Of a DNA stretch of 64,000 nucleotides, positions 1 to 64,000 are shown piece after piece. Below the pieces are notes generated by a model that was not told the DNA's origin, ran no database searches, and worked only from the letters and a program-made list of their open reading frames with translations. The DNA lies in assembly GCA_020852835.1 (NCBI GenBank), contig JADZAC010000027.1, positions 1-64,000 on the forward strand. Direction: 5' to 3'. The stretch comes from Flavobacteriales bacterium (GTDB lineage Bacteria > Bacteroidota > Bacteroidia > Flavobacteriales_F > PHOS-HE28). The position numbers and the translations under genes were made by a program. How positions within the stretch are numbered: position 1 is the stretch's first letter; every line of letters starts with the position of its first letter.

Positions 1-1222
1 CGTACAATTTGCTCAAGAGCCGCTGGCTTGGGTCGTTCGTGGTGCCATCATCGTAGCCGCGGTAGGCGCCGTAGATGAAGTAGCCGCCATCCTGTGCGGG
101 TTCAATGCCCAGTATGCCTTGGTACCACGTGGGGTTGATGATCTGGTCATTAAACCCCCCGCAGCCGCTGCCCTCAAAATAGCCCGGCAACACGTTGCCC
201 GCCGTATCGAGCATGGCAATGCCGCCATGCACCTCGCCATTGATGCGGTCGAAATACCCCGTAATGGCAAGCATATTGTCGCCAATGGGTTCCACATGGG
301 TTACCATGGGATCATGTGCATAGGGCATATTGGCATGGGCAGAGCCAAAATTCAAATTGTTATTGAAGGTGGGGTCCAATTGACCGTTGGGCAGGAAGCG
401 CACCAAACCCACGGTATCCGGAGAACCGGCGAAATGCCAACGTCCATAAGCAAGGGCTTTGCCTCCAGGCTGGGGCAGAAAACCACCGCTCTCGGTCCAA
501 CCATCGATGGGTGGTACCTGGAAGCTGGTGTCCAGCGAGCCATCGCTGTGTACGCGGAACATGCCTTCCACGGGCACCCCTTCAAAAAACCCGGAGCCGC
601 CGCTGAGCAGGAACTTGCCGTCCGGCATTTGCTTGATGTGCTCAAAGGCCCCGTTGGGCCCACCGATGGAGCGGTGGATGCGGGTAGTGTCCAAGCTCCC
701 GTTGGTATTAAGCCAGACCAGACCGTACTGCCAGCCCATGTATCCGTGCAACGTGTCCCATAGAGTGAAGTTGCCCGCCAACAGGATCCGACCGTCCGGG
801 AAGATGTGGAAATCACCCCATTGGCCTCCGCCCAAACGAGGGTCCGGAGGATTCTGGAAGGAAATATCCCGCGTACCATCCATCCAAAACCGGCGTAAGC
901 TCATTCCATTTTCCACATAGAACATATCATCTCCCCATGGAACGATTCTACCGCCCATTGGATTGTACCAGGCGGGTTGCCCTGCCGGACTGGGTATGAT
1001 CGCGCCGTTTGGTGCAAGCAATAAACCAGAGCATTGGGTGTCCCATGTAGGATACCTCAAGTTACCCGACATGATGATATTCCCGTCTGGCCGCTCCAAC
1101 ACATCGCCTACTGCTATGGTCTGCACGGGAAAATGGAAACTAGGGTCCAGGTCGAAGGGCTGCTGGGCGGCAGCCACCGTGGCGGCCCCCAGGGTCGCCA
1201 CGGCAACTATGCGCCAGTTCAT
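1..1222 (-). CDS. Delta-60 repeat secreted protein, 3' end beyond window
   Basis: The frame is open for 407 codons from the ATG at 1222 to the left edge, so the C-terminus is missing. An N-terminal signal peptide (about 15 residues, ending in AAA-QQ) is followed by repeated blocks of the type PDG-x-ILLAGNF and G-S-LDTSF or GQLDPTF. These are hallmarks of delta-60 repeats, which fold into beta-propeller-like secreted proteins. In Bacteroidota such proteins usually end in a T9SS sorting domain, which would lie outside the window. The start overlaps the stop of the small protein gene upstream (ATGA), so the two are probably co-transcribed and translationally coupled. Function beyond an extracellular or surface location cannot be told. 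Confidence 0.85.
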   Translation of the reverse strand, partial: MNWRIVAVATLGAATVAAAQQPFDLDPSFHFPVQTIAVGDVLERPDGNIIMSGNLRYPTWDTQCSGLLLAPNGAIIPSPAGQPAWYNPMGGRIVPWGDDMFYVENGMSLRRFWMDGTRDISFQNPPDPRLGGGQWGDFHIFPDGRILLAGNFTLWDTLHGYMGWQYGLVWLNTNGSLDTTRIHRSIGGPNGAFEHIKQMPDGKFLLSGGSGFFEGVPVEGMFRVHSDGSLDTSFQVPPIDGWTESGGFLPQPGGKALAYGRWHFAGSPDTVGLVRFLPNGQLDPTFNNNLNFGSAHANMPYAHDPMVTHVEPIGDNMLAITGYFDRINGEVHGGIAMLDTAGNVLPGYFEGSGCGGFNDQIINPTWYQGILGIEPAQDGGYFIYGAYRGYDDGTTNDPSQRLLSKLY

Positions 1223-1613
1223 CGCTTAACGATCAGTTTAGCGGTGCCCAAGGTCCGTCCGCCGTTCACCAGTTCAACGGTATAGGCACCGGGGGAAATG
1301 CTTCGGGTGTCCCACACGGTCTGGCCTTCGGCTGCCTGTATCGGAAGCCGTTGGAGCTCCTTGCCCACCGCATCCCGTATGCTCAGGTAGGCCTTGTCCG
1401 GGGTGGCCTTAAAGCCGTAGGCCATAGTGGCATACGAACTGGCCGTTGCCTGCACCCCGCCGGTGTTGAAGTCCAGCAACTGCCCGGAGCCGGAGTTTAC
1501 CCACAAGTTATCTTGTGCCATCAGCAAACCCGCTCCCACCAAGGGGTTCAGCGGGGGGGGGGGGCTGCGAAAACCGCTACCAGTAAGGGTTTCAGAAGGT
1601 CTGATTTTCTCAT
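1219..1613 (-). CDS. Small exported protein with T9SS-type C-terminal domain; reading frame broken at a C12 tract
   Basis: From the ATG at 1613 the frame encodes a good signal-peptide start (MRKSDLLKPLLVAVFAA), then enters a run of 12 C and stops two codons later. The mature part (AQDNLWVNSG onward to stop 1219) is in another frame with only TTG or GTG starts. With 10 or 13 C the two parts would join into one protein of about 131 residues. The last 70 residues resemble a T9SS type A sorting domain: ISPGAYTVEL, then LGTAKLIVKR at the end. A -7 box (TAGTTTTG) 32 bases before the ATG supports 1613 as the true start. Either the tract is a phase-variation switch or it was miscounted in sequencing. 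The gene overlaps the delta-60 gene by 4 bases. Confidence 0.65.
1553..1564 (-). repeat. Homopolymer of 12 C in a signal-peptide coding region
   Basis: Twelve consecutive G on the plus strand, read as C on the coding strand, at codons 17-20 of the small exported protein. It sits exactly between the hydrophobic core and the cleavage region, where Pro-rich slippage products would be tolerated. Confidence 0.9.
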
Positions 1614-1644
1614 TTAGAATGGTCCTTCATGGTAAGGTTCGGGG

Positions 1645-1652
1645 CAAAACTA
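1645..1652 (-). promoter_or_regulatory. -7 box TAGTTTTG
   Basis: Exact match to the Bacteroidota -7 consensus TAnnTTTG. The predicted transcript start is near 1640, giving a leader of about 27 bases before the ATG at 1613. It would drive the small exported protein and the delta-60 gene. The rest of 1614-1814 holds nothing else I can name; a weak GGCCG/CGGCC hairpin lies at 1749-1763. Confidence 0.55.
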
Positions 1653-1814
1653 CTGTTCTCCCTTGGGTGTGCACCTGACCGAGGTCAGGAACGTGGCGTG
1701 GATATACAGGTCCAAGGGAGCGGTTGATCCACCGGCCCAACAGTAGGCCGTCCTTCGGCCACGATCAGGTATGTGTGGAAGGGCAACGGTTTGGCCGGTG
1801 CAGGCCTGCCTGTG

Positions 1815-3938
1815 TTACCGGATCAGCACGAAGCTCCCGTTGTATTCCCGTTCCAGCGGGCCGTACTCGGTAAGCCAGGCCTTGAAGGAGAAGATGCCCG
1901 GCATGGCATCCTTGCCGTCCCAGCCCTTGGAGGGATCGGTGGTGCTGAATACCAGGTGGCCCCAGCGGTCGAAGACGTCCAATTGGTACTGGCGCGCGCC
2001 CTTTACACTGGGCTTCCATATCTCGTTGTGGCCGTCGCCGTTGGGCGAAAAGGCCGTGGGCGCGAAGAAGAGGTGATCGCCGATGAACACGCGCACGGTG
2101 GCCGTGTCCATGCAGCCCTGGCCGCTGGTTGCCGTGAGCAATGCCGTGTACCAGCCCGCATCGCTGAAGGTGTGCACGAAGTCCGTGGTGTCGTAATGGA
2201 TGCCTTCCACCAGGAAGTCCCAGTGCTCGGTATCGGTGCTGTGGTCGCTGAAGGTGACCTTGGGGAAGAGCACGGTGGTCACCGAGGGCAGTGCGGTGAA
2301 GGCGGCCACCGGTTGCGGCCAAACGGTGACCGCCCCTTGCAGGGTGCGGGTGCGCGCGGCAATGCAGCCCGAATCCGTGGCCACGGTGAGGCTCACATCA
2401 TAGGTGCCCGGGGTGGTGTAGGTATGCTGCGGCAGGCTGTCCGTGCTGGTGCTGCCGTCGCCGAACTGCCACAGGTACTGCATGGGCGTCCAGGCGGTGG
2501 AGGTGTTGTTGAACTGCAGGGCGAGCGGCTGGCAGGCGCTGGTGTCCGCCAGGAACAATGGCTCGGGCAGGGGGAAGATGCGCACAGTATCGGTGTAGCC
2601 CGCATCGCAGCCGTTCGAGGTCACGGCCACGCTCACGGCATGGCTGCCCAGGTCCGTCCAGTCCACATGCACCGTTTGGCCGGTGAGGTCGGGCGCAGTG
2701 CCGGTGCCCACGTCCCACAAGAAGGTGGCGGTGGAGTCGAAGTTGCCGAAGACCGACAGCTCCACGGGTTGTTGGTCCGGGCAGCGGATGGGCGGGGGCA
2801 CGAAGGCCACGGCCAAGGGATCATACACGGTCCAGGTGTGGAACGCCGTGTCGGCACAAGGCCATCCGGGGCTGGCGATCAGGCTTACCGTGTAGGTGCC
2901 CGGTGCCGGAAAGGTGAACTGCGGGTTCTCCGCACTGGAGGTGTCGGCCAGCGTGCCCGATACGCCGAAGTCCCACAGGAAGGAGGTGGTGCCGCTGCTC
3001 TGGTTGTCCATCTGCACCCCCAGCCCGTTGCAGTGTTCCTGCTGTTCGGCAAAGTCGGAGATGATGGCTTGGGCGCAGGCCACCACCAGGAAGCGGAAGT
3101 CGCGGATCACCGTGTTGATCAGCACGCCATCGCGGTATTCGTGCACGCACAGGCTCACGGCGAAGTTGCCGATGGCGGTGGGGTGCATGGTGAGCACGCC
3201 GTTGTCCACCCCGAAATCCACCGGCGGGTTGGATGCCAACTGGTTGTTGGTGGAGTAGCCCGGTCCCCACACCACCGATGCGTAAGGCGGTGGCGCCGGC
3301 GGGTCGGGGATCACATTAAAAACGTTGTCGCCGCCCTGCAGCGGGGCGCACATGGCATAGGCCAGCGAGTCGCCGTCGGGGTCGGTGGCCAACTGGGTCA
3401 GCGCCGTGGTCTGGTCCAAGCAGAGCACCATGGGCGGGTCATCGTCAAACGCAGGTGAGCTGTTGGGGCCGTTCACGTCCGGGTCGGGCACTGTCACCGT
3501 GCAGGTCATGCCCTGCTGGCCCGGGTTGAGCAGGTTCACCATGGACGGCGAGCGGCAGCAGCGCTGGTAGGCCAGGATGTAGCCGCCGGTGCCCGAGGGC
3601 AAGTGGATCACCCCGGTGTACACGCCCTCCCGCGTGCAGATGCTCGGCGGTGCGGTAAGGCACGGGTTGGAGGTGGTCACCGCCAAGTTCACCTCCATGG
3701 GCAGGTTGAAGTGCACGGTATTGATCAACACGCCCGCGCTGCTGAAAATGCCAATGGCCGCCGTGGCGTCCAGCGCGGTGTTGTTGGTATTGTCCGGCCC
3801 GCAGTCGCGATAAAGGCGGAGCGTCACCTGGTAGTCGTCGTTGCCCAAGTAGGTGTAGTACATCTCGCCGCCCAGGATGTGCGTGGCAAAGCTGTTCAGG
3901 CCACAGGCCAGCAACAACGTGAACAGAAGGGCGCGCAT
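1815..3938 (-). CDS. PKD-domain secreted protein with gliding-motility-type C-terminal domain
   Basis: A 707-residue exported protein. Residues 1-18 form a signal peptide; the mature N-terminus starts THILGGEMYYTYLG, a family signature of large Bacteroidota surface proteins. The middle (about 290-620) carries several PKD-like modules, visible as YLWQFGDGSTSTD, PQHTYTTPGTYDVSL and FTFPAPGTYTVSL. The last 80 residues are a CHU_C or type B sorting domain (FFAPTAFSPNGDGHNE, then FDRWGHLVF), which directs export by T9SS. The role is probably cell-surface adhesion or matrix binding; the ligand is unknown. It is transcribed alone, and a TATATTGG box lies 15 bases before its ATG. Confidence 0.9.
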   Translation of the reverse strand: MRALLFTLLLACGLNSFATHILGGEMYYTYLGNDDYQVTLRLYRDCGPDNTNNTALDATAAIGIFSSAGVLINTVHFNLPMEVNLAVTTSNPCLTAPPSICTREGVYTGVIHLPSGTGGYILAYQRCCRSPSMVNLLNPGQQGMTCTVTVPDPDVNGPNSSPAFDDDPPMVLCLDQTTALTQLATDPDGDSLAYAMCAPLQGGDNVFNVIPDPPAPPPYASVVWGPGYSTNNQLASNPPVDFGVDNGVLTMHPTAIGNFAVSLCVHEYRDGVLINTVIRDFRFLVVACAQAIISDFAEQQEHCNGLGVQMDNQSSGTTSFLWDFGVSGTLADTSSAENPQFTFPAPGTYTVSLIASPGWPCADTAFHTWTVYDPLAVAFVPPPIRCPDQQPVELSVFGNFDSTATFLWDVGTGTAPDLTGQTVHVDWTDLGSHAVSVAVTSNGCDAGYTDTVRIFPLPEPLFLADTSACQPLALQFNNTSTAWTPMQYLWQFGDGSTSTDSLPQHTYTTPGTYDVSLTVATDSGCIAARTRTLQGAVTVWPQPVAAFTALPSVTTVLFPKVTFSDHSTDTEHWDFLVEGIHYDTTDFVHTFSDAGWYTALLTATSGQGCMDTATVRVFIGDHLFFAPTAFSPNGDGHNEIWKPSVKGARQYQLDVFDRWGHLVFSTTDPSKGWDGKDAMPGIFSFKAWLTEYGPLEREYNGSFVLIR

Positions 3939-3952
3939 GCGTTAGAAGGACA

Positions 3953-3960
3953 CCAATATA
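3953..3960 (-). promoter_or_regulatory. -7 box TATATTGG
   Basis: One mismatch to TAnnTTTG, placed so that transcription would start about 10 bases before the ATG of the PKD protein. Confidence 0.4.
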
Positions 3961-4049
3961 CTTCTTCGGGTTGCCCGGCCAAGCGGACGGACCGGAAAAG
4001 GGCCGTGGAACCGGGTTGGCCCCGGTCGGGGCGCTGTGTTCCGAAATGG

Positions 4050-4292
4050 TCAGCCCGCTGCTTCCAGCAGCCGTTCCACTTCTTCGGCGGGGCAAGCTTC
4101 CACATGCCCGTTTTCCATGGCGAGCAAGGCCATGATGCGCACCTTTTCGGGATAGGCCGCAGCTTGTAGGCGATGCACCAGGTACCGCCTGCCGATGCGC
4201 TGCACTTCCACCAGGGTGAGGTCGGAGTCGATGCGGTACCAGTTGAGCCCGTTGGCACTGCGGCGGTACTGCGGGAAGCGCGGTTGTTCCAT
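4050..4292 (-). CDS. Small conserved Bacteroidota protein
   Basis: An 80-residue soluble protein without signal peptide or membrane segment. It contains the pattern FPQYRRSANGLNWYRI, then EVQRIGRRYLVH, ending in an acidic helix (EEVERLLEAAG). I recall small Flavobacteria proteins with the same layout (YRK-x-N-x-Y-x-KI, then EEIQ-x-IG), but no function is established that I know of. It is divergent from the nuclease gene, with 40 bases between the start codons, so the two share a promoter region. Confidence that it is a gene rests on this recalled family and on codon use like its neighbours. Confidence 0.65.
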   Translation of the reverse strand: MEQPRFPQYRRSANGLNWYRIDSDLTLVEVQRIGRRYLVHRLQAAAYPEKVRIMALLAMENGHVEACPAEEVERLLEAAG

Positions 4293-4302
4293 CGAAGGCT
4301 AC

Positions 4303-4312
4303 TTTGCGCAAA
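4303..4312. promoter_or_regulatory. Palindrome TTTGCGCAAA between divergent starts
   Basis: A perfect 10-base palindrome inside the 40-base gap between two divergent genes. The plus strand also reads CTACTTTGC, close to the -7 box used elsewhere. It could be an operator or simply overlapping promoter parts. Confidence 0.3.
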
Positions 4313-4332
4313 GATCGGCCAGGCCGCACCCA

Positions 4333-7104
4333 ATGCCCGCAACCACGCTTCCCTTCCTGCAACAGGTGGCCCGTGCCATGCTGCAGATGCACGGTACTGC
4401 CCTGAAGGACGTTGCGGTGGTGCTGCCCAGCCAGCGCGCCGGGCTGTACCTGCGCAAGTGGCTGGCCGAGGAATCGGGCCGGGCGCTGTGGAGCCCCCAG
4501 GTGTTCACCCTGGCCAGCTTCATGGAGGAGCTCTCCGGCCTGCGCCCCTTGGCCACCGAGGAACTGCTCTTTGAAGGTTATGGGGCCTACCGATCGGTAG
4601 AGGGGGAGAAGGCACAGGCCCTGGGCGAGTTCCTTCAGTGGGGCGGCACCACCCTGGCGGACATCAGCGAGGCCGACGCGCACCTGGTGCCCCTGGAGAG
4701 CTACTACCGCGACCTGCGCCACTGGGAGCAGATCGAGTGGACCTTCAACAACGACCCCCTCAGCGAGGGCCAAACCCGCATGGTGCGCTTCTGGGCCATG
4801 GTGGGCAAGCTGCATGCTGCCTTGAACGAGCGCCTGCTGCAGATCGGGGCCGGCACCACCGGCCTGATCGAACGCACCGCCGTGGCCCGTCTGCGCGGGC
4901 ACCCGCAGCCGTGGAAGCAGGTGTGGTTCGCCGGGCTCAACGCCCTGGACCCCGCCCAGCAGGCCATGGTGCAGCACTTTGTGGACCGCGGTACCGCGCA
5001 ACTGGCCTGGGACGCCGACCGCTACTACCTGGACCGGCCGGAGCAGGAAGCCGGCACCCATCTGCGCGAATTCATAGGCCGCTACGGCCAGGGAGCCGTG
5101 CCTGCCAGCGGAGGCCTTGATGCGGGGGGCCTGCACGTGCAAACCGTGCGCACCCCCAACGATGCCGCACAAGCTTGGTGCGCCGCTGCACTGCTCGGGC
5201 AGTCCACACCGCAGGAGCGCGCCAACACCGCCGTGGTACTGGCCGATGAAAGCCTGCTGCAGCCGTTGCTGGAAGCCCTGCCGCTGGAGATCGGCCCGCT
5301 CAACATCACCATGGGGCTGCCCGTGGCGCGCCTGCCTGTGGGCGCGTACCTCGATGCGCTCCACCGGCTGCACGCCCGCCACACGACCGGCGCGGGCTTC
5401 CTGCTGGCCGACCTCGAGCGGTTCCTGGGCCATCCCTTTTTGCAACAGGGGGCCGCTGCACAGCCTTTGGCCCAGGCGCTGGCCGCCCTGCGCGAACGCA
5501 GCCGCATGCACGTCGCCGCCGCCGAGGTGCGTGCCATTTTGGAACAGCACGGGTTGCCGGAGCATGCGGTGGCCTGCTTTGAGGAGGTGGCGGATGCAGC
5601 AGGCCGGATGCCCGCCATTTCCGCCCATGCCCTGGCATGGGCCCGGCAGGCCGTGGCCGGCGATGCCTTTGCCACGGAGCAGCTCTTCCAAGCGTCGCAC
5701 GTGCTGCACCGCATCCACCTCCTGCTGGGCCGCTACGCCCATGAGGTCGACCACGAGGCCTATGCCATCCTGTTCCGCAAGCTGCTGGCCGCAACCCGCA
5801 TCGGCTTCTTCGGCGAACCCCTGGCCGGCGTGCAGGTCATGGGCATGCTGGAGGCCCGCGCCCTGGACCCCGACCGGCTGATCCTGCTCGGAGCCCAGGA
5901 GGGCACCTTGCCCAGCGCCGCCCGGGAGCGCTCCTTCATTCCCTTCGAGCTGCGGCGCGCGCACGGCATGCCCCTGCGCGCGGATCAGGATGCCGTGCAG
6001 GCCTACAACTTCCTGCGCATGCTGCAGCGCTGCCGCCAAGCCACCTTGGTGTGGCCCGAAGGTGCAGAGGCCACCGGGCCCGCAGGGCCCAGCCGCTTCA
6101 TCCTGCAGCTCGGCCATGAACTGCTCCACGGCCGTGCCGACCAGCCCCGGCGCATGGACCTGCATTTGCCTATGCCGAGGCCTTCGGAGGCCCAGGTGGT
6201 CGTTCGCAAGGACGAAGCCTTGCTTGCCGCCTTGCGCAACCGCTTGGAAAAGGGCCTCTCGCCTTCCGCCTTGGGCGACTGGCTGCGGTGCCCGTTGGAC
6301 CTGTATTTCAAACAAGTGCTCCGCCTTCGTGAAACCGATGTCCACGGGGCACGCATCGCGGCCAACGTACTGGGCGAGGCGATGCACAGCGCCGTGGAGG
6401 CCGTATATGCCCCGTTGATGGGCCGGCCCTTGCAGCCGGAGGCATTGGAGCACGGCGCAATGAGCATGGAAGCCCTGTTGCGGCACGAACTGGCCAAGGG
6501 CGCGGGCACGGATTCCCTGCGCAGCGGCCAGCCGTTGCTGCAAGTGCACATGGCCGTGCGTGCAGCCCAGCGTTTCTTGCGCAGCGAGGCGGCCCTCCTG
6601 CGCAGCGGTGCGGTGATCACCGTGCTGGAGCAGGAGGCCGCCATGAAGCATCCGCTGGCGTTGGCCGCCAAGGCCATTGGCTCGCCCGTGCACCTGCAAG
6701 GCCGCCTGGATCGCGTGGACCGCTGCAACGGCACCCTGCGCATCCTGGACCTCAAATCCGGGAAGATCGATGCCAATGCCCTGAAGCTCGATGGCCTGGA
6801 CCCCGCGACCATTACGGAGAAAAGCCGATATGCCGTGCAGCTCCTGGTGTACGCTTGGCTTTACTTGAGGGAACACCCCGGCGAAGTTGCCGTGCAAGCC
6901 GGGCTCATGCCCCTGCAACAGGTGGACAGCAGCGAGCCCGTGCTCCTTCGCGTGCAGGGGTCGGACCTCATTGACCGGGCTCGGTTGGAACCCATGGAAG
7001 TGCTCTTCACCGCCTTGATCAACGACATGATGGACCCCGGCAAGGCCCTGGTGCACGATCCCAAGAGCAAGTACTGCAGGTTCTGCCTGGCGGATGAGCC
7101 CTGA
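4333..7104 (+). CDS. AddB-like PD-(D/E)XK nuclease family protein
   Basis: A 923-residue protein. The N-terminal two thirds resemble an inactive UvrD-type helicase as in AddB or RecC (VVLPSQRAGLYLRKWL; later VQVMGMLEARALDPDRLILLG). The C-terminal 260 residues are a PDDEXK_1 nuclease: GEAMHSAVEAVY, GRLDRVDR, ILDLKSGKI and YAVQLLVYAWLYL supply the catalytic His, Asp, Asp-x-Lys and Gln. A Cys in LRCPLDLYF and the terminal CRFC may ligate an Fe-S cluster; the fourth Cys expected in AddB is not visible before the stop. The expected role is double-strand break processing with a UvrD/AddA-type partner, which is not in the window. I chose the ATG at 4333 because an upstream extension would run through the divergent gene. 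Confidence 0.88.
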   Translation: MPATTLPFLQQVARAMLQMHGTALKDVAVVLPSQRAGLYLRKWLAEESGRALWSPQVFTLASFMEELSGLRPLATEELLFEGYGAYRSVEGEKAQALGEFLQWGGTTLADISEADAHLVPLESYYRDLRHWEQIEWTFNNDPLSEGQTRMVRFWAMVGKLHAALNERLLQIGAGTTGLIERTAVARLRGHPQPWKQVWFAGLNALDPAQQAMVQHFVDRGTAQLAWDADRYYLDRPEQEAGTHLREFIGRYGQGAVPASGGLDAGGLHVQTVRTPNDAAQAWCAAALLGQSTPQERANTAVVLADESLLQPLLEALPLEIGPLNITMGLPVARLPVGAYLDALHRLHARHTTGAGFLLADLERFLGHPFLQQGAAAQPLAQALAALRERSRMHVAAAEVRAILEQHGLPEHAVACFEEVADAAGRMPAISAHALAWARQAVAGDAFATEQLFQASHVLHRIHLLLGRYAHEVDHEAYAILFRKLLAATRIGFFGEPLAGVQVMGMLEARALDPDRLILLGAQEGTLPSAARERSFIPFELRRAHGMPLRADQDAVQAYNFLRMLQRCRQATLVWPEGAEATGPAGPSRFILQLGHELLHGRADQPRRMDLHLPMPRPSEAQVVVRKDEALLAALRNRLEKGLSPSALGDWLRCPLDLYFKQVLRLRETDVHGARIAANVLGEAMHSAVEAVYAPLMGRPLQPEALEHGAMSMEALLRHELAKGAGTDSLRSGQPLLQVHMAVRAAQRFLRSEAALLRSGAVITVLEQEAAMKHPLALAAKAIGSPVHLQGRLDRVDRCNGTLRILDLKSGKIDANALKLDGLDPATITEKSRYAVQLLVYAWLYLREHPGEVAVQAGLMPLQQVDSSEPVLLRVQGSDLIDRARLEPMEVLFTALINDMMDPGKALVHDPKSKYCRFCLADEP

Positions 7105-7151
7105 TCGTCCGGAGGCAACCCGCGCATGCGGCTTGCCCCTATAAAACCGGT

Positions 7152-7174
7152 CAGGGGTCCGAATTGGACCCCTG
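7152..7174 (+). terminator. Hairpin after the nuclease gene
   Basis: Perfect 9-base stem (CAGGGGTCC paired with GGACCCCTG) with loop GAATT, 48 bases after the nuclease stop and upstream of the end of the convergent regulator gene. There is no T-run, so it is only a possible terminator. Nothing else is visible in 7105-7275. Confidence 0.45.
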
Positions 7175-7275
7175 GCGGTAAACCTGCAAGGATTAGGAAC
7201 CAGATCTAGGAAGAACCGTCGATCTGTACCTAAGACGGCGGCCCGTACGAGGGGTTGCCTCTGCGCAGGGTAATT

Positions 7276-7986
7276 TCAGGGGTGAAACGTGTATCCGACA
7301 CCCCGTACGGAAAGAAAGTGCCTGGGATCGTGCGGGTTAACCTCAAAATATTTCCGGAAGGCCACAATGAAATTATCGATGGTCCGGGTGGTGGGGAACA
7401 CGTCATAGCCCCACACTTTCTGCAAGATCTCTTCCCGTGACACCACCTCCCCGGCCCGCTCGGTCAGCAGGCGCAGCAGCAGCATTTCGCGTTGGGTCAA
7501 GCGTTTTTTCAGGCCGCGTTGCCCCATGATCTCGTAGGTGCCGAAATCCACGGTATTGCTGCCAAAGGTGTATTGGGCGGGCAACGGGGCGGCAGTGCCT
7601 TCCGGTGCCCGGGCCACCAGCTTTTCCACGCGCAACAGCAGCTCCTGCAGGTCGAAGGGCTTGGCCAAAAAGTCATCGCCCGTGCGCAGGCCCCGTACGC
7701 GGTCCGCAGCGTTGGTGCGGGCGGTGAGGAAGAGCACCGGGGTGCGGTCTCCCTCCAGGCGCACCGTTTCGCAGATGGTGAAGCCGTCCACATCGGGCAG
7801 CATCACGTCCAGCACGATGCCGTCGAAGCGAGCGCCACGGATGCGTTCAAGCGCCTCGCCCCCGCGCACGGCGGCCGTCACGTCGTAGCCCTCCAGTTCA
7901 AAGTTCATCCGCAGGGTGGAGCGCAGGGATTCCTCATCCTCCACCAGCAACAAGCGCTTTCTCCGGTTTTCCTCCGTGCCCATCAT
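7276..7986 (-). CDS. OmpR-family response regulator (orphan)
   Basis: A 236-residue transcription factor. The receiver domain spans residues 11-125: acidic pair E16-D17, phospho-acceptor D60 in GIVLDVMLP, conserved Lys in FLAKPF. A winged-helix output domain spans 140-235 (KRLTQREMLLLRLL, TIDNFIVAFRKYFE, VRGVGYTFHP). It has no adjacent kinase. The orphan histidine kinase at 30378-31337 is a possible partner, and this pairing is inference only. It is divergent from the menaquinone operon, and its -7 box overlaps that of the thioesterase gene. Two consecutive ATG codons (7986 and 7983) can each start it. Confidence 0.9.
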   Translation of the reverse strand: MMGTEENRRKRLLLVEDEESLRSTLRMNFELEGYDVTAAVRGGEALERIRGARFDGIVLDVMLPDVDGFTICETVRLEGDRTPVLFLTARTNAADRVRGLRTGDDFLAKPFDLQELLLRVEKLVARAPEGTAAPLPAQYTFGSNTVDFGTYEIMGQRGLKKRLTQREMLLLRLLTERAGEVVSREEILQKVWGYDVFPTTRTIDNFIVAFRKYFEVNPHDPRHFLSVRGVGYTFHP

Positions 7987-8013
7987 GCGTGCAGGTAAAG
8001 TTCTGCCAGGCGC

Positions 8014-8027
8014 CAAAGCTACTTTCG
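8014..8027. promoter_or_regulatory. Overlapping divergent -7 boxes (regulator / men operon)
   Basis: Minus strand 8021-8014 reads TAGCTTTG, a perfect TAnnTTTG box for the regulator. Plus strand 8020-8027 reads TACTTTCG for the thioesterase gene. The boxes share two bases, so RNA polymerase cannot occupy both. The plus-strand box ends 4 bases before the ATG at 8032, predicting a leaderless men transcript. Confidence 0.6.
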
Positions 8028-8031
8028 CGCC

Positions 8032-8448
8032 ATGTTCAACCAGGAAGAGCTGGCCCTGGCCAATTCGTGGCGCAAGAACACCATGGTGGAAGGGCTCGGG
8101 ATCACCTTCGTGCCCAGTGCGCCGGGCACCTTTGCCGCCACCATGCCAGTGGACCACCGCACCAAGCAGGCCATGGGCCTCTTGCATGGGGGGGGCACCG
8201 CGGCCCTGGCCGAAACGCTCGGCAGCGTGGGCTCGGCCTTGCTGATCGACCGTGAAAAGCACGCGGTGGTGGGTGTGGAGCTCAATGCCAACCACCTCAA
8301 AGGTGTCCGTGCCGGCAGTGTAACGGCCACCGGCACGGTGTTGCACAAGGGCCGCACCATGCACGTGTGGGACATCCGCGTTCACAATGAGGAAGGCGCG
8401 CTCATTGCCGTGTGCAGGCTCACCAACCTCGTGATCAACAAGCCATGA
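8032..8448 (+). CDS. menI: Hotdog-fold thioesterase, probable DHNA-CoA thioesterase
   Basis: A 138-residue single-domain hotdog protein of the PaaI/YbgC-like group. The signature MGLLHGGGTAALAETLGS contains the His-Gly-Gly motif and the catalytic Glu expected at the start of the long helix, and VVGVELNANHLKGV is the typical central strand. As first gene of a menaquinone operon it most likely releases 1,4-dihydroxy-2-naphthoate from its CoA ester. The fold is secure; the substrate is inferred from context. It overlaps menF by 4 bases (ATGA). Confidence 0.82.
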   Translation: MFNQEELALANSWRKNTMVEGLGITFVPSAPGTFAATMPVDHRTKQAMGLLHGGGTAALAETLGSVGSALLIDREKHAVVGVELNANHLKGVRAGSVTATGTVLHKGRTMHVWDIRVHNEEGALIAVCRLTNLVINKP

Positions 8449-9554
8449 GCAGCGAAAGCGCCTTGCACAACGCGTTGGCCAAGTGCCTTGAAAAGAAGCT
8501 CACCTTCGCGGCGTTCCGCATTCCCGGCAAACCGGTGCAACTGTGGGCGCAGCGCAATCCCGGCCTCGAAACCGTGGACGGCACCCTGCTGCTGGGCCTG
8601 AACCAGGTTTTTCTGGTGGCCCCGTTTGCGGTGCCCGGTGGGGTGGTGCCGTTCATCCGCGCGGATGTAGAGCTCACCTTCGCGGAGATCGACCCGGACA
8701 TTGCGCGCCTCGATGAATGCGAAGGCACCGGCACCGAAGTGTTGCTGGCTACAGAAGCCACGGCCAAGGCGGATTTCATCGCTGCTGTGGAAACCGCCAG
8801 GCGCGCCTGCCAGGCCAAGGAGCTGAACAAGGTGGTGCTGTCGCGCGTGTTGGAAGCACCCTTGGAGACCGAACGCTTGCCTGCACTGTTCATCCAAGCA
8901 GCGGAGGCCCATCAACAAGCTTTCGTGGCCATGGCCTTCACGCCGGAACACGGCCTTTGGCTGGGCGCCTCGCCGGAACGCCTGGTGCACGAGGAACTGG
9001 ACCATGTGCGCGTGGATGCCTTGGCCGCCACAAGACCTTCCGATGCCGTGCCGGAGCGCTTGTCCGGCTGGGGAGGGAAGGAACTGGATGAGCAGGAACA
9101 GGTGATGACCCACGTGCACGCCACCTTCGCCCGCATGGACTTGCGCCACATCACCGTGCGCGGGCCGGAAGTGCTGAAAGCCGGGCCCGTGGCCCACCTG
9201 CACACGGTGCTCGAGGCCGATCTCGGTGATTGCCTGCTCGGCGAACTGGTGCTGGCCCTGCACCCCACGCCGGCCGTGTGCGGCGCGCCCACCGGGGCGG
9301 CCCGCGCGTTCATCAACCAGCACGAACGGCACCAACGCGCGCTCTACACCGGCTTCTGGGGTCCGTGGAACGCGGACGGCCCCACCGAGCTTTTCGTGAA
9401 CCTGCGTTGCCTGCATGCCGTGCCGGGCAAAATGCAGTTGTATGTGGGCGCCGGCATTACCGCCGGAAGCGACACGGAACTGGAATGGGCCGAAACGGAA
9501 CGCAAGGCCCGCACATGGCTGGACCTGCTGGAGCAACCGGAAGCCGTGAAGTAG
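8445..9554 (+). CDS. menF: Isochorismate synthase
   Basis: A 369-residue chorismate-binding enzyme that converts chorismate to isochorismate, the first committed step of menaquinone synthesis. The C-terminal half shows the family core: LGASPERLV, ATRPSD, LALHPTPAVCGAP, YTGFWGPW, and VGAGITAGSDTELEWAETE with the Mg-binding glutamates. The N-terminus is short, as in Bacteroidota MenF. The start ATG lies in the ATGA overlap with the thioesterase gene; menD follows after 3 bases. An EntC-type siderophore role is unlikely because the neighbours are all men genes. Confidence 0.9.
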   Translation: MSSESALHNALAKCLEKKLTFAAFRIPGKPVQLWAQRNPGLETVDGTLLLGLNQVFLVAPFAVPGGVVPFIRADVELTFAEIDPDIARLDECEGTGTEVLLATEATAKADFIAAVETARRACQAKELNKVVLSRVLEAPLETERLPALFIQAAEAHQQAFVAMAFTPEHGLWLGASPERLVHEELDHVRVDALAATRPSDAVPERLSGWGGKELDEQEQVMTHVHATFARMDLRHITVRGPEVLKAGPVAHLHTVLEADLGDCLLGELVLALHPTPAVCGAPTGAARAFINQHERHQRALYTGFWGPWNADGPTELFVNLRCLHAVPGKMQLYVGAGITAGSDTELEWAETERKARTWLDLLEQPEAVK

Positions 9555-9557
9555 CGC

Positions 9558-11234
9558 ATGCGCACCTCCGACCATTTCGCCGCCGCGGAGCTGGCCGCGC
9601 TCTGCGCCGCCAAAGGCATCGGCCACGCCGTGATCAGCCCCGGATCACGCAATGCGCCCTTAGTGATCGCCTTCAACAACAGGCCGGAGATCCGCTGCCT
9701 GCAAGTGATCGACGAGCGCAGCGCCGCCTTCTTCGCCCTCGGCATCGCGCAGCAGCTGCACGCACCCGTGGCCCTCATTTGCACCAGCGGCAGCGCCGTG
9801 CTCAACTACGCACCAGCCATTGCCGAGGCCTTCTACCAACGCATCCCCCTGCTGGTGATCAGCGCCGACCGCCCGCAGGAATGGACCGACCAGGGCGAAG
9901 GCCAGACCATCCGCCAGCGCGATGTGCTGCGGCCCCACCTGCGCGCCAGCGTACAACTGCCGCGCGCCGCCGACGAACTTTCCAATTGGCACTGCAATCG
10001 CCTTGTCAACGAGGCCATCAACGCCGCGCTGGTGCCAGTGGCCGGGCCCGTGCAGGTGAACGTGCCCTTCGAGGAACCGCTGTACGGCACCACCGAAGTG
10101 AATGGTGATCCGCGCATCGTGGCGCCCGTGCCCGTGGAAGCCTTCCTGTTGCCCGACCGCGGCTGGCGGGCGCAGCAGCTGTCCTCTTCGCTCAAGGTGA
10201 TGGTGCTTGCGGGCCAAGGCATCTGGGGCGAAGGCATGAAGGCGCAGTTGCAAAAACTCGCCGCACTGCCACAAGTCACCGTGCTCACCGAGGCCACCTC
10301 CAACTTGGACGATCCCGCCTTCATCACCTGCATCGACCGCACCCTGGAGGGCATTCGCGCAGGCAATGACACCGACCTGAAGCCCGAAGTGCTGATCACC
10401 TTCGGCGGCGCCATCGTCAGCAAGCGCATCAAGGTCTTGTTGCGCCAGTGGCAGCCTGCGCAGCACTGGCACGTGGATGCCGGTGGCGCCATGGACACGT
10501 TCCAATGCCTCACGCACCATCTCGCGGTGGAGCCCCACATCTTCTTCGCCCAGTTGGAAAACCAGGTGAAGCCCAACGAAAGCCTCTATGGCGAAGCGTG
10601 GCGCATGGTGGCGCAACGCATGCGTGAACGGCACCAGGCCCTGCTGAAGAACACCCCCTTCTGCGACCTCACCGTGTTCGAGGCACTGTTGGGCCACATC
10701 CCCGAAGGCAGCGACGTACACCTCGCCAACAGCACCGCCGCGCGCTATGCCCAGCTCTTCGAACGCACCCGCAGACTGCGCTTCTTCGGCAACCGCGGCA
10801 CCAGCGGCATCGATGGCTGCACCAGCACCGCCGTGGGCGCCGCCTTCGCCTCCGGGAACACCACCACCCTCATCACCGGCGATGTGGCCTTCTGCTACGA
10901 CAGCAACGCGTTCTGGAACAAGCACCTTTCGCCGCACCTGAAGGTGATCGTGATCGACAACGGCGGCGGCAACATCTTCCGCTTCATCCCCGGGCCGGAC
11001 AAGGATCCGGAGCTGCTGCCCTGGTTCGAATCGCCCCATGGCCGCGACATCCCCGCGTTGGTGAAGAGCTACGGGCTGCCGTGCTACACCGCCCGGGATG
11101 AAGCTTCGCTGAAGGCTGGCATGGAAGCTCTGTACAAGCCGCACGACAAGCCTGCCGTACTGCTCATCACCACCGACCCTTTGCTCTCGCCGCAACAATT
11201 GCGCGGGTACTTTGAGCAGCTTCGGCGGGATTGA
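9558..11234 (+). CDS. menD: 2-succinyl-5-enolpyruvyl-6-hydroxy-3-cyclohexene-1-carboxylate synthase
   Basis: A 558-residue thiamine-diphosphate enzyme of the usual MenD length. It joins isochorismate and 2-oxoglutarate to form SEPHCHC. Visible signatures are SPGSRNAPLVIAF near residue 30, ICTSGSAVLNYAPAIAEAFY near 75-95, and the C-terminal cofactor region GNRGTSGIDGCTSTAVG followed by ITGDVAFCYDSNAFWN and VIDNGGGNIF. It follows menF after 3 bases; the next gene, menA, begins about 100 bases later. The 11235-11337 gap encodes no recognisable protein and is where one might have looked for menB. Confidence 0.95.
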   Translation: MRTSDHFAAAELAALCAAKGIGHAVISPGSRNAPLVIAFNNRPEIRCLQVIDERSAAFFALGIAQQLHAPVALICTSGSAVLNYAPAIAEAFYQRIPLLVISADRPQEWTDQGEGQTIRQRDVLRPHLRASVQLPRAADELSNWHCNRLVNEAINAALVPVAGPVQVNVPFEEPLYGTTEVNGDPRIVAPVPVEAFLLPDRGWRAQQLSSSLKVMVLAGQGIWGEGMKAQLQKLAALPQVTVLTEATSNLDDPAFITCIDRTLEGIRAGNDTDLKPEVLITFGGAIVSKRIKVLLRQWQPAQHWHVDAGGAMDTFQCLTHHLAVEPHIFFAQLENQVKPNESLYGEAWRMVAQRMRERHQALLKNTPFCDLTVFEALLGHIPEGSDVHLANSTAARYAQLFERTRRLRFFGNRGTSGIDGCTSTAVGAAFASGNTTTLITGDVAFCYDSNAFWNKHLSPHLKVIVIDNGGGNIFRFIPGPDKDPELLPWFESPHGRDIPALVKSYGLPCYTARDEASLKAGMEALYKPHDKPAVLLITTDPLLSPQQLRGYFEQLRRD

Positions 11235-11337
11235 CCGCCCAACCGGCCCATCTGGGTCTTCCGCCCGAAGCGGAGACCTTGATGGACAAGCGAACCTACC
11301 GCTTTCCTTTGCAGCCTCTGCGCATTGCGGAGCATCC

Positions 11338-12228
11338 ATGAAGCATTGGCTCCATGCCTTTCGCCCCCGCACGCTGCCCTTGGCCATGAGCAGCATCATC
11401 ACGGGCAGCGCGCTGGCCGAGTTCTTCCACGGCTTTCGCTGGTCCGTGTTCGGGCTGGCGCTGCTCACCGCCATCTTGCTGCAGGTGCTGAGCAACCTGG
11501 CCAACGACCTGGGCGATCATGAGCATGGCACCGATGATGAAAGCCGCGTGGGTCCGCAACGCGCCGTGCAGAGCGGTGCCATTGCACCGGCTGCCATGAA
11601 ACGGGCCTTATGGGTCTGTGGCGGGCTGGCCTTGGCCTCGGGCATCGGCTTGATCGTGGTGGCGCTGGGGTTCACGGCGACCACGCTGGGCTTCTTCTTG
11701 CTCGGCCTGCTGGCCATCGGCGCCGCCGTGAAGTACACCTTCGGCAGCAATCCGTATGGCTATGCGGGTTTGGGCGACATCAGCGTGGTGCTCTTCTTCG
11801 GCCTGGCAGGGGTGATGGGCACCTGTTTCCTGCATACCAGCGAATTCCGGACGGCCACCGTGCTGCCCGCGCTGGGCATCGGCCTGTTGTCCGCCGCCAT
11901 GCTCAACCTGAACAACCTGCGCGATGCGGTGGGCGATGCCGCCAACGGCAAGCGCACCATGGCGGTGCGCATGGGCACCGCCAATGCCAAGCGCTACCAC
12001 GCCGCCCTGATCTACGGCGGCTTCGCCTGTTTGCTGGTCTTCACCATGCTGCACTTCCGCGGCTGGTGGCAGCTGGCCTTCGTACTGGGCTTTGTGCTGC
12101 TGGACCGCCACCTGCGCACGGTGCAGCGCAACACGGTGCCGCGCGAGCTGGACCCGCAGATGAAAGTGCTGGCCCTTTCCACCCTGGTAACGGCATTGCT
12201 CTTTTCTTTGGGGTTGATCCCCGGATAG
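11338..12228 (+). CDS. menA: 1,4-dihydroxy-2-naphthoate polyprenyltransferase
   Basis: A 296-residue integral membrane prenyltransferase of the UbiA family that attaches the polyprenyl chain to DHNA. The first Asp-rich motif is NDLGDHEHGTDD near residues 54-65 and the second is NNLRDAVGDAANGKRT near 184-199. Hydrophobic stretches between them give about eight membrane helices. The N-terminus MKHWLHAFRPRTLPLA is typical of bacterial MenA. The ATG at 11338 fits this family start; longer frames upstream are unlikely. It ends one base before the ATG of menC. Confidence 0.94.
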   Translation: MKHWLHAFRPRTLPLAMSSIITGSALAEFFHGFRWSVFGLALLTAILLQVLSNLANDLGDHEHGTDDESRVGPQRAVQSGAIAPAAMKRALWVCGGLALASGIGLIVVALGFTATTLGFFLLGLLAIGAAVKYTFGSNPYGYAGLGDISVVLFFGLAGVMGTCFLHTSEFRTATVLPALGIGLLSAAMLNLNNLRDAVGDAANGKRTMAVRMGTANAKRYHAALIYGGFACLLVFTMLHFRGWWQLAFVLGFVLLDRHLRTVQRNTVPRELDPQMKVLALSTLVTALLFSLGLIPG

Positions 12229-13284
12229 ATGCTTTGCGCCGATTGGAAAGAGATCACGCTCACGCCGCGCTTCCCCTTGGGTACGAGCAAAGGGGTGATC
12301 AACACGCGCGCCGTGTGGTACTTGATCGCCTGGGACGATCAGCGCCCCGAGGTGAAGGGCATCGGTGAGGCCGCTCTCTTCCCCGGCCACAGCAAGGAGT
12401 TTCCGGCCGATGTGCGCACCAAGCTGCTCGAACTCTGTGCGGACACCTCCAACTGGCAACAGCGTGTACATGCGGACCTGGTGGCCGTGCCCAGCGTGCG
12501 CTTCGCCGTGGAGCAATGCCTGAAAGACCTCGCCGCCAGCGGCAGCAAGGTGCTTTTTCCGTCGGAATTCACGCTCGGACGGATGGGCATCCCCATCAAC
12601 GGGCTGGTATGGATGGGCGACAAGGCCACCATGCGCGAACGGATCCAAGCGCAGATCGAAGCGGGCAACCGCTGCGTGAAGATGAAGATCGGAGCCCTGC
12701 GGACCGATGATGAAATGGAGCTGCTCGCTGAGGTGCGCCGCTCATTCAGCGCACGGGAACTGACCCTGCGCGTGGATGCCAACGGGGCCTTCACGCATGC
12801 CAATGTGATGCCCGTGCTGGAGCGATTGGCCAAACTGGGCGTGGAGAGCATCGAACAGCCTTTGGCTCCGGGGCTCTATGAATCCATGACCGAGGTATGC
12901 GCCAACTCCCCGGTGCCCATCGCGCTGGACGAGGACCTCATCGGCCTGAACTTCACCGCCGCCAAGGCCGACCTGCTGGACAACGTGAAGCCGCAGTTCA
13001 TCGTGATCAAGCCCAGCTTGGTGGGCGGATGGGCCGCTGCACAGGAATGGATCGACCTGGCCCTGGCGCGCGGCATCGGCTGGTGGATCACCTCCGCGCT
13101 GGAAAGCAGCATCGGGCTCAATGCCATTGCACAGTGGACCGCCACGCTCGGGGTTAACGTGCCGCAAGGACTGGGCACCGGGCAGGTGTATGCGGACAAT
13201 ATCCCAAGCCCGCTGGCGGTGGAGCAAGGCCGCTTGCGCTACCTGCCGGAAACAGCCTGGGACCTGCAACGCCTGGAGCCATGA
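12229..13284 (+). CDS. menC: o-succinylbenzoate synthase
   Basis: A 351-residue enolase-superfamily enzyme that dehydrates SHCHC to o-succinylbenzoate. The catalytic pattern is intact: KMKIG provides the Lys pair, RVDANGAF the first metal Asp, IEQPL the Glu, and ALDED the third ligand, followed by IKPSLVGG with the opposite-face Lys. The gene starts immediately after the menA stop and overlaps menE by 4 bases. A dipeptide epimerase is the main alternative for this fold, but the operon decides for MenC. Confidence 0.92.
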   Translation: MLCADWKEITLTPRFPLGTSKGVINTRAVWYLIAWDDQRPEVKGIGEAALFPGHSKEFPADVRTKLLELCADTSNWQQRVHADLVAVPSVRFAVEQCLKDLAASGSKVLFPSEFTLGRMGIPINGLVWMGDKATMRERIQAQIEAGNRCVKMKIGALRTDDEMELLAEVRRSFSARELTLRVDANGAFTHANVMPVLERLAKLGVESIEQPLAPGLYESMTEVCANSPVPIALDEDLIGLNFTAAKADLLDNVKPQFIVIKPSLVGGWAAAQEWIDLALARGIGWWITSALESSIGLNAIAQWTATLGVNVPQGLGTGQVYADNIPSPLAVEQGRLRYLPETAWDLQRLEP

Positions 13285-14390
13285 GCGCGCAACGGAAATA
13301 TGCACGCACCATTGAAGGCGCATTCAAGGAGCTGGTGCTGGACGGCAAGCGCTTGGGCCCGCTGGAGGCGTACAAACATGTTGAACGGCTGGCGGAACGG
13401 CCGAAGGCGGCGGAGTGGGGCAGGGACCTGTTCATGCTGATCAATGAGCTGATGATGCTCGGTGGGGCGTCCATGCAGGCCACCACCAGCGGAACCACCG
13501 GCCCGCCCAAGCGCATGCGCATTCCGCGCCCGGACCTGGTGCACAGCGCACGACTTACCGCAGACACCTTCGGCTTGCAGCAGAATGACCGTGTGCTGCA
13601 CTGCCTTCCCTGTGCCTACATCGCGGGCAAAATGATGGTGGTGCGCGCCATGGCCCTGGGGTTGGACCTGCACGTGATCGATCCGCGCGGCAGTGTGCTG
13701 GACAACCTGGGCGAATGCCGCGACCGCTTCCGCTTCACGGCCATGGTGCCGCTGCAACTGCACCGCGCCATCCAGGAGGATCGGGCCCGCGTGGAGGAGC
13801 AGTTTCATACGATCCTCTTGGGCGGCGGGCCGGTGAGCGAAGCGTTGGAGGAGGACTTGCAAGGGTTGCGGACCGAAGTGTACCAAGGCTACGGCAGCAC
13901 GGAAACCGTGACGCACGTGGCCCTGCGCAAGATCAACGGAAAGGAGCGGAGCCGTATGTACACGGCCATAGGGAACGTGGCCTTTGCACAGGATGAAGAC
14001 GGTTGCCTGGTGGTACACACGCCGCACCTTTCACAAAAGCAACACATCACCAACGATCTGGTGGAACTACAGGATGAACGGCACTTCCAATGGTTGGGCC
14101 GCATTGACAACGTGATCCTCAGCGGCGGCAAGAAGATCTATCCCGAATCGCTGGAAACCCGCACCGCCGGGCTGATCCCGTACCCGCACTTCTTCATGGC
14201 CTTTCCGGAGCCCGCGCTCGGCGAGGCGGTGATGCTGGTGCTGGAGACCGGGGACGGCCCCGGGATGATCCACGACATGCTGAATGAACTGTTGACGGTG
14301 CTGGACATCCATGAGATGCCGCGGCGGGTAACGGCCTTGCGCAAATTCAGGCGCACCGCGTCCGGAAAGGTGGTCCGAACATTGGATTAA
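13281..14390 (+). CDS. menE: o-succinylbenzoate-CoA ligase
   Basis: A 369-residue adenylate-forming enzyme, short as in other Bacteroidota MenE. The ATP-binding loop is TTSGTTGPPKRMR, the adenosine motif YQGYGSTETVTHVA, and the hinge region LGRIDNVILSGGKKIYPE; the last catalytic Lys lies in FRRTASGKVVR. It activates o-succinylbenzoate with CoA, the step before MenB. It is the last gene of the cluster and converges on a membrane-protein gene with which it shares the TTAA at the stops. Confidence 0.9.
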   Translation: MSAQRKYARTIEGAFKELVLDGKRLGPLEAYKHVERLAERPKAAEWGRDLFMLINELMMLGGASMQATTSGTTGPPKRMRIPRPDLVHSARLTADTFGLQQNDRVLHCLPCAYIAGKMMVVRAMALGLDLHVIDPRGSVLDNLGECRDRFRFTAMVPLQLHRAIQEDRARVEEQFHTILLGGGPVSEALEEDLQGLRTEVYQGYGSTETVTHVALRKINGKERSRMYTAIGNVAFAQDEDGCLVVHTPHLSQKQHITNDLVELQDERHFQWLGRIDNVILSGGKKIYPESLETRTAGLIPYPHFFMAFPEPALGEAVMLVLETGDGPGMIHDMLNELLTVLDIHEMPRRVTALRKFRRTASGKVVRTLD

Positions 14391-15175
14391 GGTTGCCCGG
14401 GAGCTTGTTCCACACCGACCACCACCTGTTGCCCCTTTTCCTCGAAGGCCTTCAGCAAGTAGTGGATGCAGAGGATCAGGCCGGCCATCTCCAGGGTTTC
14501 TTCCATGGTGCAGGTGAAGATGTAGGCCGGCTCCATGAACAACCAGCAGGAGGAAGGGTCGTTGTACAGCTCGCAAGGCATCCACGGGAATTGCGCGCTG
14601 TCCTGCGGGGTGAGCGTCCAACCCACCTTGGAGCCGGCCATCTCGAAGCCGATGGCCCCGGTGAGGTATACCGCGCCGCCGATCAGCAGCCTGCGCCGCA
14701 GGCGCGGTGGCAGGCGCAGGAACCAGCGGCCCAAGGTGGCCACCAGGCCGATCACCGCCACGGCATAGGGAATGATCCAACCGTTGCGCAGCCAGGCCAA
14801 GGTGCCTTGGTCCAGGTCGCTGCCGTTCAGCAGGCGCACGGTGAAGGAGCCGAATTTCTCGTGGATCTGCGAGCCCTCATCGAAGCCCAGGAAGATGAAG
14901 ATGGCCACCATCAAGTACCAGCCCCAACGGGCTTGTTGCGCTGCCGAACGGCCGTGCAGGTAGAACAGGGCCGCCCCGATGAAGAACAAAAGGGAATTGA
15001 AGTAGGTGGGCAGGTTGGACTCCATGTCCATGTCCACCAACTGGGTGAGCGCGCCCAGCCGCAGGTGCAGCACCACATGGCCGAACGCCACGAACAGGTG
15101 AAGCAGCACCAAGATGGCCAAGATGATGCTGAGGGCACGGACGATCTTCCCCGATCGGAGTTCGATGCGCAGCAT
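14387..15175 (-). CDS. Multi-pass membrane protein of unknown function
   Basis: A 262-residue protein with about six hydrophobic segments: residues 14-35, 47-70, 80-97, 135-155, 170-190 and 210-235. Conserved-looking polar elements are FDEGSQIHEKFGS after the third helix and the acidic MEETLEMAGLILC in the last. I do not recognise a named family. The ATG at 15175 is preferred because the 14 residues upstream are not membrane-protein-like and the following basic stretch fits an N-terminus. It lies downstream of a DUF5679 gene on the same strand. Confidence 0.72.
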   Translation of the reverse strand: MLRIELRSGKIVRALSIILAILVLLHLFVAFGHVVLHLRLGALTQLVDMDMESNLPTYFNSLLFFIGAALFYLHGRSAAQQARWGWYLMVAIFIFLGFDEGSQIHEKFGSFTVRLLNGSDLDQGTLAWLRNGWIIPYAVAVIGLVATLGRWFLRLPPRLRRRLLIGGAVYLTGAIGFEMAGSKVGWTLTPQDSAQFPWMPCELYNDPSSCWLFMEPAYIFTCTMEETLEMAGLILCIHYLLKAFEEKGQQVVVGVEQAPGQP

Positions 15176-15235
15176 GGCCTGTCCGTTGGAGGCAAGCCGC
15201 CACGTGCCGAAAGGCACGTGGCGGATGCCAGCGGG

Positions 15236-15382
15236 TTATTTGCCCAGGATCTTGAACATGCCCGTGCCGCACTCGGGGCACTTGCCTTTCATGGCCTTGC
15301 GGCCGTTGGCCATGGTCACTTCGGCGGCATCCTTCATGTTCCGCTTGGCCTTGCACTTCACGCAATACGCTTCTACTGCCAT
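15236..15382 (-). CDS. DUF5679 small zinc-ribbon protein
   Basis: A 48-residue protein with two Cys pairs (YCVKCKAKR and CPECGTG) forming a zinc-ribbon knuckle, and the linker MANGRKAMKG that is typical of DUF5679. The same ribbon is seen at the C-terminus of some topoisomerases, so nucleic-acid binding is possible but unproven. It stands between trpS and the membrane protein on the same strand. Confidence 0.85.
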   Translation of the reverse strand: MAVEAYCVKCKAKRNMKDAAEVTMANGRKAMKGKCPECGTGMFKILGK

Positions 15383-15484
15383 TGTTTTCAGGTTTTTCCA
15401 GGCGACAGGGCCCGATGGTTGAACGGCAAGGTAGGGGCCTGGATCGGAACGGCGCCGATCCGGGTCCCACGATTTTTTCAACGA

Positions 15485-16489
15485 TCAGCGCACAACGGGC
15501 CCGGCGGGCGGCATGCCCGTGCCATACCCGGCCCGGCCGCGAACGCGCTGGAGCGTGGCCTGCGCCACGGCCCGCGCCTTTTCCGCGCCCACGGCCAATT
15601 GCTTGTCCAGCACGGACCGGTCGGCCATGAGCCCTTGGAAAGTGGCCCGCTCCTGCGCGAAGCGCGACAGCAGCACTTCCAGCAGTTCCTTTTTGGCGTG
15701 GCCGTAGCCGTAGCCGCCGGCCCGGTAGCTGGCCTCCATGGCCGTGGCCGCTTCCGGCGGTGCTGCCAGCTTGAACAGTTGGAACACGTTGTCCGTGGCG
15801 GGATCCTTGGGTTCTTCCAGGCTCTTGCTATCGGTCACGATCCCCATCACCTGCTTCTTCAATTCCTTTTCCGGAAGGAAAACGTTGATGGTATTGTTGT
15901 AGCTCTTGCTCATCTTGCGCCCGTCCGTGCCCGGTATGGTCATCAGTCCCGCATCGATGCGGGCTTCCGGCATCACGAAAGTGTCCTCGCCATAAGCACG
16001 GTTGAAGACGCTGGCGATGTCGCGCGTGATCTCCAAGTGTTGTTTCTGGTCCTTGCCCACGGGCACTACGTTGGTGTCATACAGCAGGATGTCCGCAGCC
16101 ATCAGCACCGGGTAATTGAACACGCCGGCGTTGGGCACCGTGCCCTTGGCCAGGGCATCCTTGAAGGAATGGGCATTCTCCAGCATCGGGCACGGCGTCA
16201 TGCACTGGAGGTACCACGTGAGCTCGGTCACCTCGGGCACATCGCTCTGGCGGTAGAAGGTCACCCGTTCCACGTCCAAGCCGCATGCAAGCCACGCCGC
16301 AGCCACGGCGTAGGTGTTCTCCTTCCGCAATTGAGGGTCGCGCACGGTGGTGAAGGAGTGCAGGTCGGCGATGAACAGAAAAGCATCGTTGTTCCCTGCC
16401 CGGGACATGGAGATGGCCGGCAGGATGGCGCCGAGCAGGTTGCCCAAATGGGGCACGCCCGTGCTCTGGATGCCGGTAAGAATACGCAT
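15485..16489 (-). CDS. trpS: Tryptophanyl-tRNA synthetase
   Basis: A 334-residue class I aminoacyl-tRNA synthetase of normal length that charges tRNA-Trp. The HIGH-like motif is GVPHLGNLLG near residue 15 and the second signature GRKMSKS lies near residue 200. LYDTNVVPVGKDQKQHLE is the classic TrpRS adenylate-site segment. The start MRILTGIQSTG at 16489 is the family start; the longer frame upstream runs into the promoter region shared with plsC. The Gly/Pro-rich tail after the last helix (RAGYGTGMPPAGPVVR) is an unusual extension. Confidence 0.95.
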   Translation of the reverse strand: MRILTGIQSTGVPHLGNLLGAILPAISMSRAGNNDAFLFIADLHSFTTVRDPQLRKENTYAVAAAWLACGLDVERVTFYRQSDVPEVTELTWYLQCMTPCPMLENAHSFKDALAKGTVPNAGVFNYPVLMAADILLYDTNVVPVGKDQKQHLEITRDIASVFNRAYGEDTFVMPEARIDAGLMTIPGTDGRKMSKSYNNTINVFLPEKELKKQVMGIVTDSKSLEEPKDPATDNVFQLFKLAAPPEAATAMEASYRAGGYGYGHAKKELLEVLLSRFAQERATFQGLMADRSVLDKQLAVGAEKARAVAQATLQRVRGRAGYGTGMPPAGPVVR

Positions 16490-16538
16490 ATGTGCTTCAA
16501 TTGGTCCGCCCAGGGTGCTGTTTCCTGAAGCGGGGCAC

Positions 16539-16558
16539 GAAGATAGAAGGTAGCTTCG
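16539..16558. promoter_or_regulatory. Back-to-back -7 boxes (trpS / plsC)
   Basis: Minus strand 16546-16539 reads TATCTTCG for trpS (leader about 45 bases). Plus strand 16551-16558 reads TAGCTTCG for plsC. Both are TAnnTTCG, one base from the textbook TAnnTTTG, and only 4 bases separate them. Confidence 0.5.
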
Positions 16559-16581
16559 CCGTTCATTTTCCGCATCCGTCC

Positions 16582-17400
16582 GTGCACGAATCCGCACATA
16601 CCGCACCCGGGCATCAGGTGGCCGAGGGAGAAGCGCTGCGCAGCCCCTTGCGCAAGTGGGCCTTCGCCCTGCCGCGTTTGTTGTTCAAGGGTTGGTTCGC
16701 CCTTGCTTTCGCCCTCTCCTTGGTGGTGCTGTACCTGCCGTTCCGGATGTTGCTGCGCAAGCCATCGGGCTATCCTGCGGCCTTCCGCCTGATGCGCGGG
16801 TGGGCGCGGTTCCTGGGCATCGCCGGCATGATGCCCTTGCGGGTGGAGTGGAAAGGCCAGCTGCCGCCGTCGCCTTATGTGGTGTGCATCAACCATTCGA
16901 GCTACCTGGACATAGTGCATGCCTTCAATGTGCTGCCGGAATACTTCGTCTTCCTGGGCAAGCATGAGCTGTTGTATTGGCCCCTGTTCAACATTTTCTT
17001 CCGGGACATGCACATTGCGGTGAACCGCTCCAACGGGGCCGAAGCGGCGCGGGCCTTGATGCGTGCCGGCAGAGCACTGGACGCGGGCATCTCCGTGGGG
17101 CTCTTTCCGGAGGGCACCATTTCCGGCCATGCCCCCCGCATGTTGCCCTTCAAGGATGGCGCCTTCCGCTTGGCCGTGAAGAAGCAGGTGCCCATCGTGC
17201 CCATCACCTTCGTGAACAACTGGCTGCTGTTCGGTGATCCGGAGCAGCCTTGGAGCCGCGGCCGGCCCGGCATTGCCCGGGCGGTGGTGCACCCCGCCGT
17301 GCCCACCCGGGGGCTCGGCCCCGCGGATGTGGATAACTTGCGCCAGCGCGTGTTCGACACCATTGAATCACCTTTGCGCCAAGCCTACCCCCGACCATGA
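16582..17400 (+). CDS. plsC: 1-acyl-sn-glycerol-3-phosphate acyltransferase family protein
   Basis: Inner-membrane acyltransferase of phospholipid synthesis, 272 residues from the GTG at 16582. One strong hydrophobic segment lies at about 34-55. The catalytic HX4D is NHSSYLD (H105, D110) and the substrate-binding block FPEGT is at 175-179; VPIVPITFVNNW is the usual last motif. The start is uncertain: there is no ATG nearby, and a GTG at 16492 would overlap trpS and precede the promoter box, so 16582 is preferred. It overlaps gatC by 4 bases. Confidence 0.85.
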   Translation: MHESAHTAPGHQVAEGEALRSPLRKWAFALPRLLFKGWFALAFALSLVVLYLPFRMLLRKPSGYPAAFRLMRGWARFLGIAGMMPLRVEWKGQLPPSPYVVCINHSSYLDIVHAFNVLPEYFVFLGKHELLYWPLFNIFFRDMHIAVNRSNGAEAARALMRAGRALDAGISVGLFPEGTISGHAPRMLPFKDGAFRLAVKKQVPIVPITFVNNWLLFGDPEQPWSRGRPGIARAVVHPAVPTRGLGPADVDNLRQRVFDTIESPLRQAYPRP

Positions 17401-17687
17401 AGATCGACGAGAACACCTTGGACCGCGTGGCCGAACTGGCCCGGCTTGACCTGAGCGACCCCGCCGTGCGCGCCTCCACTTTGGTGGACATGCAACGCGT
17501 CATCAGCTTCGTGGAGGTCCTGGGCCAGGTGGACACCACCGGCGTGGAACCGCTGGTGTTCATGACCGGGGAGCAGGATGTGCTGCGCAGCGATGCCGCG
17601 TCCATGGAGATCACCAAGGACCAGGCCTTGGCCAATGCGCCCGTGAAGGACAGCGACTATTTCAAAGTGCCCAAGGTGGTGGGCTGA
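17397..17687 (+). CDS. gatC: Asp/Glu-tRNA amidotransferase subunit C
   Basis: A 96-residue protein matching the full length of GatC, the small subunit that stabilises GatA on GatB in the transamidation of Asp-tRNA(Asn) and Glu-tRNA(Gln). The opening [12 protein letters not shown] and the end [10 protein letters not shown] are the family signatures. gatA and gatB are not in the window. Its ATG overlaps the plsC stop. Confidence 0.93.
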
Positions 17688-17716
17688 CCACCGCCCACCG
17701 GGCCCGCCGAACCGGA

Positions 17717-17724
17717 TATCTTCG
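17717..17724 (+). promoter_or_regulatory. -7 box TATCTTCG before kbl
   Basis: TAnnTTCG type box with a predicted leader of about 35 bases. The leader contains a CGGCC-TTCG-GGCCG hairpin at 17736-17749. Confidence 0.45.
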
Positions 17725-17735
17725 CAACCACCCAC

Positions 17736-17749
17736 CGGCCTTCGGGCCG
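17736..17749 (+). promoter_or_regulatory. UUCG-tetraloop hairpin in the kbl leader
   Basis: Five GC pairs capped by TTCG, 14 bases before the kbl ATG. Such a loop is very stable in RNA and could influence translation start or protect the 5' end. Confidence 0.4.
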
Positions 17750-17763
17750 AACCCCCACCCGCC

Positions 17764-18954
17764 ATGTACGGAAAATTCAAGGACCATCTCACCAAGGAAT
17801 TGGCAGCCATCGAAGCGGCAGGCCTCTTCAAGCGCGAGCGCATCATCACCAGCGAGCAAGGTGCGGAGATCACCGTCAACGGCCGTAAGGTGCTCAACTT
17901 CTGCGCCAACAATTACCTCGGGCTGAGCTCCGACCCGCGCGTGGTGAAAGCCGCGCACGATGCCCTGGATTCGCACGGCTACGGCATGAGCAGCGTGCGC
18001 TTCATCTGCGGAACGCAGGACATCCACAAGGAGCTCGAGGAGAAGATCGCGCGCTTCCACGGAACCGAGGACACCATCCTGTACGCGGCCTGCTTCGACG
18101 CCAACGGCGGCGTGTTCGAGCCCCTGCTCGGCCAGGATGACGCCATCATCAGCGATGCCCTCAACCACGCCAGCATCATCGACGGGGTGCGGCTGTGCAA
18201 GGCCATGCGCTACCGCTATGCCAACAATGACATGGCCGATCTGGAGGTGCAGCTGAAAGCCGCCCGCAAGGACGGCGCCAAGAACATCATCATCGTTACC
18301 GACGGGGTCTTCAGCATGGACGGCATCATCGCCGACATGAAGGGCATCTGCGACCTGGCCGACAAGTACGAGGCCATGGTGATGGTGGACGAATGCCATG
18401 CCGCCGGGTTCATCGGCCCCACCGGGCGCGGCAGCGTGGAGCACTGTGGCGTTACGGGCCGCGTGGACATCATCACCGGCACCCTGGGCAAGGCCCTGGG
18501 CGGGGCCATGGGCGGCTACACCACCGGCCGCAAGGAGATCATTGAGATGCTGCGCCAGCGCTCCCGGCCCTACCTCTTCAGCAATTCGCTGGCACCGGCC
18601 ATCGTGGGCGCCTCCATCAAGGTGATCGACCTGTTGAGCAGCTCCACCGAGCTGCACGACAAGCTGGAGCGCAACGTGAACCAGTTCCGCACGGGCATCG
18701 AGGCGCTAGGATTCAAAACGCGCGGTGCCGGTGCGGCCATCGTGCCCGTGATGCTGGGCGATGCCAAGTTGAGCCAGCAAATGGCCGACAAGCTGCTGGA
18801 GCAGGGCATCTATGTCATCGGTTTCTTCTACCCGGTGGTGCCCAAGGACCAGGCCCGGATCCGCGTGCAGCTCAGCGCCGCGCACACCTCCACCCAGATC
18901 GAGAAGGCCCTGGCCGCCTTTGCCAAGGTGGGCGAGGAGCTGGGGGTGATCTGA
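17764..18954 (+). CDS. kbl: Glycine C-acetyltransferase
   Basis: A 396-residue PLP enzyme of the alpha-oxoamine synthase family. It joins glycine and acetyl-CoA to 2-amino-3-ketobutyrate, the lyase half of threonine breakdown. PLP Lys is K243 in [21 protein letters not shown] supplies the Asp that holds the pyridine nitrogen; [10 protein letters not shown] and [16 protein letters not shown] are the usual N-terminal motifs, the latter favouring Kbl over BioF. No tdh gene is next to it. It is convergent with the following gene, separated by 16 bases. Confidence 0.92.
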
Positions 18955-18970
18955 TCCGCCCCTCGGGCCG

Positions 18971-19867
18971 CTACCGTTCGGTGGTGTAGCGGATGACGTC
19001 GATCACCCCGGTATCCTCCTGCCGCGTGATCAGCGCCTTGAGGAAAAGCGTGCCCTCCTCGTACAGGTATTCGGTGTGCCGGGTGGCCGTGCCGTTCTGC
19101 AGCACATCGCAGGTGAGCGGGTTGCCCGCCTTGTCATAGGTCCATTTCCAAGTGGTCCGGTTCTCCGAGCCCAGGTCGGGTTGGTCGTGGCGCTCGGCCA
19201 GCCGCCCTTGTGCATCGTATTGGAACGCGATCCTGCCGCGCCGCTGCGTGATCAGGTTGCGGCGTTCGATCCGGCGCAGATAGCCCAGGGCATCGCGGCT
19301 GAAGGTCTCTTCCTCGTAAGGCCTGCCGCGGTCGTTGAGCCGGGTGCGCCGCCAGGTGGTGTCGTTCACCACGCTGTATTCCAAGCGCTCGTCACTGACC
19401 ACCGTGGCGCGGCCTTCCACGAAGTGGTAGCGGTCGGTGCCCAGGTTTTCCAGCCGCACGTGCGCTTCGTGCACCACGCGGCCTTCGCCGTCGTAGCCCT
19501 TGCGCAGGGCGAAATACCCGTGGAGGTCATTGTGCAGTTCCTGCAGCAGCCGGCCATCGGCATCGTAACTGTACATCACCGAGGCCGTGTCGAAACCCGT
19601 GCCGGGGTGGCCGAAAGAGTTGTTGGCGTAGCCCAGCCGCCCGTCCTGCCCGAAGCGGTAGAGATGGAACCGGTCCTGGGCATGCATGGGCCGGCCGTCG
19701 CGTTTCACCCACGAGCGCCCGCTCACCGCCTTCACGCCGTTGCGGGCGATGAACACCGGGTTGAACTGCACGGGGCGCGGGTCTTCGGCAGCCGGTTCCA
19801 CCAGCAGCATCTGCGCGGCCAACGGGAATTGCGCCATGCATGCAGCCAGCAATAACAGGTTCCTCAT
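18971..19867 (-). CDS. Exported protein with YD/RHS-like repeats
   Basis: A 298-residue protein with a signal peptide ([19 protein letters not shown]). From about residue 85 it repeats short strands such as [37 protein letters not shown] and [10 protein letters not shown], the YD-repeat pattern of RHS-like surface proteins, but there are only a few copies and no toxin tip. No sorting domain is visible at the C-terminus, so it may stay periplasmic or in the outer membrane. Its ATG overlaps the stop of the DUF255 gene, so the two are translationally coupled. Function unknown. Confidence 0.75.
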
Positions 19868-21879
19868 TGCATTTGGATCAAGGCGGCAGCCACGCTGCCC
19901 ACCGGCAGTTGGCACACCTTGTTTTCGCATACAAAGATGGTGGTGGCGCCCACCACGCTCCTGCCCGCCAGCAGGGGCAGACTGCTGGTGCCGGTGGTGC
20001 CCATGAACAGCCGGCCCGGGATGTAAAGGGCGTTGAACTCGCGCCGGCGCTCCAGGGCCAGCGGCCCGGTGATGGCGATCTCGTACCAGGGATGCACGTG
20101 GTCCATAAGCAGCAGGGCCCAGTTGGAGAAGCTCGAGGGGTGGTCCTTCATGTCGGCCTTGACGTTGTTGAGCTGTTGGCGGCTGATGGCCAACAGGTGC
20201 GGGTCGTCCAGCAGATGCCCCAGTTGGAAGAGGCCCTTGGCCATGCTGGAGTTGGAAGCAGGAATCACCGTGTCGTACAGCTCGTAGTGGCGGGTGATCA
20301 AGGCGGGGTCCAGCTTGCTGGTGAAATGGAACATGCCGCTGGCCGCATCCAGGAAGTGTTCCAGGGCATAGGCCGCCAATTGCCGGGCCTCGGTGATCCA
20401 CTGCTCATCGAAGTCGGCCTGGTACAGGTGCAGCAGTGCCTCGATGCAGAAGCCGTAGTCTTCCAGATAGCCGTTGATCGCCGGCTTGCCTTGGGTGCAG
20501 CCGTGCCACAAGCCGCCATCGGGGCGGCGGCAGGTGTCCAGCAGGTGGCGCATGGTTTGCCGGGCCAGCCGGAGGTGTTCCGGGTCGCCGAAGGCGGCAT
20601 GGGCATCGCAGAGGCCCGAGACCATCAGGGCGTTCCAGGAGGTCAGCACCTTATGGTCCAGGCCGGGCCGCGGGCGCTGGTTGCGGGCGGCCAGCAGCTT
20701 GGCGTCCACGCGGGCGCGCTTTGCGGCCAGTTCCTCCGGGGCAAGCCCGTGCTTGTGCGCGAATCCCGCATCATCCATGGTGCGCAGCAGGATGTTGCGC
20801 CCTTGTTCCCACAAGCCTTCCTTCCCCACGCGGTAGAGCTCCGTGGCCAAGCCCAGGTCTTCCCCCAGAACTTCGGCCAGCTGCGCGGCGGTCCACAGGT
20901 AGAACAAGCCTTCTTCTCCCTCGCTGTCGGCATCCAGGGCACTGTACCAAGCACCGTCGGGCGTGTGCATCTCGCGCAGTGCCCAGCCGATGGTGCGCTG
21001 CACCACTTCCCGGTATTCTTCCTCGTGGAAGGCTTGGTAGGCGTGGCTGTACAAGGAGATCAGCTGGGCATTGTCGTACAGCATCTTTTCAAAGTGGGGC
21101 ACCTTCCAGCCCATGTCGGTGCTGTAGCGCGCAAATCCGCCGCCGACCTGGTCGAACAGGCCCCCTTGGGCCATCTTGGCCAGGGTAAGCCGCAGCTGTG
21201 CCGCATAGGCCGGGTTGCCGGTGGTGACGGCGTAGCGCAACAGGAATTCGTGGTTGTTGGGCAAGGGGAATTTCGGTGCTTGCCCGGGCCCGCCCCATAC
21301 CGTATCGAAGTTGCGGGCAAAGCCTTCGGCAATGCGGTCCACGTCCTTGGTGGTGAACACCGGTGGATGCGGATCGGGCGCCAGCAGTTCGCCCTGCTGC
21401 AGGCCTGCGTGCAGGCGGGCGCCATGCTCCAGCAGCTTGTCTGGCTCCTTTGCCCACAAGTCGGCCAATTGCTCCACCACCCTCATCCACTGCTCCTTGG
21501 TGAAGTAGGTGCCGCCGTATACCGGCCTTCCGTCGGGGAGGGTGAAGCAGTTCAGCGGCCATCCGCCCTTGCGCGTCATCAGTTGCACGGCCGCCATGTA
21601 CACCTGGTCCACATCGGGCCGTTCCTCGCGGTCCACTTTGATGCACACCAGGTGCGCGTTCATCAGGGCGGCCACGGCTTCATCCTCAAAGCTCTCGCGC
21701 TCCATCACATGGCACCAATGGCAGGTGCTGTAGCCGATGCTCAGCAGCACCAGCTTGTTTTCCGCCTTGGCCCGGGCAAAGGCTTCTTCGCCCCAGGGTT
21801 GCCAGTGCACCGGGTTGTGTGCATGTTGCAGCAGGTAGGGGCTGGTTTCACCGGCCAATCGGTTGGTGTGGGCGGGCAT
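19864..21879 (-). CDS. DUF255 thioredoxin-domain protein (YyaL / SPATA20 family)
   Basis: A 671-residue cytoplasmic protein. The N-terminal DUF255 domain has the family opening [20 protein letters not shown] and a thioredoxin-like CxxC ([11 protein letters not shown]53 and C56). The remainder (about 200-650) is an alpha/alpha-barrel of the N-acylglucosamine-2-epimerase type, with [20 protein letters not shown] and [15 protein letters not shown]. The family is widespread from bacteria to mammals, but its reaction is not established. The ATG at 21879 gives the conserved start; longer frames upstream lack family similarity. Confidence 0.9.
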
Positions 21880-21953
21880 GGTATCTTTCACGGGTGGATG
21901 GCCGTGCGGGGCGGGAACGGCGGGCGAACAACACGCGCTGGAACAAGGATGGT

Positions 21954-21961
21954 GCAAAGTA
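21954..21961 (-). promoter_or_regulatory. Probable -7 box TACTTTGC
   Basis: Near-match to TAnnTTTG, 75 bases before the DUF255 gene, in a divergent region that also precedes the small membrane protein gene. Confidence 0.35.
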
Positions 21962-22059
21962 GACCGGCATTCGGCGAGCGGAACCCGCGGACGGCAGGGG
22001 CTCGTCAACACCACCCCGTTGATCCCGCCGCGCCAGGGCCGCAATGGCCTGTGGCCTTG

Positions 22060-22557
22060 ATGCTCCTAGGCTTGTTCAGTTTCCTCTTCATTTTCTTCTC
22101 CATCGGGCAGGCCACGTTGGTGACCTTTACGGAGTTGTTCCGCTGGTTCGCGCTCTTTGCCTTCGGGGGCAACCTGCTGCCCCGGCGCTGGTATGCCAAG
22201 GGCTTGGTGATGGACGGCATGGAATGGTTCTGGTTCAACTTATTGGCCGTGGGGCCGTTGGTGGTGGGCGGCTGCTTGGTGGTGAACTACGTGTTCCGCG
22301 GCCCGGAAGTGCGGATGCTGGTGCACCAGGGGCAACGCATCGAGCTGCACCGCTATTGGCGGGAGCACGGGGCTTTTCCGCCGCATGTGCCCTGGCCTTC
22401 GGTGGCGGGCCGAAATCCCGCCGAGGACCGCGCCGCACTGGCCGCGGTACAGCCCGGTGATGTAGTGTTTGCATGGGCCGAAGGGGCCTTGGGCTACCGG
22501 GTGATCACGGCACGCGCCGCACCAATGCTCTTGGAGCCGGCGGGCGGCAGGCGGTAG
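22060..22557 (+). CDS. Two-helix membrane protein of unknown function
   Basis: A 165-residue protein with two hydrophobic segments (about 1-22 and 58-80) separated by a short basic loop (PRRWYAKG) and followed by an 85-residue soluble tail. I do not recognise it. An in-frame ATG at 21949 would add 37 Pro/Arg-rich residues; I prefer 22060 because the membrane segment begins there, but this is not certain. It converges on a lipoprotein gene with a 7-base gap. Confidence 0.6.
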
Positions 22558-22564
22558 GACGGTA

Positions 22565-23023
22565 TCAACGCAGCTCCACCTGGTGCTCCACTTCGAACGG
22601 AAAACGTTTGCGCAGCCAGCGGGCCCGGCCTTCCACGGTACCCTTGGCGCCCAGTTTCAGGCTGCCGCTGAGGGCGGAGCCCAGCAACAAGGGGAGCATG
22701 TTCTGCCCTGGAGTGAACCGGGTGTGCACCGGTATGGCGTAGTTGGCGGTGCTTAGCGGGGCCAGCACCACCGCGCTGTCCAGATCGGCCTTCCCGATGG
22801 CCACGCCGTTCAGGTACAGGTCCACGTCCGGGTCGGTCACGGTGATGCGGAAGTTGTTCGGGTTGTTCACGGCCACGGTGATGGTGGCCGAAAGCCCCTG
22901 GGCATCCAGCCGGGTGAGCTTCGCCTGTTGCACGCCCAGCAGTTCCACCTCACTGTAGTTGAGGCAACCGGGCAGGAGCAGCGCCGCGCAAAAGCCGATC
23001 AGAATTCTGGAAAGGCCCGCCAT
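22565..23023 (-). CDS. LEA-type-2 (WHy-like) lipoprotein
   Basis: A 152-residue lipoprotein: signal sequence with lipobox LLPGC (acylated C20), then a single immunoglobulin-like LEA2 or WHy domain. Typical elements are ATITVAVNNPNNFRITV and VDLYLNGVAIGKADLDS. In bacteria these domains are found in envelope lipoproteins of unknown role. The gene starts 4 bases after the M20 peptidase stop on the same strand, so the two form an operon. Confidence 0.82.
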   Translation of the reverse strand: MAGLSRILIGFCAALLLPGCLNYSEVELLGVQQAKLTRLDAQGLSATITVAVNNPNNFRITVTDPDVDLYLNGVAIGKADLDSAVVLAPLSTANYAIPVHTRFTPGQNMLPLLLGSALSGSLKLGAKGTVEGRARWLRKRFPFEVEHQVELR

Positions 23024-23027
23024 CGGA

Positions 23028-24398
23028 TCACTTGGCCGTTTCAGCGAAATGCCGGAAGAAGCGCGGTATGGTGCGGATGCCCGCCATGTAGTTGAACACG
23101 CCGTAGTGCTCGTTCGGGCTGTGGATGTTGTCACTGTCCAGCCCGAAGCCGAACAGGATGGTCTTCAGGCCCAACTCTTTCTCGAACAGGGCCACGATGG
23201 GGATGCTGCCACCGCCGCGCGTGGGGATGGGCTTCATTCCGAAAGTTTCCTCCATGGCCTTGCTCGCTGCTTGGTAGGCCGCGCTGTCCGTGGGCGTCAC
23301 GGCTGCCTCGCCGCCGTGGTGGGGCGTCACCTTCACCTTTACGTAAGGCGGTGCGATCTTCTTGAAATGATCCACGAAAAGCTGCGTGATGGCATCGCTT
23401 TTCTGGTCGGGTACCAAGCGCATGCTGATCTTGGCGCTGGCCTTGGAGGGCAGCACGGTCTTGGCGCCTTCGCCGATGTACCCGCCCCAGATGCCGTTCA
23501 CGTCCAAGGTGGGCCGGATGCTGGCGCGCTCGGGCGCGGTGTAGCCTTTTTCGCCCATCAAGGCATCCACGCCGAGGTCTTTCATGTAGGCCTTTTCATC
23601 AAAGGGAGCCTTGGCCAGTTCCGCGCGTTCGGCGGCGCTGAGCTCCCGCACGGCATCGTAGAAGCCGGGAATGGTGATGCGCCGGTCCTTGTCGTGCAGG
23701 CTGGAAATCAGGTCGCACAACACATTGATGGGGTTGGCCACGGCACCGCCGTACACCCCGCTGTGCAGGTCGCGGTTCGGGCCGGTCACCTCCACTTCCA
23801 GGTAGCTGAGGCCGCGCAGGCCAGTGTTGATGCTCGGCGTGTCGTTGGCGATCATCGAGGTGTCGCTGATCAACACTACGTCTGCGGCCAAGCGCTGCTT
23901 GTTGGCTTTCACGAAAATGCCGAGGTTGGTGGAGCCCACTTCTTCCTCGCCCTCGATCATCACCTTCACGTTGCAGGGCAGGTTGCCGGTCTTCACCATG
24001 GCTTCCAAGGCCTTGACGTGCATGTAGAACTGCCCCTTGTCGTCGGCGCTGCCGCGGGCGTAAATGAGGCCGTCCTTCACCACCGGCTCAAACGGCGGGC
24101 TGTCCCACAGCTCCAGCGGGTCGGGCGGCTGCACGTCGTAGTGGCCGTAGACCAGCACGGTGGGTTTCCCCGGATCCACCATTTTTTCGCCGTACACAAT
24201 GGGGTGGCCCGCCGTGGGGCACACCTCCACTTTTTCCAGTCCGGCTTCTGCCATGCGCTGCCGTACGGCTTCGGCGCAGCGGGCCACATCGGCCTTGTAC
24301 TTGGGGTCGGCGCTTACGCTGGGGATGCGCAGCAGATCGAGCAGCTCGGAGAGGAATCGGTCTTGGTGGGTCTCGATGTGCTGGTCCACGGATGCCAT
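23028..24398 (-). CDS. M20 family dipeptidase
   Basis: A 456-residue di-zinc peptidase of the M20A/ArgE-CNDP type. Metal ligands and catalytic residues are in YGHYDVQPPD, ARGSADDKGQ, EGEEEVGS and the terminal SPNEHYG; VTGPNRDLHSGVYGGAVANP and GGGSIPIV mark the dimerisation lid. There is no signal peptide, so it is cytoplasmic and probably hydrolyses dipeptides. The ATG at 24398 is 22 bases after a predicted transcript start; an upstream in-frame ATG lies before that promoter and is rejected. The LEA2 lipoprotein gene follows. Confidence 0.92.
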   Translation of the reverse strand: MASVDQHIETHQDRFLSELLDLLRIPSVSADPKYKADVARCAEAVRQRMAEAGLEKVEVCPTAGHPIVYGEKMVDPGKPTVLVYGHYDVQPPDPLELWDSPPFEPVVKDGLIYARGSADDKGQFYMHVKALEAMVKTGNLPCNVKVMIEGEEEVGSTNLGIFVKANKQRLAADVVLISDTSMIANDTPSINTGLRGLSYLEVEVTGPNRDLHSGVYGGAVANPINVLCDLISSLHDKDRRITIPGFYDAVRELSAAERAELAKAPFDEKAYMKDLGVDALMGEKGYTAPERASIRPTLDVNGIWGGYIGEGAKTVLPSKASAKISMRLVPDQKSDAITQLFVDHFKKIAPPYVKVKVTPHHGGEAAVTPTDSAAYQAASKAMEETFGMKPIPTRGGGSIPIVALFEKELGLKTILFGFGLDSDNIHSPNEHYGVFNYMAGIRTIPRFFRHFAETAK

Positions 24399-24424
24399 AG
24401 GATGCAGGATGGGTTTGAAGCGGC

Positions 24425-24432
24425 CAAAGATA
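24425..24432 (-). promoter_or_regulatory. -7 box TATCTTTG before the M20 peptidase
   Basis: Exact TAnnTTTG match on the minus strand, leader about 22 bases. It fixes the peptidase start at 24398. Confidence 0.55.
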
Positions 24433-24543
24433 GCGGCCCTTCGCGGCGGGTTCCGGGGAGATTTCGGGGTCCTTGGGCAACCAAAAGGCACGCGGATCGG
24501 TCAATGCACCGGGCTGCCTACCTTGCACCTCATTCCCTCGGTC

Positions 24544-27201
24544 ATGATCCTTCGGTCAATTCTGCTTGTTGGCACCTTGGCGTCCACGGGCATTTTGCAT
24601 GCACAGCTTACCGGGAGCAACACCCCTACGCCCGCCCAACTGGTCAACAATATCCTGCTTGGAGGCGGGGTGACCGCCAGCAACATCACCTATACGGGCG
24701 GCCCCGGGGGCAGGGGTTCTTTCAGTGCCCTGGGCACCAACCTCGGCTTGGATTCCGGCGTGGTGCTCACCACCGGGGTGGTGCCGGCCGTCTTGAACCC
24801 GAATGATTGGAACAACGGCCAAAGCAACAATGGCGGTAGCGACAATGACCTGGTGGCCCTGTCCGGCCAATCGATCAACGACAAGGCGATCCTGGAATTC
24901 GATTTCATCCCCACGGGTGATTCATTGAAGTTCCGCTTTGTTTTTGCTTCGATGGAGTACCCCACGTTCGTGTGCAGCAATTTCAACGATGCATTCGGGT
25001 TCTTCATCAGCGGACCTGGGATCACCGGACCTTTCACCAATAATGCAAAGAACATCGCGTTGGTACCTGGAACCACCGTGCCCATCACGATCAATACGAT
25101 CAACTCCGGCGTTCCGGGCATGGCCGGCACGGCCTCCACTTGCGCAAACGCCGATCCCAACTGGCAGGCAAACAGCATTTACTACGTCAACAACAGTTCG
25201 GTCGCCACCGTGCTCTTCCCCGGGTTCACAACGGTGATCACCGCGTTGGCCCAGGTGCAGTGCGGCGAAACCTACCACATCAAGCTGGCCATTGGCAATG
25301 GAACCGACAACAGTCTGCAGTCCGCCGTGTTCCTGGAGGCCGGCAGCTTCGCCAGCACGGGCCAGGTGATCCCTTCGCTCACCACGGGCATGGGCGGGCT
25401 CAACGCCAACGATACCACCATGTTCGAGGGCTGCGGGGTGATCCCCTTCAACTTCCACCGCATGGGCGACACCACCAACACCGATACGGTGCACCTGGTG
25501 ATCGGGGGTACGGCCACGCCCGGCGTGGATTATTTCCCCCCCATCCCTTCGCAGATCATCTACCAGCCCGGGGATACGGTGCTCAACTTCCCCCTTACCG
25601 TTCCCTACGACCTGGACGGCTTGGAGACCTTGACCATTGAGGTGACCGAGAACATTGTGTGCAGCGGCATGCAGGTGATCTCCAACTATACCTTCTACAT
25701 CGACCAATACCCGGACCTGAACCTGGTGACCAACGATGTGAACGGCGTTTGCGAGCAGGCCTACGATATCGGCCCGATCGTCACCCAAGGCGTCGGCTAT
25801 TACAGCTACCTCTGGAACACGGGCGATACCACGCCCACGATCCAGGTGCAAGTGGACACCACCACCACGTTTTATGTAACGGTGAGCGACACGTGCAGCG
25901 TGCCGGCCGTGCTGGACAGCATTGTGGTGAACATACCCGTATACCAGCCCATGTCCGTCACGGCCGTGCCCGATACGGCCATCCCCTGCTTGGGCAACGC
26001 GGACATCAGCGTGGTCGGAACCACGGGCGGCAATGGGGACTACACCTTCACCTGGTCGCAAGGCGGCCAGTCCGCCGGTGCCGGTCCCACGATCAACGTG
26101 CCCGCCAGCGATACCCTCTGGTATGTGGTCACGGCCATGGACGGCTGTTTGCACTCCGCCACCGATTCGGTACAGGTCACCACGGTGCCCTTGCCGCAGA
26201 TCGCGATCGATTCCTGGGACAGCCTGGTGTTCTGCATCGGGGATACGGTGGTGCTGTTCCCGCGGGGCGTTACCGGCGGAAACGGGGTGTATACCTATTC
26301 ATGGACCAACAGCACGGGCAGTGTGCTCAGCACGGCCGACACCCTGCTGGTGGGCGTGCCGGACGACTCCACCTACACCTTGCGCGTGCAGGACCAGTGC
26401 GGTTACGCCACGGACAGCACCTTTACCACGTTCATTCCGCACTACCCGCCATTCCTGATCCGCCTCACGCCGGACAGCACCATCTGCGCCGGTGATTCCA
26501 TCACCCTGCAGGCCCTGATCAGTGGTGGTTCAGGGACTTATACCATCGATTGGCAGGGATGGAACTGGAGCGACCCCCGCTACACCTATGGCGGTGACCA
26601 GGATGCGGCCTTCACCGTGAACGTGCTGGACCACTGCGGGGAGCTGATCAGCGCTTCCTCCATGGTAACGGTGCAGCACCCCACGGCCAAGATCCTGATC
26701 TACAACAAAGGCCAGGATGACTGGCTCTTCCACACCTCCACCTATCCGTACACCGTGCCGGTGAAGATCTGGGACCTGGGCGACGGCACCATCATAAAGG
26801 CCGATTCGATCACGCACAGTTACACGGACCTCAACGATCACTGGGTCACCTTGCACACGGTGAGCGCCGAAGGGTGCAAAGCCATGGACAGCCTGCTGGT
26901 CATTCCGCCGGGCACCCTCTTCTTCCCCAACGCCTTTACGCCTGATGGTGACGGGGTAAATGATACCTTCGGCCCGGTGTACTCCTCCGTGGGCAGGTTC
27001 TACCTGGCCATCTTCGACCGCTGGGGGCACTTGGTGTTCGAGACCGAAGACATCAACCGGCAGTGGGACGGAAGCGTGATCGGCGGCGGACAGGCCACCA
27101 CCGGGGTTTACGTGTACACGTATCGCGCAAAGGGGCACTATTACGAAGCCAACGAAAAATACGGACACGTTACCTTGGTCCGCGGAACGAACGGAAGGTG
27201 A
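24544..27201 (+). CDS. Choice-of-anchor-L protein with gliding-motility C-terminal domain (copy 1)
   Basis: An 885-residue secreted protein. A signal peptide (about 20 residues, ending in LHA) precedes a choice-of-anchor-L domain (about 25-280) with LEFDFIPTGDSLKFRFVF, FGFFISGPGITGPF and CGETYHIKLAIGNG. A Calx-beta-like segment (GTATPGVDYFPPIPSQ, near 320-380), then several Ig or SprB-like repeats and a PKD-like stretch follow. The C-terminal 85 residues are the T9SS type B domain: FPNAFTPDGDGVNDTF and FDRWGHLVFE. It probably acts at the cell surface. Copy 2 follows after 14 bases. Start by signal peptide. Confidence 0.9.
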   Translation: MILRSILLVGTLASTGILHAQLTGSNTPTPAQLVNNILLGGGVTASNITYTGGPGGRGSFSALGTNLGLDSGVVLTTGVVPAVLNPNDWNNGQSNNGGSDNDLVALSGQSINDKAILEFDFIPTGDSLKFRFVFASMEYPTFVCSNFNDAFGFFISGPGITGPFTNNAKNIALVPGTTVPITINTINSGVPGMAGTASTCANADPNWQANSIYYVNNSSVATVLFPGFTTVITALAQVQCGETYHIKLAIGNGTDNSLQSAVFLEAGSFASTGQVIPSLTTGMGGLNANDTTMFEGCGVIPFNFHRMGDTTNTDTVHLVIGGTATPGVDYFPPIPSQIIYQPGDTVLNFPLTVPYDLDGLETLTIEVTENIVCSGMQVISNYTFYIDQYPDLNLVTNDVNGVCEQAYDIGPIVTQGVGYYSYLWNTGDTTPTIQVQVDTTTTFYVTVSDTCSVPAVLDSIVVNIPVYQPMSVTAVPDTAIPCLGNADISVVGTTGGNGDYTFTWSQGGQSAGAGPTINVPASDTLWYVVTAMDGCLHSATDSVQVTTVPLPQIAIDSWDSLVFCIGDTVVLFPRGVTGGNGVYTYSWTNSTGSVLSTADTLLVGVPDDSTYTLRVQDQCGYATDSTFTTFIPHYPPFLIRLTPDSTICAGDSITLQALISGGSGTYTIDWQGWNWSDPRYTYGGDQDAAFTVNVLDHCGELISASSMVTVQHPTAKILIYNKGQDDWLFHTSTYPYTVPVKIWDLGDGTIIKADSITHSYTDLNDHWVTLHTVSAEGCKAMDSLLVIPPGTLFFPNAFTPDGDGVNDTFGPVYSSVGRFYLAIFDRWGHLVFETEDINRQWDGSVIGGGQATTGVYVYTYRAKGHYYEANEKYGHVTLVRGTNGR

Positions 27202-27215
27202 TCCAACAAGCAAGC

Positions 27216-28847
27216 ATGATGAACAAGGCATTGGCAGTCATACTGATGGCAACCGGCGTGCTGCCGGCCATGGCACAGTTGAACATTACTACGACCATGA
27301 CCCCGCAGCAGCTGGTGCAGAACGTGCTGGTGGGCGGCGGGGTGACCGTGAGCAATGTCACCTACAACAGCCTGGTGGTGTCCACCCCGCAGGATGGTAC
27401 CGGTTCGTTCACCAACGGCAACACCACCAATTTGGGCCTCACTGCCGGGTTGATCCTCTCCTCCGGGCTGGCCACCTCCGCTGCGGGCAATGCCAGTGAT
27501 TTTGGAAGCGACATCCTGAGCACGGGTTCCGACCCCGACCTGGTGGACATCACCACCCCGGGCAACGACATCAACGACAGGGCCGTGCTGGAGTTTGATT
27601 TTATCCCCACCGGCGATTCGCTCAAGTTCAACTATGTCTTCGGTTCGGAAGAATATCCGGATTACAATTGCAGCGCGACCTTCAACGACGTGTTCGGCTT
27701 CTTCCTGAGCGGCCCAGGCATCACCGGGCCGTATACCAACAATGCCGCCAACATCGCCTTGGTTCCCGGCACCACCCTGCCGGTGAGCATCGCCAACATC
27801 CACGGCTCGGAAGGCTTTGGTTGCCCGCCGGCGAACGAGGCCTATTACGTGAACAACAGCGCGGGCACCACCATCGCGCTCAACGGCTTCACCACGGTGC
27901 TGCAGGCCCGGGCGGCAGTGATCTGCGGGGAAACCTACCACATCAAACTGGCCATTGGGGACGCGGGCGACCAAGCGTACAATTCCGCAGTGTTCCTGCA
28001 GGCCGGCAGCTTCCAGTCCAACATTCTGCCCACGGTAAGTGCCAGCACCTTTTACGGCGATGCCACCGCCGCCGAAGGATGCCAGGGCGGCAGGTTCACC
28101 ATATTCCGGCCTCCGGGCATCGATACCACCTATACCGTAGGTTATTATTTCACGGGCACTGCCACGCCGGGCGCGGATTTCAACGCTATGCCGGGCACGG
28201 CCGTGATCCCCGAAGGACAGGATTCCGTGAACATCCCCTTCGATGCCATCGAGGACGGCTTGGCAGAGGGCATTGAAACCGCGCTCATCAATGTGTTCAT
28301 GGTCAATGCCTGCGGCGATACCATCTCCACCTCGGCCATGATCGCCATTGTGCAGTACCCCCAGATCATATTGAGCACCGATACCGCACTGCTGCTCAAT
28401 TGCGATCAGGATTCCATCCCGTTGTTCGCCAGCGTTTCCGGCGGTTTCGGCAGCGTGACCATGGCATGGGGCGATACCTTGGAGACCAGCCAGATCTGGG
28501 TTTCAGGCATAGAGAACGGTACCTACACCGTGAGCGCCTGGGACCAATGCCCCCAAACCGTGACAGCCACCATTGTGGTGGATGCCAATTGTGTGACCGA
28601 GGTGGTGATCCCCAACGTGATCACCCCCAACGGTGATGGCGAGAACGACAAGTTCGTGGTGGAAGGCCTCAAGAACAGGGAAAATGAAGTACAGATCTGG
28701 GACCGCTGGGGCAAGGAAGTGTACAAGACCCGCAATTACCAGAACAATTTTTCCGCCAACTCACTGAGCGACGGCGTGTATTTCTACTGGATCCGCGTGG
28801 AGGAGGATGAGTTCACCGGGCACTTGCAGGTGCTAGGGAACAAGTAG
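27216..28847 (+). CDS. Choice-of-anchor-L protein with gliding-motility C-terminal domain (copy 2)
   Basis: A 543-residue paralogue of the preceding protein. The signal peptide MMNKALAVILMATGVLPAMA is followed by the same anchor-L domain (LEFDFIPTGDSLKFNYVF, FGFFLSGPGITGPY, CGETYHIKLAIGD) and a Calx-beta-like segment (GTATPGADFNAMPG). It then passes through only one or two SprB-like repeats (SVSGGFGSVTMAWGD) to the type B sorting domain IPNVITPNGDGENDKF and IWDRWGKEVY. It is about 340 residues shorter than copy 1, through loss or gain of the middle repeats. The 14-base gap suggests co-transcription. It converges on gpmI. Confidence 0.9.
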   Translation: MMNKALAVILMATGVLPAMAQLNITTTMTPQQLVQNVLVGGGVTVSNVTYNSLVVSTPQDGTGSFTNGNTTNLGLTAGLILSSGLATSAAGNASDFGSDILSTGSDPDLVDITTPGNDINDRAVLEFDFIPTGDSLKFNYVFGSEEYPDYNCSATFNDVFGFFLSGPGITGPYTNNAANIALVPGTTLPVSIANIHGSEGFGCPPANEAYYVNNSAGTTIALNGFTTVLQARAAVICGETYHIKLAIGDAGDQAYNSAVFLQAGSFQSNILPTVSASTFYGDATAAEGCQGGRFTIFRPPGIDTTYTVGYYFTGTATPGADFNAMPGTAVIPEGQDSVNIPFDAIEDGLAEGIETALINVFMVNACGDTISTSAMIAIVQYPQIILSTDTALLLNCDQDSIPLFASVSGGFGSVTMAWGDTLETSQIWVSGIENGTYTVSAWDQCPQTVTATIVVDANCVTEVVIPNVITPNGDGENDKFVVEGLKNRENEVQIWDRWGKEVYKTRNYQNNFSANSLSDGVYFYWIRVEEDEFTGHLQVLGNK

Positions 28848-28857
28848 AGGGCGGTGA

Positions 28858-30381
28858 TCAGGCCAGCAGGGAACGGCCGGTCATTTCCGGCGGCTGGGTG
28901 AGGCCCAGCAGGTGCAGCAGCGTGGGGGCCACGTCAGCCAGGATACCGTCGCGGAGCTGCTGTTGGCCGTCCGAAACCAGCAATACCGGCACAGGGTTCA
29001 GCGTGTGGGCGGTGTTTGGCGTACCATCGGCGTTGATGGCCTTGTCCGCATTGCCATGGTCGGCAATGATCACAAAGGACCACCCCAGGGCACGGCCGGC
29101 TTCCACCACGCGCCGGGCACAGGCATCGGTGGTTTCCACCGCCTTTACAATGGCCGGGAATACTCCGGTGTGCCCCACCATGTCGGGGTTGGCGAAATTG
29201 AGCACCATCAACCGCAGGTCGCCGGCCTTGATCTCCTCCACGGCCGCATCGGCCAAGGCTTCGGCGCTCATTTCCGGTTGCAGGTCGTAAGTGGCCACCT
29301 TGGGTGAGGGCACCAAACGCCTGCGCTCCCCGGCAAAGGGAGCTTCGCGGCCGCCGTTGAAGAAGAAGGTGACATGCGGGTATTTCTCGGTCTCGGCCAA
29401 ACGCGCTTGCAACAGCCCTGCACGGGATACCACCTCGCCCAAGGTCATGGCCATGTCGTCCTTGCCGAAGAGCACCTGCACTTGTTTGTACCGGGTGTCG
29501 TACTGCGTCATGGTGACGTAGTGCAGAGGCAACGGTACCATGTGCTGCTCGGGGAAGGCCTGTTGCGTGAGCGCCTCGGTGATCTCCCGGCAGCGGTCGG
29601 TGCGGAAGTTGAAGCAGATCACCACGTCATCAGGCCGTATGCAGGCCAGGGGACCGCCGTCCGGCCCGGTGATCGCGCAGGGTTCTATGAACTCATCGGT
29701 GATGCCTTGGGCGTAGCTGGCCTCAACGGCCTGTAGGGCGCTTGCGGCACGGGCGCCTTTTCCGTGCACCAGCAGGTCATAGGCTTTCTTGATCCGCTCC
29801 CAGCGCTTGTCGCGGTCCATGGCGTAGTAGCGCCCGCACACCGAGGCGATGCGCGCGGGGGTGCCGCCGATGGCTTGTTCCAAGGCGCGAATGGACCCGA
29901 GGCCGCTTTTGGGATCGGTATCGCGCCCGTCGGTGAACGCATGGATGTACACATCCCGTAAGCCGGCTTTTTCGGCTTCATGGCACAAGGCCACCAGGTG
30001 GGCGCTGCTGGCGTGCACCCCTCCGGTGCCCACCAGGCCGAGCAGATGCAGCCTTTTCCCGGGGGCTGCTGCTGTGCGCAATGCCTCTTGCAGCACCGGG
30101 TTGGCACCGAAGGAGCCATCGGCAATGGCCCGTCCGATCCGCACCAGGTCCTGGTACACCACGCGGCCGGCGCCGATGTTCAGGTGGCCTACTTCGCTGT
30201 TGCCCATTTGCCCTTCGGGAAGCCCTACGTTTTCGCCATCCGTGCGCAGGCGTGCATGGGGCACCGTGCGCAGCAACTGGTCCATGAAGGGTGTGCGGGC
30301 CTGGGCAATGGCGTCGGTACGGTCACCGGCACCGATGCCCCAGCCGTCGAGAATGATCAGCGCGACTTTGTTGTTGTTCAT
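28858..30381 (-). CDS. gpmI: 2,3-bisphosphoglycerate-independent phosphoglycerate mutase
   Basis: A 507-residue di-manganese enzyme of glycolysis and gluconeogenesis that interconverts 3- and 2-phosphoglycerate. The opening LIILDGWGIG carries the first metal ligand. The phospho-Ser lies in MGNSEVGHLNIGAGR near residue 62. Further ligands are in AFTDGRDTDP, NFANPDMVGHTG, IIADHGNAD and NTAHTLNPVP. Full length and a clear family member. Its ATG overlaps the stop of the histidine kinase gene, an unusual pairing of a glycolytic enzyme with a sensor. Confidence 0.95.
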   Translation of the reverse strand: MNNNKVALIILDGWGIGAGDRTDAIAQARTPFMDQLLRTVPHARLRTDGENVGLPEGQMGNSEVGHLNIGAGRVVYQDLVRIGRAIADGSFGANPVLQEALRTAAAPGKRLHLLGLVGTGGVHASSAHLVALCHEAEKAGLRDVYIHAFTDGRDTDPKSGLGSIRALEQAIGGTPARIASVCGRYYAMDRDKRWERIKKAYDLLVHGKGARAASALQAVEASYAQGITDEFIEPCAITGPDGGPLACIRPDDVVICFNFRTDRCREITEALTQQAFPEQHMVPLPLHYVTMTQYDTRYKQVQVLFGKDDMAMTLGEVVSRAGLLQARLAETEKYPHVTFFFNGGREAPFAGERRRLVPSPKVATYDLQPEMSAEALADAAVEEIKAGDLRLMVLNFANPDMVGHTGVFPAIVKAVETTDACARRVVEAGRALGWSFVIIADHGNADKAINADGTPNTAHTLNPVPVLLVSDGQQQLRDGILADVAPTLLHLLGLTQPPEMTGRSLLA

Positions 30382-31337
30382 GAATGGACCGGAAAGTAGG
30401 CGGTGAAGGTAGAGCCGTGCGGCACTGCAGGGCGGTGTTCCACGCGTCCGCCCATGTCCTCCAACAAGCGGCGCACGATGAACAAGCCCAGCCCGGTGCC
30501 CTTGGTTTGCCGGGTGGCCTCGTTGCCGCCGCGATAGAATTTCCCGAACATGCGGAGGCGGTCCTGCTCGGCGACCCCGGGTCCTTGGTCCTCCACGGTC
30601 AGCAACACCATGCGATCGGCCTGGTGGAGGCCAACGCGGATCAGCGTGCCATCGGGTGCGTATTTGCAGGCGTTCTCCAGCAGGTTTCCCAATACGGAGC
30701 GGAAGGCGGATGCATCGGTCAGCACCGTCAAACCCTCGGGAATGTCCGATACGATCCGCTGGTGCCGGCCATAGGATCCCCGGGCTTCGTCCACCATACT
30801 GCGGGCCAATGCAGCCAGATCTTCCTTGGCCAGTACCGGCGCTGCGGAATGTTCGTCCAACCTGCTGGCCAGCAGCACCTGCTCGGCCAAGGCATGCAGG
30901 CGTTGCACATCGGACCGGGCGTGGCCCGCCAGCAGCTCACGGTGCTCCGGGTCCAAGTTGGGCCGTTCCAAGGTTTGCAGGTGCAGCTTCAGGGCGGCGA
31001 TCGGGGTGCGCAGCTCATGGCTGGCGGCCATCAGAAAGTCGCGCTGCTGGCGGGCCAGCGAGAGCTCATGGCGCATGGTGCGCAGGGTGATCCACAAGGC
31101 CACCAGCAAGAGCACCAGGAAGACCACGCCTTCACCCAGCACCATCAGCAAGGTGTGTTCCGGCAGGCGCACGGGCAGCTCGGGCTGCACACCGGATGCC
31201 AGCAACTGTTGCTGCAGGGCATGGATATCACGGTCCTTGCTCAGCAACAACCACATCCACCAAGCTGATTGCAGCAGGATGTACACGGCCAGCACACCGA
31301 AGAGCAGCACGGGCGTGCGGGGGGCAGGGCGGGCCAT
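30378..31337 (-). CDS. Two-helix sensor histidine kinase (orphan)
   Basis: A 319-residue membrane kinase. Helices at about 10-31 and 62-85 bracket a periplasmic loop of only 30 residues, too small for a classical sensor domain. HisKA follows with phospho-acceptor H107 in ASHELRTPIAALK, then HATPase_c with NLLENACKYAP (N box), VEDQGPGV (G1) and TKGTGLGLFIV (G2). No regulator gene is adjacent; the orphan OmpR-type regulator at 7276 is a candidate partner. The ATG sits 4 bases after a perfect -7 box, predicting a leaderless mRNA. gpmI follows with an ATGA overlap. Confidence 0.9.
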   Translation of the reverse strand: MARPAPRTPVLLFGVLAVYILLQSAWWMWLLLSKDRDIHALQQQLLASGVQPELPVRLPEHTLLMVLGEGVVFLVLLLVALWITLRTMRHELSLARQQRDFLMAASHELRTPIAALKLHLQTLERPNLDPEHRELLAGHARSDVQRLHALAEQVLLASRLDEHSAAPVLAKEDLAALARSMVDEARGSYGRHQRIVSDIPEGLTVLTDASAFRSVLGNLLENACKYAPDGTLIRVGLHQADRMVLLTVEDQGPGVAEQDRLRMFGKFYRGGNEATRQTKGTGLGLFIVRRLLEDMGGRVEHRPAVPHGSTFTAYFPVHS

Positions 31338-31341
31338 GGCC

Positions 31342-31349
31342 CAAAAGTA
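31342..31349 (-). promoter_or_regulatory. -7 box TACTTTTG before the histidine kinase
   Basis: Exact TAnnTTTG match whose predicted transcript start coincides with the ATG at 31337. Confidence 0.55.
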
Positions 31350-31483
31350 CGGGGCACCTGTTTTTTTCTTCGGCAGAGGGCGCCTGACGGTCGCACGCGG
31401 GCAGCGCTGACCTTGGGCCGGACATCGGTGTTCCCGCTCCCGTTCCGTTCGCAACGCCATTGACCGGTTCTGTCGCCACACCG

Positions 31484-31491
31484 TATCTTGG
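31484..31491 (+). promoter_or_regulatory. -7 box TATCTTGG before the HD gene
   Basis: One mismatch to TAnnTTTG; predicted leader about 10 bases. It overlaps an in-frame TTG at 31488, which is therefore unlikely to be the start codon. Confidence 0.45.
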
Positions 31492-31505
31492 GCGCTGCTC
31501 CCTAC

Positions 31506-32093
31506 ATGGACCATGCCGCAGCCAAGCAGTTCATCCTGGCGGAATTGCACGCCGGGTTGCCCGGCATGCGCACCTACCATTGTTTCGAGCACACCTTGGA
31601 CGTAACGGCTGCCGCCTTGCGCATTGCGCGCAGCGAGGGGGTGTGCGCTGCCGACATGGCCTTGCTGGAAACGGCGGCACTCTATCATGATTCGGGCTAC
31701 ATGGTGCTGCCCGAGCGCCATGAGGAGGCCAGTTGCATGCTGGTGCGCGACCATCTGCCCCGCTTCGGCTACGGGCCCGAACAGGTGGAACGGATCTGCG
31801 GCATGATCATGGGCACCATGGTGCCGCAGAAAGCCGCCGACCCCTTGAGCGGGATCCTCTGTGATGCAGACTTGGATTATCTAGGGCGCGATGACTTTTA
31901 TATCATCGGCGACCGCCTCTTCAAGGAGCTGTGCTTGGAAGGCAGGCTCTGCTCCAGAACCGATTGGAACAAGCTACAAACGGCCTTCCTTGCGGGCCAC
32001 ACCTATTTCACAGCGACCAGCCGCGCGCTGCGCGAGCCCCGAAAGCAACAGCACCTGGCCCAAGTGCGCCAGTGGCTGCTGGCACATAGTTGA
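31506..32093 (+). CDS. HD-domain phosphohydrolase
   Basis: A 195-residue single-domain protein of the HD superfamily (metal-dependent phosphohydrolases acting on nucleotides or cyclic nucleotides). Metal ligands are visible as YHCFEHTLDV, ALYHDSGYM (the HD pair) and CDADLDYLGR (the last Asp). The C-terminal 60 residues are helical, ending in RQWLLAHS. Substrate unknown. I chose the ATG at 31506 from the promoter position. It converges on tRNA-Phe. Confidence 0.85.
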   Translation: MDHAAAKQFILAELHAGLPGMRTYHCFEHTLDVTAAALRIARSEGVCAADMALLETAALYHDSGYMVLPERHEEASCMLVRDHLPRFGYGPEQVERICGMIMGTMVPQKAADPLSGILCDADLDYLGRDDFYIIGDRLFKELCLEGRLCSRTDWNKLQTAFLAGHTYFTATSRALREPRKQQHLAQVRQWLLAHS

Positions 32094-32120
32094 CCCCTTC
32101 AGCGGCACCGGCCACAACGG

Positions 32121-32150
32121 ACGAAGCCCCCGGTGTACCGGAGGCTTCGC
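32121..32150 (-). terminator. Hairpin between tRNA-Phe and the HD gene
   Basis: Stem CGAAGCC paired with GGCTTCG and an inner CGGT/ACCG, located just past the 3' end of the tRNA and 28 bases after the HD gene stop. It may end both transcripts. There is no clear T-run. Confidence 0.5.
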
Positions 32151-32155
32151 TTGCG

Positions 32156-32228
32156 TGGTGCCTCCCAGAATCGAACTGGGGACACATGGATTTTCAATCC
32201 ATTGCTCTACCAGCTGAGCTAAGGCACC
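32156..32228 (-). tRNA. tRNA-Phe (anticodon GAA)
   Basis: A 73-base cloverleaf: acceptor stem GGTGCCT with AGGCACC, D arm GCTC-AGCTGGTA-GAGC, anticodon stem ATGGA/TCCAT around the loop TTGAAAA (anticodon GAA), and T arm CCCAG-TTCGATT-CTGGG. The discriminator is A. The 3' CCA is not encoded (the next bases are CGC) and must be added enzymatically. Confidence 0.97.
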
Positions 32229-32279
32229 AAGATGTTCTCCCCATCTTTGCGGCATGGGCATGCCGCTTCAACGGGGCGG

Positions 32280-32287
32280 CAAATATA
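32280..32287 (-). promoter_or_regulatory. -7 box TATATTTG before tRNA-Phe
   Basis: Exact TAnnTTTG match about 50 bases before the 5' end of the mature tRNA, leaving a leader for RNase P removal. Confidence 0.55.
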
Positions 32288-32300
32288 GCGGGAACCTGGA

Positions 32301-33062
32301 ATGAACGGCACGCTTTCGGCAGAACTGGTGATCGACGTGGGAAACACCCGCATGAAATGGGCGGTGTTCGACCACGGGCGCCTTACGACAACGGGCTCGG
32401 CAGCGCATGGGGACCTGCCAGCCCTGGAAAGCGCTGTTGACGGGCGGCCGCTGCGGCGCATCACCTTGGGCTCCGTGGCCCGGCCCGACGAAAGCCTCGC
32501 ACGATCCCTTGCCGTGCTGGCCCCGGTGAAGGAGATCACCGGGGCGTCGCCCTCGCCCGTGCACAGCCGTTATGCCACCCCGTCCACCTTCGGGGTGGAC
32601 CGGCTGGCCAACGTGGCGGGTGCTGCCTCTCTCTTTCCCCGCAGGCCGGTGCTGGCCATTGATCTGGGCACCTGCACCACCTACGACCTGGTGGACGGAC
32701 TTGCCGTGCACCAAGGCGGCATCATTTCCCCCGGCCTGCACATGCGGGCACAGGCCATGCACGCGTACAGCGCCCGCTTGCCCCTGGTGGACCCCCCGGC
32801 CGAAACACCGGTATTGGGCACCACCACCGCCACCAGCCTGGCCGCCGGCAGCCACCATGGCCTGCTCATGGAATTGGGCGGGTTCATCGCCGCCTTCCGG
32901 CAACAACATCGGCACCTGGCCGTTGTGCTCACCGGAGGGGATGCCCTCCGTGCCGCACGCGCGTTGAAAAGCGGCATCTTTGCGCACCCAACGCTGACCC
33001 TCATCGGCCTGCATGCACTTTCCCACTATGATCCGGACAACCGCCCTGCTGCTCATTCTTGA
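32301..33062 (+). CDS. coaX: Type III pantothenate kinase
   Basis: A 253-residue ASKHA-fold kinase for the first step of CoA synthesis. The phosphate-1 loop is VIDVGNTRMKWAVF, the pantothenate-binding block TPSTFGVDRLAN carries the catalytic Asp, and LAIDLGTCTTYDLV is the phosphate-2 region; VLTGGDA near the C-terminus is the adenosine motif. It is normal in length. The 3' end overlaps the outer-membrane protein gene by 35 bases, and the order coaX-OMP-lptC is common in Bacteroidota. Confidence 0.93.
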   Translation: MNGTLSAELVIDVGNTRMKWAVFDHGRLTTTGSAAHGDLPALESAVDGRPLRRITLGSVARPDESLARSLAVLAPVKEITGASPSPVHSRYATPSTFGVDRLANVAGAASLFPRRPVLAIDLGTCTTYDLVDGLAVHQGGIISPGLHMRAQAMHAYSARLPLVDPPAETPVLGTTTATSLAAGSHHGLLMELGGFIAAFRQQHRHLAVVLTGGDALRAARALKSGIFAHPTLTLIGLHALSHYDPDNRPAAHS

Positions 33063-34365
33063 ACTGGGCCTGGCGGAGGCCACCGCGCAAGGCGTGGGCC
33101 AGTCTCCGTACAGTGCCTATGGGCTGGGCGACCTGGTGCCCACCAGCCAAGCCACACAGGCCATGTCCGCCGGTACGGGCTTGGCCATCACGGAACCCTT
33201 CAGCTTGATCCCGGGAAATCCAGCCAGCTATGCCTCATTGGCCCGGCCCGTGTTTGAAGGGGGCGTTACCCTGCGTTCCACCAGCACCAGCTCGACCGAG
33301 GGTTCCAACAACCAGGTGGACGGCCAATTCATGGGCTTTTCCATCGGTGTACCCTTTGCGCAAGGGAAATGGGGACTGGGCCTGGGGCTGGCCCCTTATA
33401 CCGATGTGGGCTATTCCACCTCCATGAAGGATGACATGTACGGCGACCCCGTGACCTATGAATACAGCGGCAGCGGCGGCCTGGACCGCGCCTTTCTCGG
33501 CTTGGGCACCCTGCTTTACCAAGAAAAGGCCGACTCCGTGGGCAATGCGGGGATGCGCCTGACTTTCGGCGCGGACCTCAACTTCCTGTTCGGCAGCTTG
33601 GAGCAAACTCGCAACGCCATCTATTCCTATGACGATGGCTACAGCAACACCCGAGCGTTCTCCTCGCTCTTCCTCACCGCACCCACGGCAGATGCCAGCC
33701 TGATCTGGCAAGGCGACCTGACCCGAAAACGGACCAAGGACGACAGCAATTGGCGCTGGTCCATAGGGCTTTCGGCCACGCTGCCCACCCGTTTCCGCGC
33801 GCAGTATTCCGGCCAGGTCACCTCCTACACGGTGCTCTCGGGCATTGAAACCGCGCGAGACACCATCGAACAAACCGACAAGGCCAAGGGTTGGGTGGAA
33901 TTACCTGCCCGATCAGGAGTCGGGCTGGGCGTGCAAAATGCGCGTTGGGCCTTTGCCCTGGAGGTGCACCAACAGGATTGGGCCGCCACCGTGGTGGATG
34001 TGCCGGGCTATGCGTGGGCAACACCCCTGCGCAGCACGCTGACCTATGCGGCTTCCGCGCGCTTCCGCCCGGCCGGCGAGGGCGGCATCTTCCAACGCGC
34101 AGTGTACCGGGCGGGCATACGGCAGGGCTCGGCACCGCAAGAAGTGCGCGGCACCCGCTTGGATGACGCCGCCTTGTCCGCAGGGATCTCCTTGCCGCTC
34201 AATGCGGTGCAGACCAACAGCTGGTTGCACCTGGGCGTGGAGCTGGGCCAACGGGGAACCACCGCAGCGGGCCTGTTGCAGGAGCGCCATGCAACCCTGT
34301 GGATCGGCCTGGCCTTCACACCGTGGCGGGGTGAACGCTGGTTCACGCCGGCCAAGATCCAATGA
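33028..34365 (+). CDS. Outer-membrane beta-barrel protein
   Basis: A 445-residue exported protein. The signal peptide (about 1-21, ending in EATAQ) is followed by GVGQSPYSAYGLGDL, a common opening of Bacteroidota barrel proteins, and by the motif IPGNPASYASL reminiscent of the OmpP1/FadL family. The rest alternates hydrophobic and polar residues, as in a barrel (GLGLGLAPYTDVGYS, AFLGLGTLLYQEK). The last strand WIGLAFTPWRGERWF ends in aromatic residues. I start it at the ATG 33028; an in-frame ATG 15 bases upstream is less signal-peptide-like. It probably works with the envelope genes that follow, but no substrate can be named. Confidence 0.82.
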   Translation: MIRTTALLLILELGLAEATAQGVGQSPYSAYGLGDLVPTSQATQAMSAGTGLAITEPFSLIPGNPASYASLARPVFEGGVTLRSTSTSSTEGSNNQVDGQFMGFSIGVPFAQGKWGLGLGLAPYTDVGYSTSMKDDMYGDPVTYEYSGSGGLDRAFLGLGTLLYQEKADSVGNAGMRLTFGADLNFLFGSLEQTRNAIYSYDDGYSNTRAFSSLFLTAPTADASLIWQGDLTRKRTKDDSNWRWSIGLSATLPTRFRAQYSGQVTSYTVLSGIETARDTIEQTDKAKGWVELPARSGVGLGVQNARWAFALEVHQQDWAATVVDVPGYAWATPLRSTLTYAASARFRPAGEGGIFQRAVYRAGIRQGSAPQEVRGTRLDDAALSAGISLPLNAVQTNSWLHLGVELGQRGTTAAGLLQERHATLWIGLAFTPWRGERWFTPAKIQ

Positions 34366-34928
34366 CCGCCGGCGGGCGCTTGCTGCTGTGCTTGCTGCTG
34401 CTGCCGGGCGCGGCGTGCAAGAACGACCTGGACCGCGTGGCCGCCATGGAAGTGGCCCCGGACGGCCCCTCCCGGATCACCACGCAAGGCGAATACCTCT
34501 GGTCGGACAGCGGCATCGTACGCAACAGGGTACGGGCCGGCCGGATCCTGGAATACAGCAGCGAACCACCCCGCACGGTGCTTGAAGACGGTGTGGAACT
34601 CACCTTCTACCTGCCCAACGGACATGCCGGTAGCCGGCTCACGGCGCGCAAAGGCGAGATCGTTCAAGCTGCGCAGCGCATGTCCGTAGCCGACCAAGTG
34701 GTGTTCGTGAACACGCAAGGGGAGAAGCTGGAAACGGAAAAGCTGACCTGGAGCCAAGACAGTAACAAGGTGTACACCGACCGGCCGGTGAAGATCACCC
34801 GTCGCAACGACATCATCTATGGCCAAGGCTTGGATGCGGCAGAGGACTTCAGCCGCTACACGGTGCGCCGCGTCACCGGCACCTTGTTCATGGACCGGAG
34901 CGATACCTTGGCGCCAAAGAACAACTGA
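34362..34928 (+). CDS. lptC: LPS export ABC transporter periplasmic protein LptC
   Basis: A 188-residue protein with a lipobox (LLPGAAC, C19), so a lipoprotein rather than the single-helix form of E. coli. The body is one LptA/LptC beta-jellyroll: VELTFYLPNG, LTARKGEIVQ, VVFVNTQGEKLETEKLTW and IIYGQGLDAAEDFSRY are the recurring strands of the family. It should relay lipopolysaccharide from the inner-membrane LptBFG complex to the periplasmic bridge. It overlaps the barrel-protein gene by ATGA and the next gene by one base. Confidence 0.88.
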   Translation: MTAGGRLLLCLLLLPGAACKNDLDRVAAMEVAPDGPSRITTQGEYLWSDSGIVRNRVRAGRILEYSSEPPRTVLEDGVELTFYLPNGHAGSRLTARKGEIVQAAQRMSVADQVVFVNTQGEKLETEKLTWSQDSNKVYTDRPVKITRRNDIIYGQGLDAAEDFSRYTVRRVTGTLFMDRSDTLAPKNN

Positions 34929-35155
34929 TGGAACGGATCGCGCGGTTCATGGAAGTGTTTTGGCTCGTACTGGCGGTGCTGAGCCTGGGGTGGGCCGTGT
35001 ACCTGCTGGCGGTGAACGGCTGGGAACAAGGCAAAGTGTGGTTGCTTTTCCCGGCGATCAGCACGGCCATGTGGGGCTACCGGCGGTACATGCGCGGAAA
35101 AATGGCCCAGTGGGCCGAGCGGGAGCGGCAACAACAGGGGCCGAACGGGAACTGA
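34928..35155 (+). CDS. Small two-helix membrane protein
   Basis: A 75-residue protein with two hydrophobic helices (about 8-27 and 35-51) and a basic, Gln-rich C-terminal tail. It starts inside the lptC stop (TGATG), so it is translationally coupled to lptC. Similar short proteins stand at this place in related genomes as I recall, without known function. Confidence 0.72.
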   Translation: MERIARFMEVFWLVLAVLSLGWAVYLLAVNGWEQGKVWLLFPAISTAMWGYRRYMRGKMAQWAERERQQQGPNGN

Positions 35156-35197
35156 ACAGGGCACCATGGCCGTGAGCAAGGAACCCTTGACCTGCGC

Positions 35198-36502
35198 ATG
35201 AACACCTCAAGCATGGTGCTCCTGGCGGTGGTGGTGCTGGTGTCGGCGCTCAGTTCCGGCTTGGAGATCGCCTTGCTCAGCAGCAACAAGCTGTACATCG
35301 AACTGCAGCGCAAGCAAGGTGCCCTTTGGGCCAAGGTCACCGCTTCCCTGCTCAAGAAACCCGCACGGGTGATCAGCGCCCTGCTGGTGGGCAACACCAT
35401 CGCCCTGGTTGTGTACGGCATCCTGATGGCCCAATTGCTCGAGCCGCCGTTGCGGGCGCTGGTGCCCCATGAAGGATTCGTGCTGGTGGCCCAAACCTTG
35501 CTGAGCACCATGGTGATCCTGGTGCTCGGCGAGTTCCTTCCCAAGGCCGTTTTCCGCATGGACCCCAATGGGGCGCTCACCCTGCTGGCCTTGCCCTTGG
35601 GCGTGATCTACGTGGTGCTGTGGGTGCCCACCATGGTGCTCACCGGGGTCAGCGAAGGGGCCTTGCGCCTGGTGGGCATCAAGCCCAATTTGGGCAAGGC
35701 CGGCTTCGGGCGGATCGACCTGGATGCCTTCCTGCGGGAAGTAAGCGAGGCAGATATGGACGGGCGGGAGGTGGAGGCCGAAGTGGAGTATTTCCGCAAC
35801 ACGCTGGAGCTGAGCAATACCAAGGTGCGCGACCTGATGGTGCCGCGGGCCGAGATCGAAGCGCTGGACGTGGATGAGCCGATCGATGCCCTGGCCAAGC
35901 GCTTCCAGAGCACAGGGCTGACCAAGCTGCTGGTATACAAGGAAGGCATCGACAACCTGATCGGCTACGTGCACAGCTACGAAATGTTCAAGCAGCCCCG
36001 CAGCATCCGCGCCATCCTGCGGCCGGTGAACTTCATTCCGGGCACCATGCCGGCCGATGAGGCCTTGCGCCTGTTCACCAAGCAGCGCACCCACATCGCC
36101 GTAGTAGTGGATGAATTCGGCGGCACCGCCGGGATGCTCACCATCGAGGACGTGGTGGAGACCATCGTGGGCGACATTGAGGACGAACACGATGATGCCG
36201 ATACCGTGGAGGAACGCCTTTCCCCCGCCGAATTTCTATTCAGCGGCCGCGTGGAGGTGGAACACCTGGTGGAAGCGTACGGCCTGCGGCTGCCCGAAAG
36301 TGAGGAATACGATACGCTGGCCGGCTTCATCATGCACCGCACCGGCAGGGTGCCCGATTCCGGCGAAACCGTGGAAGACGGACCGTTCCTCTTCACCATC
36401 GCCCAGGTTTCGCACGGCCGCATCGATCTGGTGAACCTGCACGTAAAGGACTTGGAACAGGGCTTTGAAAAGGGTGCCGTTCCAGCCCGCGACCAGCCTT
36501 GA
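35198..36502 (+). CDS. CNNM/CorB-type transporter (hemolysin C family)
   Basis: A 434-residue membrane protein with the three modules of the family: a DUF21/CNNM membrane domain with four hydrophobic segments (residues 1-165), a CBS pair (about 205-330; VRDLMVPRAEIEALD, HIAVVVDEFGGTAGMLTIEDVVE) and a C-terminal CorC_HlyC domain (about 345-425; DTLAGFIMHRTGRVP). Such proteins move Mg2+ or related divalent cations; the hemolysin name is historical. It closes the coaX operon. Start ATG 35198. Confidence 0.9.
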   Translation: MNTSSMVLLAVVVLVSALSSGLEIALLSSNKLYIELQRKQGALWAKVTASLLKKPARVISALLVGNTIALVVYGILMAQLLEPPLRALVPHEGFVLVAQTLLSTMVILVLGEFLPKAVFRMDPNGALTLLALPLGVIYVVLWVPTMVLTGVSEGALRLVGIKPNLGKAGFGRIDLDAFLREVSEADMDGREVEAEVEYFRNTLELSNTKVRDLMVPRAEIEALDVDEPIDALAKRFQSTGLTKLLVYKEGIDNLIGYVHSYEMFKQPRSIRAILRPVNFIPGTMPADEALRLFTKQRTHIAVVVDEFGGTAGMLTIEDVVETIVGDIEDEHDDADTVEERLSPAEFLFSGRVEVEHLVEAYGLRLPESEEYDTLAGFIMHRTGRVPDSGETVEDGPFLFTIAQVSHGRIDLVNLHVKDLEQGFEKGAVPARDQP

Positions 36503-36732
36503 GCCCCGGTTGAACTTTTTCCTGCATGATGCCCGGGGCCTGCATGAACCCATGGGTGCGGTTGACCGGCCCCTGGCCAACAGCCCTTTCACCGGGTGCA
36601 AGCGGGCAACGAAGCATCGCGGCTCCTTGTTCACATCCGGGCACCTGCTACGATGTGGGGTAAACCGGCTTACCGGAACCGTGACCCAAACCCCCTCCCT
36701 TATGGACAATCTCGGGCTTTCACCGTATTATC
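36503..36732. other. 230-base gap before the sigma-factor gene
   Basis: No convincing gene. It contains a long-loop GC hairpin (GCCCCGG with CCGGGGC, 36503 to about 36540) after the CNNM gene that may end transcription. A TATTATCG sequence at 36727-36734 is a weak -7 box for the sigma-factor operon. Confidence 0.4.
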
Positions 36733-37335
36733 GTGCATCCTACCACCAGCTCCTTGGCGAGAAAAGCAACATCCCAAGCCGCTTCATCCCCACCATGGGT
36801 GGAGGGATTGTTGCGGAACGATCCCCATGTGATCGGCAAGCTGTACGCGGCGCATTTGCCGGCGGTGCGGCATTACGTGCTGCGCAACAACGGATCGGTG
36901 GACGAGGCCAAGGACATCTTCCAAGAGGCCGTTCTGGTGCTTTGGCTGAACGCCAAGGAGGGCCGCTTCCACGATACGGCCGGCCAGGACCCGGGCGGGT
37001 TCCTGTTCCGGGTGGCCAAGAACAAGTGGACGGACGTACTGCGGAGCGCCGCCAAAAAGCACATGCGGGTAATGCGTTCCGACCTTGAACAGCCCATGGA
37101 GCAGGACCAGGCCGATGAGGACCAGTTGGACCGGCTGCGTGCCATCTACGGCACCCTTGATGAAAAGTGCCGAACGGTGCTCGACCGCTTCTACCATCAA
37201 CGGATGGACCTGGCCGCGATCGCGGAGAGCCTGGGCGTTACCGAGGAGAGCATCCGCACCATCAAATACCGCTGCATGATGAAGCTGCGCACCTTCCGCC
37301 GCGCCATCGCCGGCGGCCAAGACCGCTCCGCATGA
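36733..37335 (+). CDS. ECF-type RNA polymerase sigma factor
   Basis: A protein of up to 200 residues. Region 2 (about 40-105) includes KDIFQEAVLVLWLNAKEGRF and FLFRVAKNKWTDVLR for -10 recognition. Region 4 (about 140-190) has LDEKCRTVLDRFYHQRMDL and the helix-turn-helix IAESLGVTEESIRTIKYRCM. The start is uncertain: GTG at 36733 or GTG at 36799, the latter fitting better with the usual N-terminus and with the weak promoter box. It overlaps the anti-sigma-like gene by ATGA and should control this operon and perhaps others. Confidence 0.9.
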   Translation: MHPTTSSLARKATSQAASSPPWVEGLLRNDPHVIGKLYAAHLPAVRHYVLRNNGSVDEAKDIFQEAVLVLWLNAKEGRFHDTAGQDPGGFLFRVAKNKWTDVLRSAAKKHMRVMRSDLEQPMEQDQADEDQLDRLRAIYGTLDEKCRTVLDRFYHQRMDLAAIAESLGVTEESIRTIKYRCMMKLRTFRRAIAGGQDRSA

Positions 37336-38066
37336 ACCAGGCTCCCTTGCAGCAAGACCGGTTTGAGGCAATGGAAGCCTACGTACTGGGCCGCATGGAC
37401 GGTGTTCAGCGCGGCCGGTTCGAGGCGGAACTGGCCGCCGATGAGGCTTTGCGCACCGAACTCGCCATGCAGCGCGAGCACATCCTGGCCGTGGAAATGG
37501 CCGGCGTGGAGCGGCAATTGATCCAGCTCGCCGCCGGGCTTGACGATGACCGGGCGGGTGTTTCCCCGTTCCCATCGGGGCACTGGCTGAAGTATGCGGC
37601 CATGGTGGCCGTGCTGGTGCTCGGTGCCCTGTGGTGGGCGGACCGGCCTGCCGCGAATGAACGGCTGTTCGCCGAACACCATGTGCCCGATCCCGGCTTG
37701 CCCGTGCCCATGAGTGCCGTGGACAACCCGCTCTTCCACGATGCCATGGTGGCCTACAAACTGGGCGACTACAACGAGGCCTACGGCAAATGGAACGGCT
37801 TGTTGGTGCATGACCCCGGCAACGATACACTGATCTATTTCATGGCCAGTGCACGCCTCGCCGCAGGTGATGCCGGTGCGGCCATCCCCCTGTTCCAACG
37901 GGTCGCGGATCAACCGGCCTCCGCATTCCACAAGAAAGCCAAGTGGTATTTGTTCCTCTCCTGCTTGCGCGAAGGGCGCTACGAGGAGTTGCATGCCCTG
38001 GGGCTGGAGCAGGACAGCACCTACGGCGATCGGGTGCGCCGGATCGAGAACGAGCTGGATCGATGA
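37332..38066 (+). CDS. Membrane-anchored anti-sigma-like protein with TPR domain
   Basis: A 244-residue protein. The N-terminal 75 residues are helical and charged (AMEAYVLGRMDGVQRGRFEA), the layout of a short anti-sigma domain that grips region 2/4. One membrane helix follows at 85-102, then a periplasmic part (about 110-240) with TPR-like helices: FHDAMVAYKLGDYNEAYGKW, FMASARLAAGDAGAAIPLF and KKAKWYLFLSCLREGRYEEL. It likely holds the co-encoded sigma factor at the membrane. It overlaps the sigma gene and sits 3 bases before the CHAT gene. Confidence 0.8.
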   Translation: MNQAPLQQDRFEAMEAYVLGRMDGVQRGRFEAELAADEALRTELAMQREHILAVEMAGVERQLIQLAAGLDDDRAGVSPFPSGHWLKYAAMVAVLVLGALWWADRPAANERLFAEHHVPDPGLPVPMSAVDNPLFHDAMVAYKLGDYNEAYGKWNGLLVHDPGNDTLIYFMASARLAAGDAGAAIPLFQRVADQPASAFHKKAKWYLFLSCLREGRYEELHALGLEQDSTYGDRVRRIENELDR

Positions 38067-38069
38067 ACC

Positions 38070-41000
38070 ATGCGCAAAGTGGGGACATTGCTGCTGCTGG
38101 CCATGGCGCTTCCTGCCGGGGCCCAAGACCTTGCCGCCCGCCACGCACAGATCGGCAAGGCCTACGAAGCGGAGCGCCACGATGAAGTGGTACGCTTGAT
38201 CGAAGCCCAGTTGAAACAGGCCCCGGGCACCATTTGGCAGGATTCCATCCACCTCTACCTGTACAAATACGGGCGCTCCGCAGGCAAGCTCAAAGGCGTG
38301 GATGCCGGCATTGCCGCCGCCGGATCCGTGCTGGGGCGGTTGCGCCCCGCATATCCGGCGGAAGCGCGCATCACTGCGCTCTTCGACCTTAGCTGGATCT
38401 ATTATGAGGCCGGTCGCTACAAGGATTGTGTACGTGCCGATTCCACCGCTTCGAGCGTTGCCAATGGCCATGCCGAAGTGCCGCACACCACGCGCGGAAA
38501 GGCCCATCAATACCTGGCATTCGACTACAGCATCCTGGGGGACCACCGCAAGTCCCTGGCCCAAGCACAGCTGGCCTTGGACGAGTACGCCCGCGCCGAT
38601 TCAACCCGGCCCGCGCAATGGGCCGAATCCTATACGGCGGCGGGCGTGGCGTGCTGGCATTTGGGCCGCATCCGCGAGGCGGAGCAGTGGTACCTCAAGG
38701 CGCTTCAGGCCCTGGGAGACGGTGTTTCGGAGCCCCTCCTGGTCCGCAAGGCCAGCACCTACGGAAACCTCGGGGTGCTGTGGCAAAATGCCGGCGACAT
38801 GGCGCGCAGCAAGGCCAACTACCACGCCAGCTTGCGCCTGTTCGACCGCCTCCTGGCCCAGGTCAAGGACCCTTTCACGCGGGATGAGGCCCGGGTGAAC
38901 CGCTCCAGGACCTACCTGAACCTGGCCACGGTGTACTTCGCCTCCGGTGATGCGGGGCGGGCCCGTGAACTGCTCGATCTGGCCTGGGCCGACCGCAGCA
39001 GCGTGCTGCAGCCCGATGACCCGCAGCTGCTCTCGGTACGCGACCGCATGGCGGACATGGAGCTGGCCGCTGGAGCACTGCACAGGGCGGAAGCCATGGA
39101 GCGTGCCTACCTCGTTGCCTGTGAACGGCATTATGGCCAACGCAGCGAGGAATATGCACGTGCCGCCGCAAAACTGGGCGACATCCTGGCACGCCAGGGA
39201 AACACGGCCGGCGCCGATTCCTTGTTCAACCTGAGCATCTCCAACGGCCGCCAGGTGGTGGATGAGGCTTCCAGCGCCATTCTCCTGGGCACGCTCAAGA
39301 AACGGGCCGCCATGCGCAGTGCCATGGGCCGGCATGCCGAAGCCATGGCCGATCTGCACCAGGCACGCGACATCGCGGTCGCCCTCAACGGTGCGAACAG
39401 CACCCCCGTGGCCCAGTGCGAGGTGCTACTGGCGGAGCAGGCATTCCGCAACGGCCAGTTCACCGCAGCACGCGATCATGCACGCCAGGCGTGGGCCCTG
39501 TGCCAGCACCGGGCGAAGCTGGTGCGCAGCGGCCTGGGGCCGATCAGCTTCCAGGAGCCTGAACTCCTGCCGGACGTGGTATACTGGACCATCCAGGCCG
39601 AACGCGAATTGCCCGTGCCGGACAGCATCCGGGGTTCATGGAACGGCATGATCGACCTGGCCATCCGTTCGTTGGAACGCAACCGCGCAGGTTTGTCCGA
39701 TGCGGACTCCAAGCTCCGCATTACCGCTGCACAACAACGCCTCTTCAGCTTGGCCTTGGACCTTGCCTACGAACGGTTTGCCCGTACGGGTTCCTTGGAT
39801 GATATCCAGCGCTTCCTCACCCTTTCCGAAGCCGACCGGTCCATTTTGCTCAAGGAACGGCTGAACAGCTTTGCCGGGCTGCAATTCGCCGGGGTGCCTG
39901 ATACGGTACTGGCCCGTGAACACGACCTGGAAGCTGCACTCTCCATCACGGGCGACGACCGCACCGCGATCACCGACCTCGATCGGCACGAGCTGGAGTA
40001 CGCGGACTTTTTGGCCGAACTGGAGCATGCTTACCCGAAGTATTTCGCCCTGCGGTACGGGGGACGAACTCCTTCCATGGCCGAGATCCGCACGCGACTG
40101 CTTACACCGCAGCGGCAGCTGTTGGCCTATGTGCAGGCCGGCAAGGTGCTCTATGCCCTGGTGATCGGCACCGCCACCGCCGAACTGGTGCGCTTGGAGG
40201 CCGTGGACTTGGCAACGGCCGTGGACGAACTACAGGCCGCCATTGCCCGGCGGGATGCAGATGCGTATTGCAGCAGCGCCTACCGGCTGTATGCCATGGT
40301 GTTTGCACCGCTGGCCGATCGGCTCTCCGCGCAGGAGCTGCTCATCATCCCCGATGGGGCGCTCGGTCAGGTGAACTTTGAGACGCTCTTGGCACAACCC
40401 GGGGTAGAGCACTTGAAGGACAACTTGCTGATCCGACGCTACACCATGGCCTACCTGCTCAGTGCCACCACGGCCCTACAGTTTGCCGATGGCGCCCCAA
40501 GCCGTGCCAAGGGCATGCTGGCCATGGCACCTGGCTTCACCGACCCCGTGAAACAAGCTTACCTGGCCCACGTGCACGACAGCGCGGAGGTGGACCGCAG
40601 GTACCTGCATTTCGTGCGCCAGCCGTTCGCCCTGCAAACAGCGAATGCCTTGGGCAAGGCCGGTCCCTCCACGGTGCTCACCGGCAGTGCCGCCACCGAG
40701 GAGGCCTTTCGCAAGCTGGCCTCCGCGCATGGCATCCTGTTTCTCGGAACCCATGCTGAAATGAACCCGGCATCGCCCATGTACTCCCGCTTGGTGCTCA
40801 GCAAAGACGGTGACGGCACCAATGGCAATGGCGACGGCTACCTGCATGCCTACGAGATCTATGCGCTGGACCTGAAGGCGCAACTGGCGGTGATCGCCGC
40901 CTGCGAATCGGGCAGCGGCAAGGTGGACCCCGGCGAGGGCGTGCGTTCCCTGGGTTCGAGCTTTGCTTATGCGGGCTGCCCCAGCCTCGTGGCTTCGCTG

Positions 41001-41297
41001 TGGAGCATTGATGAAAAGGTGAGCGCGCAGATCATGGACAGCTTTTTCAAGTATTTGGAAGATGGCTTGCCCAAGCACGAGGCCCTGCGCCAGGCCAAGC
41101 TGGATTTCCTCGATGCGGCACAGGATGAACTGGCATTGCCGTACTACTGGGCCGGGCTGGTGCTTACCGGTGATGTGGGCCCTGTGCAAACCGGCCGGCA
41201 CACCTGGTGGCCATGGGCGATGGCCGGCGCCTTGCTGGTCCTGGTCGGATCGTTGTGGTGGCGAAACCACAAAGCCAAAAACCGGCAGGTGGCGTGA
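38070..41297 (+). CDS. Exported TPR-CHAT caspase-like protein with C-terminal membrane anchor
   Basis: A 1075-residue protein. A signal peptide (MRKVGTLLLLAMALPAGAQ) is followed by about 550 residues of TPR-like helical repeats (FDLSWIYYEAGRYKDCV, AGVACWHLGRIREAEQWYL, LNLATVYFASGDAGRARELL). A CHAT domain of the caspase/gingipain fold spans about 720-1040 with the catalytic dyad intact: H895 in LGTHAEMNP and C945 in IAACESGSGK, plus GVRSLGSSFAYAGCPSLVAS. One helix (about 1047-1064) and a basic tail anchor it, so the protease faces the periplasm. The target is unknown. It is the third gene of a sigma/anti-sigma operon. Confidence 0.88.
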   Translation: MRKVGTLLLLAMALPAGAQDLAARHAQIGKAYEAERHDEVVRLIEAQLKQAPGTIWQDSIHLYLYKYGRSAGKLKGVDAGIAAAGSVLGRLRPAYPAEARITALFDLSWIYYEAGRYKDCVRADSTASSVANGHAEVPHTTRGKAHQYLAFDYSILGDHRKSLAQAQLALDEYARADSTRPAQWAESYTAAGVACWHLGRIREAEQWYLKALQALGDGVSEPLLVRKASTYGNLGVLWQNAGDMARSKANYHASLRLFDRLLAQVKDPFTRDEARVNRSRTYLNLATVYFASGDAGRARELLDLAWADRSSVLQPDDPQLLSVRDRMADMELAAGALHRAEAMERAYLVACERHYGQRSEEYARAAAKLGDILARQGNTAGADSLFNLSISNGRQVVDEASSAILLGTLKKRAAMRSAMGRHAEAMADLHQARDIAVALNGANSTPVAQCEVLLAEQAFRNGQFTAARDHARQAWALCQHRAKLVRSGLGPISFQEPELLPDVVYWTIQAERELPVPDSIRGSWNGMIDLAIRSLERNRAGLSDADSKLRITAAQQRLFSLALDLAYERFARTGSLDDIQRFLTLSEADRSILLKERLNSFAGLQFAGVPDTVLAREHDLEAALSITGDDRTAITDLDRHELEYADFLAELEHAYPKYFALRYGGRTPSMAEIRTRLLTPQRQLLAYVQAGKVLYALVIGTATAELVRLEAVDLATAVDELQAAIARRDADAYCSSAYRLYAMVFAPLADRLSAQELLIIPDGALGQVNFETLLAQPGVEHLKDNLLIRRYTMAYLLSATTALQFADGAPSRAKGMLAMAPGFTDPVKQAYLAHVHDSAEVDRRYLHFVRQPFALQTANALGKAGPSTVLTGSAATEEAFRKLASAHGILFLGTHAEMNPASPMYSRLVLSKDGDGTNGNGDGYLHAYEIYALDLKAQLAVIAACESGSGKVDPGEGVRSLGSSFAYAGCPSLVASLWSIDEKVSAQIMDSFFKYLEDGLPKHEALRQAKLDFLDAAQDELALPYYWAGLVLTGDVGPVQTGRHTWWPWAMAGALLVLVGSLWWRNHKAKNRQVA

Positions 41298-41426
41298 AGC
41301 GGCCCCGCTTTGGTCCGGCAGTTGCGGCACGGAACTCCGGTGCCAGGCCTGGTCGGCACGAATACACCCCGATCCAGGGATCGGCGCATCACCTACATTT
41401 ACCGCCGATCATCCCACGACTCCTCC

Positions 41427-42080
41427 ATGAAGACACCTATCCGCCTCCGCCGCAGTAAGCAGTTGATCCCGTTGTTCGTTGTTGCCGCCATTGCCGGCGG
41501 TTGCGATGGAAAAGCCGGTTCCGGCAGTTCAGTGGGCACCATGGAGGATGCTTCGCGACGCGTGCTGGCCGAGAAAGCTGCCCAAGCCAGCTTGTGGGAG
41601 CAGGGCGCGAAACCGGTACAGACTGGCAGCACGGCCGGTGCGTCGGCCCATGGTGCGGATGCAACCGGTGCAGTTCCGGCCGGCGATCGCTATGATGCCC
41701 TGGGCAAACTGGACCCCAACGGCAGCTACGACATCAACGGGGCGGTGCTGCCCGGCACGGTGCTCACGGGCAACCAGGAACGCACCGATGCCATGGCCCG
41801 CATGAACGGGATCCGCGCCATCCTGACGACGGAGTTGGAAGGTGTGCGTGCCACGCTCAAGGACGGCACCGTGGCCAAGGAGGTGGCTGCCGCCAACAAG
41901 CAGCGCGCCGCCGAACTGGCGCAGGGCTTGGAACGCGTGGACCGTACGCTGGCCGCCATGGGCGGAGCCTCCGATGCCACGTGGACGGAAATGCGCGATA
42001 CCCAGCTCAAGGAAGTGAACGAAGTGCGTGCCTGGTGGAGCAAGTACATGTCCGGCCGCACCGCCGAAGCGGCGAAGTGA
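41427..42080 (+). CDS. Lipoprotein of unknown function
   Basis: A 217-residue lipoprotein: basic N-terminus, hydrophobic stretch, lipobox AIAGGC (C26). A low-complexity Gly/Ala/Thr linker (about 30-85) leads to a helical region (about 115-215) rich in Ala, Glu and Arg that may form a coiled coil. No family is recognised. A TACATTTA sequence at 41394 may be its -7 box, so it may be expressed apart from the CHAT operon 129 bases upstream; its strand and position still suggest an envelope role alongside it. Confidence 0.75.
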   Translation: MKTPIRLRRSKQLIPLFVVAAIAGGCDGKAGSGSSVGTMEDASRRVLAEKAAQASLWEQGAKPVQTGSTAGASAHGADATGAVPAGDRYDALGKLDPNGSYDINGAVLPGTVLTGNQERTDAMARMNGIRAILTTELEGVRATLKDGTVAKEVAAANKQRAAELAQGLERVDRTLAAMGGASDATWTEMRDTQLKEVNEVRAWWSKYMSGRTAEAAK

Positions 42081-42113
42081 GGTGGGCAGGAGTGCCGAAT
42101 GCCGGACCATAGC

Positions 42114-42141
42114 GGGGGCCGTTCCAACAGGAGCGGCCCCC
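42114..42141 (+). terminator. Hairpin after the lipoprotein gene
   Basis: Perfect 8-base stem GGGGGCCG with CGGCCCCC and a 12-base loop, 33 bases past the stop. It is strong but has no T-run. The rest of 42142-42294 holds nothing recognisable. Confidence 0.55.
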
Positions 42142-42294
42142 GATGCTTCGGGCCCGGTTGAACAGGTAGAACCTCTGTGGTGCCGTGGCCTTGCTGATGG
42201 ATCCATTGACGGGGGCCGAGGTCGGCTGAATGACCTTATCGATGTACGCGGTAAGCGCCGCACCCTGTCCGGTACGTTGAAGGCCCCAACGAAC

Positions 42295-42322
42295 AAGCCC
42301 CGGCCATGGCTGACCGGGGCTT
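42295..42322 (-). terminator. Hairpin after groEL
   Basis: Perfect 9-base stem AAGCCCCGG with CCGGGGCTT and a 10-base loop, 24 bases past the groEL stop. A TTTT follows on the plus strand, so it may serve both convergent units. Confidence 0.6.
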
Positions 42323-42346
42323 GCGCTTTTCGCTACGGGGCGATGC

Positions 42347-43987
<1,641 letters not shown>

Positions 43988-43994
43988 TGGTTCG

Positions 43995-44015
43995 GTTGTC
44001 AGTTGTCTGTTGTTT
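43995..44015 (+). repeat. Three 7-base tandem units (GTTGTCA type) between groES and groEL
   Basis: Units GTTGTCA, GTTGTCT and GTTGTTT in a row in the intercistronic gap. A run with the same 7-base period (GTTCGTG, GTTCGTG, GTTCGTA) is found inside miaB at 47961-47981. Confidence 0.6.
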
Positions 44016-44025
44016 GCGGGGAGGC

Positions 44026-44319
44026 TCAGTTGAGGATGGCGTAGATGTCGCTTTCGCGCATGATCATGTAGTCCTTGCCATCGAAGTTGAGCTCCGTGCC
44101 GCTGTATTTGCCGTACAGGATCTCGTCGCCCACCTTCACGCTCAGGGGGGTCACCTTGCCGTCTTCGGCCACGCGGCCGTTGCCGATGGCGATGACTTTG
44201 CCGCGCTGGGGCTTCTCTTTGGCCGTATCGGGAATGATGATACCTCCTTTGGTGGTCTGTTCCGCAGCAGCGGCTTCAACCAGCACGCGGTCTGCGAGGG
44301 GCTTCACTTTGGTCGCCAT
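44026..44319 (-). CDS. groES: 10 kDa co-chaperonin GroES
   Basis: A 97-residue co-chaperonin, full length. [20 protein letters not shown] begins the mobile loop that docks on GroEL; the roof loop and [14 protein letters not shown] are typical. It is followed by groEL in the same operon. The 290 bases upstream to secG contain an inverted repeat and a repeated TTGGCA, but no recognisable CIRCE element. Confidence 0.97.
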
Positions 44320-44425
44320 GTTCTGTTGTTGGATTGAGTGTTGTAGCGGTCTCGCGCCCAGCCATTCCTATGCCAAGGGCGGTGAACTGCCAAAAAGGAC
44401 CGTTGCGCACGCAGGCACGACCCAA

Positions 44426-44446
44426 CTGTCAGGCCGTGGCTGACAG
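44426..44446. promoter_or_regulatory. Inverted repeat CTGTCAG-N7-CTGACAG upstream of groES
   Basis: Perfect 7-base arms about 107 bases before the groES start. Closer to the gene, TTGGCA occurs twice 16 bases apart. This could be a repressor site for the chaperonin operon; it does not match CIRCE. Nothing else is recognised in 44320-44609. Confidence 0.35.
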
Positions 44447-44564
44447 GCTGGCTGTATCCGGATCGGCTGCCAGGAGGTTCACCATGCAATTGTGGACCAA
44501 GGAGGATCCATAGTTGGGGTTCCCGCAGCAGGTGCGGATACCCCGGCTTGGAGGCCGCCTGGTC

Positions 44565-44582
44565 TTCCGCCGCTCGGCGGAA
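44565..44582 (-). terminator. Short hairpin after secG
   Basis: Self-complementary TTCCGCCG/CGGCGGAA with a minimal loop, 28 bases past the secG stop. A weak candidate that would separate secG from groES. Confidence 0.35.
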
Positions 44583-44609
44583 ACAACGGGCCAGGTGCTT
44601 GCCAGAGGG

Positions 44610-44939
44610 TTACTGCCCGGGAATCGCCATATTGGCGCTGTCCACCGGCACGGTGGCCGCGTTGGCGTCGGGCTGCTCGTCCAGTATGATGGGCGCGTCG
44701 AGGTCGTCGGCAACGGCGGAGGGCGTTTGCAAGGAGGCCGATACCAGGCAGAGCGCCATGACCGCTATGGCCAAGGTCCAGGTGGCTTTCTCCATAAAAT
44801 CGGCCGTGCGCTGCACGCCGCCGATCTGTTGGGCACCGGTAAAGCCGGCAGCCAGGCCGCCACCCTTGGGGTTTTGCGCCAATACGACCAGCCCCAGCAG
44901 GACTGCCAGGATGATGATGATGATGGAGATCGCGACCAT
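44610..44939 (-). CDS. secG: Preprotein translocase subunit SecG
   Basis: A 109-residue membrane protein with two helices (about 4-21 and 52-69) around the conserved loop VVLAQNPKGGGLAAGF, the SecG signature. It assists SecYE-SecA in export. The 40-residue acidic tail after the second helix is longer than in E. coli but usual in Bacteroidota. It starts 2 bases after the preceding gene's stop. Confidence 0.93.
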   Translation of the reverse strand: MVAISIIIIILAVLLGLVVLAQNPKGGGLAAGFTGAQQIGGVQRTADFMEKATWTLAIAVMALCLVSASLQTPSAVADDLDAPIILDEQPDANAATVPVDSANMAIPGQ

Positions 44940-44941
44940 TG

Positions 44942-46135
44942 CTACTTGTTCGAACGGCCCTCAAGGGCCTTGGAAAGGGCTGCGAAGTAAACGCTTTTCT
45001 CGGGATGCTTGGCTGCCAATCGTTCGTAAACTTCCCTGGCCTTGGCAAAATTGCCCTGTTGCTCGTGGATCCGGGCCAGGGTTTCGCTCACCAGGCCATC
45101 GTCCTGAAGGCTGCGTTTGGCGGCCTTTTGCGGGTTGAAGAAGGCGGCTTTTTCCGTTGGCGCCGGGGGGGCTGCTTGTTGGATGAACCGGTCCAGCAGT
45201 TCCCCTTGGGAAACCGTCGGCGGGGTTGGGCGTGCCTGGCCGGATGCACCCAAGGGTGAGGTGGTGCCCGATGCGGTTGCCGGGGCGGCCACGGCAAGGG
45301 AAGGTCTTGGACCCAAGGTGGCCGGTGGAGGCGCTGCGGGCGCAAGCGCTTCCGTTTGGTCCAGCCAGTCGGTGAAGCGCAGGCGCCTCGGATCCGGCGG
45401 CGCCGGAGCAGGTGGGGAAGGTGGGATATCCGGAGGTGCGGAAATGGCGGCTTCTGCGGTCCAGGTTGTTTCGGGCGGTTCCTGCCGGGGCGTGTTGGTC
45501 CCGGTTGTTGGTTCCTCCTTGCCCGGTGCCGTCCATTGTTCCAAGTCGTAGCTGCTGGTGGCGGCCTCTATGAACAGGCGGTCCAGGAAGCTGCGTTCTT
45601 GCGCCTCGGCTTCGGAGGCCGGGCCTTCATCGCTCATGATCGCTGTCTCCGGTACAGGCTCAGGGGCGGGCACCGGCAGGGCTCCGGACTGGACTTCCGG
45701 CCAGGGCTGAAGTTCCGGGGAATCATCCAAGGGGGCAGCCTCGGAAGGGACGTCTACCGGTTCGGGCTGGGGGGCGGCAGGCGCAACAGGGTGTGTTTGC
45801 GGTGCGATGGCCACGATGGCCGTTGCTCCGGGTACCGGTGCTTGTGGAACAGGTGGGGGCGGTACTTCCGGCATTTCCCACCGCGTGGGCACCGGCTCAG
45901 GCGGGGTGTCATGCACCAGGTCGTACAGCACTTGGCGCGAGGGCAGGTGTGCGGCAGGTGCACTGTGACCTTCCTGCGCCAGCATGTTGCCGGAGCGTTG
46001 CTCACCCACGGCCAGCAGCAACCGGGCGCCGCTGAACCAAGGGAAATGCTCTGCCATGGAGCGCAGGCCGTCCAGGTCCTGGCCGGCAACCTGTGCGGGC
46101 TGCTTGAGCAGTTCGGCGAGTCGCTCACGGTCCAT
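44942..46135 (-). CDS. Pro/Ala-rich protein with terminal TPR-like helices, unknown function
   Basis: A 397-residue protein of three parts. The N-terminal 60 residues are helical (ERLAELLKQP, MAEHFPWFSGARLLLAV). A long Pro/Ala/Glu-rich, probably disordered section (about 75-320) carries two short hydrophobic-acidic islands (RSFLDRLFIEAATSSYDLEQW and RRLRFTDWLDQT). A C-terminal helical pair (SETLARIHEQQGNFAKAREV, then YERLAAKHPEKSVYFAAL) looks like one TPR unit. There is no signal peptide. It stands between lptE and secG, as similar proteins do in related genomes. Confidence 0.8.
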   Translation of the reverse strand: MDRERLAELLKQPAQVAGQDLDGLRSMAEHFPWFSGARLLLAVGEQRSGNMLAQEGHSAPAAHLPSRQVLYDLVHDTPPEPVPTRWEMPEVPPPPVPQAPVPGATAIVAIAPQTHPVAPAAPQPEPVDVPSEAAPLDDSPELQPWPEVQSGALPVPAPEPVPETAIMSDEGPASEAEAQERSFLDRLFIEAATSSYDLEQWTAPGKEEPTTGTNTPRQEPPETTWTAEAAISAPPDIPPSPPAPAPPDPRRLRFTDWLDQTEALAPAAPPPATLGPRPSLAVAAPATASGTTSPLGASGQARPTPPTVSQGELLDRFIQQAAPPAPTEKAAFFNPQKAAKRSLQDDGLVSETLARIHEQQGNFAKAREVYERLAAKHPEKSVYFAALSKALEGRSNK

Positions 46136-46146
46136 GGTACAGGGGG

Positions 46147-46656
46147 TTACCAGTTGCCCAAGGTACGGTCGAAGATGTCCTGGGCCAGCTGTTTGCCGAT
46201 GTCGCTCACCAAGGCGGCTTCCACCGCGCCGAGGTCCTGTGTGCTGGGGTAATCGGCGAAGCGTGATACGGTGAAGTCGGCATTGGCCTTGCTGTCGGCC
46301 TTGTTGCTGTACTGGATGTTCACCGTGATGGTGAGCCGGTTGAGGGCGGCGGTTTCGTTGGCCTGGATGGCCACGGGTTGCACATCGTAGCCTGTGATGG
46401 CCCCTTGGTAGGCGATGTCGCCATCGTGCTGGGTGAGGTTGAGCGGGGTTTGGGCCTGCATGAGGTCGCGCAAGGCCTCGGTGATGGACTGTGCGGCCTG
46501 GGGCGTGCACAGCGGGGCCCGTGCATTCAGGCCGGCCACGCTGATGGTCTTGGCCGCGGGAGGTACGGCTCCCCCGCTCAGGGAGTAGTTCACCGTGCAC
46601 CCGCCCAGCAGCAGCAAGGCCAAGGCCCCGCACCGGATGTTCAGTCGATGTTCCAC
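46147..46656 (-). CDS. lptE: LPS assembly lipoprotein LptE family
   Basis: A 169-residue lipoprotein (lipobox LLLGGC, C20) that should plug and assist the LptD barrel in placing LPS in the outer leaflet. Family features are the opening TVNYSLSGGAVPPAAKTISV, the segment DIAYQGAITGYDVQPVAI and the C-terminal helix KQLAQDIFDRTLGNW. Its start overlaps the end of the sigma-54 activator gene by 16 bases. lptD is not in the window. Confidence 0.85.
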   Translation of the reverse strand: MEHRLNIRCGALALLLLGGCTVNYSLSGGAVPPAAKTISVAGLNARAPLCTPQAAQSITEALRDLMQAQTPLNLTQHDGDIAYQGAITGYDVQPVAIQANETAALNRLTITVNIQYSNKADSKANADFTVSRFADYPSTQDLGAVEAALVSDIGKQLAQDIFDRTLGNW

Positions 46657-47849
46657 TCTTTGATCTTGCGGTACAACGTGCGCTCGCTGATGCCCAGTTC
46701 CTGGGCGGCCTTTTTGCGTTTTCCGCGGTGCTTGTCCAAGGCCTTGCGGATCAGTTCGCGTTCTTTTTCTTCCAAGCTCAGCGACTCTTCCACCTCGGTG
46801 TGCTCCACGTCCTCGTTGTGGTCGTCGGGCATGCGGATGCTCATGCCGGGCTCGGCGCCCAGGGGATAGAGGAGTTTTTCGGCGTAGGCCGCCGGGGGCG
46901 GCGGGTTCATGCCGGTGGCGCCGCTGCTGAGCAGGTGCACCTGTTCCTTGAGGGCGTTGAGGTCGTTCTTCATGTCGAACAGGAACTTGAAGATCAGCTC
47001 CCGCTCGTTGATGCCGGTGTCGTTGGCGTGCTCGCCACCGGCCGCGGTGGCCGGCACCAAGGCCTTGTTTTCCTTGGGCAGGTAGTGCGCCAAGGTGGCG
47101 GCCTCCACCTGCCGGTGGTTTTCGATCACGCTGATCTGTTCCACCAGGTTGCGCAGTTGGCGCACGTTGCCCGGCCAGCGGTAGGCGGCGAGCATTTGGC
47201 GGGCCTCATCGGTGAGGGTGATGGGCGGCGCCTTGTACCGCGCGGCGGCTTCCTGGGCGAACCAGCGGAAGAGCAGGTGGATGTCTTCCGGCCGCTCCCT
47301 CAGGGCGGGCACGTGGATGGGCACGGTGTTCAGGCGGTAGAAGAGGTCTTCGCGGAATTTGCCCCGCTGCACGGCCTGCATCAGGTTCACATTGGTGGCG
47401 GCCACTACCCGCACATCGGTCTTTTGCGTCTTGCTGCTGCCCACGCGGATGAATTCGCCGGTTTCCAGCACCCGCAGCAAGCGCACTTGAGTGGCCATGG
47501 GCAGGTCGCCCACCTCGTCCAGGAAGATGGTGCCGTGGTGGGCCACCTCGAAGTAGCCTTTGCGGGCCTCGTGCGCCCCGGTGAACGAGCCTTTCTCGTG
47601 GCCGAAGAGCTCGCTGTCGATGGTGCCCTCCGGGATGGCCCCGCAGTTCACCGCGATGTAGGGGCCGTGCTTGCGCGCGCTGAAGGCATGCACGATCTGC
47701 GGCATCACTTCCTTGCCGCTGCCGCTTTCCCCGCTCACCAGCACGCTCAGGTCCGTGGGGGCCACTTGCGCCGCGATCTCGATGGCCCGGTCCAGCAAGG
47801 GCGAGGCGCCGATGATGCCGAAGCGCTGTTTGATGGGCTGTACGTTCAT
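46641..47849 (-). CDS. Sigma-54-dependent activator (AAA+ and Fis domains only)
   Basis: A 402-residue enhancer-binding protein. The AAA+ core starts almost at the N-terminus: Walker A GESGSGKE, the sigma-54 contact loop GSFTGA (Ser for the usual Ala), Walker B TIFLDEVGDLP, and arginine fingers in FREDLFYRLN. The C-terminus is a Fis helix-turn-helix (RKKAAQELGISERTLYRKI). It lacks the receiver or ligand domain usual in this family, so its activity must be set by another protein or by its level. It lies in the miaB-lptE-secG operon, overlapping miaB by 4 bases. Confidence 0.92.
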   Translation of the reverse strand: MNVQPIKQRFGIIGASPLLDRAIEIAAQVAPTDLSVLVSGESGSGKEVMPQIVHAFSARKHGPYIAVNCGAIPEGTIDSELFGHEKGSFTGAHEARKGYFEVAHHGTIFLDEVGDLPMATQVRLLRVLETGEFIRVGSSKTQKTDVRVVAATNVNLMQAVQRGKFREDLFYRLNTVPIHVPALRERPEDIHLLFRWFAQEAAARYKAPPITLTDEARQMLAAYRWPGNVRQLRNLVEQISVIENHRQVEAATLAHYLPKENKALVPATAAGGEHANDTGINERELIFKFLFDMKNDLNALKEQVHLLSSGATGMNPPPPAAYAEKLLYPLGAEPGMSIRMPDDHNEDVEHTEVEESLSLEEKERELIRKALDKHRGKRKKAAQELGISERTLYRKIKEWNID

Positions 47850-49330
47850 GCCTGCATTGCGGGTTCGTTCACCGGCGCGACCGGTTCCCCTTGCAGGGAG
47901 CCTGCGGTGGCACTGGTGATGCGGACTTGGATGAGGTCGCCGGGGCGCCACTCCTGAATAGTTCGTGGTTCGTGGTTCGTAGGTGGGAAGGATCGTGAGC
48001 CAGCACGGTGGCAGTCCTCCATGGCGGCCTGTGCCCTACGAACCACGAACTGTGTACTGTACCTCGGCACGATCACCACGGAGTTCTGCGTGTTCCTTCC
48101 GTACATGAATTCGGCGCTGCGCTTGCTCACGCCCTCCACCAGCACCTCGTGTACCTGGCCTACATAACCGGCCATGCGCTTGGCGGAGTTGGTCTTTTGC
48201 GCCTCGATGATCTCGGCCAACCTGCGGCCCTTTACCTCCTCGGGCACGTCGTCCGGCAGTTTCCGTGCGGCCAGGGTCTTGGGCCGCTCGCTGTACTTGA
48301 ACATGAAGGCCATGTCGTAGCCTACTTGGGCCATCAGGTCCAAGGTGTCCCGGTGGTCAGCCTCGGTTTCGCCGCAGAACCCCGCGATGATGTCCGTGCT
48401 GATGGCGCAGTCGGGCATGTAGCGGCGGATGGCTGCGATGCGCTCCAGGTACCATTCCCGGTCGTAGCCGCGGTTCATGTGCTTCAATACCGCACTGCTG
48501 CCGCTTTGCACCGGCAGGTGGATGTACTTGCAGATGTTTTCATGGCGCGCCATCACCTCCAGCACCTTGTCGGTCATGTCCTTGGGGTGGCTGGTGCTGT
48601 ACCGGATGCGCAGTTCGGGGCAAGTGGTGGCCGTCATTTCCAGCAAGTCCGCGAAGTCGGTCACCGGCTCCCCGGGGTTCTTCACGTTGCCGCGCGCATC
48701 GATGTTCCAGCGGTAGCTGTCCACGTTCTGGCCCAGCAGGGTCACCTCTTTGTAGCCGTCGGCCACCAGTTGCCGGCATTCGGCCAGAATGCTCTGCGGA
48801 TCGCGGCTGCGCTCGCGGCCCCGCGTGAAGGGCACTACGCAAAAGGCGCACATGTTGTCGCAGCCCCGCATGATGGTGACAAAGGCGGTGACGCCGTTGC
48901 TGTTCAGCCGCACCGGCACGATCTCGCCGTAGGTCTCTTCGCGGCTCAGCAGCACGTTCACCGCTTTCTGCCCGCTGCCCACCTCGTCCAGCAGCTGCGG
49001 CAGGCTGCGGTAGGCGTCGGGGCCCACCACCAGGTCCACCACCTTCTTTTCCACCAGCAGCTGCTCCTTCATGCGCTCGGCCATGCAGCCTAGCACGCCC
49101 ACCTTCAGCTCCTTGTTGCCCGCCTTCAGGCGGTTCATTTCATTGATGCGCTGCAACACGGTGTATTCAGCCTTTTCCCTTACGCTGCACGTGTTCAACA
49201 GCACCAGGTCGGCTTCTTCGGCGCTGGCTGCCGCTTGGTAACCCTGCTTGGCCAGAATGCTCGCCACCACCTCGCTGTCGCTCACGTTCATCTGGCAGCC
49301 GTAGCTCTCTATGTACACCTTCTTGCTCAT
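47846..49330 (-). CDS. miaB: tRNA-2-methylthio-N6-dimethylallyladenosine synthase MiaB
   Basis: A 494-residue radical-SAM methylthiotransferase that modifies A37 of tRNAs reading UNN codons. UPF0004 domain: YGCQMNVSDSE, LNTCSVREKAE and VGVLGCMAER hold the three auxiliary-cluster Cys. Radical-SAM cluster: CDNMCAFC. The C-terminal TRAM domain (from about 405) is interrupted after VVIVPR by about 37 foreign residues (424-460) encoded by a palindromic DNA element, and then resumes with WRPGDLIQVRI. The core is intact, so activity may persist. A -7 box precedes the ATG by 12 bases. Confidence 0.95.
   Translation of the reverse strand: MSKKVYIESYGCQMNVSDSEVVASILAKQGYQAAASAEEADLVLLNTCSVREKAEYTVLQRINEMNRLKAGNKELKVGVLGCMAERMKEQLLVEKKVVDLVVGPDAYRSLPQLLDEVGSGQKAVNVLLSREETYGEIVPVRLNSNGVTAFVTIMRGCDNMCAFCVVPFTRGRERSRDPQSILAECRQLVADGYKEVTLLGQNVDSYRWNIDARGNVKNPGEPVTDFADLLEMTATTCPELRIRYSTSHPKDMTDKVLEVMARHENICKYIHLPVQSGSSAVLKHMNRGYDREWYLERIAAIRRYMPDCAISTDIIAGFCGETEADHRDTLDLMAQVGYDMAFMFKYSERPKTLAARKLPDDVPEEVKGRRLAEIIEAQKTNSAKRMAGYVGQVHEVLVEGVSKRSAEFMYGRNTQNSVVIVPRYSTQFVVRRAQAAMEDCHRAGSRSFPPTNHEPRTIQEWRPGDLIQVRITSATAGSLQGEPVAPVNEPAMQA
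47961..48050 (-). repeat. In-frame palindromic element within miaB
   Basis: A 90-base segment (30 codons) bounded by GTTCGTG-type 7-base repeats. Its 16-base arms GTTCGTGGTTCGTAGG (47968-47983) and CCTACGAACCACGAAC (48035-48050) are perfectly inverted around 51 bases. It adds to MiaB a stretch found in no ordinary TRAM domain and keeps the frame. Confidence 0.75.
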
Positions 49331-49342
49331 GGGAAAGGGGCG

Positions 49343-49350
49343 CAAAGGTA
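49343..49350 (-). promoter_or_regulatory. -7 box TACCTTTG before miaB
   Basis: Exact TAnnTTTG match, leader about 8 bases. It should start the miaB-activator-lptE-secG transcript. Confidence 0.55.
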
Positions 49351-49500
49351 CCCATGCCGCCCGATCGGTGACAATATGGCAGCGCGAGGTGGCCGCATTT
49401 GCCCGCCGGAGAGCCCTGCCTGGCCATGGCCTTTGTGCGGGCCAGGCCTGCTGTTCTGGGGCAAGTGAACTGGGCTTCAACCCCGTATGGCCCACCCGAC

Positions 49501-49508
49501 TATATTTG
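49501..49508 (+). promoter_or_regulatory. -7 box TATATTTG before the PpiD-type foldase
   Basis: Exact TAnnTTTG match; predicted leader about 19 bases to the ATG at 49532. Confidence 0.6.
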
Positions 49509-49531
49509 CCACCCTTTTCAAGCACAAGTAA

Positions 49532-51628
49532 ATGGCAGTTATTGGTAAGATCCGCGAGCGGGGAACGCTGCTGGGGATCATTGTGGGCGGGGCTTTGGCG
49601 CTGTTCGTGGTAGGTGATTTCATCGGCAACCGGTCCGGCGGGCAAAACCTCAATGTGGGCACCATTGCCGGCAATGAGATCAGCACCCAGCAGTTCTCCG
49701 CCTTGGTGGACCAGCAGTTGGACCTCTACCGCCAGAACGGCACCACAGTGGACAACAACCTCCAGGAACAGGTGCGCAACGGGGTATGGACCGACCTGCT
49801 GCGCCAATTCACCTTGAGCGAAGAAGCCAACAAGGCCGGCTTCGGCACCACCATCAGCCGCGAGGAGTATGATGACATCCGCTTCGGAAACAACATCATG
49901 CCCGACTTCCGCAACAACCAGAACTTCATGGACCCGGCCACCGGCCAGGTGAGCACCGAGCGCCTCAAGCAGTATTTCAAATACGTGCAGGAGAACAACC
50001 TCGCCCTGCTCGACATGCAGAAGCGCACCTTCGTGCCCCAGCGCATCCAAGCCAAGTACAACGACCTGGTGAAGAAGAGCTGCTTCGTGAACAGCGCCCA
50101 GCGCAAGGATGAGTGGGCCGCCAAGAACACCATGGCCGATTTCGCCTTCGTGGCCCAGCGCCTGGACGCCCAGCCCGACAGCCTGTTCCCCGTGAGCGAA
50201 GCCGAACTGCGCCGCTTCTTCGATGCGAACAAGAACGACCGCAAATACCGCCAAACCCCTTCGCGTGCCTTCGCCTACGTGCAGTTCAACGTGCTGCCCA
50301 CCCAGGAAGACATTGCCAACGCCCAGGCGGACATGGCCAGCGTAAAGGCCGACTTTGAAGCCGCTTCCACTGCCAGCGCCGACAGCGCCCTGGTGATGAC
50401 CTATGCGGACAGCCGCTCGGCACAGCCCACCGCCTACCAGGAGGGCACGGCGGACAAGCTCAACGATTCGCTCATCACCCACGCCGCGCCAGGCACGGTG
50501 GTAGGGCCTTTCCGTGAGGGCAACCTGTTGAAGCTGGTGAAGGTGACCGAACTGGCCGATGTGGACGAGGCCCGTGTGCGCCACATCCTGCTTACCACCC
50601 AAGGCAAGGACCCCGCCGGGGAACAGGCCGTGAAGCAGCGTGCAGACAGCCTGCTGGCCGTGGTGAAGCGCGACCGCAGCAAGTTCGAGGCGCTGGTGGC
50701 GCAGTTCTCCGATGATCCCGGCAGCAAGAGCACCGGCGGCGTATACGAATGGTTCGATCGCCAGCGCATGGTGCCCGAATTCACCACGGCCAGCTTCGAT
50801 GAACCCGTGGGCGCCATCACCGTGGTGAAAACCTCCTACGGCTACCACATTGTGGAGGTGCTGGGCCAGCGCAAGCGCCAAGAGCGCCGCGTGCTCACCA
50901 TCGATCGCAAGATCGCCCCGGTGCAAGCCATGAAGGCGGCTTGGAAAACGGCCAATGAGTTCTCCCTGAATTTCCCGGATACGGCCGCTTTCCGCAAGGG
51001 AGCCGAAGAGAAGGGCTACGTGCTCACCCCGGTGGAGGAGCTGCGCGCCGGGCAGAATTTTGTGCAAGGCCTCCAGGAGCCCGAACAAGTGGTGAGCTGG
51101 GTGAACCATGCCAAGGCCGGCGCCCCCAGCAGCGAACCGCTGACCAGCGGCGACAGCTACGTGGTGTGCTCCCTGCGCGGCATCCGCGAGGCCGGCGTGC
51201 CCAAGCTGGAGGACGTGCGCGCAAAATTCACCGTGGAACTGCGCAAGCAAATGAAGGCCGATACCCTAGCGGCCAACATGCAGGGCAAGACCGACTTGGA
51301 GGCGTTGGCCAAGGAGCTTGGCGCCACGGTGCAGCAGTCGGGCAATATGAACTTCGGCGCCAACGGCCTGCCCGGGGGCTACAACGATCCCCGCGTCATC
51401 GGCGGCATCTTCGCCTTGGCCAACGGTGCAGTGAGCGCCCCGATGAAAGGAGAGATGGCCGTGTACGTGGCCCGCATGAACACGCTCACCCCGGCCGGTG
51501 ACATGCCCGAAGGTGCCGAGGACCTGAAAATGCTCACCGACCGGGTGCGCAACCGCGCAGCCGGGCAGGTGTTCAACGCCTTGCGGGAAGCGGCCGACGT
51601 GACCGACAACCGCTCGCAGTACTACTGA
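49532..51628 (+). CDS. ppiD: PpiD/SurA-type peptidyl-prolyl isomerase
   Basis: A 698-residue periplasmic foldase anchored by one N-terminal helix (about 12-28). A SurA_N-like helical region (about 35-240) is followed by a parvulin domain (about 350-455; VRHILLTTQGKD, FSDDPGSKSTGGVYEWF, YGYHIVEVLG) and a second, degenerate C-terminal region. It should assist folding of outer-membrane proteins after Sec export. It is transcribed alone and divergently from miaB, and a strong terminator follows. Confidence 0.88.
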   Translation: MAVIGKIRERGTLLGIIVGGALALFVVGDFIGNRSGGQNLNVGTIAGNEISTQQFSALVDQQLDLYRQNGTTVDNNLQEQVRNGVWTDLLRQFTLSEEANKAGFGTTISREEYDDIRFGNNIMPDFRNNQNFMDPATGQVSTERLKQYFKYVQENNLALLDMQKRTFVPQRIQAKYNDLVKKSCFVNSAQRKDEWAAKNTMADFAFVAQRLDAQPDSLFPVSEAELRRFFDANKNDRKYRQTPSRAFAYVQFNVLPTQEDIANAQADMASVKADFEAASTASADSALVMTYADSRSAQPTAYQEGTADKLNDSLITHAAPGTVVGPFREGNLLKLVKVTELADVDEARVRHILLTTQGKDPAGEQAVKQRADSLLAVVKRDRSKFEALVAQFSDDPGSKSTGGVYEWFDRQRMVPEFTTASFDEPVGAITVVKTSYGYHIVEVLGQRKRQERRVLTIDRKIAPVQAMKAAWKTANEFSLNFPDTAAFRKGAEEKGYVLTPVEELRAGQNFVQGLQEPEQVVSWVNHAKAGAPSSEPLTSGDSYVVCSLRGIREAGVPKLEDVRAKFTVELRKQMKADTLAANMQGKTDLEALAKELGATVQQSGNMNFGANGLPGGYNDPRVIGGIFALANGAVSAPMKGEMAVYVARMNTLTPAGDMPEGAEDLKMLTDRVRNRAAGQVFNALREAADVTDNRSQYY

Positions 51629-51651
51629 TCACGGTTCCCAAGCCTTGGGCG

Positions 51652-51687
51652 AAAGGGGCTGTCCCGCAGGGGCGGCCCCTTTTGTTT
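51652..51687 (+). terminator. Rho-independent terminator after ppiD
   Basis: GC-rich stem AAGGGGC with GCCCCTT followed by TTTTGTTT, 24 bases past the stop. It is the clearest intrinsic terminator in the window. The remaining bases up to the rodA stop at 51805 show no gene. Confidence 0.8.
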
Positions 51688-51804
51688 GGAGCGCAGCGGG
51701 GCCGGTGCGCTGCTGTCCGTACGTGGCCGATGAGGCGATCGCACCCGCCTTCGGGCAGCATGGCGGCAAGCGATCCATGCCACTGCCTGCATCCCGGGGC
51801 AGCA

Positions 51805-53124
51805 TCATCGCAGCACCTCCAGCCGCTCGGCATCCAACCGCACCAGGATGGCCAGCAGAATGGTGAAGCCGATCAGGGAGCTGCCGCCGTAGCTGAAGAA
51901 AGGCAGCGGTATGCCGATCACGGGAGCCAGCCCGATGGCCATGCCCACGTTGATCATCAGGTGCAGGAAGAAGATGCTGCCCACGCAATAGGCGTAAATG
52001 CGCGTAAAGTGCGAGCGCTGCCGGTCGCTGATCTGGATGCACCGCAGGATCAACGCCCCGAACAACAGCACCAGCAAGGTGGATCCCACAAACCCCCATT
52101 CCTCGCCCACGGTGCAGAAGATGAAGTCGGTGCTTTGCATGGGCACATACTTGTACTTGGTGAAGGTGCCCTGCAGGAATCCCTTTCCCAGGAGGCCGCC
52201 GCTGCCGATCGCCGTTTTGCTCTGCTCCACGTTGTACCCGTAGCCCCGGGGGTCGTACTCCAGGCCCAGCAGCACGCGGATGCGCGTTTGCTGGTGCAGG
52301 GGCATGCGGTCGATCAGCTGGTCCACGCTGCTGATGAAGGCGGCCGAGCCCAGCAGGCCGAAGAGCAGGAAGGCATAGATGCGCTTGCGGCGGTGCTTGA
52401 GGATGAACTTGCGCACGAACAGGAAGGCCAACAGGCTGAAGACGGCCAGGAGGAAGATCAGCAAGTACTGGCCATGGTATTGCACATCGGTGAAAGGAAC
52501 CGTGAAGACGGACTCCTTCATGATCAGCGAAAGCACCACCAGTATCGCCGCCATGATGGCCAGCAGCAGGATGTTGCCCGAGAGCCCTTCGCGGTAGAGC
52601 ACCAGCACGAAGGCACCGCTCACCAGGGCCGTGCCCGTATCGGGCTGCAGCATGATCAAGCCCACCGGAAGCAGGATGAGCACGGCGGCCACCACGCGCG
52701 AGCGCACCTCCTTCAGGGTTTTCAGCCCGCTGAGGTACTTGGACAAGGCCAGCGAGGTGGCGAACTTGCTGAACTCGGCCGGCTGAATGCCAAAACCGCC
52801 CACGCCGAACCAGGCCTTGGCCCCGTTCACCTCCCGGCCCACCAGCAGCACCAGCACCAACAGCACCAGCACGAACCCGTATACCGGGTAGGCCAGGTCG
52901 CGGATGAACTGCCCGCGCACGAGCAGCATGGCGGCACCGATCAACAGCGAAACGCAGATCCAGATGCTCTGCGCCCCGTACTCGCGCGCCCGGTCGAACA
53001 GGTTGGCGTGGTCGGGGTCGTAGGCCGCACTGTAGATGTTGGCCCAGCCCATGGCCATCAGCAGCAGGTAGATGATCACCAGCGGCTTGTCGATGTTGCG
53101 CACGATGGCTTCGCCCCTGTTCAT
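51805..53124 (-). CDS. rodA: Rod-shape SEDS peptidoglycan glycosyltransferase RodA
   Basis: A 439-residue integral membrane polymerase of the SEDS family that works with PBP2 in cell elongation. Conserved blocks are AKAWFGVGGFGIQPAEFSK with the transmembrane Glu-Phe-Ser-Lys motif, LMLQPDTGTALV-like LQPDTGTALV with the catalytic Asp, TDFIFCTVGEEWGFVGS in the large extracellular loop and the C-terminal PLPFFSYGGSSL. About ten helices are visible. Its ATG overlaps the mrdA stop by 4 bases. Confidence 0.95.
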   Translation of the reverse strand: MNRGEAIVRNIDKPLVIIYLLLMAMGWANIYSAAYDPDHANLFDRAREYGAQSIWICVSLLIGAAMLLVRGQFIRDLAYPVYGFVLVLLVLVLLVGREVNGAKAWFGVGGFGIQPAEFSKFATSLALSKYLSGLKTLKEVRSRVVAAVLILLPVGLIMLQPDTGTALVSGAFVLVLYREGLSGNILLLAIMAAILVVLSLIMKESVFTVPFTDVQYHGQYLLIFLLAVFSLLAFLFVRKFILKHRRKRIYAFLLFGLLGSAAFISSVDQLIDRMPLHQQTRIRVLLGLEYDPRGYGYNVEQSKTAIGSGGLLGKGFLQGTFTKYKYVPMQSTDFIFCTVGEEWGFVGSTLLVLLFGALILRCIQISDRQRSHFTRIYAYCVGSIFFLHLMINVGMAIGLAPVIGIPLPFFSYGGSSLIGFTILLAILVRLDAERLEVLR

Positions 53125-54968
53125 CTTTTGTGCCGTTTGCTCACGAACGGCACGTAGTCGCGCTCGGTGGCGATGAGGTCCGCCTCCAGCATGCGCTGCA
53201 CCACGTCCGGCCGGGTGATGGTGTCCGTAAGGTACTGCTCCATGCACAGGCTGGCGATGGGCGCGGCCCATGTGCCGCCGAAACCGGAATTCTCCACATA
53301 TACCGCTATGGCGATCTTGGGGTCGTCCATGGGTGCGAAAGCGATGAACACCGCGTGGTCCTTGCCGTGGGGGTTCTGGGCGGTGCCGGTCTTTCCGCAC
53401 ACGGTGATGCCGGGGATGCGGGCGGCGCGGGCCGTGCCGCCCGGCTCGTTCACCACGCGGCGCATGCCTTCCACGATCGGCGGGAACCACTTGTCATCCA
53501 CCAGGGTATGGTGGCGCTTCACGTTCTTGTTCAAACTGTCCGGCGAGCCGATCGCGCGCACCAGGTGCGGGTCGTAGTAGTAGCCGCGGTTGGCGAAGAT
53601 GGCCGCCATGTTGGCCATTTGCACCGGGGCCACCAATACTTCGCCCTGCCCGATGCTCAGGGAGTAGATGGTGCTGAAGGCCCACGCCTTTTCGCCGTAG
53701 ATGCGGTTGAAGAAGTTCACCCCGGGAATGCTGCCGCCCTTCACGGCGGGCAGGTCCAGGTTGGGCGGGTGGCCCAGGCCGAAGCTCTCCATGGCGGGTT
53801 TCCATTCGGCCAGGCCCAAAGCGGCATCCTCGAACCGGTTCGGCGATCGGCCCTGCTCCACCAGCCGTTTGAACACCTGGAAGAAGTACGGGTTGCAGGA
53901 GTACTGCACGGCTTGCTCCACGCTGGCGGCGAAGGGGTGGTTGTGGCAGCCCACCAGGGCCTTGTTGCAGGGGAAGCCCGTGTTCAGGGTGATCACCCCT
54001 TCTTGGAGGGCAATGGCGGCCTGTGCCAGCTTGAAGATGGAGCCCGGCGGGTATTGCGCCTGGAGGGCACGGTCGAACAGCGGGCGCAACGAATCGTGCT
54101 GGAGCACGCGGTAGTTGGTGTTGCGCACGCGGCCCACCAGCAGCTCGGGGTCGTAGGCGGGGGAGCTCACCAAGGCCAACACCTCGCCGGTCCGGGGGTC
54201 CAGCGCCACGATGCTGCCCTTCTTGTTGCGCATGAGCCGCTCGCCCAGCTCCTGCACCTTCAGGTCGATGCTGGTGTAGAGGTTTTTGCCGGCGTGGGCC
54301 AAGGTGTCGTACTGCCCGTTCTTGAAGGCTCCCTGCACGTTGTTGTGCACGTCCACCACCACGTACTTCACGCCGCGCTTGCCGCGCAGCTCCTTTTCAT
54401 AGAAGCTCTCCAGGCCGCCCACGCCGATCACGTCGCCGGGCTTGTAGTAGGGGTCTTGTTCCACCTTGCGCGCGCTCACCTCGCTGAGGTAGCCCAGCAT
54501 GTGGGCGCCCACATGGGGCGGATAGGTGCGCAGGGTGCGGCTTTGGGCGTAGAAGCCGGGGTATTTGTACAGGTGCACCGAGATGGCCGCGTATTGCCCG
54601 GAGGTGATCTGCCGCTCGAATTCGCTGGGTTTCCAAATGGAGTATTGCTTGGCCTTTTGCAAGCGCTCACGCACTTGGTCCATCGGCACGTTGAGCAGGC
54701 GTGAAAGCCCCAGGGTATCGAGGTTTTTCACTTCCCGGGGCACCACCATGATGTCGTACACCGGGGTGTTGGCCACCAGCAATTCGCCGTGGCGGTCCAG
54801 TATGAGGCCGCGCGAGGGGTACACGGTGACCTTGCGTTCGCTGATGTCGGCGGCGCGGGCCACCCAGCTGTCGTCCACCACCTGGATCCAGAACAGGCGC
54901 AGGATGAAGACCACGCAGATGAAGACCACTGCGGCCACCAACACGTACTTGCGGTCGTCGAAGTTCAT
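53121..54968 (-). CDS. mrdA: Penicillin-binding protein 2
   Basis: A 615-residue class B PBP, the transpeptidase of the elongasome. One N-terminal helix (about 8-27) is followed by the pedestal domain (RGLILDRHGELLVANTP) and the transpeptidase domain with nucleophile S310 in PPGSIFK, SCN in YSCNPYF, and KTG in CGKTGTAQNPHG. Length and motifs are complete. It is chained by ATGA overlaps to mreD upstream and rodA downstream, which should balance the partners' amounts. Confidence 0.95.
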   Translation of the reverse strand: MNFDDRKYVLVAAVVFICVVFILRLFWIQVVDDSWVARAADISERKVTVYPSRGLILDRHGELLVANTPVYDIMVVPREVKNLDTLGLSRLLNVPMDQVRERLQKAKQYSIWKPSEFERQITSGQYAAISVHLYKYPGFYAQSRTLRTYPPHVGAHMLGYLSEVSARKVEQDPYYKPGDVIGVGGLESFYEKELRGKRGVKYVVVDVHNNVQGAFKNGQYDTLAHAGKNLYTSIDLKVQELGERLMRNKKGSIVALDPRTGEVLALVSSPAYDPELLVGRVRNTNYRVLQHDSLRPLFDRALQAQYPPGSIFKLAQAAIALQEGVITLNTGFPCNKALVGCHNHPFAASVEQAVQYSCNPYFFQVFKRLVEQGRSPNRFEDAALGLAEWKPAMESFGLGHPPNLDLPAVKGGSIPGVNFFNRIYGEKAWAFSTIYSLSIGQGEVLVAPVQMANMAAIFANRGYYYDPHLVRAIGSPDSLNKNVKRHHTLVDDKWFPPIVEGMRRVVNEPGGTARAARIPGITVCGKTGTAQNPHGKDHAVFIAFAPMDDPKIAIAVYVENSGFGGTWAAPIASLCMEQYLTDTITRPDVVQRMLEADLIATERDYVPFVSKRHKR

Positions 54969-55486
54969 CGGGAGCTGGCCTCGCGCGCGGTGAGCGCCTG
55001 GGTAAGCAGGCAGAGCAGCAGGGTGGCCGCGGCGCTCATCACCGCCCGGATGAAGGTGCTGAAGAAGTGGTCGAAGCGGTACACTTCGACAAAGAAGAGC
55101 CAAAGGTGGTGCAGCACCACCAGGGTGCCCGCAAAGGTCAGGTACCAATTCAGGCCCATGTGCGCCACCGTGGGCCGCTTCACCGCGTCGTACCCTTCGC
55201 GCGGTGAGAGGATCCGCAGCAGCAGCAGTCGCGCGTAGGCCATCACCGTGCAGGCGCTGGCGTGCATCCCGGGGGTGCTGCTGAAGAAGTCCATGGCCAT
55301 GCCCAAGGCGAAACCCAGCAGCAGCGTGGCCCACGGAGGCGTATCGAACGGGAGTGCAATGAGGAACAGCACGTAGAGGTAGGGCACTACCCACCCGTTG
55401 GCCAGGTCCAGATGATCGAGCACCAAGGCCTGCAGGAGCACCAGCACGATGAAGGAGAGGATATGGTGGCGGATGGTGCTGGTCAT
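54965..55486 (-). CDS. mreD: Rod-shape-determining protein MreD
   Basis: A 173-residue inner-membrane protein with about five or six helices (VLVLLQALVLDHLDL, YLYVLFLIALPF, LLLGFALGMAMDFFSSTPG). The motif MDFFSSTPGMHASA after the third helix is the MreD hallmark. It overlaps mreC and mrdA by ATGA on both sides. Confidence 0.9.
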   Translation of the reverse strand: MTSTIRHHILSFIVLVLLQALVLDHLDLANGWVVPYLYVLFLIALPFDTPPWATLLLGFALGMAMDFFSSTPGMHASACTVMAYARLLLLRILSPREGYDAVKRPTVAHMGLNWYLTFAGTLVVLHHLWLFFVEVYRFDHFFSTFIRAVMSAAATLLLCLLTQALTAREASSR

Positions 55487-56310
55487 GGGCGCACGGCCTT
55501 GGCCTCCAGGGTGTCGCGTTCGGCTTTCAGCAGGTCGATCACCACATGGACATAGGCCGTGCGGCCCAGGTCCTCGCTCAAGTGCAGTTTAATGTCGTGG
55601 AAATTGCTTCCCGGCGCTTCGCGCACCTCGGTAACGGTGCCCACCGGGATGCCCGGCGGGAAGATGTTGTCGTTGCCGCGGGTCACCACCGTGTCGCCCG
55701 CATGCACCGGTACGTGGTTGGCCACATCGGTCATGGAGGCCGTGGCCGGGTCGCCCGTATCCCAGCTCAGCAGGCCGTAATGGCCGGTACGCTTCAACTG
55801 CACGCTGGTGCGGTATTCATTGCCGAGTACGCTGGTGACCAGCGCAAAGTGCGGACTGACGTCGCGCACGATGCCCACCAGGCCGTTCATGCCGATCACG
55901 CCCATGTCCGGGGCAATACCCGCCAACGAACCGCTTCCCAAGGTGATGTAGTTGCGTTCCTTGTGCACGGTGCTGTTGATCACTTGGGCGGTGATGAAGG
56001 CATAGGTCTGCATGCGTACGGTGTCGCGCACCACGTGCACGGTGTCCTGGCGCAAGGGTGTTGCGTACTGCTGGTTGCGTGCATCGGCCAGGGCCGCGGC
56101 CATGCGGCGGTTCACCTCGCGCAGGTCGGCATAGCCGGCCACTTCGCTGCGCCAGGCGTAGAGCTGCCCCACCATGGCGTTGCTGCTGCTGATGGCTTGC
56201 GCCCGCTGGTGCATGTTGCCATTGATGAGCAGGGACATGGACAAGGCCAGCAGCGCCAGGAACAGCATGTTGTTCCGGTGCCGGAAGAGGAAGCGGAAGA
56301 GGTCGCGCAT
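55483..56310 (-). CDS. mreC: Rod-shape-determining protein MreC
   Basis: A 275-residue protein with one N-terminal helix (about 14-30), a coiled-coil region (about 40-75, EVNRRMAAALADARNQQ) and the periplasmic beta-barrel pair of the family (GSLAGIAPDMGVIGMNGLVG, ALVTSVLGNEYRTSVQ, GDTVVTRGNDNIFPPGIPVG). It links MreB to PBP2 and RodA. It ends in an ATGA overlap with mreD; mreB lies 51 bases upstream. Confidence 0.93.
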   Translation of the reverse strand: MRDLFRFLFRHRNNMLFLALLALSMSLLINGNMHQRAQAISSSNAMVGQLYAWRSEVAGYADLREVNRRMAAALADARNQQYATPLRQDTVHVVRDTVRMQTYAFITAQVINSTVHKERNYITLGSGSLAGIAPDMGVIGMNGLVGIVRDVSPHFALVTSVLGNEYRTSVQLKRTGHYGLLSWDTGDPATASMTDVANHVPVHAGDTVVTRGNDNIFPPGIPVGTVTEVREAPGSNFHDIKLHLSEDLGRTAYVHVVIDLLKAERDTLEAKAVRP

Positions 56311-56361
56311 GGCCCTGTTGCTTCACCGTGAGGGGCGGCGGGATCGGGTCCCGGCCCGTCC

Positions 56362-57390
56362 CTATTCGCGCATGAGGAACTGGAAACGGTCGATGTTGCG
56401 CAACGCGATGCCCGTGCCGCGTGCCACCGCGCGCAGCGGGTCTTCGCTCACGTGCACGGGCAACTTGGTCTTGATGCTGATGCGCTTGTCCAGCCCGCGC
56501 AGCAGGGCACCGCCGCCGGCCAGGTAGATGCCGGTGCGGTAGATGTCGGCACTGAGCTCCGGCGGGGTGCTTTCCAGGGCGCTGAGGATGGCCTCCTCGA
56601 TCTTGCTGATGGACTTGTCCAGGGCTTGGGCGATCTCCGAGTAGGTCACCGTGATCTCCTTGGGGATGCCCGTCATCAGGTCGCGCCCGCGGACCGCATA
56701 GTCGGCCGGGGGTTCATCGAGCTCCACCAAGGCGCTGCCCACCTCGATCTTGATCTGCTCGGCGGTGCGCTCGCCCACCAGGATGTTGTGCTGGCGGCGC
56801 ATGTATTCCTCGATGTCGTCGGTGAATTCATCCCCCGCCACACGGATGTTCTTGTCGCACACGATGCCGCCCAGCGCGATCACCGCGATCTCCGAGGTGC
56901 CGCCCCCGATGTCGATGATCATGTTGCCCATGGGCTCTTCCACGTCAATGCCGATGCCGATGGCCGCCGCCATGGGCTCGTGGATCAAGTATACCTCCTT
57001 GGCACCGGCGTGCTCCGCGCTGTCCTTCACCGCCCGCTTCTCCACCTCCGTGATGCCGCTGGGGATGCAGATCACCATGCGCAGGTTGGGCGTGAACAAT
57101 TGGCGGCCCGGGTTGATCATCTTGATCATGCCCTTGATCATGTCCTCGGCCGCTTGGAAATCCGCGATCACACCGTCCTTCAGCGGCCTCACCGTCTTGA
57201 TGTTCTCATGGGTCTTGCCGTGCATCTGCTGGGCCAGGCGGCCGATGGCGATCACCTTGCCGGTGGTGCGGTCCTTGGCCACGATGCTCGGTTCGTCCAC
57301 CACCACCTTGTCGTTGTGGATGATCAGGGTGTTGGCCGTGCCGAGGTCGATGGCGATCTCTTGGGTGAAAAAACTGTTGAACCAGCCCAT
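56362..57390 (-). CDS. mreB: Rod-shape-determining protein MreB
   Basis: A 342-residue bacterial actin. It has the phosphate-1 loop IDLGTANTLI, phosphate-2 IDIGGGTSEIAVI, the adenosine motif LAGGGALLRGLDKRI, and the membrane-proximal FNSFFTQEIA N-terminus. It directs lateral peptidoglycan insertion, indicating a rod or filament shape. It follows purH after 9 bases and so is probably read from the purH promoter. Confidence 0.97.
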   Translation of the reverse strand: MGWFNSFFTQEIAIDLGTANTLIIHNDKVVVDEPSIVAKDRTTGKVIAIGRLAQQMHGKTHENIKTVRPLKDGVIADFQAAEDMIKGMIKMINPGRQLFTPNLRMVICIPSGITEVEKRAVKDSAEHAGAKEVYLIHEPMAAAIGIGIDVEEPMGNMIIDIGGGTSEIAVIALGGIVCDKNIRVAGDEFTDDIEEYMRRQHNILVGERTAEQIKIEVGSALVELDEPPADYAVRGRDLMTGIPKEITVTYSEIAQALDKSISKIEEAILSALESTPPELSADIYRTGIYLAGGGALLRGLDKRISIKTKLPVHVSEDPLRAVARGTGIALRNIDRFQFLMRE

Positions 57391-57399
57391 GCGGGGATG

Positions 57400-58965
57400 T
57401 CAGTGTTTGAAGTGTCTGTTGCCGGTGATGCACATGGCGAGGCCCAGCTTGTTGCAGGCATCGATGCTTTCCCGGTCGCGGATGCTGCCGCCCGGTTGTA
57501 CGATGGCCGTGATCCCGGCGGTTGCACTGATGGCCACACAGTCCGGGAAGGGGAAAAAGGCGTCGCTGGCCATGACCGCGCCGCGCAGGTTGAAGTTGAA
57601 CTTGCCTGCCTTGGCGATGGCCTGTTCGAGCGCGTCCACCCGGCTGGTTTGCCCGGTGCCGCTGCCCAACAGTTGCCGGTCCTTGGCCAGCACGATGGCG
57701 TTGCTCTTGGTGTGTTTCACCAGGATGTTGGCGAACACCAGGTCCTGGAGTTCGGTGGCGTTGGGGGCCTTGTCCGTGGCGGGTTCCATGTCGCCGGCCT
57801 GTTCGGTCAACCGGTCCGGCAGCTGGGAGAGCAGCCCGTTGAGGGCCGATCGCAAGCGGCGGGGCGGTACGGATGCCTGCTTTCGGCGCAGGAGGATGCG
57901 GTTCTTTTTGCGCTCCAGCACCTCCAGGGCGCCGGGTTCAAAGGCGGGTGCGCAGATGATCTCGAAGAACAACGGGTCAATGGCTTGGGCCGTGGCCGTG
58001 TCAAGGGTGGCCGAGGTGACGAGCACCCCGCCGAAGGCGCTCACGGGATCACCGGCCAGAGCGGCTTCCCAGGCGGCCAACAGCGTGGGCCGGATCGCTG
58101 CTCCGCAGGCGTTGTTGTGCTTGAGGATGGCGAAGGGCACCTCGGGCCCCGCCGCGGTGGTGGTGCATGCCGAGGCCAGGTCGTCGATCAGGTCCAGCGC
58201 GGCATCCAGGTCCAGCAGGTTGTTGTAGCTGAGTTCCTTGCCGCCCAGCCGCTCGAACAGCCCGTCCAGGTCGCCCAGGAAACTGGCGGGCTGGTGCGGG
58301 TTTTCGCCGTAGCGCAACGGATGGACGGGCTGGTTGCCGATGGCCGGGCGTGCAATGGCATCGGGGTCGAAGCCGCTGAACCACCCGTGGATGGCCCGGT
58401 CGTAATGGGCGGTTTCCGCGAAGGCGTGCGTGGCAAAGGCCTTGCGCTGGGCCAGGGTGGTGGCGCCGTCCTGCCCGGCAATGATCTCCAAGGCTTGGGC
58501 GTAATGGCGCTGTGCCGGAATGATCAGCACGTCGGCGTGGTTCTTCGCGGCTGCCCGGATCAGCGACACGCCGCCAATATCGATCTTTTCAATGATGTCC
58601 TGTTCGCTCCCCCCGGCAGCCACAGTGGCCTCGAACGGATAGAGGTCCACGATCACCAGGTCGATCGGGGCTATGGCATGGGCTTCCATTTGCGCCACGT
58701 CCTCCGCCAGCCCGCGCCGCCCTAAAATGCCGCCGAAGACCTTCGGGTGAAGGGTCTTCACCCGGCCGCCCAGGATGCTCGGGTACGCGGTGATGTCCTC
58801 CACCGGTACCACCGGGATGCCCATGGCCTCGATGAACGAGCGGGTGCCACCGGTGCTGCAAAGCGTTACCCGGCGCCGGTGGAGCTCGCGCACGATCGGC
58901 TCCAAGCCTGTCTTGTCGAATACGGAGATCAGCGCCCGCTCTATGCGCTTGGTGGCTTCAGCCAT
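57400..58965 (-). CDS. purH: Bifunctional AICAR formyltransferase / IMP cyclohydrolase
   Basis: A 521-residue enzyme for the last two steps of IMP synthesis. The N-terminal MGS-like cyclohydrolase domain shows ALISVFDKTGL, STGGTRSFIE, GGRVKTLHPKVFGG and VDLYPFEATV. The C-terminal formyltransferase contains LRYGENPHQPASF with the substrate-binding block, LKHNNACGAA with the catalytic Lys-His, and DAFFPFPDCV. Start ATG 58965 fits the family; seven in-frame residues upstream are less likely. It heads the rod-shape operon. A TAAACTTG sequence at 58984-58991 may be its -7 box. Confidence 0.95.
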   Translation of the reverse strand: MAEATKRIERALISVFDKTGLEPIVRELHRRRVTLCSTGGTRSFIEAMGIPVVPVEDITAYPSILGGRVKTLHPKVFGGILGRRGLAEDVAQMEAHAIAPIDLVIVDLYPFEATVAAGGSEQDIIEKIDIGGVSLIRAAAKNHADVLIIPAQRHYAQALEIIAGQDGATTLAQRKAFATHAFAETAHYDRAIHGWFSGFDPDAIARPAIGNQPVHPLRYGENPHQPASFLGDLDGLFERLGGKELSYNNLLDLDAALDLIDDLASACTTTAAGPEVPFAILKHNNACGAAIRPTLLAAWEAALAGDPVSAFGGVLVTSATLDTATAQAIDPLFFEIICAPAFEPGALEVLERKKNRILLRRKQASVPPRRLRSALNGLLSQLPDRLTEQAGDMEPATDKAPNATELQDLVFANILVKHTKSNAIVLAKDRQLLGSGTGQTSRVDALEQAIAKAGKFNFNLRGAVMASDAFFPFPDCVAISATAGITAIVQPGGSIRDRESIDACNKLGLAMCITGNRHFKH

Positions 58966-59199
58966 GCCGGTTCTGGGGTTGCGCAAGTTTACCCTTCATC
59001 CGGCCATGTGAACGCAAGGTATTCCACGGCTTTTCAGCACGGTTACCAACAGCGCCCCTGCTGGCGGGGCGCGGACCGCCCGGCCGCCTTAGGCTGAACG
59101 ACGCCTGCAACGGCCTTGGTGCCGTATGAATTCATGTTCACTTAACGTGCAATGCGTCAATTTGCAACGCGCGGCAACAGCGGCGCCGATCGATAGCCC

Positions 59200-59874
59200 A
59201 TGGCCAAGAAAGTATTGCTGGTGGATGATGAAGCCGATATTTTGGAGCTGTTGCGCTACCATTTGGAGCGCGAAGGCATTGCGGTAAGCGTGGCCAGCAA
59301 CGGAATGGAGGCGGTGGATGCCGCCGTTCGCGAGCATCCCGACCTGGTGGTGCTGGACATCATGATGCCCGGCATGGACGGCGTGGAGGTGTGCGGGCAG
59401 CTGCGCCGCACACCCGGTTTGGAAGGCGTCCTGATCGCCTTCCTCACGGCGCGCACCGAGGACTATTCGCACATTGCCGGCTACGAGGCGGGTGCGGACG
59501 ACTACATCAACAAACCGGTGCGGCCAAAGGTGTTCGTTTCCAAGGTGCAAGCCTTGCTGAAGCGCGCGGGCCACGCCGGGGGCGGGCGCCAGGTGATCGA
59601 GTGCAACGGCATCCGGGTGGACCTGGAACGCATAGAAGTGGCCAAGGACGGTGAGGTGCTGCAATTGCCCAAAAAGGAGTTCGAGCTGTTGGCCCTGCTG
59701 ATCAGCAAGCCGGGCAAGGTGTTCCTGCGCGATGAGATCTACGCCCGCGTTTGGGGCAACGACATCATCGTGGGCGACCGCACCATCGATGTGCATATTC
59801 GCAAGCTCCGTGAAAAGCTCGGGGACGACCGCATCGGCACGGTGAAGGGCATGGGCTATCGCTTCGAGGCCTGA
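59200..59874 (+). CDS. PhoB-like response regulator
   Basis: A 224-residue OmpR/PhoB-type regulator. Receiver: acidic pair D9-D10, phospho-acceptor D53 in LVVLDIMMPGMDG, conserved Lys in YINKPV. Winged helix: LPKKEFELLALLISKPGKVF, DRTIDVHIRKLREKLG and VKGMGYRFEA. The neighbouring Na/Pi-PhoU gene and the PhoR-like kinase gene beyond it suggest phosphate control. The 230 bases upstream contain ACTTAACGT, whose complement recurs before the kinase gene. The start ATG lies in the usual family position. Confidence 0.9.
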   Translation: MAKKVLLVDDEADILELLRYHLEREGIAVSVASNGMEAVDAAVREHPDLVVLDIMMPGMDGVEVCGQLRRTPGLEGVLIAFLTARTEDYSHIAGYEAGADDYINKPVRPKVFVSKVQALLKRAGHAGGGRQVIECNGIRVDLERIEVAKDGEVLQLPKKEFELLALLISKPGKVFLRDEIYARVWGNDIIVGDRTIDVHIRKLREKLGDDRIGTVKGMGYRFEA

Positions 59875-59909
59875 CACGGGCCATGGCCGGGTCCGGCCGC
59901 CTGCCAAGG

Positions 59910-61601
59910 TCAGCGCCGGCCCACCAACGCCTCGGTCACCCGCAGCAGGTCGTCACCGATCACTTCCCCGTTGCTCATCAATTCAGCAAGTACCAAGCTT
60001 GTGCGCGTACTTGTTCCCGGGGCGTGGTGGTCCTGCCAGCGCTCCTGGTGCACCCGGCTGCAATGCCTACGGATATTCCTGTCGGCCAAGGCAGCCTCAT
60101 CCAGCGAGGCCTTGCCTTCTTCCGCCTCCAGGTTTTGCACCAGGATGCGCGCGGCCCGGTCCAGCAGGTCGAACAACTGCAGGACCATCTCCCGTTGGGC
60201 GGGTTCGAACCACAGGCGTTGGTCGGAACGGCGCTCCAAGGCTTTGCCCATGCGCAGGGCGGCGGCGGCCACGCGCTCCAGGTCGCGCGCCATGGAATGA
60301 AGCGAACGGATGCGCCGGGCCGTGGCCTCTACGCGCACTTCCGTGCCGGTGCGTGCCAGGAATCCGTCCAGCTCGCGTTCCACTCGCCCGAAGATCGCGG
60401 CGTAGCGCGCCATGCGCTGCATGGTCACGGCGCGCACTTCGGCATCCGGCTTCAGCAGAAGGTCGCGCAACATGCCCAACATGCGCTGGTATAGCTTGGC
60501 CATCTTCACCACTTCCTTGTGCGCTTCCAGCAGGGATGCTTCCGGGGTCAACGGCATCATGGGGTCCTGCAGGTAGGCCAATCGGTGCCGTTCATCCAAG
60601 GTGTTGCCTGCTGGCACCCATTTGGCCACGGTCCTTTCGATCCACGGCGTGAACTGGAGCAGGATCGCTCCATTGGCCACGTTGAACCCCAAGTGCCAGT
60701 AGGTGAGGGCCCATTGCATGGCGGCGTCGTCGGTGCGTGGACCGGCCCCGTGCAACCATTCCGTCAAGGCCGACACCCCCGTGAGCAGCGGACGGAACAG
60801 CACCAAAGCCCCGGCCACGCCCACCAACTTGATCAGCAGGTGCGCCCGCGCCGCGCGCTTCGCCCAGGCATTGCCCGCCATGGCCGCGATGTTCGCAGTG
60901 AAGGTGGTGCCGATGTTCTCGCCCAGCACCAGTGCCGCACCGGCCGGAAAGCCGATGATGCCCGTGGTGCAGAACGCCAAGGTGAGCACCAGGGCCACGC
61001 TGGAAGACTGGACCACAAAGGCCAGCAATGCGCCGATGCCCGTGAACACCAAGTGCGACAGCAGGCCCATTTCCTGGAAATCCCCCAGCACCGCCATGGC
61101 CTTGGCCGATGGTGGCGGCACATGCTCGCGCAACAGGCCGATGGCCAAAAAGAGCAGGGCCATGCCCAGCAGCACCTCGCTGGCCGCCTTCAGCCGCGGC
61201 GTGCGGGCCAGCAGCAGCGGCAGCGACAGGCCAATGAGCGCCAAGGCCACCTGCGGCAGCTCCAGCGCGGAGAAACCCACGGCCGTGAACAGCAGCAGCT
61301 TGAGCGTGGTGCCGATGTTTGCACCGATGAGCACCGGTATGGCCCGCCGCAGGGAGAGGAGGCCGGAGTTCACGAAGCTCACCACCATCACCGACACCAC
61401 CGAGGAATACTGCATCACCAAGGTGATGGAGATGCCGGTGAGCAAGCCGCGCGAGCGGCCTTCGGTCATGGCGTCGAGCCCCTGGCGCAGCCGGGGGCCG
61501 GCCACTTGCTGCATGCTGCCGCTCATCAGCTTCATGCCGAACACCAGCAGGCCCAAGGAGCCCGCCAGCATCAGCAATCCCATCAGCCCGAACTCGTGCA
61601 T
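59910..61601 (-). CDS. Na/Pi cotransporter family protein with PhoU-like tail
   Basis: A 563-residue protein: a membrane domain (about 1-310) with two Na_Pi_cotrans repeats, then a PhoU-like helical cytoplasmic tail (about 340-550). The first repeat reads VMQYSSVVSVMVVSFVNSG and the second VVQSSSVALVLTLAF; the paired GANIGTTLK and GENIGTTFT follow each. The first QSS motif is changed to QYSS, unusual at a site thought to bind the substrate or sodium. It probably imports phosphate, or extrudes it as some members may. It is transcribed against the flanking regulator and kinase genes. Confidence 0.88.
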   Translation of the reverse strand: MHEFGLMGLLMLAGSLGLLVFGMKLMSGSMQQVAGPRLRQGLDAMTEGRSRGLLTGISITLVMQYSSVVSVMVVSFVNSGLLSLRRAIPVLIGANIGTTLKLLLFTAVGFSALELPQVALALIGLSLPLLLARTPRLKAASEVLLGMALLFLAIGLLREHVPPPSAKAMAVLGDFQEMGLLSHLVFTGIGALLAFVVQSSSVALVLTLAFCTTGIIGFPAGAALVLGENIGTTFTANIAAMAGNAWAKRAARAHLLIKLVGVAGALVLFRPLLTGVSALTEWLHGAGPRTDDAAMQWALTYWHLGFNVANGAILLQFTPWIERTVAKWVPAGNTLDERHRLAYLQDPMMPLTPEASLLEAHKEVVKMAKLYQRMLGMLRDLLLKPDAEVRAVTMQRMARYAAIFGRVERELDGFLARTGTEVRVEATARRIRSLHSMARDLERVAAAALRMGKALERRSDQRLWFEPAQREMVLQLFDLLDRAARILVQNLEAEEGKASLDEAALADRNIRRHCSRVHQERWQDHHAPGTSTRTSLVLAELMSNGEVIGDDLLRVTEALVGRR

Positions 61602-61642
61602 GCGGCGGCGAAAGGGCGAAAATTATCCTGCTGATGTTGCCC

Positions 61643-61651
61643 CAACGTTAA
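61643..61651. promoter_or_regulatory. Candidate shared operator ACGTTAAGT
   Basis: Nine bases in the divergent gap between the Na/Pi gene and the kinase gene. The reverse complement ACTTAACGT occurs at 59140-59148 in front of the regulator gene. It may be a Pho-box half site. Confidence 0.35.
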
Positions 61652-61699
61652 GTCTCGGCCAGCGGGACCCGAACGGTGCCGGCCACAGGGCGGCGCAGG

Positions 61700-61707
61700 T
61701 ATTTTCG
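61700..61707 (+). promoter_or_regulatory. -7 box TATTTTCG before the PhoR-like kinase
   Basis: TAnnTTCG type box whose predicted transcript start falls on the ATG at 61713, so the mRNA should be leaderless. Confidence 0.45.
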
Positions 61708-61712
61708 CGGCC

Positions 61713-62732
61713 ATGACCCCGCGCGCACCCCTTGGCATCGCTGTGGTGGTGGCCATTTTCACGGCCTGCGCCACCGGCATGGCCATGCGGGCTGTTCCCC
61801 TGGGGAGCGTGCCGCAGCAACTGGCCATTGCCCTGGTGGCCTTCTTCGTCTCGGGCGGATGCACCTGGTACCTGGTGCAGCGCTACGTGCAGGCACGCGT
61901 GGAGCTGATCCACCGCACCGTGCACGAGGCGCGGGGCGGGCGCAACGATGCGGCCAAACGCACGGCGCCGGGGTTGCAGGCCGTGGATGAACAGGTGGCC
62001 GCTTGGGCCGAGGAGAAGCGCAAGGAACTGGTGGACCTTCGCGAGCGGGAACGCTTTCGCCGGGAGTTCATCGGCAACCTGGCCCACGAACTGCGCACAC
62101 CGGCTTTCAGCATACAAGGCTACATCCTCACCTTGCTGGAAGGAGGGCTGGAAGACCCCAAGGTGAACCGCCGCTTCCTGCAACGCGCCAGTGACGGCAC
62201 GGACCGCATGATCCGCATCATCGAAGACCTGGACGTGATCTCCAACCTGGAAAGCGGGGTCATCGCCGTGCAGGCCAAGCGGATGGAGCTGAAGGCCGTA
62301 GTGGATGAAATGATCGATGGGCTTCGGGCCCAAGCCTTGGCGCGCGCCATGCAGTTGCGCAACGGCATCCGCGATGAGATCTGGGTGCAAGCCGACCGCG
62401 ACCGCTTGGCGCAGGTGTTCCAGAACTTGCTGGGCAACGCCGTCCACTACGGGCGCGATGGGGGAGCGTGCACCGTGCAGGTGTTCGACCTGGGCCGGGA
62501 AGTGCTGGTGGAAGTGGCCGACGACGGCCCGGGCATCGCAGCAGAGCACCTGCCGCGCTTGTTCGAGCGCTTCTACCGCGTGGGCAAAAGCCGGGCGCGC
62601 AGCGAGGGCGGCTCCGGCCTGGGCCTGTCCATTGCAAAGCACATCGTGGAGGCGCACGGCGGAACCATCGCGGTGAAGAGCACGGAAGGGGAGGGCACCA
62701 CCTTTTCCTTTACGCTGCCCAAGGCAGATTGA
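61713..62732 (+). CDS. PhoR-like sensor histidine kinase
   Basis: A 339-residue membrane kinase. Two close helices (about 7-26 and 35-53) leave almost no periplasmic loop, as in PhoR, followed by a charged linker. HisKA: H125 in [17 protein letters not shown]. HATPase_c: [12 protein letters not shown] (N box), [20 protein letters not shown] and [22 protein letters not shown] domain, usual in proteobacterial PhoR, is lacking. It probably phosphorylates the regulator encoded at 59200, although the divergent Na/Pi gene lies between them. A hairpin follows its stop. Confidence 0.9.
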
Positions 62733-62784
62733 ACTGTGCGGCGGACCTGAAGGGCATCGTTGGCCCCATTGGCCGTATGCAAGC

Positions 62785-62812
62785 GTGGCCGCCCCGGTGA
62801 GGGAGCGGCCAC
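62785..62812. terminator. Hairpin between convergent kinase and beta-helix genes
   Basis: Perfect 8-base stem GTGGCCGC with GCGGCCAC and a 12-base loop in the 105-base convergent gap. It probably ends both transcripts. Confidence 0.6.
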
Positions 62813-62837
62813 GGGCGGCGGGCAGTTGCCGGGATGA

Positions 62838-64000
62838 TCAGTAAGCCGTGGTCTGCGGATCCCAGTTGCACCAGCCACTGGTCCAGTTCTCCGTACCGAA
62901 GGCACCGCGGAAGGAGACCTGCTGGAAGAAGGGGTCGGCCGCGTTGCCGCTGAAGTCGGCACCGCTGAGCAGCGGGGAGCCGCCGGAGGGCAGCAGCACG
63001 GGAGCGGTGAGGCTCATCGGTATGGAAAGGCCCTGTGCGGCGGCATCGCTGTTTTCACTGTTGTTCCAGCCGGCGGTGTTGAACCAGCCGCCGATGTCGA
63101 ACGTGCTGCCGGAGGCCACGGCCAGCGGCGTAGTGCAACCGGCCACCACGCTGGTGCGGATCATCAGGGTGTTGGCGGTGGCGGCGGCCTCGGTGGAAGT
63201 GCCGTCCAGCAGCAGCCCGGTGGGATACCCTGCGAATACGGTGTTGTACGCGTTCAGCCGGCTGTTGCGGCGAATGTGCGCCGCACGCTTGTACTGTGCG
63301 TTGGTGCTGCCGCCTTCCACGATCTGCGGCCCGAAGAAGGTGATGTTGCTGAAAACGGGCATGGTGGCCGGGGTGGCGGTGGAACCGCTCGCATCGTTGT
63401 CGCTCTCGAAGCCGTTGCTGCCGCTCTGGTCGGCGATGGCCGGATCGCGCAGCGACATGCCGAACTGCACCTTGCCGCGGTAGCCGTTGTCCGTGTCGAA
63501 GTCATCGTCCCATCCGCGGAACGCCACGATGTGCCTCAGGTTCACGGTGCCGCCGAACATCTCGTAGCTGTCGTCGCCGCAATGGCTGATCTGGATGTGT
63601 TCGATGGTGGTGCCGCTGCCCACCGATCCAAGCGTCAGGCCGTTGATCTCCTGGTTGGGCTGCAGAGCAATGCCGGGGAACTCAATGCGCACGTAGCGCA
63701 TGGTGCCGCTGTTGTCGGCATCATTGGTGCCGCCGTACCAGGCTTCGGGGCCGCCCTCGATCAGGGCTTCGCCGCCGGGCTGGTTGTTGGTGGCGCGGCC
63801 GCAGATGATGACGCCGCCCCAATCGCCGTAGTCGCGGCTGCCGGCCGGCTGGTTGCTGGTGAACACGATGGGCTGGCTGCTGGTGCCGTCCGCATGGATC
63901 TTCGCGCCGCGCTGGATGATCAGTGTACCCTTGCTGTTTTTGTCGCCCTTGATCACCGTGCCGGGCTCGATGGTGAGGGTGGCGCCGTCGGCCACATAAA
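62838..64000 (-). CDS. Secreted parallel beta-helix protein, 5' end beyond window
   Basis: The frame is open from the right edge (first residues VYVADGATLTIEPG) to the stop at 62838, about 387 residues. The repeated short strands with Gly-Asn turns (GTLIIQRGAKIHADG, GTTIEHIQISHCGDDS, NLRHIVAFRGWDDDF) indicate a right-handed parallel beta-helix. It ends in FRGAFGTENWTSGWCNWDPQ, a C-terminus I recall from a family of Bacteroidota exported proteins often found near phosphate-related or TonB-receptor genes. The signal peptide would lie outside the window. It could belong to a phosphate response given its neighbours, but this is inference. Confidence 0.82.
   Translation of the reverse strand, partial: YVADGATLTIEPGTVIKGDKNSKGTLIIQRGAKIHADGTSSQPIVFTSNQPAGSRDYGDWGGVIICGRATNNQPGGEALIEGGPEAWYGGTNDADNSGTMRYVRIEFPGIALQPNQEINGLTLGSVGSGTTIEHIQISHCGDDSYEMFGGTVNLRHIVAFRGWDDDFDTDNGYRGKVQFGMSLRDPAIADQSGSNGFESDNDASGSTATPATMPVFSNITFFGPQIVEGGSTNAQYKRAAHIRRNSRLNAYNTVFAGYPTGLLLDGTSTEAAATANTLMIRTSVVAGCTTPLAVASGSTFDIGGWFNTAGWNNSENSDAAAQGLSIPMSLTAPVLLPSGGSPLLSGADFSGNAADPFFQQVSFRGAFGTENWTSGWCNWDPQTTAY

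Follow-up and report, generated by a model that had tools for sequence, protein, structure and literature searches.

A tract of 12 C residues in a short minus-strand gene at the beginning of the window (the whole 64,000-nucleotide stretch of Flavobacteriales contig JADZAC010000027.1 that was analysed) is probably the switch of a slipped-strand phase-variable family of large secreted proteins with T9SS tails. Replication slippage within a population would add or remove C residues inside the signal-peptide coding sequence. At an unsuitable length, translation starting at the ATG would end soon after the tract, giving a leader of about 13–40 aa and no export, whereas a tract of 10 or 13 C in this gene would let the signal peptide run into the mature protein. 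Expression would thus be set ON or OFF by tract length, and the window copy would be in the OFF frame. The earlier note proposed a phase-variable secreted protein here, which is the best-supported reading for the family, on the basis of tracts at the same site, their variable length, the use of either C or G, open reading frames under selection, similar tracts in other secreted proteins and the conserved ATGA coupling to the next gene. The window copy itself is a truncated chimera that possibly does not function.

The window gene and its tract

The tract reads as G12 on the plus strand and C12 on the minus strand (Table 1), and its position, the ATG at 1613–1611 and the frame break between them and the mature part are confirmed in the sequence. 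From this ATG the frame encodes MRKSDLLKPLLVAVFAAPPPR and then stops, at 21 aa. With one extra C, or two fewer, the frame reads MRKSDLLKPLLVAVFAAPPPPLNPLVGAGLLMAQDNLWVN..., continuing as MRKSDLLKPLLVAVFAAPPPPLNPLVGAGLLMAQDNLWVNSGS; reading of the frames bears out that 10 or 13 C join the two halves of the gene. The frame 3′ of the tract is open to the TGA at 1221–1219, which overlaps the ATG of the delta-60 gene (1222–1220) as ATGA at 1222–1219, again as first described. A putative Sec signal peptide is seen in the sequence only once the frame is shifted at the tract. The C12 is uninterrupted and lies inside the 5′ coding region, where one-unit changes alter the frame. An order-1 Markov model of the window predicts 0.07 C/G runs of at least 12 nt and about 7.6 of at least 8 nt; two of the latter are seen, the C12 being one, and the model overestimates C/G runs in the window.

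Table 1. Coordinates of the window gene, its tract and adjoining features.
Feature	Position	Strand	Remarks
C12 homopolymer tract in signal peptide, candidate switch site	1553..1564	-	sequence
Start codon and first half of signal peptide (MRKSDLLKPLLVAVFAA)	1565..1613	-	49 nt from ATG to tract, equal in 7 close relatives
5′ block with start codon, complete signal-peptide region, tract and start of the mature part	1439..1616	-	94% DNA identity to own C85 paralog and G028 C94, both full-length
Downstream open frame, 107 aa: signal peptide end, N-terminal stub of large family, truncated T9SS sorting domain	1219..1542	-	
TAGTTTTG, match to Bacteroidota -7 promoter box (TAnnTTTG)	1645..1652	-	31 nt upstream of ATG
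Delta-60 repeat (DUF5122) secreted protein	2..1222	-	ATGA overlap with upstream stop; runs off contig

The -7 box that had been pointed out upstream of the ATG is present, but it is weak evidence alone because TAnnTTTG boxes occur in the window at chance frequency (7 against 7.4 expected), and no clear -33 TTG is seen for it. A second upstream motif, TTGGACCTGTATATCC, was rejected as a regulon motif, since in the genome of origin it has just one exact match, in the window, and one match with a single mismatch, before the paralog on contig C39. The next gene upstream (1815–3938, same strand) has no long homopolymer; its product is a secreted protein of 707 aa whose C-terminal end (FSPNGDGHNE) is of the gliding-motility type.

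As judged from its homologies, the window gene is a recombinant mini-gene, in which about 170 nt of a family 5′ end appear fused to a truncated sorting domain, and not a typical member. A search among relatives matched residues 1–39 of the ORF, at up to 85% identity, to the starts of open frames of about 1,400 codons, and residues 33–106 to the C-terminal ends of such frames. Both matches are also found within the genome of origin (G000), in two full-length paralogs on contigs C85 and C39. The family consists of secreted, T9SS-tailed proteins of about 1,400 aa, of which the window gene is short of some 1,300 residues. Its homology to C85 breaks off near 1439–1448 and is found again only in the C-terminal sorting domain; together with the high identity of the 5′ block, this indicates a recombinant that lacks the middle of the protein. 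The mature T9SS-sorted domain claimed for the gene stands by homology to full-length relatives, but in the window gene's own copy of the domain the first ~20 profile positions are missing, and its PF18962 score of 14 bits falls below the curated cut-off of 27 applied here to type A T9SS cargo. The full-length paralog of the same genome passes TIGR04183 (25.4 against 23). The family protein of ~1,400 aa has no Pfam domain match. The predicted structure of the N-terminal 500 residues of a relative, of modest confidence (mean pLDDT 62, pTM 0.71), is mostly beta-strand, and its PDB matches include many beta-propellers, at low TM-scores.

This architecture raises the strongest alternative, which concerns the window copy only and is compatible with a phase-variable full-length family. 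The copy may be a dead remnant that arose by internal deletion or recombination and in which the frame break no longer matters, and this is about as likely as a functional gene. The interrupted homology and the truncated, sub-threshold sorting domain are consistent with a remnant, as are C-terminal-only fragments of such genes in two other genomes (G022 and G004). Against it, the 107-aa frame is disrupted nowhere but at the tract, by neither a stop nor a frame break, the C12 is uninterrupted and the ATGA overlap with the delta-60 gene is kept.

Out-of-frame tracts in a gene family under selection

A search with an alignment of the mature N-terminus, covering 45 genomes of the genus, found family members in 26, and their 5′ ends were then read. 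A homopolymer or its remnant lies in the signal peptide of 16 members from 13 genomes: C12 in the window gene and C8, C8, C9, C9, C10, C10, C10+C9, C11, C12, C12, C12, C15, C5AC6, G10 and G12 in the others. Seven loci that came from the scan of named genomes belong to Flavobacteriales/Bacteroidetes MAGs, one of which has a bin name, Gw_SlAct, that points to activated sludge. In the seven closest members the distance from ATG to tract is always 49 nt and that from tract to mature protein always 37 nt, and the length differences lie in the tract itself (C8–C12); with one genome per species, this variation is seen between species and paralogs. Two relatives have G in place of C, and it is therefore the homopolymer that is kept, not proline. 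The comparison with relatives that had been suggested as a check thus gave no single fixed in-frame length and no relative starting downstream of the tract. A start downstream of the tract (TTG, GTG or ATG in LNPLVGAGLLMAQ) was rejected for the family, as in the members L090 and L091 the entire n- and h-region is encoded beyond the tract with no intervening start codon, and members that lack a tract begin at the upstream position.

All 16 tract-bearing members are out of frame, eight requiring a shift of +1 and eight a shift of +2, while some 13 members that lack a tract are in frame from an ATG. If a third were expected in frame, this outcome would have P = 0.0015, assuming equally likely frames and independent members. 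Both full-length paralogs of the genome of origin look locked off by their sequence: C85 has the interrupted tract C5AC6, and C39 has lost its ATG (AAG) and retains only C8.

The out-of-frame full-length ORFs are nevertheless under purifying selection. Full-length members have uninterrupted frames of about 1,270–1,420 codons. Their dN/dS is 0.10 between C85 and G028 C94 (442 codons), 0.15 between C39 and G028 C88 (881 codons) and 0.20–0.36 in more distant pairs, and polarised changes on the own-genome branches number 27 synonymous to 9 nonsynonymous for C85 and 37 to 27 for C39. These values apply to the full-length relatives. Long-silent genes would not show such ratios, and the proteins are therefore made now or were until recently. 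A delta-60 gene (DUF5122) also follows intact family members, with the ATGA overlap kept in most of them, six in all (C85 and members in G013, G004, G002, G008 and G026); through this overlap its translation would probably rise and fall with that of the first gene.

Phase variation explains the variable length and fixed flanks of the tracts, the choice of C or G, their location in exported proteins and the selection on OFF genes. By itself it gives no explanation for the lack of any in-frame family member, which departs from the prediction of simple random switching; rare ON states that are selected only briefly would account for it.

An improbable alternative is programmed slippage, whereby slipping of RNA polymerase or of the ribosome within the C/G run would yield a fraction of full-length protein from permanently out-of-frame DNA, the tract setting a low constant level instead of a heritable switch. 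The uniform absence of in-frame members and the purifying selection on ORFs that are out of frame would both fit, and so would the better DNA conservation of the ~100 nt around the tract than of its flanks. Slippage on C/G runs is, however, less established than on A/T runs. The required shift has no single direction, being evenly split between +1 and +2, C and G tracts both occur, their lengths vary widely, and other families of the genus include in-frame states (L134, L216 and L049). A precedent, discussed in PMC2831843, is the transcriptional slippage that rescues out-of-frame poly(A) genes in Buchnera.

The conserved stretch around the tract may also move between genes. When paralogs are compared, identity is 73–100% over the ~100 nt that run from the ATG across the tract, compared with mostly 25–79% upstream and, in distant pairs, over most of the sequence beyond about +160. 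The same leader (88% over 41 nt) precedes an unrelated mature protein at L181. This pattern suggests that the leader block is exchanged between genes or that its DNA is constrained. Taken as common to different mature proteins (L181) and as moving between genes (the window's 5′ block), the leader might be read as an exchangeable signal-peptide cassette that is permanently out of frame and gives low-level full-length protein by programmed slippage on C/G runs, a combination that seems quite doubtful.

Least probable is an assembly miscount that hides a true in-frame gene, since, although homopolymers of 12 are error-prone in some types of sequencing, all 16 members in 13 separate assemblies are out of frame, including C8–C9 tracts, which are normally read accurately, and the interrupted C5AC6, whereas random errors would leave about a third in frame; miscounting is thus unlikely to be the general cause.

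Comparable tracts in genes for other secreted proteins

In 12 genomes of the genus, 97 well-placed C/G tracts of at least 10 nt were considered, and 26 of these are spanned by a signal-peptide-like start in some frame, compared with 10% of random positions from the same loci (P = 3e-6, in a crude test). Among them are tracts in genes for SprB-repeat proteins (L155 and L240), DUF7948 proteins (L133 and L175) and a secreted protein of the genome of origin (contig C43). ON and OFF lengths are both found only in homolog pairs of these other families, as against the window family with its exclusively out-of-frame tracts. One such pair, in G032, has a G10 in frame (L216) and a G15 paralog out of frame (L213); another, in G066, has a C10 in frame (L134) and a C15 out of frame (L135). 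A gene starting MxAPPPLNLFKF has C10 in frame in the genome of origin (L238, contig C32) and C14 out of frame in G028 (L225, contig C42). Sorted by hand, families other than that of the window gene have about 15 OFF to 4 ON states, which is not significantly different from 2:1 (P = 0.19).

Several further features of these loci were observed. SprB-repeat-like proteins of ~425–530 aa have C/G tracts just after the start codon in G024 (L155, L154 and L159), G066 (L134 and L135) and G032 (L213 and L216), with several paralogs per genome in differing frame states. In the MxAPPPLNLFKFATVRAP... gene the tract directly follows the start, and the L225 protein has no Pfam match. The genome of origin likely has a second switch, as predicted from sequence, in a gene for a secreted protein (L239, contig C43) where C10 directly follows the complete signal peptide MKSTRPHVFLLSALGLLPLAGQAQ and the mature frame is shifted by one, out of frame. 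Two other tracts of this genome, C12 at L054 (contig C53) and C11 at L056 (contig C65), lie shortly upstream of the start codons of genes for membrane or secreted proteins and, although not in coding sequence, possibly affect expression.

A few tracts in signal-peptide-like starts also occur in other genera of the class (L250, L254 and L255). At L255, a signal peptide (MRKNTILKALFISAYLLTWGGG) ends with a G11 tract, and the protein that follows, the start of which resembles a TonB-dependent receptor, is out of frame. Two small genomes of genus f42/g42 (G224 and G150) are very rich in poly-C/poly-G tracts, many of which are clustered or lie within ~120 nt of contig ends, so that they are probably assembly artefacts.

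Relation to known switches and biological meaning

The arrangement resembles the poly-C/poly-G surface genes of Neisseria, Campylobacter and Helicobacter, where exported surface proteins likewise have a long tract early in their coding sequence, the frame depends on changes of a single base and several such genes occur per genome. Unlike those systems, the present one belongs to a Bacteroidota genus known from MAGs, involves T9SS tails or SprB repeats and is known from sequence alone. The opa genes of Neisseria have CTCTT repeats in the signal-peptide region; there, as here, the repeat is inside the signal-peptide coding region, so that OFF variants yield a short leader peptide, but the unit is a pentamer rather than a mononucleotide and the mature proteins are unrelated.

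Homopolymers near gene starts are discussed as reversible switches in PMC2831843, among them the 5′ homopolymer of Listeria inlA, which likewise lies close to the start codon, leads to a product truncated to very short length and is reversible by one base; it is a short poly(A) tract, in contrast to the poly(C)/poly(G) tracts of 8–15 across a gene family described here. Phase variation of Bacteroidota surface components is represented by the invertible promoters of Bacteroides capsule and SusC/SusD loci, which switch by recombinase-mediated DNA inversion and not by homopolymer slippage (PMC11868660); the parts of this 2025 review that mention Bacteroides do so mainly for recombinase-driven switching. 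How conserved frame breaks sort into phase variation, recoding and pseudogenes is treated in PMC3711429. Keyword searches of an open-access library of papers found no report of homopolymer phase variation in this lineage. Slipped-strand phase variation is thus a known mechanism that is apparently undescribed for this lineage.

The genus is represented by MAGs, one of them named for activated sludge. If the proposed switching is true, surface proteins with T9SS tails or SprB repeats would be controlled by C/G tracts in this genus. This would suggest that the same device is favoured outside hosts, under pressure from phages, predators or biofilm life, and would account for the broken appearance of such genes in these genomes.
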